This document shows positions 1 to 64,000 of a stretch of 64,000 nt of DNA, one piece after another. The position numbers and the translations under genes were made by a program. The notes under the pieces were generated by a model. That model saw only the letters and a program-made list of their open reading frames with translations. It ran no database searches and was not told the DNA's origin. The stretch comes from Psychrobacillus sp. FSL K6-2836 (GTDB lineage: Bacteria; Bacillota; Bacilli; Bacillales_A; Planococcaceae). Each line of letters starts with the position of its first letter. The first letter of the stretch is position 1. The DNA lies in the NCBI RefSeq assembly GCF_038003085.1, contig NZ_JBBOOM010000001.1, forward strand, positions 2,232,001 to 2,296,000. The letters are read 5' to 3'.

Positions 1-32
1 CATATCATAAATAAGAATAAATACAAATTAAG

Positions 33-80
33 CCATCGAACTAGTAATGTTCCTAGTCTGATGGCTTGTTTCTTGTTTTA
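33..80 (+). terminator. Imperfect hairpin followed by T-rich tail
   Basis: The arms GCCATC and GATGGC, with CTAG-containing inner arms, form an imperfect hairpin followed by TTGTTTCTTGTTTT. It probably ends a rightward gene lying before the window and may also stop the leftward anti-sigma operon. Confidence 0.5.
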
Positions 81-129
81 CTTGATGTTAAAAAACACTA
101 AAGCAGATATCTAATTTGCATAAGCACGG

Positions 130-957
130 TTAAGGAGTAAAGAGATTGTTGATTATTGCCACTAGACGCCACGCACCTTCTTCATCTTGTTCGAAAACCA
201 GGTTGAGACTTCTCCAATCCATTCCACTATATTGTTCGGTACCAGCATGATAAAACTCAACAATTTTTGAATCAGGAAAAACCGTTTTTAAATAATTGGT
301 AGGGTCCACTTCTTGATTTTGTGTATCGACAAAGACTTCATCCGATTTAAAGAATCGCTTTACTTGAAGATGCTTGTCGAAATAGTCCGCTGGCGTCAAT
401 TGTATTTCCATGTTCGCTTCTCCATAGCCCCACAAATACGTTGTCTCACTTTCTAATAGTGATGGTACCTCATTCTTTTCAAATCTTACTGTATCGTCCA
501 TCACAGAAAAATAAGGGGAAAACAGTAAACCTTTCTCTGTGTGTACATGACTGGATAGTACATCCATATCATGGTCATAGATCGCTTGAAGAATCTCTGT
601 AGCTTGTTGCTCGAGCAGGAGGGGATCATACACATTGTTGTCCTCTTCTTCGCCAGGCGTCTGTTCGAATTCTTGGTCAACGTCCTGATTAATGGGTATA
701 GGATTCTCTCCACCGGATGAGTTTGGATTATCATTTAATAGATTTACGGATAGAATACTAACGATTACGACAGCCGCCGCCGTAACCATCCCTACTTTTG
801 CTTTAATGAGAAACACTCCTTTTCGTTTTTGTCGGATTTCAGAATCTTCGATGGTGTCCATCACTTGTTGATGGAGGAGAGCTTGAGTAGACTGGCTCAT
901 GTGATATGGCGGAAATTCGTTTAATTTCTCCTGGACATTTTTTAGATTATCCTTCAT
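130..957 (-). CDS. Membrane-anchored anti-sigma factor for the adjacent ECF sigma factor
   Basis: A 275-aa protein with a cytoplasmic N-terminus, one membrane segment at about residues 52-70 (AAAVVIVSILSV core) and a large outside domain. The outside domain carries the pattern VHTEKGLLFSPY, then YLWGYG, then LTPADYFDKHL, which I associate with secreted or sensory Bacillales proteins. The N-terminus is short and acidic/amphipathic, as expected for a sigma-binding region, but no zinc HxxxCxxC motif is seen. ATG 957 was chosen because GGAGGG sits 7 nt upstream; an upstream in-frame start at 1002 has no such site. The gene overlaps the end of the sigma gene by 11 bp, so the two are translationally linked. 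Role: inferred release of the sigma factor upon an envelope signal; the signal is unknown. Confidence 0.75.
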   Translation of the reverse strand: MKDNLKNVQEKLNEFPPYHMSQSTQALLHQQVMDTIEDSEIRQKRKGVFLIKAKVGMVTAAAVVIVSILSVNLLNDNPNSSGGENPIPINQDVDQEFEQTPGEEEDNNVYDPLLLEQQATEILQAIYDHDMDVLSSHVHTEKGLLFSPYFSVMDDTVRFEKNEVPSLLESETTYLWGYGEANMEIQLTPADYFDKHLQVKRFFKSDEVFVDTQNQEVDPTNYLKTVFPDSKIVEFYHAGTEQYSGMDWRSLNLVFEQDEEGAWRLVAIINNLFTP

Positions 958-1471
958 GAGATTCCCTCCAATTCGGTTCATTTTGTAATGCCTTGACTGC
1001 ACGATGATAGTTGGTTCGAACGGCGGTTTCTTTGCATCCTAGTATTTGTGCTGTTTCACTCACGGACAATCCTTGAATGCCCCTTAAAATTAGCACATCC
1101 CGATATTTCTTTTTTTGCTGATTGATCCTACTGTACAATTCTTGTTTCTCCTCATGCCCTATCAGAATTTGCTCAGGAGAAAATCCGATGTGCTGATCCA
1201 AAGTTTCCTCATGGAAAGCCACATTCGTTCGACTGATCTTTGTTTTGTTCTTTCTCGCTTTGTCGATGGCTAGATTACGGGCAATGCTAAAGAGCCAAGT
1301 TTTGGGCGTCGCATGGTTTCGGTAGGTGCTCATACCTTTAGCTGCCTTAATAAACACTTCTTGTACGAGATCTTCTACATCACGAGTTCCTGAATAGTAA
1401 ACTAAAAAATTGAAAACATCTTGGCTATAGAGAAAAAACCAAGTGGAAATAATCTCTCTTTCGTTCTGCAT
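947..1471 (-). CDS. RNA polymerase ECF-type sigma factor
   Basis: A 174-aa sigma-70 family protein of ECF size. Region 2 covers about residues 10-75 (DVEDLVQEVFIKA and TWLFSIARNLAID are typical) and region 4 about 115-165 (VLILRGIQGLSVSETAQILG, then VRTNYHRAVKAL as the recognition helix). It would direct RNA polymerase to a small regulon. An ECF-like promoter lies directly upstream, so it probably activates itself. It overlaps the anti-sigma gene downstream. It resembles the SigM/SigV/SigX group of Bacillus, but no exact orthologue can be named from sequence alone. Confidence 0.9.
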   Translation of the reverse strand: MQNEREIISTWFFLYSQDVFNFLVYYSGTRDVEDLVQEVFIKAAKGMSTYRNHATPKTWLFSIARNLAIDKARKNKTKISRTNVAFHEETLDQHIGFSPEQILIGHEEKQELYSRINQQKKKYRDVLILRGIQGLSVSETAQILGCKETAVRTNYHRAVKALQNEPNWRESHEG

Positions 1472-1505
1472 TTATTTTGATCCTCCTATATAGGTCTCTG
1501 CTTAT

Positions 1506-1533
1506 TAGACGATTTTTATTTCATGATGTGTCA
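1506..1533 (-). promoter_or_regulatory. Candidate ECF sigma autoregulatory promoter
   Basis: On the minus strand TGACAC (1528-1533) is followed by a 16-nt spacer and CGTCTA (1506-1511). This resembles the TGAAAC-N16-CGTC consensus of Bacillus ECF sigma factors and lies 35 nt before the sigma gene. Confidence 0.6.
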
Positions 1534-1903
1534 AAAAATGGCGCGATAAGTTTTTTGTTCTAAACACTGGATGGATTTTACTCCAACAAGGAGGTAAATA
1601 GATACACGTATTGGAGAATTTGATGGAGGTGTTATTATAAACCAAAGCTGGTGTGACAGCGTATATATGGGTTAAATTGTATGTTTTTATTGTGTTTTCT
1701 CATCTCACGAAATAAAGGGAACTTCCTGGTTAGCAGGTGTTCCCTTATACGATAGGGGATTACATGGTCTTTGTTGAACTAGTTGCTAAAGAAGTAGAGG
1801 CTTCATTAGATTTATATTTAAGTGCTCTATAAAAACTGCATTTTTACATGGTGAGGTGAGCCGTACCATAAGTAAATGAAGTTCTTTTAGAAAAATAAAA
1901 AGC
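1534..1903. other. Intergenic region, no gene seen
   Basis: No convincing reading frame. A hairpin at 1715-1746 (AAGGGAAC paired with GTTCCCTT, plus an inner stem) is the only clear structure. A short string near 1858-1873 (GAGCCGTACCATAAGTAA) resembles one near 3699-3720, suggesting decayed repeat material. Confidence 0.4.
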
Positions 1904-1943
1904 CAAAAATGAAAAAGTTATGAGCATAACTTTTTCATTTTTG
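1904..1943. terminator. Bidirectional hairpin terminator
   Basis: A near-perfect hairpin (CAAAAATGAAAAAGTTAT paired with its complement) has an A-rich left and T-rich right flank. It lies just beyond the end of the DUF4153 gene on the minus strand. Confidence 0.65.
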
Positions 1944-1988
1944 CTGTTTATAAAGAAGATCAACATCCGTTACATTAATATTGCCTTT

Positions 1989-3236
1989 CTAATTAAAAAA
2001 GAAAGGAAAAGTAAATGTAACGAAAGCCGCCCAAAGTCCGTAAACTGGCAAATACTTAGTGACCGCATCTTGGATGGGTGAAGGTCCGGTCTTGTTTTGT
2101 AGAAAACGCATATATGAGACCATAATCCAAATAAGATTTCCCCAGATGAGTATGTTTACACCTAAAACAGCAAGTCTGTTTGGTGTAATCCCATAAGAAG
2201 AAAGTCTGAACACAATGGCTGACAAAGCCACACTGTCAATGATAAGCGCAAGAGCAATTAAGGAAAAATTTATATAATCTGAAATGTTCTTTTTCTCGTC
2301 TGAGTCGCTTTCGGTAATAGAAAATATGGTAACGGCCAATACACCAAGGAGTATTCCGTTGAAGGCTATCAGGAAATTGCGGTCCAAGAATGGATTTTTT
2401 CCGACCCATATAACCGTTATAAGATAGACCAACAATGTGACCAGGACAAGAGGACTAAAAATTTTAGCTATATATGGTGTAATATTCTTTGCAAGTTTAA
2501 GATTCATTGATACTAGGTATGCAGCCACAATAGCAAGAGCGGCAGCACCAAATAAAACGATATTACTAAAATAGAATTCTTCTATATCCAAGCCAACAAA
2601 GCTAAATAACTGCATGGTCAATGCCGCTAGCACCATTCCGCTAACTGCCATACTGGCGTAGAGAATAAAAAATTCCAAATTAAATTTAATATAGGCTAAT
2701 CTTGTACTGCCTTTTGAATATTCATTTCCTGTAAATGCAAGCCCTACCAATACCCACAAGAATATAGGAAGGTGTAAATAAGCAAGGATAATACTGTCTT
2801 TGTAATTTAATGGAAGCATATTAAGATAAAACCCGGAAATTAGGAACAACGCTGCAAGGGAATAAATAACAATTTTTTTCGGCGTATTATTGTAAACAAA
2901 ATACGCAGCAATAAAGGGAATTATACCAAAAGCCAGGTTAATTGGAGCAATTGCTTCCTGTTCGACAAAATGGAAAATGATTCTGGTGGTTATCCCGGCC
3001 ATAATGGCTAAAATGCCCATGAATAAGAAACTTTTTTGAAGCAAGGAAGATTTTTCTGAATGTGCCGTTTCCTTGAAATGCAATCTTTCATACCAAATGC
3101 CAAGAACCTGTGAATCAGGATTTTGTCCCCATGCGTCTGTGAATGACTTTTTAAAGGCTTTGGGGTCATTTCTAAACATTCTCTCCAGCTCATGGGGATT
3201 AGCAATATTTTCAATAATTAAATTTGTACTGTCCAT
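1989..3236 (-). CDS. DUF4153-type multi-pass membrane protein
   Basis: A 415-aa protein whose first 70 residues are soluble and charged, with a MERMF..DPKAFKKSF-like opening, followed by about ten hydrophobic segments. It resembles the DUF4153 family of uncharacterised Bacillales membrane proteins; no enzymatic motif is visible. ATG 3236 has GGGAGG 8 nt upstream. The gene stands alone between a terminator and a truncated Xre-type regulator reading the same way, which may once have controlled it. Function unknown. Confidence 0.6.
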   Translation of the reverse strand: MDSTNLIIENIANPHELERMFRNDPKAFKKSFTDAWGQNPDSQVLGIWYERLHFKETAHSEKSSLLQKSFLFMGILAIMAGITTRIIFHFVEQEAIAPINLAFGIIPFIAAYFVYNNTPKKIVIYSLAALFLISGFYLNMLPLNYKDSIILAYLHLPIFLWVLVGLAFTGNEYSKGSTRLAYIKFNLEFFILYASMAVSGMVLAALTMQLFSFVGLDIEEFYFSNIVLFGAAALAIVAAYLVSMNLKLAKNITPYIAKIFSPLVLVTLLVYLITVIWVGKNPFLDRNFLIAFNGILLGVLAVTIFSITESDSDEKKNISDYINFSLIALALIIDSVALSAIVFRLSSYGITPNRLAVLGVNILIWGNLIWIMVSYMRFLQNKTGPSPIQDAVTKYLPVYGLWAAFVTFTFPFFFN

Positions 3237-3306
3237 GATTATACCTCCCTCATAATTGTCATATTAAGTCCTACTTTCCTCAACAATGACTATTAATCAA
3301 ACTCTC

Positions 3307-3420
3307 TTACTTTTGACTGCCTTCGTCTCTTTTGTATTCTAAAATATCTCCAGGCTGACTTTCTAATGATATACAAACCGCCTCTAGAGTTGATAATCGA
3401 ATCGCTTTTGCCTTTCCATT
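3307..3420 (-). pseudogene. C-terminal remnant of a small Xre/Cro-type regulator
   Basis: In one frame the minus strand reads NGKAKAIRLSTLEAV followed by CQPGD-like residues (here SQPGDILEY) and a stop at 3307. This is the C-terminal half of the small HTH_26/YozG-type regulator family. A stop codon (3421-3423) directly precedes the conserved Asn, and the recognition-helix half is missing upstream, so it is a truncated relic rather than a gene. Confidence 0.6.
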
Positions 3421-3423
3421 TCA

Positions 3424-4103
3424 TGAAAAGCACCTCTCATAAGTACCGTTTATTAGATATTAACACGTTATTTATTGATAAACAATAAATATATATTCAT
3501 TTTTATATCATTTTTGTTGTTAATAAGTTATTAAGGAGAAAATAAAACATTCCTCTTTACAAATAATGCTCTATAGGGTATATCTCATGAGCCTCAATCG
3601 AACTACTGTTAATCACTATAAAAAGCTGACTTTGTGTATAAAAAAGTGAGCCGCAAATAAGCCAAATAAAAATTGAAGAACCTCATTTCGATGTGTCACG
3701 GGGAACGGTATCATAAGTAAGTGCGGTTTATAGAGAAGACCATCTGAAACGTTGATAGGACAATGATTTAGGTGGTTGTCTTTTATATTATGTAAATTGT
3801 CAAGTCGAACATTGTTGAAGTAAATGATAATGTAGGAAATCTTGTTTTTGTCATCGTTGAGGTGGAGAATGGGTGTCACTTTCTTTTGCCGATTCTTACC
3901 TTGCAATCTGACGTCCTTTTATTGACCTATTACTATTAATGCCGGTAGTAAATGGAATTGAGGCAAAAGAAAAGTTTAGCGAGAGCTAATTGATAAATAG
4001 AGTAAAATTCACCTTTTTTCAAAATATATAACCGGAAATGTAGGATTTTGTAGGATTTAATAAGTATCCGGTAAAATATTAGTATAAAGATATCCCTTAG
4101 GAG
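3424..4103. other. AT-rich intergenic region, no convincing gene
   Basis: A 96-codon open frame on the minus strand (3616-3906) has no Shine-Dalgarno site and no recognisable family. I treat it as chance or repeat-derived. The string GGGGAACGGTATCATAAGTAA (3699-3719) echoes the region near 1858. The right part is probably the upstream control region of gltS. Confidence 0.35.
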
Positions 4104-4117
4104 TGAAAGCGCTTACT
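4104..4117 (+). promoter_or_regulatory. Candidate CcpA cre site upstream of gltS
   Basis: TGAAAGCGCTTACT matches the Bacillus cre consensus TGWAARCGYTWNCW at every defined position. It lies about 350 bp before gltS, so catabolite control of glutamate uptake is plausible. The site could also be chance. Confidence 0.45.
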
Positions 4118-4468
4118 AAACAGGGGAAAGGAAACTTATTATAGAGAAAAAATTAAATTTACTAAGGTATATTAAATTTTTACCGTGCGAATACTAGGAT
4201 TTATTATTGGAATATAAGGATAGTTACCTAGTGTATCGGCATTAGTTTAGGGTGAATCTTTTGTTAAAGTATAGCAGCTGCAATCTTTAGATAGGCAAAT
4301 CTGTCGTGATCAGCTGATTGCATTCATTCGGCACATACGTGTAAATGTCAAAATGACAAGCTTTAACATATCCGAGGTTAACCTAGATCTTGATGAGAAC
4401 GGCTGATTGTTTGGCTGGGAGGAACTTCATCAAGCGAGCGGTAAAGCTTTTTAGAAAGGTGAAGATAT

Positions 4469-5653
4469 ATGATTGAACTTAACCAAATTACAACTCTGTT
4501 CCTTGCAGTAGCTCTCTATTTGTTTGGAATGGCACTTGTCAACCGGATTGGATTCCTTAACCGATTTCTAATCCCTGCCCCTGTAGTCGGCGGTTTGATA
4601 TTCGCTACTTTGGCACTCGTGTTGAAAACTACGGGGATTGTCGAGGTTTCATTGGATACATCGCTTCAGACGCTGTTTATGATCGCTTTCTTTACGACGG
4701 TCGGCCTTGGGGCAAGCTTCAAGCTCATCAAACTGGGTGGGAAGCTCTTAGTCATCTACTTGCTTTTGTGTGGCGTCACGGTGTTCTTGCAGAACGTAAT
4801 CGGCGTTTCGTTTGCCGAGTTGTTTGGAATTGACCCACTGTTAGGTGTCATGGCTGGAGCAGTTTCTATGAACGGAGGACATGGCGGTGCTGCGGCATAT
4901 GGACAGACGATTGAGGATTTGGGCATTTCCTCAGCCTTAACGATTGGGATGGCCGCCGCCACACTTGGACTGATTTGCGGTAGCCTTTCCGGTGGCCCGG
5001 TTGCACGTTACCTGATTAAAAAACATGATTTAAAGCCGGCAACAGGTAAAATAGAAGGGTATGTAGAGAAAGATGAAAGACCGATTCAAGAGCGGTCTTT
5101 CATGATTCAGGTTGCCCTCATCACGTTCTCGATGGCAGTGGGAACGTATCTAGGTGATTTGTTTACGAATGTGACTGGCTTCGTCCTGCCGTCCTATATC
5201 GGGGCGATGTTCGTGGCGGTCATTGTCAGGAATCTTGCCGATCGCTTTATAAAAGGCACGGTGAACATGAAGGAGATCAACTTAATCGGTGATGTTTCGC
5301 TTGCGATTTTTCTCTCGATGGCACTGATGAGCATCAAGCTATGGGAAGTCGCAGATCTAGCACTACCACTCATCGGCATTATACTCATACAGGTTATCGT
5401 CGTCGTCTTGTATGCCCTCTTTGTGATGTTCCCATTGCTTGGCAAGGATTACGATGCGGCTGTTATGATCTCGGGATTCTTAGGCCACGGGCTGGGAGCA
5501 ACACCGAACGCAATGGCGAACATGTCCGCGACCGTGAGCAAGTATGGTCCTTCTCGTACGGCGTTCCTAGTCGTGCCAATTGTTGGTGCATTCCTGATCG
5601 ATGTTGTATTTAGCGCGCCAATCATTATCACGACCATTAACTTGTTCAAGTGA
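4469..5653 (+). CDS. gltS: Sodium/glutamate symporter
   Basis: A 394-aa integral membrane protein of the GltS (ESS) family, which imports glutamate with Na+. Two homologous halves are visible, each with the family's glycine-rich re-entrant loop: MNGGHGGAAAYG near residues 135-146 and GFLGHGLGATPNAMANM near residues 338-354. The length is normal for the family. GAAAGG lies 9 nt before ATG 4469. The gene is single, with a strong terminator behind it. Its base composition is visibly richer in G and C than its neighbours (GCC, GGC, GTC and CTG codons frequent), which suggests acquisition from another Bacillales lineage. Confidence 0.92.
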   Translation: MIELNQITTLFLAVALYLFGMALVNRIGFLNRFLIPAPVVGGLIFATLALVLKTTGIVEVSLDTSLQTLFMIAFFTTVGLGASFKLIKLGGKLLVIYLLLCGVTVFLQNVIGVSFAELFGIDPLLGVMAGAVSMNGGHGGAAAYGQTIEDLGISSALTIGMAAATLGLICGSLSGGPVARYLIKKHDLKPATGKIEGYVEKDERPIQERSFMIQVALITFSMAVGTYLGDLFTNVTGFVLPSYIGAMFVAVIVRNLADRFIKGTVNMKEINLIGDVSLAIFLSMALMSIKLWEVADLALPLIGIILIQVIVVVLYALFVMFPLLGKDYDAAVMISGFLGHGLGATPNAMANMSATVSKYGPSRTAFLVVPIVGAFLIDVVFSAPIIITTINLFK

Positions 5654-5698
5654 TTTATTGAAATGACGGTTTTCAGATTAACTATTTCTGATTTAATA

Positions 5699-5740
5699 AA
5701 AAAAGCTTCTAGTCCTTGTCTATCGGCTAGAAGCTTTTTT
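5699..5740 (+). terminator. Rho-independent terminator of gltS
   Basis: AAAAGCTTCTAG pairs with CTAGAAGCTTTT around an 14-nt loop, followed by a T run. Confidence 0.85.
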
Positions 5741-6017
5741 GTATAGATAAGGCTGAGGAGGAAAAAAGTTTTCTTCCAAAAGAGAGAATCTTTACGTCAA
5801 CAATATTTTTTATATCCACAAAGTACACTCCTCGCATACCTATCCATGCAAGCTTATTTGTTAGCTCACGTATCAAAAACTTCTATATAATATAGGTGAT
5901 TATTAGTAAAAACATACTTATATTATTAGCTCTTCTCCTAGATGATTAGTGGTTTAGTCACTATTCTAAAAAATGAGCGTTACAGGCATTAAAATCAGCA
6001 AATAGGTGTACAGAAGT

Positions 6018-6290
6018 TTAATACCTAAGCTTGGAAATACAGAATGTCATAGAACGTTTTACATAAAGTGAGGAAAAGAAAAGCAATATAGAAACAATTA
6101 GTGAGAAAGGGATGCTTAAAGGTACTGGAATGTTAACGTCTTGCCAAATACTCATTTCTATTTTGTCCAGTCCAAATGTACGCAAAATGCCTGCTAAGAT
6201 TGATATTAATGCACTTGCCATCAACCCTACATATAGAATAGATAGAACCGGAATTGCTAATAAACAAAAAAATGCTTGGATTATTTTCAT
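6018..6290 (-). CDS. Small membrane protein paired with the bactofilin-like gene
   Basis: A 90-aa protein with two clear hydrophobic segments, at about residues 5-38 and 55-78. Its ATG overlaps the stop region of the upstream gene (ATGA-type coupling), so both are translated from one message. No family was recognised. Position and size suggest a membrane partner for the bactofilin-like protein, which is inference. Confidence 0.55.
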   Translation of the reverse strand: MKIIQAFFCLLAIPVLSILYVGLMASALISILAGILRTFGLDKIEMSIWQDVNIPVPLSIPFSLIVSILLFFSSLYVKRSMTFCISKLRY

Positions 6291-6952
6291 TTCTTTTTAC
6301 TCCTAATATGCTGTACTTTGGCATTAAGCGAGATTGAATAGCTCTCTGTGTAATAAAGTGTGTGTATAATACAATTATCTCCTACCGTCACAATATCCCC
6401 TTCAACAATTTCCGCATTTGTATTGGAAAGATGCACGTTTTTCCCTTTTATGGATTTGCAAATCAGGTTTTTCTTCAATAAAGAGATAGATAACTTATTT
6501 TTTTCTACACATATCTCGTCTGCAATAAGTTGTTCGACGTCACTTCTACCAGACAATTTTAAATGAAACTGTTCTGCTTGTATCTCCTTCGCTTTTATAA
6601 TTCCAATTACATGTAACTGTTTTACTTGTAAACTTTGTTCAATTGTTAGTTTTCCTGAACTGTTAATCTTAGATATTTTTCCATCCCGCAGTTTTAAGTC
6701 TCCCGCATTTGAAAGCTCATCAATTTCGCAAAAATCTTTGATGACACAAGCTCCTGTATTTTTAAAAATATTCGCTGAAACGAGAGAATGAAAAGAGCTA
6801 TGACCATGTGTGGAAATTTCCCTTAATCGTACTTCTTGGTGTAAAGCTACAGAACCTCGGATATTTAATTGTTCACAGTCTGTGGCTAAGTTTTTAATAT
6901 TGCCACTCGTAAAAGTTAAACTGCGGAGCTTTGAAATCCGTTCATTTGTCAT
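6287..6952 (-). CDS. Bactofilin-like polymer-forming protein
   Basis: A 221-aa protein rich in short beta repeats (patterns like LKLRDGKISKINSSGKLTI) ending in GDNCIIHTLYYTESYSI, the ending typical of YhbE/YhbF-type Bacillus bactofilins. Bactofilins form cytoskeletal filaments or membrane-associated scaffolds. ATG 6952 was chosen because GAGGTG lies 7 nt upstream; the more distal GTG at 6967 lies inside that Shine-Dalgarno site. The gene is second in a probable marR-bactofilin-membrane protein transcription unit, or has its own operator-flanked promoter. Confidence 0.65.
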   Translation of the reverse strand: MTNERISKLRSLTFTSGNIKNLATDCEQLNIRGSVALHQEVRLREISTHGHSSFHSLVSANIFKNTGACVIKDFCEIDELSNAGDLKLRDGKISKINSSGKLTIEQSLQVKQLHVIGIIKAKEIQAEQFHLKLSGRSDVEQLIADEICVEKNKLSISLLKKNLICKSIKGKNVHLSNTNAEIVEGDIVTVGDNCIIHTLYYTESYSISLNAKVQHIRSKKK

Positions 6953-6975
6953 GGATAAACACCTCACATTAATTT

Positions 6976-7020
6976 AATTAGTATATATTTTAATTACTAA
7001 AATATATTTTAATTAAACTA
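6976..7020 (-). promoter_or_regulatory. Candidate MarR operator before the bactofilin-like gene
   Basis: Two copies of an ATATATTTTAATTA motif (6983-6996 and 7001-7016) form a very AT-rich imperfect palindrome cluster. A similar motif lies upstream of the neighbouring marR gene, which is the reason for calling it an operator. Confidence 0.4.
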
Positions 7021-7119
7021 TATGCAGGTTTGTTTTGTCAATAACAAAAAATTGTACATAAAAGGCAATTTTAAATAGGCACGCCACATATTGAGACAAT
7101 AAAAAAAGGATTTCAATTT

Positions 7120-7542
7120 TTATGAAATCCCTAAAAGTTTTCCCATTAACTGATTTACATCAATTAAAACTTTTGCAATATCTGTTAGTTTTTCTTGTGG
7201 AAATTTCAAAAATATTTCTTGTACTTTAATTTCTCCATCCTTCGTTAAAACCATTTTCACTACTCTTCGGTCTTCATTTTCTCTAATTCGTTCTAATAGA
7301 TCTAATTTTTCTAGTTTATCGCACATTGATGTAACTGCTCCAGGTGTTACACTGAAAAAATCAGCAATTTCAGTTGCTTTCATTCCACCCTTAATTTTCA
7401 ATTGAAGAAGAAGTATAAGCTGGTTTTGAGATAATGATTCTCCTTCAGAGAGCATGTTGACGAACATCATAGATTTTTGCTGTACTTCAAGCATCTCTCT
7501 CATTATTATTTCCACATTGTACATTTGATTATTAATTGTCAT
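7120..7542 (-). CDS. MarR-family transcriptional regulator
   Basis: A 140-aa winged-helix regulator. The DNA-binding core is at about residues 48-95 (GGMKATEIADFFSVTPGAVT, then the wing RRVVKMVLTKDG). It usually acts as a dimeric repressor relieved by small ligands. It lies directly upstream of the bactofilin-like pair on the same strand with a 168-bp gap, and both promoter regions hold a shared AT-rich motif, so autoregulation and control of the pair are likely. The Shine-Dalgarno site is weak. Confidence 0.85.
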   Translation of the reverse strand: MTINNQMYNVEIIMREMLEVQQKSMMFVNMLSEGESLSQNQLILLLQLKIKGGMKATEIADFFSVTPGAVTSMCDKLEKLDLLERIRENEDRRVVKMVLTKDGEIKVQEIFLKFPQEKLTDIAKVLIDVNQLMGKLLGIS

Positions 7543-7560
7543 TTAATCACAGCCCATTAT

Positions 7561-7606
7561 AATATTTACTAGTTTAATTATATAGCAAGTATATATTTAA
7601 TTTTGG
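7561..7606 (-). promoter_or_regulatory. Candidate MarR operator before marR
   Basis: AGTATATATTTAATTTT (7588-7604), with a half-complementary TTTAATTATAT (7572-7582) nearby, resembles the sequence before the bactofilin-like gene. The location fits autoregulation. Confidence 0.35.
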
Positions 7607-7637
7607 TTATTGCAAATATCCTTACAGTATTAACATT

Positions 7638-7760
7638 ATGATGCAAGTGGAAAAAAGTATTTACAATAAAGAACTCACTTTGTTCTATCACTGTGACCCG
7701 TATTATTCTAGAGTTGCTAAGCAATTTGAAAAGAAATACGGACAAAAACCAGTCGATTAG
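7638..7760 (+). CDS. Short unrecognised open frame, possibly a gene fragment
   Basis: A 40-codon frame whose product ends YYSRVAKQFEKKYGQK-PVD, a plausible amphipathic coding composition. No good Shine-Dalgarno site precedes the ATG. The stop lies inside a small hairpin (ACCAGT paired with ACTGGT). It may be a tail of a lost gene; I do not recognise the family. Confidence 0.2.
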   Translation: MMQVEKSIYNKELTLFYHCDPYYSRVAKQFEKKYGQKPVD

Positions 7761-7781
7761 GCAACTGGTTCAATACAGGAA

Positions 7782-8159
7782 TTATATTGGGTATTCATTT
7801 AACCAAATTAACGCGTGTTCATAATTATTGAAGAAGTTTACGGATTCTTTTGTATTGGTTTGTTGTAAATAATTCATTATTTCCCCTTCATCAAGGAGAA
7901 ACGCAATTGCCTTGCTATGATTCAAAATATTTTCGTTGAAGAACTTATCTTTCCATGCTTTTTGAACAGAAAAATGATCTGGAGTGTATCCTTTTCTATC
8001 CACTAACAATTTGAATTTACGACCCTCGGAAATAAAAAGCTGACAAGCCTGATTAAAGCCGTTAAACCATTCACTGACATCGTTTGTATTAATCTTACCA
8101 ATAAGGTGCGTAACGATTAAATCTCCTGAAACTGTAGTGCTAATATTTTGTCCACTCAA
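7782..8159 (-). CDS. SpoIIAA/STAS-like small protein, hypothetical
   Basis: A 125-aa soluble protein. The layout (beta strands, then FKLLVDRKGYTP, and the ending NYEHALIWLNEY) recalls the SpoIIAA-like PF11964 family, where the last helix carries an ALxWL motif; this is a resemblance only. It starts at TTG 8159 with AAGGAGGG 9 nt upstream. It is a single gene on the minus strand. Function unknown. Confidence 0.5.
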   Translation of the reverse strand: MSGQNISTTVSGDLIVTHLIGKINTNDVSEWFNGFNQACQLFISEGRKFKLLVDRKGYTPDHFSVQKAWKDKFFNENILNHSKAIAFLLDEGEIMNYLQQTNTKESVNFFNNYEHALIWLNEYPI

Positions 8160-8308
8160 TTTGAAATTCCCTCCTTAGTAACAATTATGCGTACAAATCT
8201 CCTAAAATCAATACGTAGTAATTCTTAAAATACAACTGAACATTCAAAGGAAAATGCACTTGAGGGTAGCAAATAAAAAGATAGAAGAACCAACAGATTT
8301 AAAATATT

Positions 8309-9085
8309 TTATTTTAAACGCTTCATAAAATTTTGGATATGATCCGTAACATCCTCCGGATTATCTCTGTTCGTTAGATGATGCGCATTAGTAATTGTAT
8401 AAAATTCGGCATCTTTGATATTAGCTGTCAAATATTGCTGTTGTCTTCCGACCATATTGTCCTTTTCACCATGCAAAATCATAGTTGGACATTGAATTTT
8501 ATTTAGATCATTTTTACTTTCCATTCGCAAATTTCCACTCCAATGTCGTAAGAAATTATCTTTTGTCATCTTAGAGAAGGATTCCATAACGAAAGCATGA
8601 TTTTCTGGATTAATCTTTGAGATAACATCGGCGGTCCACTTTGCAGTCATATTAAACGGAAGAAAACGAAGGCTAAACTTGCTAATAGGAGTTGTATATT
8701 TTTCGAACCAGTTAAAACTATTTGTAAACGGAGTACTAATTAAAATAAGACCTTTAACTCTTTCTGGATATCGAATGGCTGTTTGAATTGAAATATGTCC
8801 GCCCATGGATAAGCCACATAAGACTGTTGACTGGATTTCGAGATAATCCAGTAGTGAAATTAAATCTCTCGAGAAATCCTCAGGATCTACCTTGCCAGAG
8901 GGCAAGCTAGAATATCCATGGCCTCGTACATCCCAAACGATGGTTTGATATTCATTTGACAACTCATTTACTTGAGGTTCCCATTGTTTGTGATACATCG
9001 AATGTCCATGAGTGAAAATAATAGGTTCCCCTGATCCGTTAATTTTATAAAAAAGCTTAACGTTATTTACCTCATATACCGGCAT
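8309..9085 (-). CDS. Alpha/beta hydrolase
   Basis: A 258-aa alpha/beta-hydrolase fold protein. It shows HGHSMYHKQW (oxyanion region), the nucleophile elbow CGLSMGGH with Ser near residue 93, the acid in GEKDNMV, and the terminal His in NAHHLTNR. Such enzymes hydrolyse esters, lactones or C-C bonds; the substrate cannot be told. ATG 9085 was preferred to 9094 because the AAAGGA site is 9 nt away from the former and touches the latter. A truncated TetR relic upstream on the same strand may have been its regulator. Confidence 0.85.
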   Translation of the reverse strand: MPVYEVNNVKLFYKINGSGEPIIFTHGHSMYHKQWEPQVNELSNEYQTIVWDVRGHGYSSLPSGKVDPEDFSRDLISLLDYLEIQSTVLCGLSMGGHISIQTAIRYPERVKGLILISTPFTNSFNWFEKYTTPISKFSLRFLPFNMTAKWTADVISKINPENHAFVMESFSKMTKDNFLRHWSGNLRMESKNDLNKIQCPTMILHGEKDNMVGRQQQYLTANIKDAEFYTITNAHHLTNRDNPEDVTDHIQNFMKRLK

Positions 9086-9110
9086 AAGATTCATTCCTTT
9101 CTTTCACATT

Positions 9111-9310
9111 CTCAAGATTGCTTCAATATAATATTGAAGCAATCATCAAGCCATTGCTCCAATGTACGTGTAGAATCATTTAGCCAAATCATGAGTGAAC
9201 CAGCTATAGCGCCTTGTAGAATGCGAGCTGTTGTTTCCACTTGGTCTAGTTCGATATTAAAAAGCTCACCGTCCTCTATAAATATAATGTTACTTTTTTT
9301 TCTAAAGAAG
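9111..9310 (-). pseudogene. C-terminal remnant of a TetR-family regulator
   Basis: The minus strand reads EDGELFNIELDQVETTARIL, continuing QGAIAGSLMIWLNDSTRTLE to a stop at 9111. This is the ligand-domain end of a TetR-type protein. An in-frame stop lies a few codons upstream and no HTH domain is found, so the gene is decayed. It directly precedes the hydrolase gene, as regulators often do. Confidence 0.55.
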
Positions 9311-9492
9311 GTATATTTCGGATGAGTATAGAATTATTGATAGAGAATTAAAAATATTCTTGTTAATTATCTCATTTCAAAGACCTATATGTAACTTAAA
9401 TAAACGGAGTATTAATAAAGTATGTGAAATTTAATGAATAATACAGATGATGAATTACTTTCATCTTGTTTTTGCTGGAGGAGTGAAATCGT

Positions 9493-10611
9493 ATGAGAAG
9501 TATGTTGAAAACGCTTTTTATAATAGAAAGGACAGATAAGAAGAATATTTTTGCTTGTTTAATTGTAGCGCTTAGTATTATTGGGATGGTTGTTTATGCG
9601 AATGCAACAGAATTAGGCAATCCGATTAAAGAAAAATCAATTGAATCGTTACCAGCCAAGGTAGCTATGAATAAATTTCAAATTGTTGATGCTAGTGAAT
9701 ACGGGGATGGTAGTGATATATACAAAAATATCGTGAAACAATATTACACTTATCCAAAACAAGGGATGGCATTAAAAACAGAGCAGCCTGAGTTATTTAT
9801 AGAAACAGCATTAGAGTTAACCGAATTACGCAAACAAGCTTTTGAAATGGATGATTATGATCTGGTAGCCGTAAACTTGCCATCCAAAATACAAAATGAA
9901 ATGGATTCTTACTATTACCAATATTTAAAGGAGAACGATTTGGTATTGTCTTTTGGGTCACTGAGCTTCTATCCATTTCTAGCGTTTTTATTTAGTATAG
10001 TAGGATCAGTTTGGTTTGTTCTTATCTGTATTTACGCATCTAACATTATGATAGATGATTTCCGACATACCTCTCTTATTAAAGGTTATCCTATCGCTTT
10101 TACCAAGTATGTATTAGCGAAATGTATGACTTCAATGGGGATTGTTTTTATTTTTATTATAGAGCTTATTGTATGTAGTTTGCCGCTAATCTATTTTAAA
10201 GGACTGGGACAAGCTTCTTATCCAGTAGCTGTTTTTAATGGGGAAGTAACAATTTATCCAATTTACAAATACATAGCAGTTTCGATTGTATATATGATTT
10301 GCTTGGCAGTTTTTGCAATTTTATTGTCCGTAATTTTAAATGTACTATTAAAAAATGTTTATTTAACTTTATTTGTACAGATCATCCTTGTCGTCATACC
10401 AATTTTATTTCCAGCTCTAATTGAGCTTTTACCATTTAATCCGTTTAACTATGTAAACTTTCCAAGTGTTTTAAATGGAGATACTCTGAATTTAGAAACC
10501 CCGGTCGCGTTGAATAGCAATGCAGGCTTGGTCATTTTATGCATTAGCATAGTATTGCTGATGGCAGTTATTAAATGGTTTTTATCGACAGGTAAGCTTC
10601 AGAAAATATAG
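9493..10611 (+). CDS. ABC-2-type exporter permease, first subunit
   Basis: A 372-aa membrane protein with one hydrophobic segment at about residues 20-36, a roughly 115-residue outside loop and five C-terminal segments. This is the ABC-2 permease layout of exporters for peptides, antibiotics or lipids. GGAGGAG precedes ATG 9493. It is the first of three consecutive genes (permease, permease, ATPase) separated by 13-20 bp. No peptide precursor or modification enzyme is adjacent, so the substrate is open. Confidence 0.75.
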   Translation: MRSMLKTLFIIERTDKKNIFACLIVALSIIGMVVYANATELGNPIKEKSIESLPAKVAMNKFQIVDASEYGDGSDIYKNIVKQYYTYPKQGMALKTEQPELFIETALELTELRKQAFEMDDYDLVAVNLPSKIQNEMDSYYYQYLKENDLVLSFGSLSFYPFLAFLFSIVGSVWFVLICIYASNIMIDDFRHTSLIKGYPIAFTKYVLAKCMTSMGIVFIFIIELIVCSLPLIYFKGLGQASYPVAVFNGEVTIYPIYKYIAVSIVYMICLAVFAILLSVILNVLLKNVYLTLFVQIILVVIPILFPALIELLPFNPFNYVNFPSVLNGDTLNLETPVALNSNAGLVILCISIVLLMAVIKWFLSTGKLQKI

Positions 10612-10624
10612 GGGGGTGTAAGAT

Positions 10625-11815
10625 ATGTGGGCTTATTTTAAATGGGAGTTTAAGCAATTTTTTACGAATAAGAAAAACATAGCTGTTTATGTCATTTTAC
10701 TTTTTTTAGGTTTATATTTTGTATTAAAAGTTGCACCTTCGTATGAACCTATTGAAAAAGTCGATGTAGCTGAGATGGAAGCACGTTTCACGACAAAAGA
10801 TGATTTTATCAAAAGTGTAGAAGGAAAAGATAATATACATCCTTCAGTTGCTTTTGCACTTGCAGTATTCCCTCAGTGGAATGAATATGATAGGGCAAGA
10901 ATTGATGCAATTGGTGAAAAGGATTATCTAAAATATGCAGAAGCAACAGCGGGATGGTACCTGTATTCAGACCAACTAACTGTTAACAGTGACTCTTTCT
11001 TCTATAATCCTCTCTATTACACCTATGGTAATAATTATGCCCATGCTGATGGTCATTATGGTTATGGCTATACGGCTAGTCGATTTACCGGCTATGTAGA
11101 AGGAAGTTCTGAGCTGTCGATGGGGTTGTTTGAAGAAAGAACTGCTCTACAAACGTTACAACGTATGTTAAATGATTATCTACCAATTGTACTGTTTATA
11201 AGTTGTATCTTTTTATCTGTAGATATTGTGTTGAAAGATCGTCGTAACCCTAGTTTATTAAAAGGATTTCCGATTTCTGATTGGAAAAAGCTATTGATGA
11301 AAGGGCTAGTTGCTTTTGTAGGAAGTATTTTGTCATTTGTTCCTCTATACGTAGTTTTTATAGTTATCGGATTACAAAATGGTTTTGGTGATTTTTCACT
11401 CCCGGTGCCTATCTATTCTTACATAGAAGAAACCTTTACCAATATGACTATGAGTACATTTCTATTGAAAAACATATTGTTTATTGGTGTTTGGTTCTTA
11501 TTCTTAATAGCAATCATTTTGTTCCTAAGTATCATTGTAAAGGCTGAGTTTGCTAATTTATTTGTCAGCTTTATCATAATTGCAGCTGAGTGGATTTATT
11601 TTGAACGAGTAATGGGAGCATATTCAGATATTGAGCGCTACCCAACATCATATGTGCAAGTAGGACAAGTCATTTCAGGATATAGAAATTTTGTTTATCA
11701 GTCGCCCGACTTAACTTACCAACACGGGTTATCAATTATAGGATGTTGTACACTCTTCTTGGTGATATTGACGCTGATTGTGAGTAAATTTAAAAGGTTT
11801 AAGTTAATAGCTTAG
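10625..11815 (+). CDS. ABC-2-type exporter permease, second subunit
   Basis: A 396-aa paralogue in layout of the preceding permease: an N-terminal segment near residues 20-35, a large outside loop rich in Tyr/His (YYTYGNNYAHADGHYGYGY), then five or six C-terminal segments. It shares the cytoplasmic motif (D)RRNPSLLKGFPI with the HTSLIKGYPI of its partner, a sign of a heterodimeric permease. AGGGGGG precedes the ATG. Confidence 0.75.
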   Translation: MWAYFKWEFKQFFTNKKNIAVYVILLFLGLYFVLKVAPSYEPIEKVDVAEMEARFTTKDDFIKSVEGKDNIHPSVAFALAVFPQWNEYDRARIDAIGEKDYLKYAEATAGWYLYSDQLTVNSDSFFYNPLYYTYGNNYAHADGHYGYGYTASRFTGYVEGSSELSMGLFEERTALQTLQRMLNDYLPIVLFISCIFLSVDIVLKDRRNPSLLKGFPISDWKKLLMKGLVAFVGSILSFVPLYVVFIVIGLQNGFGDFSLPVPIYSYIEETFTNMTMSTFLLKNILFIGVWFLFLIAIILFLSIIVKAEFANLFVSFIIIAAEWIYFERVMGAYSDIERYPTSYVQVGQVISGYRNFVYQSPDLTYQHGLSIIGCCTLFLVILTLIVSKFKRFKLIA

Positions 11816-11831
11816 GGAAAGGGTGATGGAC

Positions 11832-12740
11832 ATGCTGGAATTAAAACAAATAGGTGTTAAGTTTGGAGATAAATCAGTATTAAAGGATATATCAATTACG
11901 TTTCAATCTGGTGAAATTATTGGTTTAGTAGCGCCAAACGGAACAGGGAAATCGACACTGATGAATGTAATCATGAACTATTTGTCGCCCAATCAAGGTC
12001 AGGTGATTTTAAATAATGAATTACAATATTCAAGTAAAGCAAACGAGGTGAAGATACATCAAGGTGTATCTATGATGCCGGACCAAAGTGATTTATATAA
12101 TCATGTATCTGGAAAGAACCATCTGAAGATCTATCAGGCAATGTGGAATAGTAATCCCAAGTTAATCGACGACACGATTGTACAGCTTGGAATGGATTCA
12201 TATGTGAAGAAAAAAACAGGCACCTATTCTTTAGGAATGCGCCAACGGTTATGCTTTGCTATGCAAATTGTCTCTAACACACAGGTGATGCTGATGGATG
12301 AAGTTATGAATGGCTTAGATCCAACGCATGTAGAGCTAATATCCCAAATACTTTTGCAAAAGAAAGCGGAAGGTAAAACAATTATTATTGCTTCACATTT
12401 ATTAGAAAACCTTGAGCAATATGCGGACCGTATATTTTTTATGAAAAATGGGGAACTAAAGCTAGTAGATGAATTGGTACCTGGCTTTACTGACAATAAG
12501 GTAACAACGGTTCGAGTCTCCAATTTTTCACAAGAGCATCTTGAAGTATTTAAGAAGCAATTTTCAGGACTGCATGTGCAGACATTACCAAGTGGCAAAA
12601 CGCTTATCGATGTAAGTGAGCAGGACACAATGATATTAGGTGATATCACACAGTATTTAATAGGGCAGCAGCTGACCGATTTTAGCTTTGGTAAGTTGAC
12701 ATTGAATGATTTATATTCGATGGAGTACCAACAAAGTTAA
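11832..12740 (+). CDS. ABC transporter ATP-binding protein of the exporter
   Basis: A 302-aa ATPase with Walker A GPNGTGKST-like APNGTGKST near residue 36, signature SLGMRQR, Walker B VMLMDEVMNGLDP and switch His in ASHLLE. The C-terminal 80 residues form the extension seen in ABC-2 exporters. ATG 11832 fits the AAAGGG site with 8-nt spacing better than the upstream GTG/ATG codons, which lie in or next to it. It energises the two preceding permeases. Confidence 0.88.
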   Translation: MLELKQIGVKFGDKSVLKDISITFQSGEIIGLVAPNGTGKSTLMNVIMNYLSPNQGQVILNNELQYSSKANEVKIHQGVSMMPDQSDLYNHVSGKNHLKIYQAMWNSNPKLIDDTIVQLGMDSYVKKKTGTYSLGMRQRLCFAMQIVSNTQVMLMDEVMNGLDPTHVELISQILLQKKAEGKTIIIASHLLENLEQYADRIFFMKNGELKLVDELVPGFTDNKVTTVRVSNFSQEHLEVFKKQFSGLHVQTLPSGKTLIDVSEQDTMILGDITQYLIGQQLTDFSFGKLTLNDLYSMEYQQS

Positions 12741-12792
12741 TTACTTCTAAAAACAGAGCTGGCTTGCGATTCTCGGAATGGACCTTACGAAT

Positions 12793-12955
12793 GTTCCTTT
12801 TTAAAAGATAGAAGGGTGACGGACAGACCAAGTCATAAGATTACCGAGAAAAGAGATGCTAGTCGTGACGTCAGTCATGACCAGCATCTCCCCTAAAAAA
12901 ACGGTTATAATATAGCAACAAGTCAGATCAAAGCCACTTCGAAAAAGATAGAAAT
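12793..12955. repeat. Nested-stem intergenic repeat, copy 1
   Basis: This is the most diverged copy of a three-member family. The inner hairpin is at 12853-12890 (17-bp arms, loop GTCA, one G-U pair and one mismatch). The conserved string AAGTCATAAGATTACCGAG is at 12830-12848. The outer arms around 12820 and 12930 are degenerate. It lies between the exporter operon and metNPQ. Confidence 0.7.
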
Positions 12956-12973
12956 AAGTTTTGAAATTAAAGG

Positions 12974-13001
12974 ACCGGGCATCTTTTTTGCCCGGTTTTT
13001 C
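12974..13001 (+). terminator. Rho-independent terminator
   Basis: ACCGGGC pairs with GCCCGGT followed by a T run. It isolates the exporter operon from metNPQ. Confidence 0.8.
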
Positions 13002-13044
13002 TTATTTGTGATTAGTTCCATACAATCGGAAAAGCATCTGCTAA

Positions 13045-13073
13045 ATGACAGTACAAGTATATTCGGCTATAAT
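13045..13073 (+). promoter_or_regulatory. Sigma-A-type promoter of metNPQ
   Basis: ATGACA (13045-13050), 17-nt spacer, TATAAT (13068-13073), 47 nt before the metN start. The short leader has no S-box consensus (no GATGACGCCCGGCAACC-like block). Confidence 0.65.
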
Positions 13074-13119
13074 TAAAAACATTGTAATCACCCTTCAACT
13101 AATAGAAAGGGGTTTTTTT

Positions 13120-13869
13120 GTGATTAAATTACATAATGTCAGTAAAAGTTTTTCAACATTTCAAGCTATTAAGTCTGTTTCCTTAACGATAGACAAAGGC
13201 GAGATTCACGGAATTATTGGAGCTAGTGGAGCAGGCAAATCCACTTTACTTAGATTAATGAATTTACTGGAAATCCCTGATGAAGGTGAAGTAGAGGTTA
13301 ATGGTCAAAGGTTAACAAATTTGAGCAGCAAAGAACTTCGGCAAGCACGAAAAAAAATAGGGATGATTTTTCAGCATTTTAATCTAGTGGCAAATAAAAA
13401 CGTTTATGAAAATGTTGCCGTTTCCCTGGAGTTGGCCAATGTTCCCAAAAAAGAACAAAAGAGTCGTGTTATGGAGTGTCTTCAATTTGTTGGCTTGGAG
13501 AATTTAATGGAACAATATCCAGCACAGTTAAGTGGTGGACAAAAGCAGCGCGTTGCAATTGCAAGAGCACTAGCGAATAATCCCCAAGTTTTGTTATGCG
13601 ATGAACCCACCTCTTCTCTCGATCCAAATACAACTGCTGAAATACTAGAGGTATTAGAAACTATTAATAAAAATCTAGGTGTTACAATTGTTATTGTCAG
13701 TCATGAGATGGAAGTCATTAAAAGTATATGTAATCGTGTAACTGTTATGGCAGATGGAGAAATATATCAAACAGTATTAATTGATCCAGTCAGGATTCAA
13801 ATTAAAGATAATAGACCTAGCTACTTTGTGGAGCAGTTAACAAAGGATGGGGAGATGGACGATGCCTGA
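13120..13869 (+). CDS. metN: Methionine-type ABC importer, ATP-binding subunit
   Basis: A 249-aa ATPase of the MetN/D-methionine branch: Walker A GASGAGKST, Q-loop FQHFN, signature LSGGQKQR, Walker B LLCDEPTSSLDP, switch His VSHEME. GTG 13120 was chosen (GAAAGGGG 7 nt upstream, and the family N-terminus I-K-L-x-N-V begins here); upstream residues are not conserved in style. The protein is shorter than MetN of Bacillus subtilis (about 340 aa) because the C-terminal NIL/ACT regulatory domain is absent. It overlaps metP by 8 bp. Confidence 0.85.
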   Translation: MIKLHNVSKSFSTFQAIKSVSLTIDKGEIHGIIGASGAGKSTLLRLMNLLEIPDEGEVEVNGQRLTNLSSKELRQARKKIGMIFQHFNLVANKNVYENVAVSLELANVPKKEQKSRVMECLQFVGLENLMEQYPAQLSGGQKQRVAIARALANNPQVLLCDEPTSSLDPNTTAEILEVLETINKNLGVTIVIVSHEMEVIKSICNRVTVMADGEIYQTVLIDPVRIQIKDNRPSYFVEQLTKDGEMDDA

Positions 13870-14524
13870 GATATTAGTTCAATATGAGGCTGAAATTTGG
13901 ATGTCGATTGGTGAAACCTTTATAATGGTTGGTGCATCTATAGTAGCAGCAATTTTATTAGGTCTTCCAGTTGGAACGTTACTTTTCCTTTGTCGAAAGG
14001 GTCAGGTTCTCGAGAATCGTTTAGTTTTTACTGTTTTAAATTTATTGGTAAATATTATCCGTTCTTTTCCATTCTTATTATTAGTTGTTTTTTTAATTCC
14101 TTTTACAAGATTAATCATAGGGACAGCTATAGGTACAGCTGCTGCAGTTGTTCCTTTATCGATAATAGCGATTGCGCATTATTCAAGATTAGTTGAGCAA
14201 TCTTTATTGGACGTACCAAAAGGTGTAATGGAAGCGGCAATATCAATGGGTGCTTCTGTTAAGGAAATTATATTTAAATTTCTTTATGTCGAGACTAGAT
14301 CTGGTCTTGTTCTTGGATTAACGACATCGATTATTAGTTTTATTTCCTATTCGACAATAATGGGAGTAGTTGGAGGTGGAGGTATAGGTGACTTTGCTAT
14401 CCGCTATGGATATCAACAATTTAAAACAGATTTAATGATTTATATGATTATTATTATGATTATATTAGTACAGCTTATTCAATTTGTTGGTACAACTGTA
14501 GCCAGACTGATTGATAAGAGATAG
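13862..14524 (+). CDS. metP: Methionine-type ABC importer, permease
   Basis: A 220-aa MetI-like permease with five membrane segments and the ATPase-contact EAA-like loop MEAAISMGASVKEIIFKFL near residues 122-140. ATG 13862 overlaps the metN stop and has GGGAG 9 nt upstream. It acts with MetN and the MetQ lipoprotein. Confidence 0.88.
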   Translation: MPEILVQYEAEIWMSIGETFIMVGASIVAAILLGLPVGTLLFLCRKGQVLENRLVFTVLNLLVNIIRSFPFLLLVVFLIPFTRLIIGTAIGTAAAVVPLSIIAIAHYSRLVEQSLLDVPKGVMEAAISMGASVKEIIFKFLYVETRSGLVLGLTTSIISFISYSTIMGVVGGGGIGDFAIRYGYQQFKTDLMIYMIIIMIILVQLIQFVGTTVARLIDKR

Positions 14525-14540
14525 ATAATAGGAGGAAAAC

Positions 14541-15368
14541 ATGAAAAAATTACTTTTTTTAATGACAATATTTGTATTAATTTTAGCTGGTTGTAGTCAA
14601 AAAAATGAGGCGAATGATAAAGAAAAAGCACAGGAAAATGATCAGGAGGAAGTGACGTTGAAAGTAGCATCGTTAATTCCACCAATGACAGAGATTCTTG
14701 AACTTATTAAACCAAAATTAGCGGAGGAATCGATTAAACTTGAAATTGTGGTATTAGGAGATAATGTTCAGCCTAACAGTGCTCTAGCAGCAGATGAAGT
14801 AGACGCAAACTTCTTCCAGCATGTGCCTTATATGGAGGAATTCAATAGAAACAACGATGCAGATTTAGTTCCGATTGTACCAATCTATTTTGCGAATTAT
14901 GGTACATATTCTAAAGAATATAATTCGATGGATGAACTACCGGAGGAAGCAGTTATCGCTATTGCGAATGACGTTTCAAATATAGATCGTTCGTTAGCAT
15001 TGTTAGCTCAACATGATGTAATCACTTTAAAAGAGAAAACAGGTCCTTACTACACGAAAGCTGATATTGTAGAAAATCCAAAAAACTATAAGTTTGAAGA
15101 AGTAGATTTGTTAATGCTAGCGAGAATGTACGATGATGCAGATGCAGTAGTAATGACACCTGCTTATGCTGCTCCACTTGGATTAACACCAAAAAGTGAT
15201 GCTCTCCTAACTGAGGGTGATGATAATGACTTTGCCATAACTCTAGTAGCACGCAAAGATAATGAGGATTCAGAGGCAATTAAAAAGCTAGCTGAAGCCA
15301 TGACAAGTACCGAAGTACGCGAGTTTTTAGAAGAAAATTATGATGAAACCGCAATTCCGGCATTCTAA
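14541..15368 (+). CDS. metQ: Methionine-type substrate-binding lipoprotein (NlpA family)
   Basis: A 275-aa lipoprotein. The signal peptide ends in lipobox LAGC (Cys 18). The NlpA/MetQ-family core shows VDANFFQHVPYMEEFN and NYGTYSKEY. It binds methionine or a close relative outside the membrane and hands it to MetNP. AGGAGG precedes the ATG. Since the operon lacks an S-box although two other operons in the window have one, the ligand need not be methionine: related NlpA proteins bind other compounds. Confidence 0.82.
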   Translation: MKKLLFLMTIFVLILAGCSQKNEANDKEKAQENDQEEVTLKVASLIPPMTEILELIKPKLAEESIKLEIVVLGDNVQPNSALAADEVDANFFQHVPYMEEFNRNNDADLVPIVPIYFANYGTYSKEYNSMDELPEEAVIAIANDVSNIDRSLALLAQHDVITLKEKTGPYYTKADIVENPKNYKFEEVDLLMLARMYDDADAVVMTPAYAAPLGLTPKSDALLTEGDDNDFAITLVARKDNEDSEAIKKLAEAMTSTEVREFLEENYDETAIPAF

Positions 15369-15384
15369 TACAATTAGACTATAT

Positions 15385-15488
15385 TAAAGTTAATGGTTGA
15401 TTTTGTATAGAAAAATGAGCTTGGAGAATCATTTCCAAGCTCATTTTTTCCTGTTCTTTTTTACTAAAGCACTAGGTTAGTTTAAGTA
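15385..15488. repeat. Degenerate direct repeat, copy 1, containing the metQ terminator
   Basis: About 100 bp shared with 17247-17360. Both copies show TAAAG..AATGGTTGATTT-like DNA, then AAAAATGAGCTTG...TCCAAGCTC, then TTTTTACTAAAGCAC. The hairpin at 15411-15449, with a following T run, serves as terminator for metQ. Confidence 0.6.
15411..15449 (+). terminator. Rho-independent terminator of metNPQ
   Basis: AATGAGCTTGGA pairs with TCCAAGCTCATT, followed by six T. Confidence 0.8.
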
Positions 15489-15571
15489 CATCCCTTCACA
15501 ACTTACGAATACATTTTCATTATACAGTCTATCTGTAGTATATTTTTAAAAATAGGATTCCCTTATAAATA

Positions 15572-16783
15572 CTACTTCTTATTAGTAAAATAATTTATAT
15601 ATCCATCTGATACTTGATCGGTTGATTCATACACTTTTTCAATTGCTCTAGTTGTTCTCTCAGAAAGTATTTGAAGTTTATGCTCGACTCTACTGTCAAT
15701 ATATGGTTCATTCTTTAATTCTTTTACCATAGTCAAAAATGTATCAAAGCCCTGAGTTTTAATTAAGTAATCGGTAAGCAAAAAACCTAAGTTATAAATT
15801 TCAAACGCATTGTTGTAATCCATTTTGTTCAAGTCATCTATCGAATAAAAGACCAAATCCCTATTTGATAATAACTTATGCTCCCTATACGGTAAATTAT
15901 TTAAGTTAATTATAAGTTTACCTGTTGCATCTTTTTCTACTACATGCTGAAGTAAGGTTGCGAAACCCTCTTGAATGTATAGTGATACGTTATCGTTGGA
16001 AAAATCAAAGAGCATTTGATGAGATAACTCATGCGCAAGTATATTAAGGGTACTTAAGGATGTAGTCGGTTCAGACGGTTCAATCATGAGTTTAAGCGAC
16101 TCACCTGTCTCATTCCAACCAGTTGTTCCAAACGAAGGTATAGTGGCAGAAATTTGTTCCCTAGAATCATAAAGTTTTATTGTTATATCCTTTGGGTCCC
16201 AACCAAATTCATTATTATATAGATGAACAATATCACTCGCCTCTCTTAACACAGTCAAAGCTTGTTCGTCTAAGTCTGAAACATATAAAACAACAATATT
16301 CCCTTCAGATATTGTCTTGAAAGGTACATCATCAATTACCCACTTGTTATTTAATTTAGCAATTGAGTATATAACTTTATTTTGAGTTTCCTTGTCTTGA
16401 TATTTCATGTTTACAATTAACTCCATATCCCCTTTTTCTGAAGACATTAGATTTACTTCTCCAATGTTCACTGAAAAAGTATAGCCTTGCTCCTTTTTAA
16501 AAATCGCGTCTTCCATCCATCTCTTTTGTTCTTTATAAAACAAGGAATTTGCACTGTTTTGAAACTCTAGAAATCCTTCTTCATCATTATTGTCTATAGC
16601 TTCAAGCATTGGGACGAGTTGAGACTTTACTAATTCACTTTCATCGGTCATTATTTCCTGTTTTTCAACAGTTTCGTGTTCATCTATTGATTCGAAATTT
16701 TCTACTTCTATTTTGCCTGAATCTAGAGCACATCCATAAAGAATAATTACAAGGAAACCTATTAACTTTATAAATTTATTCAT
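15572..16783 (-). CDS. Lipoprotein with gluzincin-type metallopeptidase motif
   Basis: A 403-aa secreted lipoprotein. The signal peptide ends LYGC (Cys 18). An NTF2-like or beta-rich region lies at about residues 55-155, and a peptidase MA-like domain follows. The zinc site is HELSH at residues 251-255, with the third ligand Glu in EGFA at about 272. The spacing suits gluzincins. It would be anchored on the outer face of the membrane; the substrate is unknown. It is a single gene and the start ATG has a weak GGGGG site upstream. The N-terminal spacer is highly acidic. Confidence 0.7.
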   Translation of the reverse strand: MNKFIKLIGFLVIILYGCALDSGKIEVENFESIDEHETVEKQEIMTDESELVKSQLVPMLEAIDNNDEEGFLEFQNSANSLFYKEQKRWMEDAIFKKEQGYTFSVNIGEVNLMSSEKGDMELIVNMKYQDKETQNKVIYSIAKLNNKWVIDDVPFKTISEGNIVVLYVSDLDEQALTVLREASDIVHLYNNEFGWDPKDITIKLYDSREQISATIPSFGTTGWNETGESLKLMIEPSEPTTSLSTLNILAHELSHQMLFDFSNDNVSLYIQEGFATLLQHVVEKDATGKLIINLNNLPYREHKLLSNRDLVFYSIDDLNKMDYNNAFEIYNLGFLLTDYLIKTQGFDTFLTMVKELKNEPYIDSRVEHKLQILSERTTRAIEKVYESTDQVSDGYINYFTNKK

Positions 16784-17246
16784 TTCACTACCCCCAGTTT
16801 CAACAAATTTTCTGCTTCTTTTACTTTCAAATTATTATGTTCGCTCGAAAATAAAGAAACAAAGTTATTAGCCTCTTTATAATAATTTCACACTTTGTAA
16901 TTATTTTTACAGTTACAGTGGATGTAGCGATAAACATTATAATAGTATAAGTACCTAATTTCCTATCATATTATTCCCTCCTACATTTGCACTTTTAAGA
17001 CAACTTTATTTTTTCTTTAATAGATTAATATTCTACATATATTTCCAAATACCTTTTTAGTTGAACATGAAAAAGGTGCTGCATTGCAACACACTGGTCC
17101 TCCACTAAAGCACAAACAATTGCTACTGCTCGGAAAATGAAAAGATATCACGTTCTTTCATGGCAGTTTAGTAAAGCACATTAGTTTAAGATTAACTTAT
17201 TCGTTAATACTAAGATAAATGAACTGCCCAATATTTTCTTTGGCTA
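16784..17246. other. AT-rich intergenic DNA with repeat relics
   Basis: No gene seen. Short strings such as CCACTAAAGCACAAAC (17101-17116) and TTTAGTAAAGCACATTAG (17167-17184) recur around here and at 15462 and 17332, as remnants of repeated DNA. Confidence 0.4.
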
Positions 17247-17360
17247 TGTTAAAGGTAAAGGTTGATTTAAATGCACATAAAAATGAGCTTGAGAATGTAT
17301 CTCCAAGCTCGCTGTATTTTGATGTCCGTTTTTTACTAAAGCACACCGTTAATTTAATAA
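17247..17360. repeat. Degenerate direct repeat, copy 2
   Basis: Homologous in order and orientation to 15385-15488: GGTAAAGGTTGATTT, then AAAAATGAGCTTGAGAATG, TCTCCAAGCTCG, TTTTTTACTAAAGCACA. The T run after the hairpin is lost. It is probably a duplicated gene-end fragment or a mobile intergenic repeat. Confidence 0.55.
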
Positions 17361-17597
17361 CAGACAGTAAATATCCTAACTCTATGCCGTCCTTCTTATC
17401 GATTACGATGAACCGTACCATGAATTTGTGAAAATTATATAGTAGCGGCCCACTGGTAATATTCTCACTATTTACTAACTTTTAAATCGCTTACAAATAG
17501 CTTATAATTAACTCGTAATAGAAGATAGATTATTAATAATTGGAATTTATGATATGGTTATAATAGAATGAAAAAAGATGTATTCCTGTAATTTAAC

Positions 17598-17625
17598 TTG
17601 ACATATAGTTATGCCTAAGTAGTGT
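17598..17625 (+). promoter_or_regulatory. Candidate promoter of mqo
   Basis: TTGACA (17598-17603), 16-nt spacer and a weak TAGTGT (17620-17625), 37 nt before the gene. Confidence 0.4.
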
Positions 17626-17662
17626 ACATCCTTTAAACAAATACGGAGTAAGGAAGGTTTAT

Positions 17663-19171
17663 ATGAACAAAAGAGAAACTGAAATAGAAACAGAAGTTAT
17701 CTTAATAGGTGCCGGAATTATGAGTGCTACTTTAGGAACATTATTGAAGGAATTAAAACCAGAATGGAAAGTTAAAGTATTTGAGAAGCTCGATAAAGCA
17801 GGAGAAGAAAGCTCTAACGAATGGAATAACGCAGGAACAGGGCACGCAGCGCTATGTGAGCTAAATTACACTTCAGCAAATCCAGACGGCTCTATAAATA
17901 TTACCAAAGCAATTAACATTAATGAACAATTCCAACTGTCAATGCAGTTTTGGTCTTATCTTGTAAACAGCAAGCTACTAAAAAATCCAGAAGACTTTAT
18001 TATGCCATTACCCCATATGAGTATGGTACAAGGAGAAGACAATGTAGCTTTTTTAAAGAAACGTTTTGAAGCAATGTCAAATAATCCTCTATTCGAAGGA
18101 ATGGAATTTTCCGATAATCCAGAAAAACTGAAGGAATGGATTCCGCTTATCATGCAAGATCGTCCAGCGACTGAAGCTATTGCAGCTACTAAAATTGACT
18201 CTGGAACGGATGTAAACTTCGGAGCTTTAACACGTATGTTGCTTGACCACCTTAAAAACCAAAACGTTGATATTAACTACAATCATAGTGTGGAAAATCT
18301 TAAACGTACGAGTGATGGCAAGTGGGAAGTGAAAGTGAAGAATGATGCTGAAGGTAAAATCGAATACCATACCGCAAAATTCGTCTTCGTCGGAGGTGGA
18401 GGCGGAAGTCTTCATTTACTACAAAAATCTGGTATACCTGAAGGAAAGCATATTGGAGGATTCCCGGTAAGTGGACTATTTTTAGTATGTAACAAGCCAG
18501 AAGTTATAGAACAGCACCATGCAAAAGTATATGGAAAAGCTAAAGTTGGTGCTCCACCAATGTCTGTTCCGCATCTTGATACTCGATTTATAGACAATAA
18601 AAAATCACTATTATTCGGACCGTTTGCTGGTTTCTCACCAAAGTTTTTAAAAACAGGTTCAATGTTGGATTTAGTAACTTCTGTAAAACCAGATAACCTA
18701 ACAACTATGTTGGCAGCAGGAGCAAAAGAGTTGTCCTTAACAAAATACTTGATCCAGCAAGTTATGCTGTCAAAAGAAAAACGTATTGAAGAATTACGAG
18801 AGTTTATCCCGAACGCTAAACTAGAGGATTGGGATACAGTAGTAGCGGGTCAACGTGTACAAGTTATAAAAGATACAGAGACTGGTGGTAAAGGAACACT
18901 TCAATTTGGTACAGAGATTGTCACTGCAGCTGATGGCTCTATCGCTGCATTGCTAGGTGCATCTCCGGGTGCTTCTACCGCTGTACACGCTATGATTGAA
19001 ATACTTTATAGATGCTTCCCGCAACAAATAGAGGAGTGGGAACCGAAAATAAAAGAAATGATTCCTTCTTATGGCGTATCGCTAATGGAAAATCCAGAGC
19101 TTTTACACGAAGTCCATACTTCAACAGCAAAGGCACTTGGTCTAAGCCAAAAAGAGGAAGTCTATAGTTAA
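17663..19171 (+). CDS. mqo: Malate:quinone oxidoreductase
   Basis: A 502-aa FAD protein that oxidises malate to oxaloacetate and passes electrons to the quinone pool at the inner face of the membrane, in the TCA cycle. The N-terminal dinucleotide fold is [14 protein letters not shown]. Family blocks follow: [19 protein letters not shown] and [20 protein letters not shown], then [15 protein letters not shown] near the C-terminus. The length is normal (about 500 aa). AAGGAAGG precedes the ATG. It stands alone with its own promoter and terminator. Presence of mqo helps placement, since Bacillus subtilis relies on Mdh only. Confidence 0.95.
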
Positions 19172-19179
19172 TTCTTTAA

Positions 19180-19230
19180 AATGAGAATCTTTAATCTGTC
19201 TATAGATAGATTAAAGATTCTTTTTTCATT
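19180..19230 (+). terminator. Rho-independent terminator of mqo
   Basis: AGAATCTTTAATCT pairs with AGATTAAAGATTCT, followed by a T run. Confidence 0.85.
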
Positions 19231-19350
19231 CTTAAGATCAAATGCAAAAAGAAAAATTCTAACATAAATTAAAATCATCGAATTGGACAAGATACTCTAT
19301 GAGGAGTACTTTTAAGTATTTCTCAAAATATTTCAATGAGGAGGACAACT

Positions 19351-19572
19351 ATGCCAAATGTAGAGGTTAAATGTGCTGTATCAAATTGTGTTTTCCATGC
19401 AAAAGGAAATGTTTGTGGAGCAGAACAAATTGAAATAGATATGGATTACAATGCAAACAACAATAATACAGAGTTTGCTTCTGAATTTGATTACCGCTCT
19501 ATTTCTGAAGAAGCCAGTCATTCTGCAGATACGTGCTGTAAAACGTTCAAGCCTAAAGAAGATCAAAAATAG
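19351..19572 (+). CDS. DUF1540 small cysteine-rich protein
   Basis: A 73-aa protein with the DUF1540 pattern: VKCAVSNCVFHAKGNVCGA at the start and DTCCKTF near the end, giving six spaced cysteines likely to bind metal. DUF1540 proteins are common in spore-forming Firmicutes; function unknown. ATG 19351 follows GAGGAGG by 6 nt; an upstream in-frame ATG lies before that site. Confidence 0.8.
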   Translation: MPNVEVKCAVSNCVFHAKGNVCGAEQIEIDMDYNANNNNTEFASEFDYRSISEEASHSADTCCKTFKPKEDQK

Positions 19573-19941
19573 TATTATTTTTAATAGTACTGAAATGAGG
19601 TCCAATTATTTAGGTTTAATATTGGCAGATGTAAACTAAACATTGAGATTAGAGAGGGACTAGAGGGAAGTGTCCTTTAGTCCCCCTTAATAAGAGGGAA
19701 TTATATTAGAGGCATATTTACTGAAAAAAAGTTGACCTATTTTTGGATAGTGATATTCTAAAAATAGATAGCTTTTATAAATACAAAGGATACCTTGCGT
19801 TTAAGGTATCCTTTGTTCGTTTATCATTGATACAATATTTAAAGTGCAACCTTACGGAATAAGTTCAAGATACCATACTTCTGGACCGTTATACTTAAAT
19901 GGTTTTTTATTCTATGTCTTATGTAAGAAAGTAGGTTTTAT
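19573..19941. other. Intergenic region with two hairpins
   Basis: No gene. A hairpin at 19784-19815 (CAAAGGATACCTT paired with AAGGTATCCTTTG) looks like a terminator. A weaker GGGACTAGAGG/CCTTTAGTCCC stem lies at about 19655-19683. Confidence 0.5.
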
Positions 19942-20658
19942 ATGGATACAGTACTATTCTTTGCAATTATTTTAGTGGCCTCCATTCTCCAAACGAGTAC
20001 CGGATTTGGTTTTTCTATTTTGGCTACTCCCTTCCTTCTTTTGATATTTGAACCAATGGAAGCAATACAAATTAACCTGTTGTTATCATTAGTTATTTCT
20101 GGTGCATTAATAACTAAGATTATAAAGGATATAGATTTTGACGTGTTAAAAAGATTTATACTTGGAAGTGTCACAGGACTGCCAATAGGAATTATTGTTT
20201 TTTTACTAATAGATATTAATAATATTAAATTGGGAATAAGTCTTATCATCTTAGTTTTAACAATAATGCTTATACTTAGATTTAGAATAAAACAGAATAA
20301 AAAAAGAGATTTGATTGTGGGCGGATTATCAGGTTCTCTAACAACAAGTATAGGGATGCCTGGACCACCTTTATTGTTATACTTTTCCGGTACAGATACT
20401 CAAAAAGAAAAGTTGCGGGGTACTACGCTGGCGTTTTATTTATTTATCTATTCAGTGAGTCTAATAATCCAAGTAATTTTTGCGGGAACAAGCAAAACAG
20501 TTTGGATATCTAGCGGAATTGCTTTACCAATTGTATTAATTGGACTGTACTTGGGTCAACTATTATTTAAGCGGATTAACCAAAAGCTATTTCGTATATT
20601 TACATATGTCATTTTGTTGTTTACGGGATTATATTTGCTTTTTGAGAGCTTGGGCTAG
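19942..20658 (+). CDS. TauE/SafE-family sulfite or organosulfur exporter
   Basis: A 238-aa protein with seven or eight membrane segments and the family blocks TSTGFGFSILATPFLL near residues 18-33 and SLTTSIGMPGPPLLLYF in the second half. TauE/SafE proteins move sulfite, sulfoacetate or related anions. The Shine-Dalgarno site is weak. No sulfur-metabolism gene is adjacent, so the substrate is open. Confidence 0.8.
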   Translation: MDTVLFFAIILVASILQTSTGFGFSILATPFLLLIFEPMEAIQINLLLSLVISGALITKIIKDIDFDVLKRFILGSVTGLPIGIIVFLLIDINNIKLGISLIILVLTIMLILRFRIKQNKKRDLIVGGLSGSLTTSIGMPGPPLLLYFSGTDTQKEKLRGTTLAFYLFIYSVSLIIQVIFAGTSKTVWISSGIALPIVLIGLYLGQLLFKRINQKLFRIFTYVILLFTGLYLLFESLG

Positions 20659-20697
20659 TTGAACAGGTGTTTAAACCATTAATAAAAATAAAAAGAA

Positions 20698-20727
20698 GGA
20701 GAATGCTTGATATATAAAGCATTCTCC
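20698..20727. terminator. Bidirectional terminator between convergent genes
   Basis: GGAGAATGCTT pairs with AAGCATTCTCC around a 7-nt loop, between the TauE gene and the leftward ECF S-component gene. Confidence 0.75.
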
Positions 20728-20737
20728 ACTTTTAAAG

Positions 20738-21271
20738 TTATTTAAAATATGGAATTTTTTTCATTACTACACAAACGGGGATGGCTACGCAAAGTCCTAC
20801 AACATTTTGTACGATGTTCCCAGGAATAGAGGCCGCTGGTACAATCCAACTTTTAAATATGATTGCTTCTCCAAGATAATAGACACCTAGCATAAAAGGA
20901 ATCGAAACAATCGTTGCAATTAAATTGAGTGCTAAACTACTTCCGTTGCGTCCCTTCGACCAAGCAATTTTACCCACGATATATCCTTGCAAGCCGCGTG
21001 CTAAAAACGTAATTGGTGCCCATAAAATCCAAGGACCTACTAAATCGAATAAACCCATACCAACAGCACCAGCAATAGCACCTTTTTTAGGACCAAATAA
21101 AATAGAAGAGATAAAGAGTACAGCTGTCCCAAGGTGAACTAAACCGCCGTTTGCTGTGATAGGTAATTTAATGTTTAACATAACTGTAGCAATGAAGACA
21201 AGGGCAATTAACATAGATGTAATAATTAAATCGAAAGTACGTGCCGGGGAATAGCTTATTGTTTTTTGCAT
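20738..21271 (-). CDS. ECF transporter substrate-binding (S) component
   Basis: A 177-aa protein with about five or six membrane segments, of the PF07155-like vitamin-uptake S-component type (LGTAVLFISSILFGPKKGAI, then GLFDLVGPWILWAPITFLARG). It would bind a vitamin or cofactor and use the shared EcfA/EcfA'/EcfT module encoded elsewhere. ATG 21271 follows AAGGAAGG by 8 nt; the upstream in-frame ATG lies before it. No recognisable riboswitch was found upstream, so the vitamin cannot be named. Confidence 0.75.
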   Translation of the reverse strand: MQKTISYSPARTFDLIITSMLIALVFIATVMLNIKLPITANGGLVHLGTAVLFISSILFGPKKGAIAGAVGMGLFDLVGPWILWAPITFLARGLQGYIVGKIAWSKGRNGSSLALNLIATIVSIPFMLGVYYLGEAIIFKSWIVPAASIPGNIVQNVVGLCVAIPVCVVMKKIPYFK

Positions 21272-21614
21272 AGTTAAAACCTTCCTTTTCAATGATTTTT
21301 ATGAGTTAAGAATTACATTAACAAGAAATTGGTCTTTTTAAAAGTATCAATTTTACAAAAAATGTAGTGGTCAGTTTATAGAGGAATCGATCAAATTATA
21401 TGTTTTCCTAAACAGTCTACGATTAAAAGAGGGTTGATTTATTAATTTACATAGTTAAAGGACTTTTAAATTGAATATCGAATATAAAATAAGGATAAAT
21501 AATCTGAAGTGACGAGTCATTTGAGAATTGTGGGGGAAGGGATGCTTTAACTAAGTATCATTCATCTTCACCTATTAATTGATCAATTGAAACTTTGCCG
21601 AAGGGAACACAATT
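21272..21614. other. Intergenic region between divergent genes
   Basis: About 340 bp without a gene, holding both promoters. I looked for THI-box, RFN, preQ1 and other vitamin-riboswitch cores and saw none. Confidence 0.4.
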
Positions 21615-22166
21615 ATGGAACAGAAAATAAAAATTGAGAGACATAATCCCGAGTGGGAAAAAACATTTCGTTGTTTATCTTCTATTTATCAAAAAAAATT
21701 AGGGAGCTTAATACTGTCTATTGAACATGTAGGTAGCACATCGGTAAAAGGATTAAGTTCTAAACCAATAATCGATATTGATATTGTCATCCAAAATAAC
21801 CATCTACTTCCTCCAGTGATAAAAGGACTCGAGGAATTAGGTTACTATCATGAAGGAGATTTGGGAATTAAGAATAGGGAAGCTTTTGCCAGAACCAATC
21901 AAAATGTCCCAAAAGACAATGAAGGTACAATCTGGATGGCACATCATTTATATGTATGTCTTCAAAATAGCGAAGAATTAAAGCGTCATCTAATTTTTAG
22001 AGATTACTTACGGCAGAATCTCGATGCTGCACATGCATATGAAAGTTTAAAAAAAGAATTAGCGAGAAGTACAAATGACAGAGAATCTTATACGCGCGGA
22101 AAAGGAGATTTTATAGAGTCCATCTTAAATAATCCCAAGAGGATTCAAATATTTAAGAAAAGGTGA
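21615..22166 (+). CDS. GrpB/UPF0157 family protein (nucleotidyltransferase fold)
   Basis: A 183-aa protein with the GrpB pattern: YxxxW-like HNPEWEKTF, then SIEHVGSTSVKGLSSKPIID and DIDIVI, then HHLYVCLQNS. The GS(T)SV..L..KPIID block is the nucleotidyltransferase core. The family is sometimes annotated as dephospho-CoA kinase-like, but its biochemical role is unclear. It is followed after 12 bp by a membrane protein gene, probably co-transcribed. Confidence 0.8.
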   Translation: MEQKIKIERHNPEWEKTFRCLSSIYQKKLGSLILSIEHVGSTSVKGLSSKPIIDIDIVIQNNHLLPPVIKGLEELGYYHEGDLGIKNREAFARTNQNVPKDNEGTIWMAHHLYVCLQNSEELKRHLIFRDYLRQNLDAAHAYESLKKELARSTNDRESYTRGKGDFIESILNNPKRIQIFKKR

Positions 22167-22178
22167 AATGAAGGAAGT

Positions 22179-23030
22179 GTGAACTATATAAAAACCTTTA
22201 AAAAGGGAGTGAAGAATATTATTAGTAAAGTTGCTCCTTATATTTTCATCATTGGCCTATTCTGTATAGTATTGGACGGGCTTTGGATTGTAGAGTCATA
22301 TGATTCGATTGTTTCCTATCCAAGAGAGGCATTTGTTTATTTAATAGTAGGGATGTGTTTGATCGCTATCTCCTACTTCTTATTTAAATTTAAAAAGCCT
22401 CTAGATTTAGAAGTACAGAAAGGGTCTGAGCAGAAAGATAATAGAGTGTATATTCGTAGAGTATGGGATGAAAGAGATATATTGGGCGGGAGATTGGTAG
22501 TTGTTCTCTTAATCGTTTTAGTTATTATCTCCATTTTTGATTTTGGATTAGCCGTCAGTTTATTATCACCGATAATATTCTGTGGAATGGTTGTAGTAGC
22601 TTTTCTCTATTCGATGTACCATGATGATATGGAAATGGAAGATGACGAAAAATTAAAATCAAAAACCGCTAAATTTCGAAAGCTTATGAGTTTAATTGAT
22701 TATAGAAATCATTTTTATAGCTTGTCTTTGTTTCTATTCATAGTAATAATTTTCTCCTACTTAATAACGAAAAAGCTAGGATATACATTTACTGAAATAA
22801 GTGGTGGTATGAATGTAATGACTTTAGAAGGTGGAATGTATTGCTTGTCTGGACTTATTTTTTTGTGTGGGTTCGTCTATATCATCCATCACGTGGACTT
22901 TTTGGGAATTCGACAGGCAAAACAGAATTATGAAAAGGTTCTAAGAATCCATTTTATAGAACTTATTTTTGTGGGAATAGTTTTCTTTATCTGGTTAATT
23001 TCTTTAGTGTTTGGATACCAGAGTCCATAG
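22179..23030 (+). CDS. Hypothetical multi-pass membrane protein
   Basis: A 283-aa protein with about seven hydrophobic segments in three groups (about 17-70, 108-145, 180-280) and two charged cytoplasmic loops (for example DDMEMEDDEKLKSKTAKFRK). It starts at GTG 22179 with GAAGGAAG directly upstream. No family recognised. It probably shares a message with the GrpB gene. Confidence 0.55.
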   Translation: MNYIKTFKKGVKNIISKVAPYIFIIGLFCIVLDGLWIVESYDSIVSYPREAFVYLIVGMCLIAISYFLFKFKKPLDLEVQKGSEQKDNRVYIRRVWDERDILGGRLVVVLLIVLVIISIFDFGLAVSLLSPIIFCGMVVVAFLYSMYHDDMEMEDDEKLKSKTAKFRKLMSLIDYRNHFYSLSLFLFIVIIFSYLITKKLGYTFTEISGGMNVMTLEGGMYCLSGLIFLCGFVYIIHHVDFLGIRQAKQNYEKVLRIHFIELIFVGIVFFIWLISLVFGYQSP

Positions 23031-23052
23031 TCTAAGTTAAACAAATAAAGCC

Positions 23053-23086
23053 GGAAAAAGTGAGGTTGTATAAAACCACTTTTTCC
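23053..23086. terminator. Hairpin between convergent genes
   Basis: GGAAAAAGTG pairs with CACTTTTTCC, with a short inner stem. It serves the rightward membrane-protein gene and possibly the leftward peptidase gene. Confidence 0.6.
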
Positions 23087-23104
23087 AGCATTGTCTTTGA
23101 AACA

Positions 23105-24295
23105 TTAAACGTACAGTCCTGCTAAAAAGATTCCCAATGCCTCTTCATAGATTTCATCAAATTGGGAGAGAGGCAGGGGATTTGTTCCTGTGCCGAGCTC
23201 GACAGTAAAGCCAGGTCTGCGCCAATCTTGGATAAACCAGTCCTTATAGCCAGCATAGCTATCAATTGTTTGTACAGGTTCGTATCCACTGACTCTACTA
23301 AACTCAGTAACCATTGCTTCGGACTCTGGTGGTTCGAGGTTTTCAAATCCCCAATAGATCACTTCTCCTTGTGTGTGAAATGCTAGTACTCTTGCAAAAT
23401 CACGACTCCTTGTCAAATCTGCCATCGCAATTGCTTCTGGCTCCGATAATGGACTTTCTCCCCCATAATCTCTCGGACCCGGAACTTTAGGGTTTCGTGC
23501 TCGTTCTAGATCCCATTTCGCAGGAAATTGATCATTTAAGTCGACACCTCTGATATTTGCTTTCCATCCGGAAAAATCAGAGCTACCATTATTCCACTCA
23601 ATCACTCTACTTCTCCAAGGGCTTTCATCAGGAACCCCATTTATCACGAGATCCACACCATCGGGATTCACCATTGGAACTAAGGACAATGAGGTTTGTG
23701 AATACAATGGGAAGGTATCAAGTCCACGAATAGCAGTTTGGTTAGTTAAGGACAATGCGTAATCATTTAAAAAGGTTAATAGGATGGGTGTCGTAATCCA
23801 TTCATTCGCATGAAAGGAAGCATTGTAATGAACCTTTTTTTCACCACTGCCTATTAAAATTTCAGGCAATTGTCGATTTTCGACTGAATTACCGATAGCA
23901 GATACCAGTAAGAATGGATAAACAGTTTGTAATTGCCTAATATCATTCATCATCGTACTGTAATTGTAATTTTGCTTTCCGTTCACAATCCTCCAAGTTA
24001 CTCTTACGGGAACGTTAATTGTCTGTCCGATTTGTAGTCGTATTGGATTGAGAGTAGGATTACTTAGAAGAAGTGCATCTAGTGGAAGATTTCTACTGCT
24101 AGCAATAGACCATAAGGAGTCTCCGGTTCTAATTTGATACTCAGTAGTAACGAATCCTGGAATTTGAATACGTGAACCTACCGAAAGTATTTGTGGGTTA
24201 ATATTTCGGTTAGAATCAATAATAAGTCTAATAGGAATCCTGAATAATTGGCTATAATACCAAAGTGAATCCCCGGGTCTAACATATACATCCAT
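23105..24295 (-). CDS. LysM/M14 gamma-D-glutamyl-meso-diaminopimelate-type peptidase
   Basis: A 396-aa protein with two N-terminal LysM domains (residues about 2-45 and 48-93: RPGDSLWYYSQLF and RTGDSLWSIASS), then an M14 carboxypeptidase domain. Zinc ligands are seen in HANEW (His-x-x-Glu) and FHTQGEV, and the catalytic Glu in VELGTG. This is the domain plan of Bacillus endopeptidase I and YqgT, which cut gamma-D-Glu-meso-Dpm bonds in wall peptides, often in sporulating cells. No signal peptide, as in those enzymes. ATG 24295 follows GGAGGG by 7 nt. Confidence 0.88.
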   Translation of the reverse strand: MDVYVRPGDSLWYYSQLFRIPIRLIIDSNRNINPQILSVGSRIQIPGFVTTEYQIRTGDSLWSIASSRNLPLDALLLSNPTLNPIRLQIGQTINVPVRVTWRIVNGKQNYNYSTMMNDIRQLQTVYPFLLVSAIGNSVENRQLPEILIGSGEKKVHYNASFHANEWITTPILLTFLNDYALSLTNQTAIRGLDTFPLYSQTSLSLVPMVNPDGVDLVINGVPDESPWRSRVIEWNNGSSDFSGWKANIRGVDLNDQFPAKWDLERARNPKVPGPRDYGGESPLSEPEAIAMADLTRSRDFARVLAFHTQGEVIYWGFENLEPPESEAMVTEFSRVSGYEPVQTIDSYAGYKDWFIQDWRRPGFTVELGTGTNPLPLSQFDEIYEEALGIFLAGLYV

Positions 24296-24485
24296 GTCGT
24301 TCCCTCCTTTCGATGAAAAGACCAATCATAAAAGTATATGAAACTAAACGAGAAAAAGTGAGACGTAGTATGAAGGTCTAGTCATCCTCCGACCATAATA
24401 GCAAGAATGAGGTCGCCGTATTGTAGAACTGTTGATAGAATGGATTACAAGATATCAAATGAGGACGGTGAATATTTTGATTTTG

Positions 24486-25061
24486 ATGAATACTCTCCAT
24501 CTTTCCTTCGAGGAAATGTGGGATAAGATTATGACCTGCGATCGAATGTACGATGGACTATTTTACACGGCAGTTAAAACGACGAAAATATATTGCCGTC
24601 CTTCTTGTCGATCGAGAAAGCCCAAAATGAAAAACGTAGAATTTTTTCAGGGTATTCAAGAGGTTGAAAAAGCGGGATATCGTGCGTGTAAAAGGTGTAA
24701 GCCAGAGGTTGAGCACTCCCCCCATATAGAAGTTGTAAAAAAAGTCATTGGTTTTTTAGTTAATAACTATAAACAAAAGCTAGAGTTGCAGGAGATCGCA
24801 AATCATGTTGGGCTGAGTCCGTATTATTTGGAACGATTATTTAAAGAGGAAACTGGTGAAACCCCTCGTAGCTATTTAGAGAAAATCCGAATAGATAAAG
24901 CCGTCTATCTGTTGAAAAATACGAGCTTAACTAATTTAGAGGTTTGCTATGAAACTGGTTTCCAAAGCTCATCAAACTTTTATAAGGTTTTTCGGTGTTT
25001 ACAAAACTGCTCCCCAAGTGAGTATAGAAAACAAAAAGACAAGGATGAGTTAGATGGATAA
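24486..25061 (+). CDS. adaA: AdaA-type methylphosphotriester sensor and transcriptional activator
   Basis: A protein of about 191 aa. An Ada zinc domain (residues about 14-80) has the four-cysteine pattern YCRPSC ... CKRC; the first Cys accepts a methyl group from methylphosphotriesters. An AraC-type HTH (about 90-185: LELQEIANHVGLSPYYLERL) then activates the adaptive response genes. It overlaps adaB by 8 bp, as in Bacillus subtilis adaAB. The start is uncertain: ATG 24486 matches the family N-terminus but has no good Shine-Dalgarno site, and TTG 24477 is better spaced from GAGGACGG. Confidence 0.85.
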   Translation: MNTLHLSFEEMWDKIMTCDRMYDGLFYTAVKTTKIYCRPSCRSRKPKMKNVEFFQGIQEVEKAGYRACKRCKPEVEHSPHIEVVKKVIGFLVNNYKQKLELQEIANHVGLSPYYLERLFKEETGETPRSYLEKIRIDKAVYLLKNTSLTNLEVCYETGFQSSSNFYKVFRCLQNCSPSEYRKQKDKDELDG

Positions 25062-25542
25062 ATTATATACAGTAGACTACAAATCACCAATTGGGATTTT
25101 AGAAATAAAAGGGACAGATCAAGCCATAAGTTCCATTCTTTTTGTAGAAAGAGAAGTAATGGAAAATACGTTGCAGGAGAATACTCCTCAGGTTCTAAAA
25201 GATTGCCTTGCTCAAATAGATGATTACTTTAAAGGAGAGCTGCATGAGTTTACCTTTCCATACGTGGTGAATGGAACTATTTTCCAACAGTCTGTGTGGA
25301 ATGCTTTAAAAGGTATTTCCTATGCAGAAACAGGATCCTATAAAGATATTGCGATTTCTATTGGCAATGAAAAAGCAATACGCGCGGTAGGAAGTGCCAA
25401 TGGTAAAAATAAGTTAACTATCGTAATACCCTGTCATCGAATCATTGGTACAAATGGTAAGCTAACAGGCTATGCAGGAGGCCTCTGGAGAAAAGAGTGG
25501 TTACTTCAGCATGAACAGAAGGTTAAAAACACAAGGTTATAA
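25054..25542 (+). CDS. adaB: Methylated-DNA--protein-cysteine methyltransferase
   Basis: A 162-aa suicide DNA-repair enzyme that moves methyl groups from O6-methylguanine to its own Cys. The active site is IVIPCHRII (Cys near residue 128), with the downstream GYAGGLWRKEWLL block. It is translationally coupled to adaA and length is normal. The pair forms the adaptive response to alkylation. Confidence 0.92.
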   Translation: MDKLYTVDYKSPIGILEIKGTDQAISSILFVEREVMENTLQENTPQVLKDCLAQIDDYFKGELHEFTFPYVVNGTIFQQSVWNALKGISYAETGSYKDIAISIGNEKAIRAVGSANGKNKLTIVIPCHRIIGTNGKLTGYAGGLWRKEWLLQHEQKVKNTRL

Positions 25543-25564
25543 AAGGTAATTGGAAATAAATAAA

Positions 25565-25812
25565 GAGACTGGGACAGAAGTAGAAATTTTATTGGATAAG
25601 GAGAAAATTTTAGTAAATAATGGATATTTAATAAAATTGATTGAAATGGAGGGGCGACTCCTACAGGAATAGCGTGGCGCCTGAGACTACAGGCAGGCTC
25701 AGGCCACGCCCGTGGAAAGCATCCCTGGAATGGAAATCAATTTTATGCACAGCAAAAAAATAGCATTTTTCTCACAGAGAAAAATGCTATTTTGGGGTTC
25801 TGTCCCAGCCTC
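25565..25812. repeat. 250-bp inverted-end intergenic repeat
   Basis: Ends are GAGACTGGGACAGAA and TTCTGTCCCAGCCTC, complementary with one G-U. Inside lie a GC-rich stem (GCGTGGCGCCTGAGAC with GCTCAGGCCACGC, near 25670-25710) and a perfect stem AAAATAGCATTTTTCTC/GAGAAAAATGCTATTTT (25757-25794). The GC-rich middle stands out from the AT-rich surroundings. I recall similar GGCGACTCC..GGAAAGC blocks scattered in many Bacillales genomes. It probably terminates the convergent adaAB and laccase-domain genes. Confidence 0.7.
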
Positions 25813-25822
25813 TTGTAGATGA

Positions 25823-26584
25823 TTAATCTTTTCTCATTATAAAGCTTAAATGTCTTCCCGCTTGTTTATCTTCACGATAGGAGAATCCATCTGGACTCAA
25901 AAATGTGCAGGTAGGATCGATTGTAATTTGGTCAGAAGGGATTCCAGCAAGTTCGCATTGTTTTTTTACAGTCAACTGATTATCAATATGATATTTGTTG
26001 GTGGATTCCTTATAATACATAAAGTCATTGGCATAGCCCAAGTCTTTAAATTTTACATAGACATCTGCATCGACCTCAAATTTCTCTTGGCTTAGTGCAG
26101 CACCTATTTGAACATGGAAGTCACTTGGATTACAGTTTTCCACCTCCATTAAATGCTTAAATAGCTTGGGGGTAATTTCCTTAATCGTTCCTTGCCAACC
26201 CGAATGAATGACACCAATAAGACCATTTACGTTATTGTATAAAATAACTGGAACACAATCCGCAGTAAAGCTAGTTAGAACAATATTTGGTTCAAATGTA
26301 TACAGGGCATCCGTATTAGCTATTGCTGTATCTTTCCTTCTGGCGCCAGATCCTTTATCTTCAAGTGTTACTCGATGAAAATGAACGCTATGAGTTTGAT
26401 TGGCACAAACGAAATTATCAATCCCACAAGATAGAGAAGTTGCTAACTTTTTACGGTTTTCTAAAATATGCTCTGGATTTATACATGCATGTAAAGCCAT
26501 ATTTCCCTGTTCTAATTCCTTTTTATCCTTCATTGTCATCCCTGCGATTATCTTTTCATTGTTTACATACATTTTTATCTTCAT
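25823..26584 (-). CDS. Multicopper-polyphenol-oxidase-fold protein (YlmD/YfiH/PgeF family)
   Basis: A 253-aa protein of the laccase-domain family PF02578. The core is SFTADCVPVILYN, then GVIHSGWQGT, whose Cys and His bind zinc together with a His earlier in CANQTHSV. Members act as purine nucleoside phosphorylase/adenosine deaminase-like enzymes or edit wall-precursor errors (PgeF). ATG 26584 follows AGGTGA by 5 nt. The gene stands alone, unlike ylmD in the ftsZ region, so it may be a second copy. Confidence 0.82.
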   Translation of the reverse strand: MKIKMYVNNEKIIAGMTMKDKKELEQGNMALHACINPEHILENRKKLATSLSCGIDNFVCANQTHSVHFHRVTLEDKGSGARRKDTAIANTDALYTFEPNIVLTSFTADCVPVILYNNVNGLIGVIHSGWQGTIKEITPKLFKHLMEVENCNPSDFHVQIGAALSQEKFEVDADVYVKFKDLGYANDFMYYKESTNKYHIDNQLTVKKQCELAGIPSDQITIDPTCTFLSPDGFSYREDKQAGRHLSFIMRKD

Positions 26585-26666
26585 ATGATCACCTAATGTC
26601 ACTATATAATAGTGTGTTTTAAATGTATAGGAAATACAATACTACCAATGTGGTCTTCGTCTAAAG

Positions 26667-26695
26667 TTGACCTGGAAATGTTATACTCATACTAT
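26667..26695 (+). promoter_or_regulatory. Sigma-A promoter of glnK-glnL
   Basis: TTGACC (26667-26672), 17-nt spacer, TACTAT (26690-26695), 34 nt before the gene. Confidence 0.6.
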
Positions 26696-26729
26696 TAAAT
26701 ACATACATCCATACATACAGGAGAGTTTT

Positions 26730-27989
26730 ATGGTTATTAAACGACATCAAATAGTCTCTAATAAATGGAGTGCCTTGGCAATAACAATATTATTTACTGT
26801 ACTTGCTAGTGAATTTAAAGTTATTCCTTTCAATGGGGAAGACTTCCGTTTTGGATTAGGAAGTGCTGCTTTCTTCTTTCTTTTGTTAATACTTCAGCCA
26901 GCCTCGTATGTCTTCACTGGTCTTTTTACAGGAGTTGCTGTTGTAGTTGTACGAATCGGGAAAGATATGTTATTCACGAATGATGCTTTTGGGCTAATCT
27001 TTGAGAATCATTTACCCGCATTTTTATTTTATTTACTATTTGCAGTTGGTTTAAGTGTTATAAAGTTAGAACGTTTCAAAACTGCGCCTCTTTTACTTGG
27101 AGCAGTTGCTACAGCAATTGAGTTTACGGCTAATGGTGTGGAACATATTGGTCGTTATTTGTTAGTAAGCGATTTGCATTTTGAGTTTCAAGAATGGGTA
27201 TTATTAGCATTAGTAGCCATTTTTCGAAGTTATTTTGTAGTAGGTTTATATAGTTCCATTACAATAATGGAACAAAACAAGCGTATGCAGGAAATGCTAG
27301 AAGTTGGTTCCAATCTATATGCAGAAACACTTTATTTACAAAAGTCGATGAATCATATTGAACAAATTACTGCATCTAGCTACGATTTATATCGTCAGCT
27401 AAAAAAACAAGAATGTCATTCTTTAAGTATTCAAGCACTGCATGTTTCGCAGGAAATTCATGAGGTGAAAAAGGATTCCCAACGTATTTTAGCAGGATTG
27501 GAGAAAATTACAAAAGCTAAAATGGAGAAACGTTATTTTCTTTCAGAGATACTCCAACTTGTTATTCATGCCAATGAAAAATATAGTGAATTGTTGAAAA
27601 AACGAATTGTTATTCACTCTACTATTTCAATTGATTTTGAAACGGAGCAGCAAATTCCGTTATTGGCAATATTGAATAATCTGGTTGCGAATGCAGTAGA
27701 AGCAATTTTCTATGACGGAGATATTTATATAGATATGTATGAGGAGTCTCACAATACGTGGTTTGTGATTGAAGATACTGGCAAAGGTATTCCAGATGAA
27801 GATCAAGTAATTGTTTTTGAACCAGGCTATACAACTAAGTTCAATGATCAGGGAGTAGCTGCAACGGGTATTGGGCTATCTCACACAAAAGAAATTATTC
27901 TTACATTGGAAGGCAATATACACATTAAATCACACGAAAAGGGTGTTATTTTCAAAGTTAACATTCCAACAAAAAACTTGAGAAGGTGA
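26730..27989 (+). CDS. glnK: Sensor histidine kinase, GlnK/YcbA type
   Basis: A 419-aa protein. Six membrane segments fill residues about 10-190, a coiled dimerisation region covers about 200-290, and the ATPase domain follows (N box LNNLVANAVEAIF, G1 DTGKGIPDED, G2 GIGLSHTKEI). The region before the ATPase has no standard H-E/D-x-x-N/T phospho-acceptor block; His lies in ALHVSQEIHEVKKD. This layout and the GlnL-type partner fit Bacillus GlnK, which senses glutamine. The ATG follows CAGGAGAG by 5 nt. Targets glsA-glnT are not in the window. Confidence 0.75.
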   Translation: MVIKRHQIVSNKWSALAITILFTVLASEFKVIPFNGEDFRFGLGSAAFFFLLLILQPASYVFTGLFTGVAVVVVRIGKDMLFTNDAFGLIFENHLPAFLFYLLFAVGLSVIKLERFKTAPLLLGAVATAIEFTANGVEHIGRYLLVSDLHFEFQEWVLLALVAIFRSYFVVGLYSSITIMEQNKRMQEMLEVGSNLYAETLYLQKSMNHIEQITASSYDLYRQLKKQECHSLSIQALHVSQEIHEVKKDSQRILAGLEKITKAKMEKRYFLSEILQLVIHANEKYSELLKKRIVIHSTISIDFETEQQIPLLAILNNLVANAVEAIFYDGDIYIDMYEESHNTWFVIEDTGKGIPDEDQVIVFEPGYTTKFNDQGVAATGIGLSHTKEIILTLEGNIHIKSHEKGVIFKVNIPTKNLRR

Positions 27990-27999
27990 GGGAGGAACA

Positions 28000-28878
28000 C
28001 TGCGCTATTATATTGTAGACGATGATTCAGCAAGCCGATTGATGCTTAAAAAAATCATAACAGAGGGAGAGCTGGGACTAGTTGTTGGTGAAGCGGAAAA
28101 TGGGGTGGAAAGTATATCACCAATTCTCACAACAGAGCCGGATGTTGTTCTCATTGATTTTCTAATGCCAGAATTAGATGGACTTGAAATGATTGATCAA
28201 TTGAAAAGTAAGGGATTTGAAGGGCAATTTATAATGATTTCGCAAGTTGTCAATAAAGAGATGGTGGGAGAAGCATATATAAAAGGTATTGAGTTTTTTA
28301 TACATAAGCCGATTAATCGTGTGGAGGTTCAGAGCATTTTAACGAAAACAGCAGAACAATTTCGTTTGAAGGATTCTCTCAGGGCGATAAAAGATTCCTT
28401 ATCAAATATTGGTTCTTTAAAGCCAGTGCAAAAAAAGCAAAATGTTAGAGAGATTGTTAGCTCGAAGCTAAGCGACATGGGGATAGTGGGTGAGGTAGGA
28501 TGCAATGATCTGATCTCGATAGTGGAAATCCTTATTCATCATAGTAATCCTTTGAACAAATTTCCCCCCTTAAAAGATATATATGAATCGCTTGCGGTGA
28601 AACAGGATGCGGGAGATATAAAAAAAGAAATGAAGGCAATCGAACAGCGAATACGAAGAACTATATTATCTGCTATGCAACATATGGCTACAATTGGTGC
28701 CATTGATAATACAAACTCGGAATTCGAGCATTATGCGCCACGATACTTCGATTTTCAAGAGATTCGAAAACTAACAATTGAAATTGGAGAAAATAGGGTA
28801 AATACTTCTAAAATTAAGGTAAATATAAAAAAATATCTTCAAGTACTTTATTTGGAAGTAGTAGAAAATTATAAATAA
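28000..28878 (+). CDS. glnL: Response regulator, GlnL/YcbB type, apparent CTG start
   Basis: A 292-aa protein with a receiver domain (residues 2-120: YYIVDDDSASR, phospho-Asp in VLIDFLMPELDG, Lys in FIHKPINR) and a YcbB-type DNA-binding output domain (about 145-285, EQRIRRTILSAMQHMATIG). The first receiver strand and the acidic pocket DDD are encoded upstream of the only ATG/TTG (28039-28044), which would delete them. In that frame the sole start-like codon after the stop at 27979 is CTG 28000, with GGGAGG 4-8 nt upstream. The Bacillus homologue begins at the same residue. It probably regulates glutamine use with GlnK. Confidence 0.8.
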   Translation: MRYYIVDDDSASRLMLKKIITEGELGLVVGEAENGVESISPILTTEPDVVLIDFLMPELDGLEMIDQLKSKGFEGQFIMISQVVNKEMVGEAYIKGIEFFIHKPINRVEVQSILTKTAEQFRLKDSLRAIKDSLSNIGSLKPVQKKQNVREIVSSKLSDMGIVGEVGCNDLISIVEILIHHSNPLNKFPPLKDIYESLAVKQDAGDIKKEMKAIEQRIRRTILSAMQHMATIGAIDNTNSEFEHYAPRYFDFQEIRKLTIEIGENRVNTSKIKVNIKKYLQVLYLEVVENYK

Positions 28879-29223
28879 TCTAAGGTTAAATTTACATCGT
28901 AAATATAAATGTAGAATACTGTATGATTTTACAAGTTGCCCATATACTACTAGTTAATCTAATCTGTTTTTCAGAAAGTGGTTACAAGTAGGAACAGTGG
29001 GTATTCCACTGGAAGGTTTAGTCAATTGTTATGGCTAAGTGGGAAGGTCGATTCGACCAACAAAAAGAAGAAGAGTATTATCTTTCTTTAGAAAAAACGG
29101 TTTTATATATCTTTGTTGAGTGAAATAAGCCGTTTTCTAAAGCAACAATCAGTAAAACCGGCTATCCACTTGGATGACCGGTTTTATTAGTAATCTACGC
29201 AGAAAACACAGTGGAAAGTTGTT
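28879..29223. other. Intergenic region with two hairpins
   Basis: No gene seen. A perfect hairpin at 29154-29185 (AAAACCGG...CCGGTTTT) terminates glnL and perhaps the leftward peptide gene. A weaker AAACGG/CCGTTT stem lies near 29094-29140. Confidence 0.5.
29154..29185. terminator. Bidirectional terminator
   Basis: AAAACCGG-CTATCCA pairs with TGGATGA-CCGGTTTT, followed by TATTAG on the plus side. Confidence 0.65.
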
Positions 29224-29355
29224 TTAAATAAATGAATTTCCTATAGATGTTGGTCTTGGGGTTTCTTCTTCACCAATATGTTTTATGTTTGTTGTAAAGC
29301 TTAAAGCCAAGATGACAATGCTTGATAGGGTTAGTAATACAATTTTCTTTTTCAC
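29224..29355 (-). CDS. Candidate secreted signalling pre-peptide (NprX/PapR/Phr-like)
   Basis: A 43-aa peptide gene too short for usual gene callers. It starts at GTG 29355, 1 nt after the regulator's stop codon, with GGAGG 9 nt upstream inside the regulator's last codons. The product begins MKKKIVLLTLSSIVILALSF, a clear Sec signal (three Lys, then a hydrophobic core), and ends in a short polar tail ...EEETPRPTSIGNSFI. This size, export signal and position directly behind an HTH-TPR regulator is the hallmark of RNPP pheromone genes. The segment PRPTSIG resembles the NprX heptapeptide SKPDIVG in pattern (basic-Pro-x-x-Ile/Val-Gly). Which part is the mature signal is inference. Confidence 0.75.
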   Translation of the reverse strand: MKKKIVLLTLSSIVILALSFTTNIKHIGEEETPRPTSIGNSFI

Positions 29356-29356
29356 C

Positions 29357-30661
29357 TTATAAATCCTCCCATTTATTAATAAATTTTTGTTTAAATAGAA
29401 TCTGATTTGATTTTTGATAATATAAACTTGCAGCTTTAAATTTGTTTTGTTTAAAAAGGTAATCTGCTAACAAAATGGAATACTTTTGAACATGTCGTTC
29501 ATCCTGTTCTTGTTCAAAGTAATTAATAGCTTCCTTTAATATCATTTCAAGTTCGTCAGTTGAATTATGATAATTCTTATATATTTCTAAGTGAAAATAA
29601 TAAGAAATATATTCTTTGCTAGAGTTTTTCTCTCCCACTATTTTATCTAAGCCTTTCTTACACCATTCGAGGACCTGTTGATGATCGGACTGTTTGGAAT
29701 ACTCTTTTATAACAGATAGAATTGTTAATAAATACCCATCGGTGTTACAACCTTCTTCCTTAATTTTTAAACTAAGATTATAAAACTCGATTGCTTTTTC
29801 ATGACTCCCCTGGATTGCATATAATGAACCTAAATTTTGATAGATCACCTCCTCATAATTAATCAGTCTATAATCTATTGCCAGTTTCCCTGCTAAATTA
29901 TAGTTTTTTTCTGCTTCTTCGTATTTTCTCATTTTTTTATGTGCAATTCCTATAACGATGTAATTATCAATCGCTCTTTCAAATAAAAGATTGTCCTTAT
30001 AATAAAGTAATGATTTTGACGCATAATTTATAGCGTTAAAAAATTCATTACATTTAAAGTACGTTAAGCTTAGTACATTATTAAAATCTGCTATTTCCCA
30101 TTCTTCATTGATCCCATTATTTATGAATTTTAATGACTTTTCCAATTGATTTAATGCATCTTGATAATTTCCATTCAAATAATGATAAAGGCCAAGATTT
30201 AAATTAATAATAAACTTTTGTTTATCATCTATATCATCTTTTATTTTCGCAATTACGTTAAAGGTAGATTGGAGGATATCCTTCTCTTCATCCAGTATTA
30301 ACAAGAGACGAAACATATAAATGTGATAACTATAGTAATTATTAAGTTGTAAAAAATATAGCTTTTGGCTGGTGAATTTATGCAAGGATTCTCTTATAAA
30401 TTCCTTATCCCTTTTCAGAATTCCAGTTTTGTACAGTTCACATAACGAAACAATAACTTTGTTTTCTTTTTCATTGGATACTTGATTTATTTCTATATTT
30501 AGTTTTTTAAGTAAAAACGTTATTACTTCTTCACTTGGTACGGTTAAATTATTTTCTATTTTACTTAAGTAGGATGTAGAGCAGATTCCCTTGGCCAATG
30601 TTGTTTGTTTCATACTTTGGTTTAATCTTTCTGATTTTATTATATGACCTATACTACTCAT
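29357..30661 (-). CDS. RNPP-type HTH-TPR quorum-sensing regulator (NprR/PlcR-like)
   Basis: A 434-aa protein. An Xre-type HTH occupies residues about 5-60 (TLAKGICSTSYLSKIENN is the recognition region), followed by tetratricopeptide repeats from about 75 to the end (for example GLYHYLNGNYQDALNQLEKS, and LGSLYAIQGSHEKAIEFYNL). Length and plan match NprR (about 420 aa) rather than PlcR (285 aa). TPR concave surfaces of this family bind re-imported 5-10-residue peptides and switch DNA binding. ATG 30661 was chosen because AAGGGG lies 8 nt upstream; the in-frame GTG at 30670 overlaps that site. A perfect 9-bp inverted repeat lies 17 nt upstream. The peptide gene follows directly. Confidence 0.85.
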   Translation of the reverse strand: MSSIGHIIKSERLNQSMKQTTLAKGICSTSYLSKIENNLTVPSEEVITFLLKKLNIEINQVSNEKENKVIVSLCELYKTGILKRDKEFIRESLHKFTSQKLYFLQLNNYYSYHIYMFRLLLILDEEKDILQSTFNVIAKIKDDIDDKQKFIINLNLGLYHYLNGNYQDALNQLEKSLKFINNGINEEWEIADFNNVLSLTYFKCNEFFNAINYASKSLLYYKDNLLFERAIDNYIVIGIAHKKMRKYEEAEKNYNLAGKLAIDYRLINYEEVIYQNLGSLYAIQGSHEKAIEFYNLSLKIKEEGCNTDGYLLTILSVIKEYSKQSDHQQVLEWCKKGLDKIVGEKNSSKEYISYYFHLEIYKNYHNSTDELEMILKEAINYFEQEQDERHVQKYSILLADYLFKQNKFKAASLYYQKSNQILFKQKFINKWEDL

Positions 30662-30677
30662 TTTCTTCACCCCTTAT

Positions 30678-30698
30678 GAATTAGTAATGTACTAATTC
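30678..30698 (-). promoter_or_regulatory. Perfect inverted repeat before the RNPP regulator, candidate operator
   Basis: GAATTAGTA-N3-TACTAATTC, a 21-bp perfect palindrome with 3-nt centre, 17-37 nt upstream of the regulator start. Position and symmetry suit binding by a dimeric Xre protein, most simply the regulator itself. Confidence 0.5.
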
Positions 30699-31111
30699 TT
30701 GAAAAAAGCTAAATACCCTTTTTCAATCGTTCGACTCAAAATGACTAATGCGTTGTAGAAAAACATAGAAAGTGGTAGAAGATTGTCGAATATAGGTAGT
30801 ATAATTATCCGAATTTTATTATAAAATATTAAAATTTCATCATATTATGAAATTCGTTTGAGTTAGGTATTAATAGTCTAAGGACATAAAGCATATTTCC
30901 CAACTTATAATTATTCTAAAAATGATAAAAATTTAGTATAATATAATAAATATTAAATAATTTATACAAAGGTAATTTTAAAATTAAGTAGAAGTGTGAT
31001 TTTCTATTTTAGGGACAAGTCAGTCAAAAGATTATAGTTATTTAATTGGTTTTACTCAACAGGTATATCGCTGCTTGTGGAATGGTAAAAACTAGGGAAA
31101 GGGGGATACTC
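30699..31111. other. AT-rich intergenic region between divergent genes
   Basis: No gene seen. It must hold the promoters for the RNPP regulator (leftward) and the YvrJ gene (rightward). Several TATAAT-like strings occur, for example near 30799 and 30939, so no single promoter can be picked. Confidence 0.35.
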
Positions 31112-31276
31112 ATGATTGGGGAGGAAAATATTATACAATTAATTGGAAACTTCGGATTTCCCATTGTAGTCACTATTTATTTGTTGCATCGATTTGAAAA
31201 TAAAATAGACTCTCTTGAAAATACCATTCACAATATAGCAAATGTTGTTAACAATAGTATAGAAAAAAGAAAGTGA
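31112..31276 (+). CDS. YvrJ family small membrane protein
   Basis: A 54-aa protein: one hydrophobic segment (NFGFPIVVTIYLLHRFENKI, residues about 12-31), then a charged amphipathic helix. This is the YvrJ pattern. ATG 31112 follows AAAGGGGG by 7 nt. In Bacillus subtilis yvrJ sits near the SigO system; nothing of that is here. Function unknown. It lies next to the RNPP pair and could be a target, which is speculation. Confidence 0.7.
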   Translation: MIGEENIIQLIGNFGFPIVVTIYLLHRFENKIDSLENTIHNIANVVNNSIEKRK

Positions 31277-31403
31277 CTTGTAACACAGATGAAACTGATG
31301 TCCTGTTGATAATATAAATTGTTAAAGACGAAACTGCACTTTTGGAAGTTAAGCTTATTTTCACTTTGGATTCACGATTTTCTTTAATGAAGATGAAAGA
31401 AGT

Positions 31404-31452
31404 GAAAAGTAATCCATCCCGAGTGTTAACTCAAAAAATGGATTACTTTTTT
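31404..31452 (+). terminator. Rho-independent terminator
   Basis: AAAAGTAATCCAT pairs with ATGGATTACTTTT, followed by T, downstream of the YvrJ gene. Confidence 0.7.
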
Positions 31453-31531
31453 CATGTCAATAATGAGTATATTTTTTTGATTTATTCATTAGGGATTAGG
31501 GGTTAACTAAATTGAAAGAAGTAGTTAATGT

Positions 31532-32932
31532 TTATGCAATATAATCTTCATTGGGAATATCATCGGCAGTGCCTTTATTGTAATACTTACCTTTTGTTAA
31601 TACCGCAATAAAAACTGTAAGAATTGCTGCTAAAATGGCTGCAAAAAAAGCAGCAGTACTTTGTAAAAAATTCCCCATATAACCTAGTGCTGCAAATGTG
31701 CCTAAGCCACTAGATACGATCAAAGATACAACTCCAACGGGATTCCATTTGTATAAATATTCTTGGCGCTCCTCATAATAACCATTACCAATTTTCAAAA
31801 CTTTTTTTACGATTAATGCATCGGTAACTAGTATAGCTGCCCATGAAAGTAAAAATACACCTTGAAATGTCATAGCGGTATCTAAGTAATCAACAATGCC
31901 ACCAAGCATTAGGGCTATTGCGCTGATTCCACTTACGACTACCCAAAACCGACGCCCGGGAGTAAATTTAAAGATGTTTTCAAAGAAGTTGGATAAAGAT
32001 AAGGAACTACTATATATATTAGTAATATTTATACGTAGTTGGGTTAACATAGTGAATAATGCTCCGCCAATGCCAAGAAGCATTACAATATAAACTCCTG
32101 GATTCGGTTCACCTAAGCGAACACCAAACCATATGCCTAGACCACCCATAATACCGAAACAGAAAATTTGTGGTATAAAACCGATTGCCACAGATCCAAC
32201 TTTAATATCCTTCGGTTTTAAAAAACGTGCATAATCCGAAGCTAGTAGGGCTGTTAGACCCATTATTCCGTGTTGAACTCCTATGCATAGAAGTAAAGCT
32301 TGTCCTCCAACTTGAACTCCTTCAGGTAGATAAGTCCAAAAAGGTCCTTCAAATACTGGAGTCTTATAAAACGAAATAACAATAGCTGCTATTAAGAAAA
32401 CAACGAATATAGGTAAAGACCTCTTTTGTAATTTATCTAGCTGTTTAATGCCAAACCAATTTAAAGGTATAACGATAAAACCGAAGAAAATGATTAATGC
32501 CCACTCTTGTAGGTTGGGGAAGAAGGTATGAACCGCGGAAACTAAAATGAGACCTTCAAATGCACAATACATAATAAAGTTTGTCGCATAGAGGAAGGAT
32601 GTTAAGGAAGCACCTATATAGCCAAAGCCTCCACTTCTAGATAATAAATTGACATTCATTCCAGATTTTGCAGATAAGTAAGCAATGAGGGTTCCCAGTA
32701 TACCGGCAACTATTATTGCATAAATAGAGGAGATAATAGCATTAATTGCTCCAAATTGAAGAGCCATTACACTCCCCATTTGAAAGTAAAAAATCGCAGT
32801 GGCTATTCCGAACGTAATATTGGTTATGCTTAACCAACCCATATTTCTTTGGCTACGGGGCACCTTCTCTAATGAATAGTCTGTGTCTTTCTCTTCAGTT
32901 ACTTTGTGATCTGTAAGTTGGACAGATCTCAT
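31532..32932 (-). CDS. NCS1-family nucleobase permease (cytosine/purine/allantoin type)
   Basis: A 466-aa membrane protein with about twelve segments. It matches the NCS1 family by its opening R-S-Q-R-N-M-G-W (RSQRNMGWLSITNITFG) and the glycine-rich LLSRSGGFGYIGA in segment 3. The family imports cytosine, purines, allantoin or hydantoins. ATG 32932 follows AGGAG by 8 nt. No nucleobase-catabolic gene lies beside it, so the substrate is unresolved. Confidence 0.8.
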   Translation of the reverse strand: MRSVQLTDHKVTEEKDTDYSLEKVPRSQRNMGWLSITNITFGIATAIFYFQMGSVMALQFGAINAIISSIYAIIVAGILGTLIAYLSAKSGMNVNLLSRSGGFGYIGASLTSFLYATNFIMYCAFEGLILVSAVHTFFPNLQEWALIIFFGFIVIPLNWFGIKQLDKLQKRSLPIFVVFLIAAIVISFYKTPVFEGPFWTYLPEGVQVGGQALLLCIGVQHGIMGLTALLASDYARFLKPKDIKVGSVAIGFIPQIFCFGIMGGLGIWFGVRLGEPNPGVYIVMLLGIGGALFTMLTQLRINITNIYSSSLSLSNFFENIFKFTPGRRFWVVVSGISAIALMLGGIVDYLDTAMTFQGVFLLSWAAILVTDALIVKKVLKIGNGYYEERQEYLYKWNPVGVVSLIVSSGLGTFAALGYMGNFLQSTAAFFAAILAAILTVFIAVLTKGKYYNKGTADDIPNEDYIA

Positions 32933-33057
32933 AATATCAGCTCCTAATAAAAAATAATTATCCATGCGGGTAGACGCTTTGATAACTAAATTTCTTTATT
33001 TTTTTGACGCATCTATTCATTATAACATATACTTAGCTAAATATAATTCTAAAGTAG

Positions 33058-33086
33058 TTGACAGAAATATATGTGTATTGTAAACT
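33058..33086 (+). promoter_or_regulatory. Promoter of the lysine-riboswitch operon
   Basis: TTGACA (33058-33063), 17-nt spacer, TAAACT (33081-33086), about 30 nt before the riboswitch helix P1. Confidence 0.7.
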
Positions 33087-33121
33087 ATGAAACATAATTG
33101 AATACAGCCTCACTTAATATA

Positions 33122-33301
33122 GTGAGGTAGAGGCGCGATATTTAACAGTCCTTAGTGGAGTTTGAGAAGCTATGATTCTATGGAGAAGGAAATATCGCCG
33201 AAGTTTGTAATATTGCTCGGTATTACTTGCTGGGTCTGCAGTTAATAATTGCAGGACTGTCCACTATAAACATCCCAGTTTATAATGGTGTGCTATCTCA
33301 T
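33122..33301 (+). ncRNA. Lysine riboswitch (L-box)
   Basis: The L-box core is clear: GTGAGGTAGAGGCGCGATA at the 5' side, GAGAAGGAAATATCGCCGAAG in two parts, TTGCTGGGTCTGC, and GGACTGTCCACT near the 3' side. P1 forms between GTGAGGTAG (33122-33130) and CTATCTCAT (33293-33301). A terminator follows at 33342. Known L-boxes turn off lysine synthesis or uptake genes when lysine is bound, so the downstream transporter is predicted to import lysine. Confidence 0.92.
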
Positions 33302-33341
33302 TTGGGAAAAGTAGAGGATTTAGGGCAACTATACATATTGC

Positions 33342-33369
33342 GACCTGAGTTCATCTCAGGTCTTTTTTT
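33342..33369 (+). terminator. Riboswitch-controlled terminator
   Basis: GACCTGAG pairs with CTCAGGTC, followed by seven T. It is the expression platform of the lysine riboswitch. Confidence 0.88.
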
Positions 33370-33428
33370 GTACAAGTTGTCTTTTTTTATAAGTAAGAAC
33401 ATATATTGATAAAAAGGGAGTAATTATA

Positions 33429-34283
33429 ATGAAAAAGAGATTAGTATTTTTAACGATATTCGTAAGCTTTTTGTTTTTATTAGCAGCATGTGGAACAGAT
33501 ACTACAGAAACTTCAGGATCTTCCTCTGACGATACTAAAGAAGCAGCTGTAGATACGTTTACAGTAGGTTTAGAAGCTGGTTATGCACCTTTTAACTGGA
33601 CACAACTAGATGACTCCAATGGTGGAGTGAAGATTGATGGTAACGCAGAATATGCCGGTGGATATGATGTAGAAATTGCTAAACGCATTGCAGACGGATT
33701 AGGAAAAGAACTAGTTATCGTTAAAACAGAATGGGATGGACTTGTACCATCATTACAATCAGATAAAATCGATGCAATTATCGCAGGAATGTCACCTACT
33801 GAAGAGCGTAAAGAAACAATTGACTTTTCGGAAAACTATTACACATCCAACTTTGTTATGGTTGTGAAAAAAGGTGGTTCTTTTGAAGGGGCTACTTCTA
33901 TTCAAGACTTTAGTGGTGCTAAAATCACAGGCCAGCTGAATACTTCACATTATGGTGTAATCGATCAAATTAAAGGTGTGAAAAAACAACCAGCATCTGA
34001 TAACTTCTCCGCAATGCGTGTAGCATTGGAATCTGGAGTTATTGATGGCTATGTATCTGAACGCCCAGAAGGGATTAGTGCTTCTTCTGCAAATGAAAAC
34101 TTCGCAATGGTTGAATTTACAGAAGGATTTAAAGCTGCAGAAGAGGATACAGCAGTGGCAGTAGGGTTGAAAAAAGATAGTGATTTAACTGAGCAAATCA
34201 ACAAAATTTTAGCGGAAATTTCTGAAGAAGAGCGACAAGAAATTATGGATGCTGCTATTCATAACCAACCAGCGGCGAAATAA
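33429..34283 (+). CDS. Lysine-type amino-acid ABC transporter, binding lipoprotein
   Basis: A 284-aa lipoprotein: signal peptide to lipobox LAAC (Cys 21), Ser/Thr-rich linker, then the family-3 amino-acid-binding fold (VGLEAGYAPFNW, GYDVEIAKRIADGL, DAIIAGMSPTEERKETIDFS). It captures the substrate outside the cell. The lysine riboswitch upstream predicts lysine as ligand; the sequence alone says only polar or cationic amino acid. It is followed by a terminator-like hairpin before the permease gene. Confidence 0.9.
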   Translation: MKKRLVFLTIFVSFLFLLAACGTDTTETSGSSSDDTKEAAVDTFTVGLEAGYAPFNWTQLDDSNGGVKIDGNAEYAGGYDVEIAKRIADGLGKELVIVKTEWDGLVPSLQSDKIDAIIAGMSPTEERKETIDFSENYYTSNFVMVVKKGGSFEGATSIQDFSGAKITGQLNTSHYGVIDQIKGVKKQPASDNFSAMRVALESGVIDGYVSERPEGISASSANENFAMVEFTEGFKAAEEDTAVAVGLKKDSDLTEQINKILAEISEEERQEIMDAAIHNQPAAK

Positions 34284-34295
34284 GGATGAAGTGAT

Positions 34296-34327
34296 ACCGG
34301 CTGCATCTTTTTGCAGTCGGTTTTTAT
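34296..34327 (+). terminator. Intra-operon attenuator hairpin
   Basis: ACCGGCTGCA pairs with TGCAGTCGGT (one G-U), followed by a T run, between binding-protein and permease genes. It probably lowers permease and ATPase expression relative to binding protein. Confidence 0.7.
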
Positions 34328-34345
34328 TTGGAAGGAGGGAAATAC

Positions 34346-35107
34346 ATGAGCATAGAATATATTATTTCGATGATTACAAGTAACTGGCCGATGTTCCTTC
34401 GTGGAGCAGGAATGACGTTATTAATCTCTATAATTGGGACGATTATTGGAGCGGTTATTGGTTTGCTGGCAGGGGTTATTCGTACAATTCCTACGCCCGA
34501 AAGAAAACTAAAACGCATTCTATTAAAAATAGTTAATCTGATACTTTCTGTATATATTGAATTTTTCAGAGGAACACCAATGATTGTACAAGCAATGGTG
34601 ATATTCTATGGGTCCGCGCTAGCCTTTGGAATAGATATGGACCGCACTATGGCAGCGATATTCATTGTTTCGATTAACACGGGTGCTTATATGGCAGAAA
34701 TTGTGCGAGGTGGTGTCATCTCGATTGATAAAGGGCAATTTGAGGCTGCACAAGCAATTGGCATGAATCACGTTCAAACAATGTGGAGTGTTGTTTTACC
34801 TCAAGTAATCCGCAATATTTTGCCAGCTACAGGCAATCAATTTATCATAAATATTAAAGATACTTCGGTATTAAATGTGATCGGTGTCACGGAACTATAT
34901 TTTCAAGCGAAAACAGTTGCAGGTATAAGCTTTAAGTACTTTGAGCCTTTCTTTATAGCATGTATTTTGTATTTCGTCATGACGTTTACTGTAACATTAA
35001 TATTACGTTATATAGAAAGAAAATTAGATGGACCAGAAAACTACAGCATGATTGGACAGCCACCACCACAACTTATGGTAACCAAAAATAATACTAATTT
35101 AGATTAA
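34346..35107 (+). CDS. Lysine-type amino-acid ABC transporter, permease
   Basis: A 253-aa HisM/GlnP-type permease with five membrane segments. The family blocks are IEFFRGTPMIVQ and the EAA loop FEAAQAIGMNHVQTMWSVVLP. ATG 34346 follows GAAGGAGGG by 6 nt. It forms the channel, presumably as a homodimer because only one permease gene is present. Confidence 0.9.
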   Translation: MSIEYIISMITSNWPMFLRGAGMTLLISIIGTIIGAVIGLLAGVIRTIPTPERKLKRILLKIVNLILSVYIEFFRGTPMIVQAMVIFYGSALAFGIDMDRTMAAIFIVSINTGAYMAEIVRGGVISIDKGQFEAAQAIGMNHVQTMWSVVLPQVIRNILPATGNQFIINIKDTSVLNVIGVTELYFQAKTVAGISFKYFEPFFIACILYFVMTFTVTLILRYIERKLDGPENYSMIGQPPPQLMVTKNNTNLD

Positions 35108-35125
35108 ACGAAGGAGGAAAAATCT

Positions 35126-35860
35126 GTGGAAAATGTCATCGAAGTTCAACATTTAAGTAAATCCTTCGGAAATCATGAGGTTCTAAAAGATATAGATTTT
35201 TCGGTGAACAAGGGAGAAGTTGTTTGCATCATAGGTTCCTCTGGATCAGGAAAGTCCACCTTACTTCGTTGTATAAACTTGTTAGAAAAGCCCAGTGGCG
35301 GACAAATTATTTATAACGGGGAGAATATTTTAGATGAAAAACATGATATTCATGCCTACCGAACAAAGCTAGGAATGGTTTTCCAACAATTTAACTTATT
35401 CAATAACCATAATGTGTTAAATAACTGTATGGTCGGTCAAGTAAAAGTGTTAAAACGCTCTAAAGAAGATGCCGAAAAAATTGCGTTAAAATACTTAAAA
35501 GTAGTCGGAATGGATCATTATGTAAATGCCAAACCAAAGCAATTATCAGGCGGTCAAAAGCAACGTGTTGCGATAGCTAGAGCACTTTCTATGGAACCAG
35601 ATGTCATGTTATTTGATGAACCAACCTCGGCACTTGATCCAGAAATGGTTGGAGAGGTGCTGAAAGTGATGAAAGAGCTAGCAGGTACGGGCCTTACTAT
35701 GTTAATAGTTACACATGAGATGGAGTTCGCTAAAGAAGTTGCTGATCGAGTTGTTTTTATGGATAAAGGAGTAATTGCCGAAGAAGGTCCTCCTGAACAA
35801 ATCTTTAACAATCCAACAGAAGAACGAACAAAAGCTTTCTTAAAACGAACATTAAGCTAA
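35126..35860 (+). CDS. Lysine-type amino-acid ABC transporter, ATP-binding subunit
   Basis: A 244-aa polar-amino-acid importer ATPase: Walker [18 protein letters not shown]-loop, signature LSGGQKQR, Walker [14 protein letters not shown], switch His VTHEME. GTG 35126 follows AGGAGG by 8 nt. It powers the preceding permease. Confidence 0.92.
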
Positions 35861-35883
35861 CAACCGCTTGGAGGAATCGATAG

Positions 35884-36618
35884 GTGAACCTTTTCAATCT
35901 GATTAAAAAAGACCAAGAATACTGGCTTGTGGATCAGCTAAAAGTATCTCATATTCCAAACATAGAATACTTAGTTGCATTTGATAAATTATTAACAGAG
36001 TGGAAGGCACAAAAAGTAGCCTATCTATCTCTTCTGATGGATGAAGAGAATGAGGATTGGCTGTTAAAGCGTGGTTTCAAGAAAGTGTCTTCTATTGTGG
36101 AGTATACAAAGACATTGGTGGGCCCATTTAATAATATAAGTACTTTTCAAGTAGATGCACTTTCTAATAGCCTAGTTACTGATTCGGAATTTGCTATATT
36201 GTACGATTCATGCAGAAGTGGTTCGGCTAACAAGAATAAGTTGTTTTCTATCAGTCAAATAATGGAGTCACTTGAACGTGAATTAGGTACTGATTGGCGA
36301 GAACAGTGCTTTATCTTTTCTCAAGATGGTATGAATTATGGAATCAGTATTCCTCATATTGAACAGGGTACTACTGATGAGGGAAGAATGTTTTATTTTG
36401 GGGTTGTACCAGAGCGACGAGGAAAAGGATATGGCAAGATATTTCATTCTATTACATTGGAACTTTTGAAAACATTAGGTGCCAAAACTTATGTAGGAAG
36501 TACAGACACAGGGAATGCCCCTATGAGACGTATTTTTGAAGCAAATGGATGTATTTTACGAGATATTAAAGGTATCTACCGAATAGACATGAAAAAAGTG
36601 GATGAACTCATAAAATGA
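35884..36618 (+). CDS. GNAT-family N-acetyltransferase
   Basis: A 244-aa protein whose C-terminal half is a GNAT domain: acetyl-CoA loop FGVVPERRGKGYGKIFHS and the later GNAPMRRIFEANG. The N-terminal half is a degenerate GNAT-like fold. GTG 35884 follows GGAGG by 8 nt, 23 bp behind the transporter ATPase and before the operon terminator, so it is under the lysine riboswitch. A lysine-related acceptor is a fair guess, no more. Confidence 0.8.
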   Translation: MNLFNLIKKDQEYWLVDQLKVSHIPNIEYLVAFDKLLTEWKAQKVAYLSLLMDEENEDWLLKRGFKKVSSIVEYTKTLVGPFNNISTFQVDALSNSLVTDSEFAILYDSCRSGSANKNKLFSISQIMESLERELGTDWREQCFIFSQDGMNYGISIPHIEQGTTDEGRMFYFGVVPERRGKGYGKIFHSITLELLKTLGAKTYVGSTDTGNAPMRRIFEANGCILRDIKGIYRIDMKKVDELIK

Positions 36619-36634
36619 GTCATCCACTTTTTTT
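36592..36634 (+). terminator. Terminator of the lysine-riboswitch operon
   Basis: AAAAAAGTGGATGA pairs with TCATCCACTTTTTT; the 5' arm overlaps the last codons of the GNAT gene. Confidence 0.8.
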
Positions 36635-36738
36635 AAGATTAAGTATATAAAAGGGACCCGTGAAATTAGGGGTTCTATTTTGAAAGGAAGGATGAAAAAG
36701 GTGATTTTCTTTTATGCTAGTGGAAATACAGGGAAATA

Positions 36739-36788
36739 ATAAGTATTCACTAAACAAAGAAGCGAAATAACGAACGAATTTGCATATT
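36739..36788. repeat. Dispersed repeat fragment shared with 50213-50261
   Basis: TAAGTATTCACTAAACAAAG and AAGCGAAATAACGAACGAAT then TTGCATAT align with TAAGTATTTGCCTCATAAAG and AAGCGAAATATAGAACGAAA then TTGCATAT at the second site. Both lie just upstream of another shared string (GAATAGGAAAGTA). Confidence 0.6.
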
Positions 36789-36791
36789 CTA

Positions 36792-36892
36792 GGCCCACAT
36801 GATGTGGATCAGACAGTCGTTGAGAAATTTCTTTTTATTTTGCGACGAGCTTTTCGTAGAAGCACCACGATGTCGCGTACTTAGACTGTCAG
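36792..36892 (+). repeat. 100-bp intergenic repeat, copy 1
   Basis: Same element as 40094-40192 but in opposite orientation: GGCCCACATGATGTGGATCA, then AGTCGTTGAGAAAT, TTTTATTTTGCGACGAGC, GCACCACGATGTCGCGTACT, TAGACTGTC. The two copies bracket mtnWXBD. Inverted GACAGTC and GACTGTC near the ends allow a hairpin. Confidence 0.8.
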
Positions 36893-36898
36893 TCCTTC

Positions 36899-36928
36899 TA
36901 TGAATAGGAAAGTAGCTTTGCTCTAGTT
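36899..36928. repeat. Short dispersed repeat (GAATAGGAAAGTAGCTTT)
   Basis: A string of about 30 bp also found at 48329-48359 and 50274-50303, where it precedes the nested-stem repeat. Here the nested-stem part is absent. Confidence 0.55.
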
Positions 36929-37001
36929 CCGTTTTTTCTTATTTTTAGAGAAATAGATTGGAAGCTGCTCCTTAGTTAATTCCTACAAGGAGTATTTATT
37001 T

Positions 37002-37535
37002 TTATTGTTCTACTGCTTCCTCTTGATAAACTGGAACCCAGCCCTCTGTTGTTACAAATATGCGAACAGCAACAACTTTACGGTCCTCTGATAATGTGAA
37101 GTAATGTGTAATATTCTCAGGTACGGATATCAAATCACCAGGTGAAAGATGAACTTCAAAGTAGCCTTTGTCCTTGCCTTGTATTATGAAGACACCATGG
37201 CCACTTACAATATAACGAACTTCATCGTCCGTATGAAGGTGCTTGCGTTCGAAATTTTTTAACAGTTCATCTAAATTAGGGTTTGAATCAGATAGAGAAA
37301 TAATATCAGCTGCTTGATAGCCACGACGGGTAGAGATATCGTCTATTTCCACTTGGAAAGCTTGTAGAATCTCTTGCTTTTCTTCGTCGTTTAAGTCGAA
37401 TTTTTCACGAAGATTTTCTGGTAACTTGTCATTATCCCAATGTTCATAAATTACTTCCTGACTTTCTAAAAATGCTGCTACCTCGTTTTGTACTTCAATT
37501 GTTTCACTTGTTTCTTGGATTTTAATAATAGCCAT
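37002..37535 (-). CDS. mtnD: Acireductone dioxygenase
   Basis: A 177-aa cupin enzyme that opens the acireductone of the methionine salvage pathway with O2 to give the keto-acid precursor of methionine plus formate (Fe form). Metal ligands are in KHLHTDDEVRY (His, His, Glu) and a later His in SVPENITHYFTL. ATG 37535 follows AAGGAAG by 7 nt; the upstream TTG is adjacent and less likely. It is the last gene of mtnWXBD, under the leftward S-box. Confidence 0.93.
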   Translation of the reverse strand: MAIIKIQETSETIEVQNEVAAFLESQEVIYEHWDNDKLPENLREKFDLNDEEKQEILQAFQVEIDDISTRRGYQAADIISLSDSNPNLDELLKNFERKHLHTDDEVRYIVSGHGVFIIQGKDKGYFEVHLSPGDLISVPENITHYFTLSEDRKVVAVRIFVTTEGWVPVYQEEAVEQ

Positions 37536-37550
37536 CAAAAATCTTCCTTT

Positions 37551-38165
37551 CTATTTTGAGTGTATTTGATGTAATGCTAATTGATATTGAAATAAAAACT
37601 CACAAGCCTCAAGGAGTTTTTTAGCTTCGAACCCATCTTTTCCCCAAACTGTTATACCATGGTTCCGAATAAGTATAGCTCCCTTGTCAGCAGAAATAAA
37701 AGATGTAAACTCTTCTGCAAGTTTCGGAATATGAGCGTAGTTTGGAATAATTGGTATAGAGAGTATTGCATCCTCTTCCCACATTCCAAATGCTTTAATA
37801 AGTTCAATGCCTTGAAAATCAACTGAACCTTTATCGCCGTATAATTCAGAGATAACGTTATTGGCAACTGTATGGATGTGTAGACTGCAACCTGCATTTG
37901 TCTCTCGATATATTGCACAGTGTAGTAATGTTTCGGCAGATGGAGTTAAATGAGTATTTTCTACTGGATTTCCAGTGGCATCAACAAGTAAAAAATCTTC
38001 TGAAGTCCTCTTTTTTTTATCTTTTCCGCTTGCAGTTACTAAAAACTCTATAGGATTATCATTTACTTTAATAGCAAGATTTCCGCTAGTCCCCATAAAC
38101 CAATCTCTTGCAGCTAACTCATCTTTTATATTCGCAAGTTCTTCCCATTTATCTTGTAAAGTCAT
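37551..38165 (-). CDS. mtnB: Methylthioribulose-1-phosphate dehydratase
   Basis: A 204-aa class II aldolase-fold enzyme that dehydrates 5-methylthioribulose-1-phosphate. Zinc ligands are in [10 protein letters not shown] and a later [10 protein letters not shown]. Its start overlaps the mtnX stop by 4 bp, and a 12-bp gap follows to mtnD minus its Shine-Dalgarno site. Confidence 0.92.
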
Positions 38166-38827
38166 AATTTCACACCTAATTTAGCATCAATAATCTTTAT
38201 CACATCGTGGAAGTTCTCAAATGGCTCATAGGGAATATTTATTTCCTCGCATTTTTCGATTAAGAAGTCTCTTGCGATAATGATATCTCCCAATTTTGCT
38301 GCTTCTAAATCAGTAATAGAATCGCCAATTACAACACTCATAGCATCTTGGTCAAGCAGAGTACGAATAATAGATGGTTTACAGCAACCACAGCCTTGGC
38401 TCGTGCATTGTTCATCACAGCTATGTGGAAAATCAATGTGAATTGTATCCTTGGAAAATTCTGATGTATTACAATAAACTCCTGCAAATGGCCCGAATGG
38501 TTCTAGTAGCTTATGGACGAAAAAGTCTATACCGCCACTTACGATATAAAGTGGTATGTCATGCTTTTTTGTAAAGGATACAAATTCACTAAATCCATCG
38601 CGAATAATCGCCTGCTTAAGTACAAAAGAAATAATTTCATCTTTTGACTCGATAGGTAGGAGAGCGAACATTTTTGCTACGCCTTCTCGTATGGAAATTC
38701 GTTGACCTAAAATATCATCTTTAATCGGTGTCCATTCTGGTGGAGCAAACTTTTTCATAATTGCCATAATATTATCCTGATTGGTAATGGTTCCATCAAA
38801 GTCACAAAAAACTACAAGTTTACTCAT
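38162..38827 (-). CDS. mtnX: 2-hydroxy-3-keto-5-methylthiopentenyl-1-phosphate phosphatase
   Basis: A 221-aa HAD phosphatase. The nucleophile motif is [12 protein letters not shown], motif III is [14 protein letters not shown], and a Cys-rich insert [13 protein letters not shown] is typical of MtnX. It acts after MtnW. ATG 38827 (GGGGGTGA upstream) lies 4 bp behind the mtnW stop, so the two are coupled. Confidence 0.92.
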
Positions 38828-38831
38828 ATAA

Positions 38832-40046
38832 TCACCCCCATAATTCAATTGCTGTTTTTAGTTCACTATGTTGTTTCGCTGCCTGTTCTAACGGAATACC
38901 TTCCAAAACAGCTGATACGGCCTGCCTAAAAGCTAAACCACCTCCTGTTGCACCTGCGGGATGCCCATGTACACCCCCGCCTGCATTAATAATGCTATCA
39001 ATTCCATAGTCATCCATTAATAGTGGTACGAGACCGGGGTGAATTCCTGCAGATGGAACTGGAAAGCATTGTTTAACCTTGCTGATTTTTGTTAGCTCTT
39101 CACCTAAAGAAAGAGCTATAGACTTTTCAAGCGCAACGCTACCATAAGGAGAAGGGAACAATGAAAAGTCTGCTCCTGCATAACGAGTAAGTTTTCCAAG
39201 AACTAGTGATGTTGAAACCCCATAAAATGCTGAGGACGTTAATGCTCCACTATAAGCCGGGTGTGCCATAAGTGGCAATTGGATTTCCTCGTCTTCCGCT
39301 AGCTCTTGAAGAACGTCTAATCCATAAGTGTGAACATTAAATAGGAGTGCATCTGCTCCAAGTTCTCGGGCTTTTTTGGCCTTATCTTTTAACTCGAATG
39401 TACGTCCCGACAAATTTACTGCATATAAAGTACGATGCCCGGTGTCTTCATACACTTGCCTCAAGACTTCGCGCCCAGTAGTAATACGTGTTTCAAAAGG
39501 AGTAAGTGGGTTTTCGAATAGAATTTCATCATCTTTTACAAGATCAACTCCACCGAGTGCCTGCTGTTTAAGCTGCTCGGCTAAATAGTCAATATCTCTC
39601 CCAATGACTCCTTTGAATATACTCATAACTAGTGGGCGTTCATGGACTCCTAATATTTCTCGGATTCCTTGTATGCCGAAGCGTGGACCAGGGAAATGAG
39701 ACAACATATTTAGATCGAATTGTAAATCTAATAACTTTACTTCACCGTCTAGCGATAGTTTGCCGAAGACTGTTGTTAAAATTGCCGGAATATCAGTAGA
39801 AAAATTTGCTGCAGGATAGAATATTTTAATTTCTCCCTTAATTTTTTCCGGTTGAATGGGATGTAGGATGTCCTTAAATTCAGTAACAGATATTACAATT
39901 CCTTTATGCTTTTTTAGCTGTTCCTGTTCTAATAAAGCTAAACTGGTCCAAGAACCAATAGTCAATCCAAGTGCAATATCTTCCGCCTTTTTTTCAAAAG
40001 AACCAGATTTTCCGTATAGTTGATAGTGCGCGGTAATTCCGCTCAT
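38832..40046 (-). CDS. mtnW: 2,3-diketo-5-methylthiopentyl-1-phosphate enolase (RuBisCO-like protein)
   Basis: A 404-aa RuBisCO-like protein that enolises the diketone intermediate. The [10 protein letters not shown] block carries the Lys/Asp/Asp/Glu metal site (Lys carbamylated in the family), and a C-terminal [15 protein letters not shown] phosphate-binding stretch follows. Length fits MtnW of Bacillus. GTTAGGAGTG precedes the ATG. It is the first gene after the leftward S-box, separated from its terminator by about 260 bp that include a dispersed repeat. Confidence 0.94.
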
Positions 40047-40093
40047 TTTTTCACTCCTAACTTAATAAATGTGCAAGCGTCTATGCTTGGGAA

Positions 40094-40192
40094 GTCAGTC
40101 TAAGTTCGCGACATCGTGGTGCTCCTGCGCAAAGCTCGTCGCAAAATAAAAAAACATTTCGCAACGACTGACTGACCTACATCCTGTGGGCC
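40094..40192 (-). repeat. 100-bp intergenic repeat, copy 2, inside the mtnW leader
   Basis: Read on the minus strand it matches 36792-36892 closely: GGCCCACAGGATGTAGGTCA, AGTCGTTGCGAAAT, TTTTATTTTGCGACGAGC, GCACCACGATGTCGCGAACT, TAGACTGAC. It lies between the S-box terminator and the mtnW start, so it is transcribed as part of the mtnW 5' leader. Neighbouring DNA (GAGCGCTTGCGCTTTTC and CAGCTCCTCGTGCCGCTTC on the minus strand) is also of a kind I recall as repeated in Bacillales. Confidence 0.8.
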
Positions 40193-40310
40193 TCCGACTA
40201 GCGCTTGAAGAATTTCACGAAAAGGCGTCTTGTTCCTTTGCTGAAATTCTGAAGCGGCACGAGGAGCTGGATAGAATATAAGAAAAGCGCAAGCGCTCAA
40301 CGGATAATAT

Positions 40311-40338
40311 AAAAAACCTCTTCAAATAAGAAGAGGTT
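40311..40338 (-). terminator. S-box-controlled terminator of mtnWXBD
   Basis: On the minus strand AACCTCTTC-TTATTT-GAAGAGGTT followed by TTTT. It is the expression platform of the leftward S-box. Confidence 0.88.
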
Positions 40339-40354
40339 AATAGTTTAACAACTT

Positions 40355-40455
40355 CTTATTTCTCAGCCTGTTGGCTGCAAGAATTAGCACCGTGTTCAAA
40401 ATTGAATCGGTTGCCGGGTATCATAGGGCTTGTCCCTCCACCTGCTCTAAATAAG
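40355..40455 (-). ncRNA. SAM-I riboswitch (S-box) upstream of mtnWXBD
   Basis: Minus strand: CTTATTTAGAGCAGGTGGAG, GGACAAGCCCTATGATACCC, GGCAACCGATTCAATTTTGA, ACACGGTGCTAATTCTTGC, then GCTGAGAAATAAG closing P1 with CTTATTT. The AGAG..GAGGGA, GATG-like (GATACCCGGCAACC) and GGTGCTAATTC blocks are diagnostic. SAM binding favours termination, so the operon is on when SAM is low. Confidence 0.93.
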
Positions 40456-40491
40456 AAAATATTCAGTTGAATTATTTAATAAATTACATTG

Positions 40492-40520
40492 ATTATTCCA
40501 TGCATTAAAAATTCTGTCAA
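40492..40520 (-). promoter_or_regulatory. Promoter of mtnWXBD
   Basis: On the minus strand TTGACA (40515-40520), 17-nt spacer, AATAAT (40492-40497), about 37 nt before the S-box. Confidence 0.7.
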
Positions 40521-40556
40521 CAAAAAAATTAAAAATTATATTTATTCGAAATACTG

Positions 40557-40586
40557 TTGACATAACTTTTTCTAGTATGCTAGGAT
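40557..40586 (+). promoter_or_regulatory. Promoter of mtnKA-transporter operon
   Basis: TTGACA (40557-40562), 18-nt spacer, TAGGAT (40581-40586), about 30 nt before the rightward S-box. Confidence 0.65.
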
Positions 40587-40615
40587 TCTAAACAAACATC
40601 AATAGTAGTACCGCA

Positions 40616-40772
40616 CTCTTATCAAGAGCAGGCAGAGGGATAATGGCCCGATGACGCCCAGCAACCGACCGTAATACCGTTGTGAGACGGGGCGCTTTAT
40701 GCGCCGGAATGTAAAATTCCGTAAGGCACGGTGCTAATTCCATCAGAAAGTTTACTTTCTGAGAGATAAGAG
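40616..40772 (+). ncRNA. SAM-I riboswitch (S-box) upstream of mtnKA
   Basis: CTCTTATCAAGAGCAGGCAG, AGGGATAATGGCCCGATGAC, GCCCAGCAACCGACC, an extended variable arm with GGGGCGC/GCGCC, then AAGGCACGGTGCTAATTCC and GAGAGATAAGAG. P1 pairs CTCTTATC (40616-40623) with GATAAGAG (40765-40772). A terminator follows at 40795. It is longer than its divergent twin because of the added P3/P4 hairpin arm. Confidence 0.95.
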
Positions 40773-40794
40773 GTTCAGAATCTCTTATTCTTAG

Positions 40795-40827
40795 CCTCTT
40801 TCTTTTGGAAAGAGGTTTTTTATTTTT
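40795..40827 (+). terminator. S-box-controlled terminator of mtnKA operon
   Basis: CCTCTTTC-TTTT-GGAAAGAGG followed by a T-rich tract. The GATAAGAGG/TCTCTTATTC segments upstream can form the competing antiterminator. Confidence 0.88.
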
Positions 40828-40847
40828 TAAATGAGAGGGAGATAGTA

Positions 40848-42056
40848 ATGGCGGTAGTAGCGACGAAAAAATACGAAGCATTAACTAAAGAAACGGCAAT
40901 TTCACTGGCAATTGAATTATCATTGTTCTCGAACGAAGCTCCATTAGTTTGTGAAGAGATTGGTGATGGAAATTTAAACTATGTATTCCATATAGCAAAT
41001 CGAGCAAGTGGGCATGGAGTTATTATTAAACAGGCCTTACCCTATGCAAAAGTAATCGGGGAGAGTTGGCCACTTACACTGAAAAGGGCAAAGATTGAAG
41101 CGAGTGCATTACAAAAACATGGAGAATATGCTGCCGCTCTAGTTCCCAAAGTTTATGCAACAGATGAAAATTTAGCAATCACGGTTATGGAAGACTTATC
41201 TCATCTAGAAATAGTGCGTGAGGGTTTGATAAAAGGGGAGTCCTATCCTAAACTGTCATCTGACATTGGGGAATATCTGGCTTCGACACTTTTTCATACT
41301 TCTGATTTTGCACTTCATCCCTTCGAAAAAAAAGCGCTTGTTGTAGAATTCTCTAATCCAGAATTGTGTAAGATCACGGAGGACTTAATCTTTACGGATC
41401 CTTTTTTTAATCATGAAACTAATGACTTTGAACCTGCATTACGATCAGAAGTGGAAGAAATATGGAATAATAATTTATTAAAGCTCGAAGTAGCAAAATT
41501 AAAAAGAAGCTTTTTGACAGAAGCTGAAGCTTTGCTACATGGAGATCTTCATACGGGAAGTATATTTGCGAGTGAAGAAGAAACTAAAGTAATAGATCCA
41601 GAGTTTGCTTTTTATGGTCCTATTGGATTTGATATAGGCTTATTTTTGGCAAATTTAATAGTTCAATCTATAACCAGAGAAGGCGAACAACGTGAAGTCA
41701 TACATAGTCATATTCATAACACATGGATCACTTTCTCCGGTAAATTTTCGGAGTATTTGAAACAGAGTGAATTTGACTTATTTAATGACGTTGAGGGATA
41801 TGAGGCATTTGTGTTAGGGAAAATATTTCATGATTCATTAGGATTTGCAGGGTGTGAGCTTATTCGTAGAACAATTGGACTGGCACATGTGAAGGACTTG
41901 GATAGTATTGAAAACCAAGAACAACGAATTTTACTAAAAAAACAAACTCTTAAGGCTGGTGAAAGATTAATAGTGAGTCATAAGGAAATAGACTCAATAG
42001 ATGCAGTAATTGAGTTGTTAGGAGAAATAAAAAGTGAGTATTCCATTATCAATTAA
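40848..42056 (+). CDS. mtnK: 5-methylthioribose kinase
   Basis: A 402-aa kinase of the aminoglycoside-phosphotransferase fold that phosphorylates methylthioribose with ATP, the entry step for imported or recycled methylthioribose. The catalytic loop is [12 protein letters not shown], the metal site is [16 protein letters not shown], and the N-terminal glycine-rich [11 protein letters not shown] is typical of MtnK. GAGAGGGAG precedes the ATG. It overlaps mtnA by 23 bp. Confidence 0.94.
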
Positions 42057-43101
42057 GTGGGAAGGTAAGCAGTTAATAATCTTAGATCAACAGAAGCTTC
42101 CGCATGAAATTGTCTATATAAAACTAGAAACACTTAAAGATGTTTACGAGGCCATAATTACCCTAAAAGTTCGTGGAGCTCCTGCCATAGGGATTACGGC
42201 GGCATATGGATTAGCTATGGAGGCGCAGAACTATAAAACAAATTCAATGATAGATTTTCTAGAAATACTAGAAAAGGATGCAACATACTTGGGCAAATCG
42301 CGACCAACTGCTGTCAACCTGGTTTGGGCACTTAAGAGGTTGCTAAAAGTAGCAAGTCATATGGATAATGTTCTGATTGCAAAAGAGCTACTAGTTAAAG
42401 AAGCAATGAGAATCCATAAGGAAGACGAGGAGTCCTGTCAGAATATTGGTGAATTTGCACTTTCTTTATTTGAAGATAAAACCAAAGTAATGACTATTTG
42501 CAATGCGGGTTCTATTGCTACTGCAAAGTACGGTACCGCATTAGCACCTTTTCACTTAGGAAAAGAACGTGGCAAAGAGTTTGAAGTATTTGCATGTGAA
42601 ACTAGACCTGTCTTTCAAGGAGGCAGGCTGACAGTGTGGGAGCTACAGCAATCAGGTGTCGATGTGACACTTATTACCGATAGTATGGCTGCTCACACAA
42701 TAGGGGCAAAAGGAATAGAAGCAATTATTGTTGGAGCTGATCGGATAGCTAAAAATGGTGACACAGCAAACAAAATAGGAACTCTTAACTTAGCTATTCT
42801 TGCTTCCGTATATGGAATTCCATTTTATGTGGCCGCACCATCCTCTACATTCGATTTATCCATAAATAATGGAGAAGAAATACCAATAGAAGAAAGGAAA
42901 GCAGAGGAAATTATTATTATTAACGACAAAGCTATTGCCCCAGTAAATACAAAAGTATTCAATCCTGCGTTTGATGTGACACCATCAAAATATATAAGCG
43001 CTATTATTACAGAAAAAGGTATTATCTATCCAAATTATAGTGAAAACATTTCAACTCAACTAGCGGTTTCAAATGAAAAGGAGAAAATTTATGAAAACTA
43101 A
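42034..43101 (+). CDS. mtnA: S-methyl-5-thioribose-1-phosphate isomerase
   Basis: A 355-aa isomerase of the eIF2B-alpha-like family: [16 protein letters not shown] near residues 50-65, catalytic Cys in [17 protein letters not shown], and Asp in [18 protein letters not shown]. It converts methylthioribose-1-phosphate to the ribulose form, the substrate of MtnB. The start is GTG 42034, inside the end of mtnK. The family block usually reads CNTGSLAT, so NAGSIAT is a conservative variant. Confidence 0.94.
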
Positions 43102-44173
43102 TAAGTATTGGTTATTATTTGCGATTATGGTTATTGGAGTATTGTTAGCCGCATGTCAACCAAAAGCAGAGGGAGAAGTAAGTACTTCATCTAGCAGTAA
43201 GGCAGAGGCTTCAGACCATCCGCTAGCTGGCAAGAAAATTGCATTGGTTATGCAACAAAATTTAGGGACATTTTCAGCTCAATATATTGAAGGTGTAAAA
43301 GAGCAAGTAGAGAAATTTGGTGGAACTGTCACAGTGTTTACTTCTGAAGGGGATTTATCTAAAATGGCTTCCAATTTGGATGCCGCGGTGAACCAAGGGG
43401 TTGACGGTATTTTAATAGATCACGGTACCAAAGAAGCGCTGAACCAAGGGGTAGAGAATGCAGTTGCAAAGGGAATTCCGGTTGTCGCATTTGATGCGGG
43501 AGTTGAAGTTGAAGGAGTAACTTCTTTAGAACAAGGTGATGAAAAAATGGCCCAAATGACGCTAGAAAAACTAGCGGAAGATTCAAATGGTGAAGCGAAT
43601 ATCGTGAAAATATGGGTAGCAGGTTTTGCACCGATGGAAAGAAGACAAATAGCATATGAGAATTTTCTAGGAGAGAATCCAGGGATTAAAGAAATCGCGA
43701 CATTCGGAGCAGCAACACAAAATACTGCTTTAGATACTCAGTCACAAATGGAAGCGGTATTAAAACAATACCCTAACGAAGGTGAAATTACAGCTGTTTG
43801 GGCTGCGTGGGACGAGTTTGCCAAAGGTGCAGTTCGAGCAATAGAACAAGCAGGGCGTACGGATATTAAGGTATATAGTATCGATATGAGTGATGAAGAT
43901 TTACAAATGATTCAAAATGACAATAGTCCCTGGGTTGCGTCGGCAGCGGTAGATCCTAAGGATATCGGTCGTATTCAAGTTCGTTATTTATATCAAAAAA
44001 TTAGTGGGGGTAATGTAGAAGAAAAAGTCGTATTAGAGCCAGTTTTTGTAGAAGCCTCTAAATTGCCGGAAGAAACAGTAACGACGAATGAACTCAGTGA
44101 TCATATTGAAGGTTGGGGAGCAAGCGATCAAGGCTACACAGATGAATTAAAAGGATTAGAAGAAAACAGATAA
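43091..44173 (+). CDS. Sugar-type binding lipoprotein, predicted methylthioribose importer
   Basis: A 360-aa lipoprotein with lipobox LAAC (Cys 21), Ser/Thr linker and a periplasmic-binding-protein type 1 fold (RbsB/LsrB class): [56 protein letters not shown] 43091 follows AAGGAG by 7 nt and overlaps mtnA by 11 bp. Its lodging in the S-box mtnKA operon predicts methylthioribose, or a close thiopentose, as ligand, feeding MtnK directly. The ligand assignment is inference from context. Confidence 0.82.
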
Positions 44174-44187
44174 CTTAAAAAGAATTT

Positions 44188-44217
44188 AAGCTGTCCTGTT
44201 TATGGGACAGCTTTTTC
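44188..44217 (+). terminator. Intra-operon attenuator hairpin
   Basis: AAGCTGTCC-TGTTTAT-GGGACAGCTT followed by TTTC, between the binding-protein and ATPase genes. It probably makes binding protein more abundant than the transporter proper. Confidence 0.75.
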
Positions 44218-44234
44218 TAAGAAAGGAGCAATCG

Positions 44235-45740
44235 ATGCAGAATTCTTATCTTAATATGAAGGCTATAGATAAATCATTTGGAAAAGTAAATGCTCTGAAA
44301 AAGGCTGAATTTGAACTTAAAAAAGGTGAAGTACATGCCTTACTTGGTGTAAATGGTGCAGGAAAAAGTACACTTATGAAAGTACTCTCGGGTGTGTATG
44401 AGCATGACAAGGGAGAAATTTTGTTAGAAGGAGAAAAAATACGTATACATTCCCCTAAAGTCGCAAAGGATTTTGGAATCTACTGTGTATATCAAGAGGT
44501 AGATACTGCAATCGTTTCAGAGCTCTCGGTTGCAGAAAATATATTGCTGGATTCCATTGTTGCTGGTACTAATATATTTATCTCCAAAAAGAAACTACAT
44601 AGCGTAGCACAAAATGCCTTAAAGCAATTACAAGCTGAGGATATACCGGTAGAAAAACCAGCATTTATGCTTTCTCTGGCAGAAAAACAGTTGGTATTGA
44701 TAGCGCGTGCGCTAGTAAGTTCTGCAAAGATTATTATCTTCGATGAACCAACGGCGCCCCTATCTCTTTATGAATCTACAAAGTTATTTTCAGTTATTAA
44801 AAAGCTAAAAGCAAATGGAGTAGGGTGTATATTCATATCTCATCGACTACCAGAAGTATTTGAAATTTGCGATCGGATAACTGTTATGGGCGAAGGTACG
44901 TTAGTAGGGACCTATAATATTACCGAGACTAGCCAAGAAGAGATTATTGAAGCTATGCTAGGAACTTCTTATAGCAAAGATTTTCCTGTTCGTACACATA
45001 CATTGGGAAATATATTACTTCGTGTTAAAGATATTTCGAGAGGAGAAAAGGTAAGGAATATTTCTTTTCAAGTGTCTGAAGGAGAAGTTGTTGGTATTGT
45101 CGGTCTTGTTGGGGCAGGAAAAACAGAGTTAGCTAAAACATTATTTGGATATTCTCCACATACAGAAGGAAGTATTGAAATCTTAGGAAACACCTTAAAA
45201 ATAAAGCATCCAAAAGATGCGATAAAAGCAGGCATGGCTCTAATTCCAGAAGAAAGACGAAAAGAAGGGCTATTTGTTCATGAATCATTGCAAACCAATG
45301 CATCTTTCCCTAATTTACAAAGTTTTTCTCGTTTCTTATTTATGAATAAAAGGAGAGAAAAGTCATTTGCGAAAGAGATTATTGAGCGTTTACAGATTAA
45401 AACAAGTAGTACAGAGACACCACTTGTTTATTTAAGTGGAGGAAATCAGCAAAAAGTTGCCATTGGTAAATGGACCTCTCTCGATTCGGCTCTTTATTTG
45501 TTCGACGAGCCAACAAAAGGCGTAGACATTGGTGCAAAAACAGATATTTATAGGATGGTTCGTGAGTTTGCTGAAAAAGGGAAGGGTTGTCTTTACTTTT
45601 CAAGTGAAATTCATGAAGTTCTAGGAATTTCTGATCGCATTTTAGTTATGTATGATGGTCAAATCGTGAAGGAATTATCACGGAAAGAAGCGACCCAGGA
45701 AAGGATTTTGCTTTATGCAAGCGGTGGTAAAGAAAAATAA
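44235..45740 (+). CDS. Sugar-type ABC importer ATPase with two nucleotide-binding domains
   Basis: A 501-aa fused double ATPase of the RbsA class. The first domain has Walker A GVNGAGKST but a degenerate signature (MLSLAEKQLVLIARAL), and Walker B IIIFDEPTAPLS. The second has GLVGAGKTE, signature LSGGNQQK and LFDEPTKGVDIG. ATG 44235 follows AAAGGAG by 6 nt. It energises predicted methylthioribose uptake with the next gene. Confidence 0.88.
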   Translation: MQNSYLNMKAIDKSFGKVNALKKAEFELKKGEVHALLGVNGAGKSTLMKVLSGVYEHDKGEILLEGEKIRIHSPKVAKDFGIYCVYQEVDTAIVSELSVAENILLDSIVAGTNIFISKKKLHSVAQNALKQLQAEDIPVEKPAFMLSLAEKQLVLIARALVSSAKIIIFDEPTAPLSLYESTKLFSVIKKLKANGVGCIFISHRLPEVFEICDRITVMGEGTLVGTYNITETSQEEIIEAMLGTSYSKDFPVRTHTLGNILLRVKDISRGEKVRNISFQVSEGEVVGIVGLVGAGKTELAKTLFGYSPHTEGSIEILGNTLKIKHPKDAIKAGMALIPEERRKEGLFVHESLQTNASFPNLQSFSRFLFMNKRREKSFAKEIIERLQIKTSSTETPLVYLSGGNQQKVAIGKWTSLDSALYLFDEPTKGVDIGAKTDIYRMVREFAEKGKGCLYFSSEIHEVLGISDRILVMYDGQIVKELSRKEATQERILLYASGGKEK

Positions 45741-46734
45741 GTTGCAAGAAAGAGGTATCAATTTTTTATTTAAGTTTGGGGCTATTGCGTTACTTATTTG
45801 TATTATTATTTATTTTAGTTCAATAAGTGATGCCTTTTTTACATATGCAAATTTCACAGATATTCTACGCTCTATTTCTATCGTTACCCTATTAGCATTG
45901 GGAGTGACTTTCACACTTGTAGTAGGAGGTTTTGACTTAAGTGTAGGGTCTACAATGTCGCTATCGACAGTTGTGACGGCATCTCTAATGGTTTGGTATG
46001 AGATGCCTTTATGGCTTGTATTAATTGTACCAATTCTAGTTGGAGTATTAGTGGGTTTGTTTAATAGTTTCCTTATTGTAATTATAGGTATTCCTGATTT
46101 ACTAGCAACATTAAGTACGATGTATATTGTTGCGGGCTTTCATCGGACATATACAGAAGGATACTCAATTTACAATAATATGCCACTTACATCAGGTGGA
46201 ACTGCTCCAGGGCAATTTTCAGAGGCATTTCTTTGGATCGGCCAAGGTAGATTACTTGGGTTACCTGTACCTGTTTGGATTATGTTAATACTAGTGGTAG
46301 TAGCTTATATTGTTCTCAATCATACACGCTGGGGCCGTATATTATATATGACGGGTGGAAATGAGGAAGCTGCAACATTGTCGGGAGTGAACACACGTAA
46401 AGTGAAGTTCATCGCTTATATTATTTCTGGAATTTTTGCTTCATTGGCAGGAGTATTATTCACAGCTAGGGTAGGTTCGGGTCAAATTGATGCTGGTACC
46501 CCACTTTTAATGGAGGCAGTTGCTGCAGTTTTCGTTGGCTATTCCGTTTTAGGAATTGGGAAGCCTAATGCACTGGGTACTTTTTTTGGAGCAGCAGTAA
46601 TTGGAATCTTATTGAACGGCCTAACCATTTTAAATTTACCTTATTATGCATTTGATATTATTAAAGGAACAGTATTAGTTTTGGCACTGGCAGTAACTTA
46701 CGTTTACGCAAAGAAACGTTTTTCTCGGGCTTAG
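45715..46734 (+). CDS. Sugar-type ABC importer permease
   Basis: A 339-aa RbsC-class permease with about eight to ten membrane segments. Family blocks are VGGFDLSVGSTMSLS and NHTRWGRILYMTGGNEEAATLSGV. It overlaps the ATPase gene by 26 bp, with AGGAAAGG 8 nt before its ATG. It is the last gene of the mtnKA-transporter operon. Confidence 0.88.
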   Translation: MQAVVKKNKLQERGINFLFKFGAIALLICIIIYFSSISDAFFTYANFTDILRSISIVTLLALGVTFTLVVGGFDLSVGSTMSLSTVVTASLMVWYEMPLWLVLIVPILVGVLVGLFNSFLIVIIGIPDLLATLSTMYIVAGFHRTYTEGYSIYNNMPLTSGGTAPGQFSEAFLWIGQGRLLGLPVPVWIMLILVVVAYIVLNHTRWGRILYMTGGNEEAATLSGVNTRKVKFIAYIISGIFASLAGVLFTARVGSGQIDAGTPLLMEAVAAVFVGYSVLGIGKPNALGTFFGAAVIGILLNGLTILNLPYYAFDIIKGTVLVLALAVTYVYAKKRFSRA

Positions 46735-46891
46735 TGGGGAGAACTTGGCAAAAAAATAAAGTTTTTTCAAAAAATTTATAAATAAAATGGAATCATCGTT
46801 GAAATTTATGATAATCTACTTCATTATGAAAGATAGAGAATCTCTTAATGGTATTACTAAGAGATAATACATTAGACGAAGGAAGTAGTTT

Positions 46892-48058
46892 ATGTCCGAG
46901 GAAAATATTACACGTTTATATGTGAATGATAAGGAAATTATATTGATCGGAACGGCACATGTATCAAGACAGAGTGCAGAACAGGTAAAGGAAGTTATCG
47001 ATAGAGAACAGCCAGATTCTGTTTGTATTGAATTGGATGAGCAAAGATACCAATCTATTATTGATAATAATAAGTGGAAACAGACAGATATTTTTAAGGT
47101 TATTAAAGATAAGAAAGCTACACTACTATTAATGAACCTGGCAATTTCTTCTTTCCAAAATCGGATGGCTAAACAGTTTGATATAAAGCCAGGTCAGGAA
47201 ATGATTCAAGGTATAGCAAGTGCGAAAGAGAATGGAGCAGAGCTTGTATTAGCAGATCGTAATATCCAAACTACTTTTTCACGTATATGGCATAATCTTG
47301 GATGGACTGGGAAATCACAATTACTTACTTCCGTTTTCTTTAGTATTTTCAGTAAGGATACTATATCGGAAGAAGAAATGGAGAATATGAAGTCCAAGGA
47401 TACTTTAAATGCTGTTTTAGCAGAGTTTACAGAATCTTTTCCAAAGCTAAAAACACCGTTAATCGATGAGCGTGATCAGTATTTAGCTCAAAAAATTAAG
47501 GAAGCGCCAGGGAAGAAAGTTATAGCGGTTTTAGGTGCTGCCCATGTGCCTGGTATTACAAAGGAAATTCATAAGGAGCAGGATTTAGCTGAATTATCAG
47601 CTTTACCGCCAAAGTCAGTTGTCCCTAAAATAATCGGTTGGGCAATTCCGATTTTGATTGTCGCATTAATTGTGTTTACATTCATAGCAAATCCTTCTGC
47701 AGGTTTTGACCAGGCACTTAGCTGGATTCTTTGGACTGGTTCAATGGCTGCAGTAGGAGCAGCGGTAGCATTAGGACACCCATTAGCAATTTTAGCAGCA
47801 TTTATCACGGCACCAGTTACAGCACTTCATCCTATTTTAGCGTCAGGTTGGTTTTCAGGACTTGTCCAAGCATATATCAAGCGCCCAACGATAGCCGATT
47901 TTGAAAGGTTATCAGAAGATGTCTTTACGATTAAAGGGTTTTGGAGAAACAAAGTAACTAGGGTATTACTCGTAGTTGTGTTAACTAACTTGTTCGGATC
48001 GTTCGGTACCTTTATAGGTGGAGCGGATGTTATACGAGTATTTTTCAAAAATCTATAG
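46892..48058 (+). CDS. TraB/PrgY-family membrane protein
   Basis: A 388-aa protein. The N-terminal TraB domain (residues 1-235) has the family motifs LIGTAHVSRQSAEQV near residues 17-31, SVCIELDEQRY, and VLGAAHVPG near residue 213. Four C-terminal membrane segments follow. TraB/PrgY proteins were first described as inhibitors of pheromone production on enterococcal plasmids and are thought to be metal-dependent proteases. Chromosomal homologues like this one are widespread and uncharacterised. GAAGGAAG precedes the ATG. Confidence 0.82.
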   Translation: MSEENITRLYVNDKEIILIGTAHVSRQSAEQVKEVIDREQPDSVCIELDEQRYQSIIDNNKWKQTDIFKVIKDKKATLLLMNLAISSFQNRMAKQFDIKPGQEMIQGIASAKENGAELVLADRNIQTTFSRIWHNLGWTGKSQLLTSVFFSIFSKDTISEEEMENMKSKDTLNAVLAEFTESFPKLKTPLIDERDQYLAQKIKEAPGKKVIAVLGAAHVPGITKEIHKEQDLAELSALPPKSVVPKIIGWAIPILIVALIVFTFIANPSAGFDQALSWILWTGSMAAVGAAVALGHPLAILAAFITAPVTALHPILASGWFSGLVQAYIKRPTIADFERLSEDVFTIKGFWRNKVTRVLLVVVLTNLFGSFGTFIGGADVIRVFFKNL

Positions 48059-48062
48059 CCAG

Positions 48063-48103
48063 AAAATCCCTTGTTAAGCATTAATGCATAACAGGGGATT
48101 TTT
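48063..48103 (+). terminator. Rho-independent terminator
   Basis: AAAATCCCTTGTTA pairs with TAACAGGGGATTTT around AGCATTAATGCA, followed by T. Confidence 0.8.
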
Positions 48104-48328
48104 CAACAGAAAGTATATAAACATGCACCTTTACACGGGGGTTCATGGGACTTGAAAGAAGGACTAATACCGCTGATTAGAGAGTGTAGTATTCAACAAG
48201 AAGATTTACCATAGCTTATTGCTCAGATGATGATAACAATAGTAGTCAAAGATAATATAGGGGGAAACCGTCAATTAGGGATACTATTCTGTAATAGAGC
48301 ATGAAGAAATTGGATCTTCGAGCTTCCA
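48104..48328. other. Intergenic repeat relic, no gene
   Basis: It begins GAAAGTATATAAA, as do regions near 36641 and 50025, and shows weak further similarity to 50025-50100 (GGGACTTGAAAGAA against GGGAATTTAAAGAA). No open frame of note. Confidence 0.4.
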
Positions 48329-48544
48329 CTATGAATAGGAAAGTAGCTTTTCTCTAATTAATCAAACATGCATTATCCTGTTTCTAGAAGTTGTAGGAGG
48401 GCGACAGACAGGCAAATGCCATAAGATTACCGAAAAAGAGAGACTGGTTGTGACGTCTGTCACAACCAGTCTCTCTTAAAAAATCACTCGGTAATAGTAT
48501 AGCAATAAGTCTGTCTAAAGCCCTTCGAAAACGATAGAAACAGG
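48329..48544. repeat. Nested-stem intergenic repeat, copy 2
   Basis: Four concentric stems: CCTGTTTCTA (48377-48386) with TAGAAACAGG (48535-48544); GACAGAC (48403-48409) with GTCTGTC (48509-48515); ATTACCGA (48426-48433) with TCGGTAAT (48488-48495); and a perfect 18-bp inner hairpin at 48437-48476 with loop GTCT. It is preceded by the shared string ATGAATAGGAAAGTAGCTTT. It lies between the TraB gene and tatA. Confidence 0.85.
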
Positions 48545-48629
48545 TTTTTCCTAACAGTAGCTTTGTGAAACTTTACAGGCAATAATTGGACTGGGAGGGT
48601 TTGAAGTATCTATTAAAAATTGATCAATC

Positions 48630-48666
48630 AAAAAACCAACTATCCGGTGAAAGATAGTTGGTTTTT
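48630..48666 (-). terminator. Rho-independent terminator of tatC-tatA
   Basis: On the minus strand AAAAACCAACTATC pairs with GATAGTTGGTTTTTT. It lies 5 bp past the tatA stop. Confidence 0.85.
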
Positions 48667-48670
48667 ATTA

Positions 48671-48874
48671 TTATGCTTTCTTTTTAGTGTCTGCTTCTTT
48701 GTCATCCAATTTAAACTCTTCGGTAACATCATCGACGATGTCTTTTGTAGAGTTTTTGAATTCTCTTAACGTTTGTCCAACTGCTTTACCTAATTGAGGT
48801 AATTTAGATGGTCCGAAGACGATTAAAGCAATTATTAAAATGATGATTAATCCTGGTACTCCAATGTTTGGCAT
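48671..48874 (-). CDS. tatA: Sec-independent protein translocase subunit TatA
   Basis: A 67-aa protein with one N-terminal membrane helix ([20 protein letters not shown]), the conserved [14 protein letters not shown] hinge and an amphipathic helix with an acidic tail. It forms the pore of the twin-arginine pathway with TatC, exporting folded proteins. GAGGAGG lies 8 nt before the ATG. It follows tatC on the minus strand, the reverse of the usual tatA-tatC order. Confidence 0.93.
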
Positions 48875-48929
48875 GGAAGTTCCTCCTCTAGGTGATAGTA
48901 TATAAATTCAGTGGCAAGTGCGCATTAAT

Positions 48930-49685
48930 TTATTGCTCTAAAATTTGGTCCTCAAGTGCTTGTTTTGCAAGTTGTTTTTTATAAGACCAGCTGGAAACAA
49001 GAATACTAATTTCAAACAGCAATAACAATGGAATGACAATAATAAAGTCAGATATGAAGTCTGGTGGAGTAATGGAAACTCCTACGACTACTAGTACAAA
49101 GTATGATACTTTTCTCATTTTTCTTAGTCGATCTGGAGTTATTATACCCAATTTGGTTAGAAACAGTATAATAACAGGTAATTCAAATACAATACCTACG
49201 GGAATCACTAGATTGAACATAAAAGTGAAATATTGCTTCATCCCATAGGTCTCTAATGCACCGATTGAATCGTTGATATTAGACATAAAATTCAGCATAA
49301 GGGGGAATAGTATGTAATAACTAAAACTGATTCCTATTAAAAATAAGAAAAATGACACCGGAATAAAATAGCCTGTACCCTTTACTTCATTTTCATTAAG
49401 GCCTGGTCTTACGAATAACCATATTTGATGTAGGGCAATTGGTAAAGTTATTAATATGGCTAGTATTAACGCACATTTAACATAAATCATTAAACCATCT
49501 GTATAACCGAAAACATTCCATTCAACATTTATAGCAGTAGGTTGTTGTTTTAAGAAAGTAAGTGTTTTTGGGGCCAACCAAAATCCTAAAGCAAGGGAAA
49601 GAATGAAAGTCGATGCAACAATTATAAGTCTTTTTCTAAGTTCTGTTAAATGTTCAACAAGCGTCAGTTGTTGTTCTTGATTCAT
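48930..49685 (-). CDS. tatC: Sec-independent protein translocase subunit TatC
   Basis: A 251-aa protein with six membrane segments, the conserved HLTELRKRL start and a first periplasmic loop. It binds twin-arginine signal peptides. ATG 49685 fits GGGGTG with 9-nt spacing; the GTG at 49697 overlaps that site. It is the first gene of tatC-tatA. No Tat substrate lies adjacent. Confidence 0.93.
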   Translation of the reverse strand: MNQEQQLTLVEHLTELRKRLIIVASTFILSLALGFWLAPKTLTFLKQQPTAINVEWNVFGYTDGLMIYVKCALILAILITLPIALHQIWLFVRPGLNENEVKGTGYFIPVSFFLFLIGISFSYYILFPLMLNFMSNINDSIGALETYGMKQYFTFMFNLVIPVGIVFELPVIILFLTKLGIITPDRLRKMRKVSYFVLVVVGVSITPPDFISDFIIVIPLLLLFEISILVSSWSYKKQLAKQALEDQILEQ

Positions 49686-50273
49686 TTTTGATAACACCCC
49701 ATTTTCTCAAATAAAGTGAAGCTTGTTTATATAATGCAGTATCCTTCTGCAATCCATTATACCCAGTAAATGTTCTTTTGTATCATCTACACATTATACT
49801 CTTTAAGAATCAATTGTAAATAAAAGACCGCTTATTGTCACTAATAAAACAAGTATTAATACATTATTTAACTATTTTGAAAGGGCGTATTTATTAGAAT
49901 TTAAGAACTTTATTTAATTAGGTAAATTTAAGCCTATAAATATATACAAATGTTGAATGAATGTACGTGTAGCAGAGGCTATCCAAACTTATTATTTAGC
50001 AACCTCGTTTTTGGTAAGATAGGAAAGTATATAAAATGACCTGTGGATATTGGATCTATGGGAATTTAAAGAATGAATAATATAGCTGATTTCCATTTCA
50101 GGCAAAGGAACAAAGGCTAAGAGTGCTACAAACGTGGTTGCAACTCCTTCGTGATCAACATCTTGTTGGTCTCCGAGATAGTGAAAACCATCTGTAATCG
50201 CAGCTGAATTAGTAAGTATTTGCCTCATAAAGAAGCGAAATATAGAACGAAATTGCATATCCGTCAGCTTCCT
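49686..50273. other. Intergenic and repeat-derived DNA
   Basis: It holds the tatC promoter region and a repeat-related stretch. An 88-codon minus-strand frame (49992-50258) has a protein-like middle (AAITDGFHYLGDQQDVDHEG) but no family or Shine-Dalgarno site that I can support, and its right end lies in DNA shared with 36739-36788. It may be a relic of a gene carried with the repeat. Confidence 0.35.
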
Positions 50274-50540
50274 CAGTGAATAGGAAAGTATCTTTCTTTA
50301 GTTATCCAAAAGCGCACTTACCTGTTTTTAAGAGTTGTAGGAGGGCGACGGACAGGCAAACGTCATAAGATTACCGAAAAAAAGTGATATTGGTTGTGAC
50401 GGACGTCACAACCAATATCACTAAAAATTTACTCGGTAATCATATAGAAAATGTCTGTCCAAAGCATTTCAAAAACGCTAGAAACAGGTTTTGATTTAAA
50501 GGATTGGGTGTCTTTTTGTCTGGTTTTTCTTAAAATTGTA
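50274..50540. repeat. Nested-stem intergenic repeat, copy 3
   Basis: Same plan as copy 2: GAATAGGAAAGTATCTTT at 50277-50294; CCTGTTTTTA (50321-50330) with TAGAAACAGG (50479-50488, one G-U); GGACAG (50350-50355) with CTGTCC (50455-50460); ATTACCGA (50370-50377) with TCGGTAAT (50433-50440); and a perfect 18-bp inner hairpin at 50383-50422 with loop GGAC. The inner-arm sequence differs from copy 2 but pairs fully. Confidence 0.85.
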
Positions 50541-50642
50541 AATCGTATAAATTTTGTGTCTCGAAGTACTTGTTTTCTATCAAAGCAAGTATATAATAAT
50601 TCTAGCATATCCTCTATTAAAAATTGATGGGGCTGACAGAAT

Positions 50643-51869
50643 TTGAGACCGTATAATGAGAAGATTAGTATTTACCATGGAATGGCATCTACGATAGCAC
50701 TTAACTTTTCCAATAATTTTTTCCCTATTTTTGCTATAACCATATTAGGGGCAACTAATTATCAAGTAGGATTAATTAGCTCGTTACCTCCATTAATGGC
50801 ACTGTTAATGACAATACCAGCAGCAATCCTACTTAATCGAGCAAGCACACAAAAGAAACTAGTTGCGATGTCTGTTTTACTTGCAAGGTTAATGTTTTTG
50901 CTTATTGTACTTGTTGTTTATTTACCTTCTGATTCGTTTCAGTCATGGGCTTTCCTAGGGATCATTGCTTTTATCAGTGTTCCGAACACGATAGCCAATG
51001 TAGGGTGGCAAACATTGATAAGTGGAATGATTGATGAATCGAGAAGAGGGCAATTTTTTAGTGATCGCAATCGCCTGTTAACGCTGGTTGGACTTATATC
51101 AACATTGCTTATTGGGATATTAATGAAAGATGCTACTGAAAGTATTATTGCCTATCAAATTCTGTTCGCACTAGCCTTTGGATTCGGATTACTAGAAGTA
51201 TTTTTCCTATTAAAACAAGAAGAAGACGTTGTTGAAACATCAGGTGAGCAAGTAAGAAAGAAATGGATGGACTGGAGCATTTTTAAATATTCAAGCTATG
51301 TTTGGTTTTTGGCAGCTGCTCTTTTATTTAACTTTGGTTGGCAAATGGCTTGGGGCTTGTTCAATATTTATAATGTCCGAATAGCAGGTGCAACAATATT
51401 TTGGATTAGTATGTTCTCTGTTGGAAGCATGCTTATGCAGTTTTTAACGTTCCCGTTATGGAAGAAATGGGCAGATAAGTATTCTAATATGCAAGTCTTC
51501 ATATGGGCGGCAATTGGAATGGCAACAACCCCGTTTTTAACAGTTCTATCGACAAACCTATACTATTTAACCCTAATTCAAACAACTTCAGGATTTTTCT
51601 TATCCGGTACTGTTCTATTGTTATTTAACTTGTTGTTGGAGCAATCACCTGAAAGGTACCGTACGTACTGTATTACCACGTATAATGTGCTCCTTGCCTT
51701 CGTCGCATTCATTGCACCACAGGTTGGGATTTGGTCATTGAATCTTATCGGAATGAATTTGTCTATGTACATTAGCTCAGGATTGCGATTACTAGGAGCG
51801 GGTGCATTTTTGTATGTGTTTTTACTAAATCAACGATCATCACAATCCAAAAAAGAAAAGCATGCTTAG
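50643..51869 (+). CDS. MFS transporter
   Basis: A 408-aa protein with about twelve membrane segments and a MFS-1 layout; a GQFFSDRNRLLTLVG loop follows segment 4. It starts at TTG 50643: an in-frame stop lies 3 codons upstream, and GGGG lies 12 nt before. ATG 50682 is an alternative but lacks a ribosome site. Its substrate is unknown; it is a single gene with its own terminator. Confidence 0.75.
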   Translation: MRPYNEKISIYHGMASTIALNFSNNFFPIFAITILGATNYQVGLISSLPPLMALLMTIPAAILLNRASTQKKLVAMSVLLARLMFLLIVLVVYLPSDSFQSWAFLGIIAFISVPNTIANVGWQTLISGMIDESRRGQFFSDRNRLLTLVGLISTLLIGILMKDATESIIAYQILFALAFGFGLLEVFFLLKQEEDVVETSGEQVRKKWMDWSIFKYSSYVWFLAAALLFNFGWQMAWGLFNIYNVRIAGATIFWISMFSVGSMLMQFLTFPLWKKWADKYSNMQVFIWAAIGMATTPFLTVLSTNLYYLTLIQTTSGFFLSGTVLLLFNLLLEQSPERYRTYCITTYNVLLAFVAFIAPQVGIWSLNLIGMNLSMYISSGLRLLGAGAFLYVFLLNQRSSQSKKEKHA

Positions 51870-51888
51870 TAGCACATGCTTTTCTTTT
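51852..51888. terminator. Bidirectional terminator
   Basis: AAGAAAAGCATG pairs with CATGCTTTTCTT, overlapping the last codons of the MFS gene, between it and the convergent tetR gene. Confidence 0.75.
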
Positions 51889-51900
51889 TAGATAAAATGT

Positions 51901-52545
51901 CTATTTTGTTCCTACTCCACGGAGGATAAATTGAATAGTGAGCTCTGATTCCAGCTCGTCATCCCATTCGCTATTTGGAAAGAAAATGTACCGTGAGATT
52001 AAGTAACCAAATATACTTGTAACAGCGAATCGAACTATGCTAGGTGGGGGGATATCGATTATTTGACCCTTTTCTTGGTAATTCACAATAATTTCCAAAA
52101 CCCGCTCATATGTTTTTCTGGCTATTTGTTCTACAAATTGCTCACGTAACTCAGGCTGGAAAGGGATTTCCTGTATCAAAATTTTTATAACTGGAAGTAG
52201 TTTTTTAAATACTTCTCTTCTGTTTTCAATTGTTGCCCTTAGGAAATCTTCAACATTTTCATATGGTTCATCTAATACCTTATGAAAATCCTTCACAATT
52301 AACGGACCAACTATCCTAGTCATAAGTGGAGCAACTATAGAAATCAGCAATGTTTTTTTTGTTTTATAATGCTTGAAAATAGTTCCCTCAGCAACCCCGG
52401 CCTTTTTAGCAATCTCGCTTGTAGACGTAGCAGCATAGCCTTTTTCGGAAAATGTATCAATGGCTGCAAGGATTATTTTTTTTTGTTTGTCGGTTAATTT
52501 TTCGTCATCAAAAAGTTGTTCTAACAACGTTTCTTCTTCTGCCAT
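51901..52545 (-). CDS. TetR-family regulator of the adjacent ABC exporter
   Basis: A 214-aa regulator with an N-terminal HTH (residues about 25-65: ATSTSEIAKKAGVAEGTIFK-HYKTK) and an all-helical ligand domain. It lies third in the leftward unit ATPase-permease-tetR with a 24-bp gap. The perfect inverted repeat at 54418-54435 before the ATPase gene is its likely operator, so it would repress its own operon until a drug or lipid is bound. Confidence 0.85.
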   Translation of the reverse strand: MAEEETLLEQLFDDEKLTDKQKKIILAAIDTFSEKGYAATSTSEIAKKAGVAEGTIFKHYKTKKTLLISIVAPLMTRIVGPLIVKDFHKVLDEPYENVEDFLRATIENRREVFKKLLPVIKILIQEIPFQPELREQFVEQIARKTYERVLEIIVNYQEKGQIIDIPPPSIVRFAVTSIFGYLISRYIFFPNSEWDDELESELTIQFILRGVGTK

Positions 52546-52569
52546 AGTTTACTCCTCTCCAAAAGCGTA

Positions 52570-53676
52570 CTAAATTTTACGGTATTTTTTTAAAGCAAAT
52601 ATATTTAAAATGATAAAGAGTAAAGCAAATCCAAGCAATACAAAAAGACCATTTTTAATATTATCTAATCCTAATCCTTTATACATAACGTCCACTAATG
52701 CATTTCCACCATAGTACATGGGCATAAACTTTGAAATGACTTGCATCCACTCTGGCATTCCCTCCATCGGTAAAATCCCGGCAAAGAAAACTTGAGGAAT
52801 AATTGCGATTGGTATAAATTGCATCATTTGAAACTCAGAGTTTGCAAAAGCTGACAATAAAATCCCAAGTAATAACGCAACAAGTGCTAAAGACAAATTA
52901 ATCAGTACTACATTCCAGAGTGAACCTACAAGCATGATATCTAATACTTTTATCGAGAAAAATACTACAATTAGTGTTTGCACTATAGCGAATAACCCAT
53001 ATCCGATTAAATAGCCAAAAACAATTTCGTATCTTCGGATAGGAGTTGCCATTAAACGGTCCAAGGTGCCGGTCGTCCGTTCGCGTAATAACCCAATTCC
53101 AGAAATAAGAAAGACAAAGAAAAATACAAAGAAACCGACTAAAATAGGGCTTAACTGATCAAAGAAGGTGGTGTCCTTAGTTCCGTATATAAAAGAAGTA
53201 TTAATATTAAGTACTTCTGGTGGCTCCAAATTTAATGTATTACTTGGTAGTTTACTGTCAATATTTTCTAAGACTTTTGAAAAATTGCTTGCTTGTTCTT
53301 TTGAGTTTACTGCAGTAATTGCTTGCAATACCTTTGTTTGTAAAACCTTTGCTGTTGAAGGTTGATCGTTAGTAATAGTTAGATCTATTTCCTTACCTTC
53401 AAATAAGAGCATTCCATCTAATTGGTCATTTGAAATATTTTGCTGTACATTGTTTAACTGTTTGTAATTAACAATATCAATTTCTAGCTGTTTTAATTGT
53501 TCTATAATAGCTACGTCTACGCCTACAACACCGAGCTTTGGAGAGACTGTGTCAGCATCTAATAAATAATGAAGCAGAGTTAATATAACAAGCGGTGCAA
53601 CCATCATTAGAGCGAGTGTGCGTTTATCACGCAGCATTTGGATGCAAATTCGTTTAACTAGTGCTACTATATTCAT
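52570..53676 (-). CDS. ABC-2-type exporter permease
   Basis: A 368-aa permease with one N-terminal segment, a 140-residue outside loop and five C-terminal segments, of the YhbH/LinearMycin-type ABC-2 plan (ERTTGTLDRLMATPIRRYEI). ATG 53676 fits AGGAGGTG with 6-nt spacing; the GTG at 53685 lies inside it. It overlaps the ATPase gene by 23 bp. Probable drug or lipid exporter. Confidence 0.85.
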   Translation of the reverse strand: MNIVALVKRICIQMLRDKRTLALMMVAPLVILTLLHYLLDADTVSPKLGVVGVDVAIIEQLKQLEIDIVNYKQLNNVQQNISNDQLDGMLLFEGKEIDLTITNDQPSTAKVLQTKVLQAITAVNSKEQASNFSKVLENIDSKLPSNTLNLEPPEVLNINTSFIYGTKDTTFFDQLSPILVGFFVFFFVFLISGIGLLRERTTGTLDRLMATPIRRYEIVFGYLIGYGLFAIVQTLIVVFFSIKVLDIMLVGSLWNVVLINLSLALVALLLGILLSAFANSEFQMMQFIPIAIIPQVFFAGILPMEGMPEWMQVISKFMPMYYGGNALVDVMYKGLGLDNIKNGLFVLLGFALLFIILNIFALKKYRKI

Positions 53677-54394
53677 CTTTTTCACCTCCTGATTTTAAGA
53701 AAACCTCTTCTAGGCTACTTACCTTGTATAGGTTTTTCAATTCAACCGGTGTGCCATTTGAAATAATTTCTCCGTCCTTTACCATAACGAGTCGATCACA
53801 TTTGTCTGCTTCATCCATAACATGAGTAGTGATTAAAATGGTTTTCCCTTCATCTTTGAGACGATTAATCTCAGCCCATATAGACTTCCGCAACGCAGGG
53901 TCAATTCCGACAGTAGGTTCATCTAATATTATAATTTGTGGATCATGTATAAGAGCAACCGCTAAGGAAAGTCTTCTCTTCATACCTCCAGAATAGTTTT
54001 CTACCCTTTTAGAAAGGTGAGCTGTAAGGTTAACTAGGTGTGCTACGTAAGCAATTCGTTTCTTTTGTGCATTTTTGTTTAATTTGAACAGTGATGCAAA
54101 AAAGGAAAGGTTTTCTCTACCTGTTAAGTCATTGTAAAGTGCATCTGCTTGTGCCATATAGCCAATTTTTTGCAGCAACTTCAAACTTGGTACCTGAGTA
54201 TTTAATACCTCCACATGACCACTGGTTGGCTGATCCATTCCGACGATGATTTTAATAAGGCTCGTTTTACCTGAACCGGATGGACCGATTAGCCCAAACA
54301 CCTGCCCGGGTTTAACTGAAATGCTAATATTATTTAAGATTACTTTTTTGCCGTAAATTTTTCTTACTTGGTTTAATTCAATAGTTGAAGTCAT
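53654..54394 (-). CDS. ABC exporter ATP-binding protein
   Basis: A 246-aa ATPase: Walker A GPSGSGKTS, signature YSGGMKRR, Walker B IIILDEPTVGIDP, switch His TTHVMD. The C-terminal SLEEVFLK motif is typical of ABC-2 exporters. ATG 54394 follows AAAGGAGG by 6 nt. First gene of the operon, directly behind the candidate TetR operator. Confidence 0.9.
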   Translation of the reverse strand: MTSTIELNQVRKIYGKKVILNNISISVKPGQVFGLIGPSGSGKTSLIKIIVGMDQPTSGHVEVLNTQVPSLKLLQKIGYMAQADALYNDLTGRENLSFFASLFKLNKNAQKKRIAYVAHLVNLTAHLSKRVENYSGGMKRRLSLAVALIHDPQIIILDEPTVGIDPALRKSIWAEINRLKDEGKTILITTHVMDEADKCDRLVMVKDGEIISNGTPVELKNLYKVSSLEEVFLKSGGEKDEYSSTS

Positions 54395-54417
54395 TTTATA
54401 CCTCCTTTTTATTAGAA

Positions 54418-54435
54418 AGTGAGTAATCACTCACT
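54418..54435. promoter_or_regulatory. Candidate TetR operator
   Basis: AGTGAGT-AATC-ACTCACT, a perfect inverted repeat of 7-bp arms, 24 nt upstream of the exporter ATPase start. This form (TGAGTGATTACTCA-like on one strand) is common for TetR-type regulators. Confidence 0.7.
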
Positions 54436-54636
54436 ACAATTATATACTTAATAATGGCAGGGTCAATAGTTGATTTTGCAAGTCAAAACATGATTATACT
54501 TAGGGTTATAGCAACGTATTTGTATATATGAAATGCTGGATGTCTTGTATACTATGAAAGGGATTAGAATAGATAGCAGCTATTATTCTTATAAGTATAT
54601 AAAGATTATTTTGTATAAGTAATGTGATTGAGGTAT

Positions 54637-55743
54637 ATGATTGGAGTGGAGGTGATATTTATCAAAGCTTTAGCTGCTTTTTTAGTCGTTGTTATTTCCG
54701 TTTTGCTATATTTTAATATACAAATAGAGGAACCTCTACAATTTAATAAAGAGTTCCACGGGAAACAATTTTCGACATTTTATATGGATTACAAGGAAGA
54801 AAAAATAGAGATTGCGATGATTGGAGACATATTACTACATTTACCGCTTTATAATTATATGAGTTTTATTCCTTCTTTTTCTCCTGTGCAGGAAGAGTTG
54901 AAGTCTGTCGATTTGTTAATAGCAAATCAGGAATCCTTACCGGCAGGTGGAGTATTTGGATTATCTGGTTACCCAAACTTTTCTAGTCCTCCGCATATTA
55001 TTGGAGACTTAAAGGATATTGGTGTAGACGTTTTATCGATAGCTAATAATCATACACTCGACCAAGGGGAAGCGGGTCTTCTCGAAGCAATTCAACAGAT
55101 GGAGAAGATAAAAATGCCATATGTTGGTGCTTATAAATCACTAGAGGACCAACAGGTAGATCGGATATTCGAAGTGGATAATATATCACTTGGAATTCTT
55201 GGTTATACGTATGGAACAAATGGTCATGAAACTCCGGAAGGGAAGGACTATTTAGTAAATCGGATAGATGAGAATCGAATTATAGAGGAAATAAAAAAGT
55301 TAAAAGCAAAGGTAGACTTTGTTGTTGTTAGCATCCATTGGGGTGCGGAATATAACCTTGAGGCAAATGATATGCAGAAACAGCTTGCTCAGTCGATTGC
55401 AGATGCAGGTGCAGATATTATATTCGGTCATCACCCTCATGTTATTCAACCCTATGAACTGATTTTATCAGAAAGTGGTCATCGGACACATGTGTTTTAT
55501 TCGTTAGGAAACTTTTTCTCGGGTCAAAAAGACGAGTATACTAATATTGGTGGGATTGCTAAAATAGAAATTTTAAAGAAAAATGTTAATGGTGAACAAG
55601 TAATAACTATAGAAAATCCTAGCTTTACATCGACAGCCGTTGTGATAGGTGAACCCTATACGGTTAACTTTTTAAAAAATGTTGAGAGTGATATAGGAAA
55701 AGCGGATGCATGGGTGCAACAGCATGTATTTGGAGTAGAGTGA
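54637..55743 (+). CDS. CapA-family protein (poly-gamma-glutamate biosynthesis-like metallophosphatase)
   Basis: A protein of about 368 aa: an N-terminal membrane anchor (residues about 8-26), then a calcineurin-like fold of the PgsA/CapA family (IAMIGDILLHLPL, ANNHTLDQGEAG, SIHWGAEYN, FGHHPHVIQPYE). In capsule loci CapA takes part in poly-gamma-glutamate synthesis or export; no capBC genes are here, so the role is open. The start is uncertain: ATG 54637 has only GAGG 3 nt upstream. A strong GGAGGTGAT lies inside the frame and would suit an ATC codon at 54661. Confidence 0.8.
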   Translation: MIGVEVIFIKALAAFLVVVISVLLYFNIQIEEPLQFNKEFHGKQFSTFYMDYKEEKIEIAMIGDILLHLPLYNYMSFIPSFSPVQEELKSVDLLIANQESLPAGGVFGLSGYPNFSSPPHIIGDLKDIGVDVLSIANNHTLDQGEAGLLEAIQQMEKIKMPYVGAYKSLEDQQVDRIFEVDNISLGILGYTYGTNGHETPEGKDYLVNRIDENRIIEEIKKLKAKVDFVVVSIHWGAEYNLEANDMQKQLAQSIADAGADIIFGHHPHVIQPYELILSESGHRTHVFYSLGNFFSGQKDEYTNIGGIAKIEILKKNVNGEQVITIENPSFTSTAVVIGEPYTVNFLKNVESDIGKADAWVQQHVFGVE

Positions 55744-55758
55744 GCTAGGAGGTAACGT

Positions 55759-56364
55759 GTGAAAGAACAAGATCATGACCGATTGTTACGTATAAAGACT
55801 GAAGGTATAAGAGAGTGGCAGCATCAATCGTCTCACTATAATCGATATGAAGCGACACCGTATTCAGCTTTGGAGATTCTCTTTGACGAATACGAATGGA
55901 GCTCAACCGATCGTTTTGTGGATTTTGGATGTGGTAAGGGGAGATTCCCATTTTACGTTTACCACCATTTGCACGCCTCAGCAGTTGGGGTAGAAATGAA
56001 TGGTCAGCTCTATCAAGAGGCTATGGAGAACCTGGCTAGATATATGGAACGTGCCAAAAGCTCAAGAGCTTCGATTCAGTTTGAACATATATTTGCCGAA
56101 GGGTATGATATAGACAAAGAAGACAATCGATTTTATTTTTTTAATCCATTTTCGCTACAGATTTTTCAAAAAGTAATAGATAATATTCTTCGATCTGTTG
56201 AAGATTATCCACGTTCAGTGGATGTCATTCTCTATTATCCAACCTCAGAATATAGTCATTTTCTCGAGGTCTATACAGTGTTTGAATTATGGAAGGAAAT
56301 TCGACTTCCGGGTTTATATGAAGAAAATAATAATGAACGGTTTTTAGTTTTTCGATTAGAATAA
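55759..56364 (+). CDS. SAM-dependent methyltransferase, class I
   Basis: A 201-aa protein with the Rossmann motif VDFGCGKGRFPFYVY near residues 54-68 and a later FYFFNPFS that replaces the usual NPPY. It carries no clear substrate domain. GTG 55759 follows AGGAGG by 7 nt, 15 bp behind the CapA-like gene, and a terminator follows, so the two form one unit. Similar proteins are annotated only as methyltransferases. Confidence 0.78.
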   Translation: MKEQDHDRLLRIKTEGIREWQHQSSHYNRYEATPYSALEILFDEYEWSSTDRFVDFGCGKGRFPFYVYHHLHASAVGVEMNGQLYQEAMENLARYMERAKSSRASIQFEHIFAEGYDIDKEDNRFYFFNPFSLQIFQKVIDNILRSVEDYPRSVDVILYYPTSEYSHFLEVYTVFELWKEIRLPGLYEENNNERFLVFRLE

Positions 56365-56367
56365 GTG

Positions 56368-56399
56368 AAGCACTCCGCTAATAACAGTGGAGTGCTTTT
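56368..56399. terminator. Bidirectional terminator
   Basis: AAGCACTCC pairs with GGAGTGCTT, followed by T, between convergent genes. Confidence 0.8.
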
Positions 56400-56402
56400 A
56401 TT

Positions 56403-56873
56403 TTATAAATTATTTAGAAGCTCTTTATATTTCTCGAGCCATACTTTCCATTCATCTTCTCGGATAATTGCATCTTCGTCTAGCAATGCTTTTATCACAT
56501 CTAAACAGACATGCCAGCCTGCTAGATCTTTAGCCGTTTGTTCATTTATAGAAGAGATTGTTTCTAGGAATATCAATTGGCAACCACCGCTTATAGGGGA
56601 TAATTCAAATCTAGCGATATCTGTGTCCCATTCAAATGCTAAAGTTTTTAATGATTCATAATCAAGGATTTTCATATCGATAAAGGTACCATCTTGCATA
56701 TCGAACTTAATAATTCCACCTTTACGGAGATTTACTATTTGCAGCTCATCAAACCATTGTTTAAGCTTCGTATTATCGGTTAACATGGCCCATACTGTTT
56801 CTACGGAATGCTGGAATTGTCTTTCGTATCGTGCGATATAGTTACCGTTTTCTTTTCGAATCGTAGCAATCAT
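56403..56873 (-). CDS. SRPBCC/AHSA1-like domain protein
   Basis: A 156-aa protein of the START/AHSA1 fold: FQHSVETVWAMLTDNTKLKQWF at its start, in two pieces, and GWHVCLDVIKALL near the end. Such proteins bind hydrophobic ligands; function unknown. TAAGGAGG lies 8 nt before the ATG. It follows the TetM-like gene by 18 bp on the same strand and is probably co-transcribed. Confidence 0.8.
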   Translation of the reverse strand: MIATIRKENGNYIARYERQFQHSVETVWAMLTDNTKLKQWFDELQIVNLRKGGIIKFDMQDGTFIDMKILDYESLKTLAFEWDTDIARFELSPISGGCQLIFLETISSINEQTAKDLAGWHVCLDVIKALLDEDAIIREDEWKVWLEKYKELLNNL

Positions 56874-56891
56874 GAACTATTCCTCCTTAAG

Positions 56892-58817
56892 TTATAGGCA
56901 GTGCATAGCTGCTTCTGCCTCATTCCAATAGATGGGATATCCTTTTCCTTTAGCGCAAAAAATAGATGTAGACGTATATTCAGGGTCTGCTTCTTTATTA
57001 TAACCAAGTGTTTCAATAATTTCTTTTGTATTATGACAGCGATTATATCCTCCAAAGACTAAGCTTAGGGATCCTTTACCATGGGTGAAGGATGCAAAAA
57101 CTGTACTGTAATTCATAAAGGTTGCCACGGGTACTCTTCCTTTTACGAGAACTTTATCTCCCATATTTTCTGGAGGTTCGAAGGTTCCTGCTGCTTGTTG
57201 AATATCGGATAATACTCGACCTATTAAGTCCATATGTACTTTAATCGAAAAGTCGTAGAATGGCTCGAGTAGGATATTTTCTGCTTTTTCCAATCCTTGA
57301 CGAAGTGCACGGTACGTTGCTTCTCTAAAGTCACCGCCATGTGTATGTTCATTATGCCCGCGACCTGTGAGTAAAGTAATTTTCACATCAGTTAAGGCGG
57401 AACCTGTTAGTAAACCGTGATGATCTCTTTCAAAAAGGTGATGCCTAACTAGGTTTTGATTGCCGATAGATAGATCATTCGCATGGCATATATTAGCAAA
57501 TGTAATTCCACTATTTCTTTCGGCGGGCTCGATTAGTAAATGCACTTCCGCATAATGTCTTAAGGGTTCAAAATGTCCATATCCACGGACGGAGTTGTCA
57601 ATAGTTTCTTTATAGAGAATTTTAGGCTCACCAAAGGTTACGTGAAAACCAAAACGCTCCAAAACAATTTGTTCGAGTACTTCTAGCTGGATAACACCCA
57701 TTACATGGACATGTATTTCTTGAAAATACTCATCCCAGAATACACGTAAAGAGGGATCTTCTGCATCTAGTAGTTTAAAGCAACGCAATACTTCCTTTAC
57801 ATGGATAGAAGCATCAAAGAGAACCTTGGATTTTAATGTGGGAATCATATCGAACTCAGTTTTCTGGGAAATAGCACCGATTCCATCCCCAATGGAAGCA
57901 TTCGTTAATCCCGTTACAGCAACAAGCTCACCAGCTAAAGCCTGATCTATGGTTTTAAACTTATTGCCACTATACAAGCGAATTTGTGTTATTTTTTCGG
58001 TTTGTTCGTTGTAGGTTACACTATCACGGACTTTTAACGTTCCATTAACTAATTTCAAAAAGGTAACACGATTTCCACTTTCATCATGTCGAATTTTATA
58101 CACTTGCGCTGCAAATGCATCGTCTGCTTTATAGGAGGTTGTAGTTAATAAATCTAGTTTATCTAAAAACTCTATTATTCCAAAATCCTTTAATGCGGAG
58201 CCACTGGCACATGCGAAGACTTTATTTTCCTTTATCATTTGCTGAAGAGTTATTGTCCATAAGTCCTTATCAAATCCGCTGTCCATATACGTTTCTAATA
58301 AGGCCTCATCTCGCTCCGCAATAAATTCAATTAGTTCTTCGTCGAAAGTATTTGTTATATCGCATACGTCCTCCGACAAGGTGTCACGTATTTCAACAAG
58401 AATGCTTGCTGGGTCAGTCCCTTCATAATCAGTTTTATTGATAAAGAAAAAAGTTGGTACTTTGTGTTTGCGTAGTAATTGCCAGACAGTTTCTGTATGA
58501 CCCTCAATGCCGTCTACTGCACTAATAAGAATAATGGCATAGTCCATTACTTGAATAGCACGCTCCATTTCTGGAGAAAAATCTACATGCCCGGGAGTAT
58601 CGATAATATTGTACGTAGAATTATTGTGAGTAAAGATTCCTTGGTCAGCAAAGATAGTAATTCCTCTATTTTTTTCTATTGTATGACTATCAAGAAACGA
58701 GTCTTGGTGGTCAACTCGTCCTCTTTGTCTAATTGTATTTGTATGGTAAAGCAGCTGCTCCGAAAAAGTAGTTTTTCCAGCATCTACATGTGCAAGAATT
58801 CCAATGGTTTTGTGCAT
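56892..58817 (-). CDS. TetM-like translational GTPase (ribosomal protection family)
   Basis: A 641-aa elongation-factor-G-like protein of the same length as TetM (639 aa). It has GTPase motifs AHVDAGKTT (G1), DTPGHVD (G3) and NKTD (G4), then domains II-V (GYGHFEPLRHYAEV and the GGYNRCHNTKEI C-terminal loop region). TetM-type proteins remove tetracycline from the ribosome. This one diverges in several blocks and sits among housekeeping genes without mobile-element signs, so it may be a native factor rather than an acquired resistance gene. Confidence 0.8.
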   Translation of the reverse strand: MHKTIGILAHVDAGKTTFSEQLLYHTNTIRQRGRVDHQDSFLDSHTIEKNRGITIFADQGIFTHNNSTYNIIDTPGHVDFSPEMERAIQVMDYAIILISAVDGIEGHTETVWQLLRKHKVPTFFFINKTDYEGTDPASILVEIRDTLSEDVCDITNTFDEELIEFIAERDEALLETYMDSGFDKDLWTITLQQMIKENKVFACASGSALKDFGIIEFLDKLDLLTTTSYKADDAFAAQVYKIRHDESGNRVTFLKLVNGTLKVRDSVTYNEQTEKITQIRLYSGNKFKTIDQALAGELVAVTGLTNASIGDGIGAISQKTEFDMIPTLKSKVLFDASIHVKEVLRCFKLLDAEDPSLRVFWDEYFQEIHVHVMGVIQLEVLEQIVLERFGFHVTFGEPKILYKETIDNSVRGYGHFEPLRHYAEVHLLIEPAERNSGITFANICHANDLSIGNQNLVRHHLFERDHHGLLTGSALTDVKITLLTGRGHNEHTHGGDFREATYRALRQGLEKAENILLEPFYDFSIKVHMDLIGRVLSDIQQAAGTFEPPENMGDKVLVKGRVPVATFMNYSTVFASFTHGKGSLSLVFGGYNRCHNTKEIIETLGYNKEADPEYTSTSIFCAKGKGYPIYWNEAEAAMHCL

Positions 58818-58916
58818 GTTCTCACCTCTGAACTTAATTATAGCAAATTACGGCGAAAACACCTGTATCAGTGCTATACTAGGTAGACTAAAACAACGAG
58901 AAAGAGGGTATAAACA

Positions 58917-59093
58917 TTGCAATATTCGAAATCTAAAATGGAAGAGCTAGTGAAATATAGCCCGGAGTTAAGCAAGCGTTTAAAAGAGGTTATGAAGGAG
59001 CATGATTTAGAGAAAAGCTTTGCTTTAAAGGCTTTATATCATTCAGAAGTAAAAGACGGCGGTAAATATCAAAGAGATTATCAAGATCTATGA
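58917..59093 (+). CDS. Small conserved-looking hypothetical protein
   Basis: A 58-aa frame starting at TTG 58917 with AGAGGG 8 nt upstream. It is highly charged and helical (KMEELVKYSPELSKRLKEVM, then DLEKSFALKALYHSEVKDGG). A clear terminator follows within 10 bp. Size, ribosome site and terminator together support a real gene; I do not recognise the family. Confidence 0.6.
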   Translation: MQYSKSKMEELVKYSPELSKRLKEVMKEHDLEKSFALKALYHSEVKDGGKYQRDYQDL

Positions 59094-59100
59094 ATAATAT

Positions 59101-59140
59101 AAGCGAACCGATGTAGTGATAAAATCGGTTCGCTTTTTTT
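59101..59140 (+). terminator. Rho-independent terminator
   Basis: AAGCGAACCGAT pairs with ATCGGTTCGCTT, followed by T, behind the small gene. Confidence 0.85.
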
Positions 59141-59318
59141 ATTTAGTCCTCTATAATCCCTGAAATCTCACTTTTAATTTGTTTAAATGCTTCTTGTAAG
59201 TTGAGTGTATCAAATCAAATGAAGTGGACGAGCCTATATATATTTTTGTAAATAACCGCAAATTTGGATAAGAACTTAGTTGATTCCCTCACTATAATCA
59301 ATTCGAGGGGGCAATAAA

Positions 59319-60551
59319 ATGAATTTAATAAGAACAAGAAATCCATATCAAGTTTACATCTACACATGTTTTTTATCACAATTATTTTTTACTTTTATTT
59401 TTACGGTGAATTTGTTATATCACGTAAAGATTGTAATGCTAGATCCATTTCAACTTGTTTTAGTGGGAACAATTTTGGAGCTATCTGTATTTCTTTTTGA
59501 AATTCCTACGGGAGTGGTTTCCGATTTAAAAAGTCGAAAGTTTTCTATTATAATTGGTTACTTTCTAATAGGAATTGGTTTTTTAATGGAGGGATTATTC
59601 CCTTATTTTGCAACTGTGCTATTGGCTCAGGTTGCATGGGGAATTGGGTATACGTTTACAAGTGGTTCTCAGCAAGCGTGGATTGCAGATGAAATAGGAG
59701 AAGAGCGTGCCTCATTAGCATTTATAAGAGGGGCAAAGGCCGGTAGTCTTGGTCAAGTCATAGCCATACCTTTAAGTATTGTAACTGGTTATTTTATGAT
59801 TAGTTTACCAATCATTATTGGTGGAATATGTATGATTGGGTTAGCGGTATATTTAGTCATCTTTATGAAAGAAGAAAACTTTAAACCCCTAAATAAGATA
59901 GAAAGAATATCAACTTGGGAAAACATGAAAGGTAATATGAGCAAAATTATTTTTTATTCTAAAGCTAGCTTCATTATAAGAATGCTATTTTTGATTGCTT
60001 TATTTGTAGGGGTTTATAGTGAAGGTTTTGATCGTTTGTGGATGTCTCATTTTTTCGAAGTATCAAATATAGGCGCTTTGTCTGAAGAGAAGTTAGTTGT
60101 GATTACAGGAGCTATTCAATTCATAGTTGTACTTGTTTCTTTTGTAGCACTCCATTTAATGAATCGAAGTTCTATACATCAAAATCTTAGACATATTTAT
60201 ATCGCACTTTTTATAGGAAGTTTATTTATAATCCTGTCATTGATCGGCTTTGCTTTTTCGTCATTTGTGTTTGGATTGTTAGCCTTTTATATAGTTATTC
60301 AAGTGACGAGGAAAGTTATGTTTCCACTAGAGGACATATGGTTAAATAAGATCATACGTGAATCCTCTACACGTGCAACATTCTTCTCAGTAAAGGGCCA
60401 AGTAGATGCCATAGGTCAAATTGGAGGGGGTCCAATGATTGGATATATTGCAACAGGGTTTACAATAAAAACAGCCATCGTTGTAAGTGCAGTTTTATTA
60501 ACTCCAGTTCTTTACTTATATAAAACTATTTTGAAGAGTACTAGAGTTTGA
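59319..60551 (+). CDS. MFS transporter, drug-efflux type
   Basis: A 410-aa protein with about twelve membrane segments. It has the MFS motif-A-like GVVSDLKSRKFSIIIGYF between segments 2 and 3 and SGSQQAWIADEIGEERA after segment 4, a pattern of the MFS-3/tetracycline-macrolide efflux class. GAGGGGG precedes the ATG by 6 nt. The substrate is unknown. Confidence 0.82.
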   Translation: MNLIRTRNPYQVYIYTCFLSQLFFTFIFTVNLLYHVKIVMLDPFQLVLVGTILELSVFLFEIPTGVVSDLKSRKFSIIIGYFLIGIGFLMEGLFPYFATVLLAQVAWGIGYTFTSGSQQAWIADEIGEERASLAFIRGAKAGSLGQVIAIPLSIVTGYFMISLPIIIGGICMIGLAVYLVIFMKEENFKPLNKIERISTWENMKGNMSKIIFYSKASFIIRMLFLIALFVGVYSEGFDRLWMSHFFEVSNIGALSEEKLVVITGAIQFIVVLVSFVALHLMNRSSIHQNLRHIYIALFIGSLFIILSLIGFAFSSFVFGLLAFYIVIQVTRKVMFPLEDIWLNKIIRESSTRATFFSVKGQVDAIGQIGGGPMIGYIATGFTIKTAIVVSAVLLTPVLYLYKTILKSTRV

Positions 60552-60616
60552 ATAGTTTAACTACACCGATTTTTATTGATAGATAAAAGAAAACGATTTT
60601 ACTTATATCGAATATT

Positions 60617-60650
60617 AAAAAAGCATCGGTTCTAGGACTGATGCTTATTT
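60617..60650. terminator. Bidirectional terminator
   Basis: AAGCATCGGT pairs with ACTGATGCTT, flanked by A and T runs, between the MFS gene and the leftward araC gene. Confidence 0.75.
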
Positions 60651-61559
60651 TAACCCTTCCCTTTCTTTAATCGGCAAGTAAATTTCCATATATATTTTTT
60701 CGTATTCCCAGTCATGACAATGTTCATCGTAGTACTCAAAGTCGTAGCTATCCTCATCTACCTCATAAAGAGAGTGGGGCAGCCAGTCTTCTAAAATATA
60801 TCGCCAAGTTCCTTTAATAGAAGCAACAAATTGATCTACATTTACTAGAGGAGTTTTAAAAACGGCGTAATTAGTGGCTTTTATCTGCAACATAGTGATT
60901 CCTTCTGGTATGGGCGTTCCTTTATCGTAATTCACTGCAAATAAATAAGTGAAGCTATCCTTTAACTCTGGACCACTTAGATTAAAGCAATATTCTCCGT
61001 GTTCTTTTGGTGATAAGAGATTGTATAATGTTGTCTCAATAGATTCATCGGAAGAAATTCTTTGCTCCCAAAAAGCAGGGGCATCTCTTGTAAAAAACAC
61101 CTTCTCTAAGAGACTGTCAAACGTTTTTCCTGCAATTTCAAAAGGGGGTTTAGAAATTATTTTAGGCTGCAGCACTATTCCTCCTGTTTTCTTTTGATGG
61201 AGGCTATTTAAATCTAATTTCTGGGGCAATGATACCGGACAATGCAATTTATAAAGACTTGGAGGACTACCAAAGCAACGTTTAAAAGCTTTTGTAAAAC
61301 CTGCATGCGTTTTGAATCCATATTCAAATGCGATATCGATAATCTTCTTCCCTTGGAGTAACTCAAACAAAGCAAATTGTAGCTTTCTTTTTTGTACATA
61401 ATCCATAACGGTGTAACCAGTTGTTTGTTGGAATATCCGATAAAAGTGATAAGGAGAATATCCAATAAGCTTTGCAAGGTTTTCTGGATGAATTTCTTCT
61501 TTTATTTGATTGTCTATATAATCTATTACTTGTTGTATTAATAGTAGTTGTTGTCTCAT
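60645..61559 (-). CDS. AraC-family regulator with GyrI-like effector domain
   Basis: A 304-aa protein. Two HTHs of the AraC type occupy residues about 1-105 (PENLAKLIGYSPYHFYRIFQ and IDIAFEYGFKTHAGFTKAFK), then a GyrI/AraC_E_bind domain fills about 130-300 (KIISKPPFEIAGKTF, ending KIYMEIYLPIK). Such proteins (Rob/SoxS-BmrR class) sense drugs or small hydrophobic compounds. ATG 61559 has GGAG 10 nt upstream. It lies next to an MFS gene with convergent orientation, possibly its target. Confidence 0.85.
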   Translation of the reverse strand: MRQQLLLIQQVIDYIDNQIKEEIHPENLAKLIGYSPYHFYRIFQQTTGYTVMDYVQKRKLQFALFELLQGKKIIDIAFEYGFKTHAGFTKAFKRCFGSPPSLYKLHCPVSLPQKLDLNSLHQKKTGGIVLQPKIISKPPFEIAGKTFDSLLEKVFFTRDAPAFWEQRISSDESIETTLYNLLSPKEHGEYCFNLSGPELKDSFTYLFAVNYDKGTPIPEGITMLQIKATNYAVFKTPLVNVDQFVASIKGTWRYILEDWLPHSLYEVDEDSYDFEYYDEHCHDWEYEKIYMEIYLPIKEREGLK

Positions 61560-61654
61560 TAGTTGTGTACTCCATCTAAAAATGTAATTTTCAAAAAATA
61601 TATTCTCAAATAGTCTATAATAAAACAAACAGATTTACTATAGGGGGATGAACT

Positions 61655-62455
61655 ATGGATGGGCTTGTGAGCAAGATTCAGAAATTGATAGCACCGTCAA
61701 AAGGGACTTGGGGGATTGTTTTAGAGGACTTGAATTCAGGGGAGAAGTGGGAGCATAACGAACAGGAGCTTTTTTATGCGGCAAGTGTTATTAAAGTACC
61801 TATCATGGCCTCGATTTATAGTGCAGTAGAAAGAGGAGACTTGGCTCTAAGCGATTTAATAATCCTCGATGAAAAAGATTATGTGGGAGGGTCTGGTGTG
61901 CTTCAGCATTTTACTTCAGGCTCATCCCTCCCACTTCGAGATATCATTATGCTGATGATCATTCAAAGTGATAATACGGCTACGAATCTATTAATCGACC
62001 TTGTAGGAGTAGAGAATATCCAGAATACCATGAAAGAAGCTGGTATGATTTATAGTACTTTTTTTAATAAGCTCATGTTGAGTAAACCTAGTCCGAAAGG
62101 TGTTAATCGAATAGCCGCCTCGGATATTGCCATACTTTTACATAGGATGGCTACAGGAGAATTAGTTAGTAGCTCGGCAAGTGACCAAATGATAGAAGTC
62201 ATGAAAAAGCAACAGGTACGCGATTGTTTGCCAGAGAAATTACCGTCTCCGTATTCTGATTTTGATCATGGAATGACGGCATGGGAGTTTGCCAATAAGA
62301 CCGGGTGGATTCCGGGAACTCGTCACGATGTAGGAATTTTTTATGTAGGTGATCGGAAGTTTATCGCAACGGTTCTATCAAAGGATGAAGATGATATACT
62401 GTCAAAACGAATTCTTTCTCAAATTGGGGAGGAAATATATAAATACTTACTGTAA
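61655..62455 (+). CDS. Beta-lactamase-fold serine hydrolase
   Basis: A 266-aa protein of the class A beta-lactamase fold (Beta-lactamase2): SVIK (Ser 44 to Lys 47), SDN at 105-107, and KTG at 215-217. No signal peptide is present, so it is cytoplasmic as read. The omega-loop Glu (Glu166 with ExxLN) of true class A enzymes is not seen; SPKGVNRIAASDIA stands there instead. A deacylating lactamase is therefore doubtful; an esterase or peptidase role is possible. AGGGGGATG-like ribosome site precedes the ATG. Confidence 0.75.
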   Translation: MDGLVSKIQKLIAPSKGTWGIVLEDLNSGEKWEHNEQELFYAASVIKVPIMASIYSAVERGDLALSDLIILDEKDYVGGSGVLQHFTSGSSLPLRDIIMLMIIQSDNTATNLLIDLVGVENIQNTMKEAGMIYSTFFNKLMLSKPSPKGVNRIAASDIAILLHRMATGELVSSSASDQMIEVMKKQQVRDCLPEKLPSPYSDFDHGMTAWEFANKTGWIPGTRHDVGIFYVGDRKFIATVLSKDEDDILSKRILSQIGEEIYKYLL

Positions 62456-62478
62456 GGATGAGTTATTCTGATGAGGAC

Positions 62479-62522
62479 AATTACTGACGACATGAATATA
62501 CAAATCAGGTCGTCAGTAATTA
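62479..62522. terminator. Bidirectional hairpin terminator
   Basis: AATTACTGACGAC pairs with GTCGTCAGTAATT between the convergent serine hydrolase and FAD dehydrogenase genes. Confidence 0.8.
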
Positions 62523-62564
62523 ATTGCACCTATCTCAGATTCTGTGTCTGTAATAGTCTTCAAA

Positions 62565-64000
62565 TTAAATTGAATTTAGATTACGAACTAACGCTCTACC
62601 AGCTTCTCTTCCTGTAAAGATACAGCCACCTAAAAAGGTCCCTTCTAAAGAGCGATATCCATGAACTCCGCCTCCACCAAAGCCAGTTACTTCACCCGCT
62701 GCATAAAGACCGGGTACGGGAAGTCCGTTATCATTTAGTACACGACCGTCCAAATCCGTTTGAAGTCCACCTAATGTTTTCCTAGTCACGATATTTAATC
62801 GAACAGCAATTAAAGGACCGTTTTTAGGATCTAATAATTTATGGGGAGATGCTGCTCGTATTAATTTATCGCCTATATAGTTTCTAGCTCCTCTAAGCGC
62901 GGTGATTTGAAGGTCTTTTGTAAATTTATTATCCATTTCACGATCCCTATCGACTAGTTGACTCTCAATATGCTTCAAGTTTAATAGATTGTCACCAGTA
63001 ATTTTATTCATACCATCTACAAGGTCAGCTAAATTGTCGGATACGACGAAGTCCTCTCCTTTTTCCATGAAAGCTTTTACTGGAGCGGTAGGCCCTGGTA
63101 AAATTCGCTTTAGTACTTGTTTAATACTTTTCTCGGTTAAATCTGGATTTTGTTCGGATCCTGAAAGCGCAAATTCTTTTTCAATAATTTTCTCTGTAAG
63201 TATAAACCAAGAGTAATCATATCCAGTTTTTTGAATAGCTTCAAGTGTTCCCAATGTATCGAAACCAGGGAAGTTAGGAGCAGGGAAGCGTTGTCCTGTG
63301 GCATCTAACCAGATGGAGGATGGACCTGGGAGTATACGTATCCCGTGGAGTGGCCAGACAGGGTTCCAGTTTTTAATACCTTCTGTATAATGCCACATAC
63401 GATCCTTGTTCACTAAGCGACCACCAGCTTCCTCCGTAATGGCAAGCATTCGACCATCAACATGTTCTGGAACTCCAGAAATCATACGTTTTGGAGGTTT
63501 CCCAAGTCGTGAAGGCCAGTTTTCCCTTACTAAATCATGGTTAGCACCAATTCCACCACTCGTTACCATCACTGCTTTAGCTTCATATTGAAAATTTCCG
63601 ATTCCATCTCTTGGGCTTGGTTCTCCACGAGCAGCAGAGCTAGGGGGCAATAATGAGCCGCTCACACCTTTAACTCGCCCATTGTCCATAAGGAGTTCAT
63701 CTACTTGGTGACGTGGTTTATATTCAACATTTCCTTTTGACATGGCGGCACGAACACGGGTCTCAAAGGGCTTCACAATACCTGGTCCAGTACCCCAAAC
63801 GATATGAAACCTTGGTACAGAGTTTCCGTGTCCATCTGCAAGATAGCCTCCCCGTTCTGCCCAACCTACTACGGGAAAAAATCGTACACCTTGTGCATGA
63901 AGCCAATCTCGTTTTTCCACAGCAGCAAAACGAACATAAGCCTCAGCCCATTTCCTCGCCCAATAATCTTCGTCCTCTTCCCGATCGAAGCCTGCTGTTC
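62565..64000 (-). CDS. FAD-binding dehydrogenase (3-ketosteroid/fumarate-reductase-type), partial
   Basis: An incomplete gene; its start lies beyond the right edge of the window. At least 478 codons are open to the edge, and the frame continues past the GTG at 63920 (upstream codons read TAGFDREEDEDYWARKWAEA). C-terminal blocks GLPVPGLYAAGEVTGFGGGG and LGGCIFTGREAGRAL are the FAD-fold end of the family; RRMISG-like and VTSGGIGANHDLV are the central nucleotide-binding parts. The enzyme desaturates or reduces an unknown substrate with FAD; the missing N-terminus should hold the GxGxxG motif. Confidence 0.85.
   Translation of the reverse strand, partial: TAGFDREEDEDYWARKWAEAYVRFAAVEKRDWLHAQGVRFFPVVGWAERGGYLADGHGNSVPRFHIVWGTGPGIVKPFETRVRAAMSKGNVEYKPRHQVDELLMDNGRVKGVSGSLLPPSSAARGEPSPRDGIGNFQYEAKAVMVTSGGIGANHDLVRENWPSRLGKPPKRMISGVPEHVDGRMLAITEEAGGRLVNKDRMWHYTEGIKNWNPVWPLHGIRILPGPSSIWLDATGQRFPAPNFPGFDTLGTLEAIQKTGYDYSWFILTEKIIEKEFALSGSEQNPDLTEKSIKQVLKRILPGPTAPVKAFMEKGEDFVVSDNLADLVDGMNKITGDNLLNLKHIESQLVDRDREMDNKFTKDLQITALRGARNYIGDKLIRAASPHKLLDPKNGPLIAVRLNIVTRKTLGGLQTDLDGRVLNDNGLPVPGLYAAGEVTGFGGGGVHGYRSLEGTFLGGCIFTGREAGRALVRNLNSI

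Follow-up and report, generated by a model that had tools for sequence, protein, structure and literature searches.

A candidate RRNPP-type receptor and pre-pheromone pair of Psychrobacillus that faces a conserved YvrJ gene

The window, by which we mean the whole 64,000-nucleotide stretch of Psychrobacillus sp. FSL K6-2836 DNA that was analyzed, contains a regulator gene (R1, 29357-30661, minus strand) whose product of 434 amino acids, counted from an ATG, is a candidate cytoplasmic pheromone receptor; a GTG three codons upstream would extend the open reading frame (ORF) to 437 amino acids. R1 matched the Pfam model HTH_3 at residues 8-58 (E = 3.5e-8) along with several tetratricopeptide repeat (TPR) models, in keeping with an earlier sequence-only reading, which had described a 434-residue regulator with an Xre-type helix-turn-helix (HTH) and TPRs. 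One base past the R1 stop codon begins a frame of 43 codons with a GTG start (P1, 29224-29355, minus strand), which encodes a candidate pre-pheromone with a Sec-like signal and a polar tail, the Sec-like character of this and similar frames being judged from hydrophobicity and charge. The GGAGG Shine-Dalgarno site of P1 lies within the end of R1 (29365-29369, minus strand), 9 nt before the GTG. The frame, its spacing, and its ribosome-binding site are thus where the sequence-only reading had placed them, and the peptide letters it gave were correct; it gave no strand, which is minus for both genes. The PRPTSIG codons of P1 (29239-29259, minus strand) are likeliest to contain the mature signal, whose ends we infer. 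P1 itself matched no model in Pfam, NCBIfam, or PHROGs at E-values up to 1.

Divergent from R1 lies a gene for a small YvrJ-family protein of 54 amino acids (31112-31276, plus strand), which matched PF12841 at 3.4e-18 and scored 65.4 bits against the curated cut-off of 29.5 bits. Elsewhere in the window, Rfam models identified a lysine riboswitch (33120-33303) ahead of a gene that resembles those for ABC transporters, one SAM riboswitch on each strand (40353-40457 and 40616-40772), and two Bacillaceae-1 RNAs (40084-40190 and 50101-50169).

Orthologs of R1 were present in 18 of the 19 Psychrobacillus genomes, the window's own included, at 59-100% identity, and one of these 18 genomes carried an extra copy that was 53% identical (L024). 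At every one of the 18 R1 loci, a P1 frame of 38-45 amino acids followed the receptor gene at a distance of 0 or 1 nt, with a Shine-Dalgarno site, MKK or MKR as its first three residues, and a hydrophobic stretch; three of these frames could also be read in a longer form, from an ATG further upstream. Invariant in the alignment of the 18 peptides were M1, K2, and all five fixed letters of ExExPRxT, such that the first P, the R, and the T of PRPTSIG were unchanged throughout with two glutamates preceding them; the signal part varied over much of its length, as did the final residues. The scan of relatives and the conservation check that the sequence-only reading had proposed therefore found the small frame present and open at all genus orthologs, with a core that is better kept than the signal part. 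The uncorrected pN/pS of P1 was 0.31 among the seven species of the clade that includes the window (clade A), 0.52 among the other 11, and 0.50 among all 18.

Since short ORFs are common and no library model matched P1, P1 could be a chance ORF behind an ordinary Xre-TPR regulator. We accordingly counted peptide frames behind 143 distinct full-length receptor-family ORFs and behind a control set of 357 other distinct ORFs of at least 150 codons. The strict criterion called for a Shine-Dalgarno site, a length of 35-100 amino acids, two or more K/R among residues 1-6, a hydrophobic stretch, and a start between -10 and +25 nt from the stop codon; the loose criterion dispensed with the Shine-Dalgarno site. 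Strictly defined frames were found behind 92 of the 143 receptor-family ORFs vs. 0 of the 357 others, and loosely defined frames behind 99 of 143 vs. 18 of 357. Both criteria were set after the peptides had been seen, and the receptors were chosen by likeness to R1 and to its paralog R2 (see below), so the contrast rather than the exact figures is what counts. Although the 18 control ORFs show that loosely defined frames do arise behind other genes, the presence of the frame at 18 of 18 R1 orthologs down to 59% identity, its Shine-Dalgarno site, the purifying selection upon it, and the empty strict control set make a chance ORF exceedingly improbable, and P1 is most probably a genuine coding frame.

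In 51 of the 143 receptor-family ORFs the strict criterion found no peptide frame, and in 44 the loose criterion found none, so such receptors can evidently occur with no peptide gene next to them. Seven receptors failed the strict criterion and passed the loose one (L044, L068, L115, L118, L126, L127, and L154). The 17 loci fetched from genus g34 of family f16, which is outside the window's family, all failed the strict criterion, and 16 of them failed the loose one; these loci (L144-L159 and L161) are class-level receptor relatives with E-values of about 1e-71 to 1e-95. Eleven receptors (7 of 7 fetched from genus g7, 3 of 3 from g19, and 1 of 6 from g14) had a receiver-like gene upstream, as judged by weak tblastn matches, and no Sec-like frame preceded by a Shine-Dalgarno site was found behind these eleven (L065, L074, L075, L090, L105-L108, L112, L113, and L116). 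In genus g12, tandem receptors lie ~0.7 kb apart (L037-L043 with L080, L070, L087, L082, L054, L056, and L089), and only the downstream receptor was followed by a frame that passed the peptide criteria.

A second pair of the same build was found within the genus. R2, a paralog 28-32% identical to R1, was present in 12 of the 19 Psychrobacillus genomes; the frame behind it (P2) was open in 11 of these 12, and all 11 open frames had KPxIT in the tail. In genome G009 (L026, receptor at G009:C1:3716609-3717889), P2 carried an IQDKP[DE]ITS-type unit repeated five times in tandem, and in genome G001 (L025) an in-frame TAG stop fell within the signal part with the tail retained. Behind a distant receptor (L125, G002:C11) stood a 63-amino acid propeptide frame with three copies of IPIHPPIG, and other genera of the window's family had similarly built peptides with different tails beside members of the receptor family. 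Propeptides with repeated mature peptides are known among RRNPP systems (PMC9765709 and PMC11343458). The repeated cores of P2 suggest by analogy that PRPTSI is most likely the heart of mature P1, the ends of which would lie around it.

An alternative reading of the peptide is that P1 acts by itself, as a membrane or secreted product such as a cell-envelope or antimicrobial peptide, and is merely regulated by R1 with no peptide-receptor signaling. The hydrophobic signal part could serve as a membrane anchor, and the 51 family members that lack a strictly defined frame would be compatible with such a role. However, the best-kept stretch of P1 is the short polar core and not the hydrophobic part, the five tandem P2 cores and the three IPIHPPIG copies fit a processed pheromone, and the kinship of R1 is to RRNPP receptors, as detailed below. 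A self-acting P1 thus appears improbable.

Two further features of the R2 loci may be recorded here. Upstream of R2 (L002 and L025-L034), conserved inverted half-sites, GAAAG and CTTTC, lie ~40 nt apart and form a candidate long-spaced operator. In addition, two genes near R2 (L167:8591-12519) resemble, as judged from their sequence, the Pnkp/Hen1 RNA-repair pair.

Searches of the PDB placed R1 and R2 among the RRNPP receptors. The best natural proteins matched by a profile of R1 and R2 were Rap3T (1.2e-20), RapH (2.2e-17), NprR (2.9e-15), and PlcR (6.3e-10), with designed TPR proteins outscoring these natural matches, while the R1 sequence alone matched RapH (5.2e-6) and did not retrieve NprR at E-values up to 1. 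Profile positions 77-421 aligned to residues 20-357 of NprR, which is nearly all of its nine-TPR chain (4gpk, 2.9e-15), with Rap chains scoring higher than NprR, and the PlcR alignment was limited to residues 3-218. The profile therefore lies inside the RRNPP class, and the interpretation given in the sequence-only reading is supported. An origin from phage was set aside because a search of 50,697 phage records with a cut-off of 1e-5 gave no match to R1, although PHROG 5208 matched its TPR part at 7.8e-24.

The sequence-only reading had gone further and called the regulator NprR-type, which holds for its architecture. In a quick, midpoint-rooted tree of 77 receptors that carried a long-branch warning and had no B. 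cereus NprR among its rows, the R1 group (with L036, support 97) and the R2 group (support 100) were separate, and both fell inside a 66-row set (support 99) made up of the rows of family f1 and two rows of family f16. Family f1, the window's own, is presumably the Planococcaceae. Outside this set and apart from R1 fell L142, a protein encoded on a plasmid of Priestia koreensis FS-1, which sits on a long branch and was the one outside row tested as nearest to NprR, the other four outside rows being L143, L160, L162, and L163. The best PDB match of L142 was NprR (1.1e-12), and its adjoining peptide is similar in build to P1, with the tail EEEFPEPT and the end SASEEEFPEPTVAQVLI, which is much like that of P1. 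Two plasmid systems of P. koreensis FS-1 have been classed as NprR-NprX (PMC10075063), and L142 presumably belongs to one of them.

NprR is reported to contact Spo0F through D107, Y118, E188, and Y223 (PMC4970707). At these positions R1 has K, M, I, and L, as read by hand in a two-step alignment through L142, so nothing here points to R1 acting as a phosphatase in the manner of Rap. The proposed likeness of PRPTSIG to the NprX heptapeptide SKPDIVG also turned out to be weak, with KP[DE]IT of the paralog being closer. Given the single-sequence search, the Spo0F-contact residues, and a core other than SKPDIVG, we did not grant R1 membership of NprR. By sequence comparison, we place R1-P1 in the RRNPP group as a new pair, kin to Rap, NprR, and PlcR, that we do not assign to NprR.

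We then considered which genes R1 might control. The sequence-only reading had left the targets unknown and had listed YvrJ among the only neighbors; of these, YvrJ is the neighbor common to all R1 loci and the leading target candidate, with the gene facing R1 in 18 of 18 R1-bearing genomes. The single genome of the genus that lacks R1 had no YvrJ match at E = 0.01 in a protein search or at 1e-4 with the Pfam model. YvrJ-family proteins exceeded the Pfam cut-off in 253 of 261 genomes of the window's family, so it is the position of the gene and not its presence that is special. The outer neighbors of the R1 loci varied while YvrJ stayed, although the flanks viewed extended to only 1.5 kb for most loci. 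The glnKL genes, the permease, and the transporter with the lysine riboswitch were set aside as targets because none of them stood beside R1 in the other 11 species (flanks of 5 kb for two and ~1.5 kb for the rest). Shared descent within a single genus could account in part for the linkage to YvrJ, but the outer neighbors differ and R1 identity falls to 59%.

The distance between R1 and YvrJ was 376-456 nt in seven genomes and 929-1138 nt in 11. In all 11 wide-gap genomes, a sigma-like gene divergent from R1 lay between R1 and YvrJ (the one protein tested, from L004, matched Sigma70_r4 at 4.3e-11), and an RsoA-like match followed YvrJ, with a length of 74 amino acids in L004 and L005. The NCBIfam RsoA model matched the L005 protein at 1.1e-5 with 25.3 bits, below its curated cut-off of 100 bits. 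The row that faces R1 in 11 of the 18 genomes, sigma-like gene, yvrJ, and RsoA-like gene, resembles in its make-up a two-subunit sigma factor. No such module was seen adjacent to other family receptors outside Psychrobacillus when the matches listed were inspected by eye.

In the seven genomes of clade A, the window's included, YvrJ was kept and both sigma genes were missing from the R1 locus. The tree recovered clade A as one group (support 99) and the other 11 as two groups whose order relative to clade A was not fixed. Short remnants similar to the beginning of the RsoA-like gene in the other species follow YvrJ in several of the seven clade A species, and that of the window reads DETDVLLII-stop (31288-31317, plus strand). 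It is therefore more likely that clade A lost the sigma-like and RsoA-like genes from the locus and kept YvrJ than that the other species gained them late.

Three of the seven clade A species had a sigma/YvrJ pair elsewhere in the genome. The second module of the window's genome (L164:2042-4063, G000:C1:478500-487500) has a YvrJ frame that runs on into an RsoA-like part, behind which lies a gene with Amidase_3 and LysM domains. In G016 (L165) the module has the same order, with YvrJ and the RsoA-like gene separate and an amidase-like ORF in addition. These amidase neighbors hint at a possible cell-wall role for YvrJ.

Candidate regulatory sites were found in the gap between the divergent R1 and YvrJ genes (30662-31111). 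Just upstream of the R1 ribosome-binding site lies an inverted repeat, GAATTAGTA-N3-TACTAATTC (30678-30698, no strand assigned), which is a candidate operator. All seven clade A genomes have this 21-base repeat, at a distance of 16 bases from the R1 start codon and with 20 of its 21 columns invariant, whereas it occurs in 0 of the 11 other R1 loci; with the candidate operator missing at 11 of the 18 loci, no common R1-binding site is established, and we found no motif common to all 18. Conservation is equally high from the repeat down to the R1 start codon, with the best segment invariant in 21 of 21 columns, so the repeat may be no more than a piece of the R1 promoter and leader. In the alignment, a conserved TTTCCCAACTTAT block and a TATAAT (30937-30942) read towards YvrJ and mark a candidate YvrJ promoter region (30894-30942, plus strand).

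The repeat occurs in one exact copy in the window's genome, with three further sites at two mismatches. A genome-wide R1 regulon based on it was abandoned because nine sites were found at up to three mismatches vs. seven for the reversed pattern, and four imperfect sites (L135-L138) lay inside ORFs in two cases and in intergenic regions without an evident link in the other two.

RRNPP receptors often act away from their own locus. It is therefore conceivable, at rather less than even chances, that the quorum-sensing pair is real, that the YvrJ and sigma genes are bystanders, and that R1 controls distant genes or, as Rap and NprR do, a response-regulator protein. The failure to find an R1 site common to the 18 loci and the three imperfect copies of the repeat elsewhere in the genome are consistent with such distant action. 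The imperfect copies, however, barely exceed the reversed-pattern control, YvrJ is linked to R1 at 18 of 18 loci with varying outer neighbors, and R1 lacks the four residues, read by hand, that in NprR contact Spo0F. On balance, the arrangement of genes slightly favors the YvrJ and sigma genes as the R1 target.

The pair, its conservation and kinship, the paralogous pair with its tandem cores, and the constant YvrJ neighbor are direct observations, and as a whole they are best explained if R1-P1 is a chromosomal RRNPP-type quorum-sensing pair, a reading that we hold with good confidence; that it switches YvrJ has, taken alone, little more than an even chance. P1 would probably share a transcript with R1, leave the cell through Sec, and be cut extracellularly to a short peptide centered on PRPTSI. 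Mature P1 would then re-enter by an oligopeptide permease and be bound in the TPR groove of R1, and this binding may alter the grip of R1 on DNA such that the divergent YvrJ gene is switched in one direction or the other. In 11 of the 18 species, R1 would switch YvrJ together with the SigO-like/RsoA-like two-subunit sigma factor, and the R1-P1 genes are probably also under the control of R1 itself. That the pheromone system directly controls the split sigma factor and YvrJ, with the window's lineage having lost the sigma genes so that the receptor drives YvrJ alone, is a tentative version of this scheme to which we give somewhat less than an even chance.

These observations add to Psychrobacillus one peptide-signaling pair (18 of 19 genomes) and a paralogous second (12 of 19). 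In the literature searched, no report linked Psychrobacillus to RRNPP systems, and a search on Psychrobacillus and quorum sensing returned nothing that looks related to such a pair. The genus is not named in the main texts of PMC9765709, PMC10075063, PMC12700828, and PMC11343458. Surveys have reported NprR in 21 genera (Felipe-Ruiz et al., PMC9765709) and 34 high-confidence clusters (Bernard et al., PMC10075063), and since the search covered main texts, the R1 and R2 proteins may already be included without a name in such survey lists. No assigned role for YvrJ was found in the literature searched, and a search on RsoA and quorum sensing yielded nothing evidently on RRNPP control of such a sigma factor. 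Clade A, with no sigma genes at the locus, offers a natural experiment, because control of YvrJ by R1 both in this clade and in the other species would mean that a quorum-sensing circuit has lost a sigma-factor step. YvrJ would then be the effector of the module, and its function, perhaps holin-like or related to the envelope, would be under cell-density control.

Among known systems, NprR-NprX of the B. cereus group shares with R1-P1 an N-terminal HTH, a long TPR part, and an adjacent gene for a small secreted propeptide, and differs in its mature peptide, SKPDIVG, compared with the P1 core PRPTS. In the Rap-Phr systems of Bacillus, the receptor gene is likewise followed by a Sec-type propeptide gene, and Rap3T and RapH were the best natural PDB matches of the R1/R2 profile. 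In contrast with R1, Rap proteins have no DNA-binding HTH domain (PMC9765709). PlcR-PapR, AloR-AloP, and AimR-AimP resemble R1-P1 as HTH and TPR receptors with adjacent propeptide genes (PMC9765709 and PMC12700828); PlcR, the one of these receptors compared here by profile, has a five-TPR fold (PMC12700828). The B. subtilis sigma factor SigO-RsoA transcribes yvrJ (PMC8103513). The genes that face R1 in the 11 species resemble this system in encoding a protein with sigma-70 region 4, a YvrJ protein, and a protein similar to RsoA, whereas in Psychrobacillus the RsoA-like match is below the cut-off and the genes face a candidate quorum-sensing pair. Finally, although the receptor clan, sigma factor, and organism are different and R1 is linked to its sigma-like gene by position only, the proposal for R1 parallels the streptococcal RRNPP receptor ComR and the alternative sigma factor SigX, in that an RRNPP receptor would switch an alternative sigma factor.
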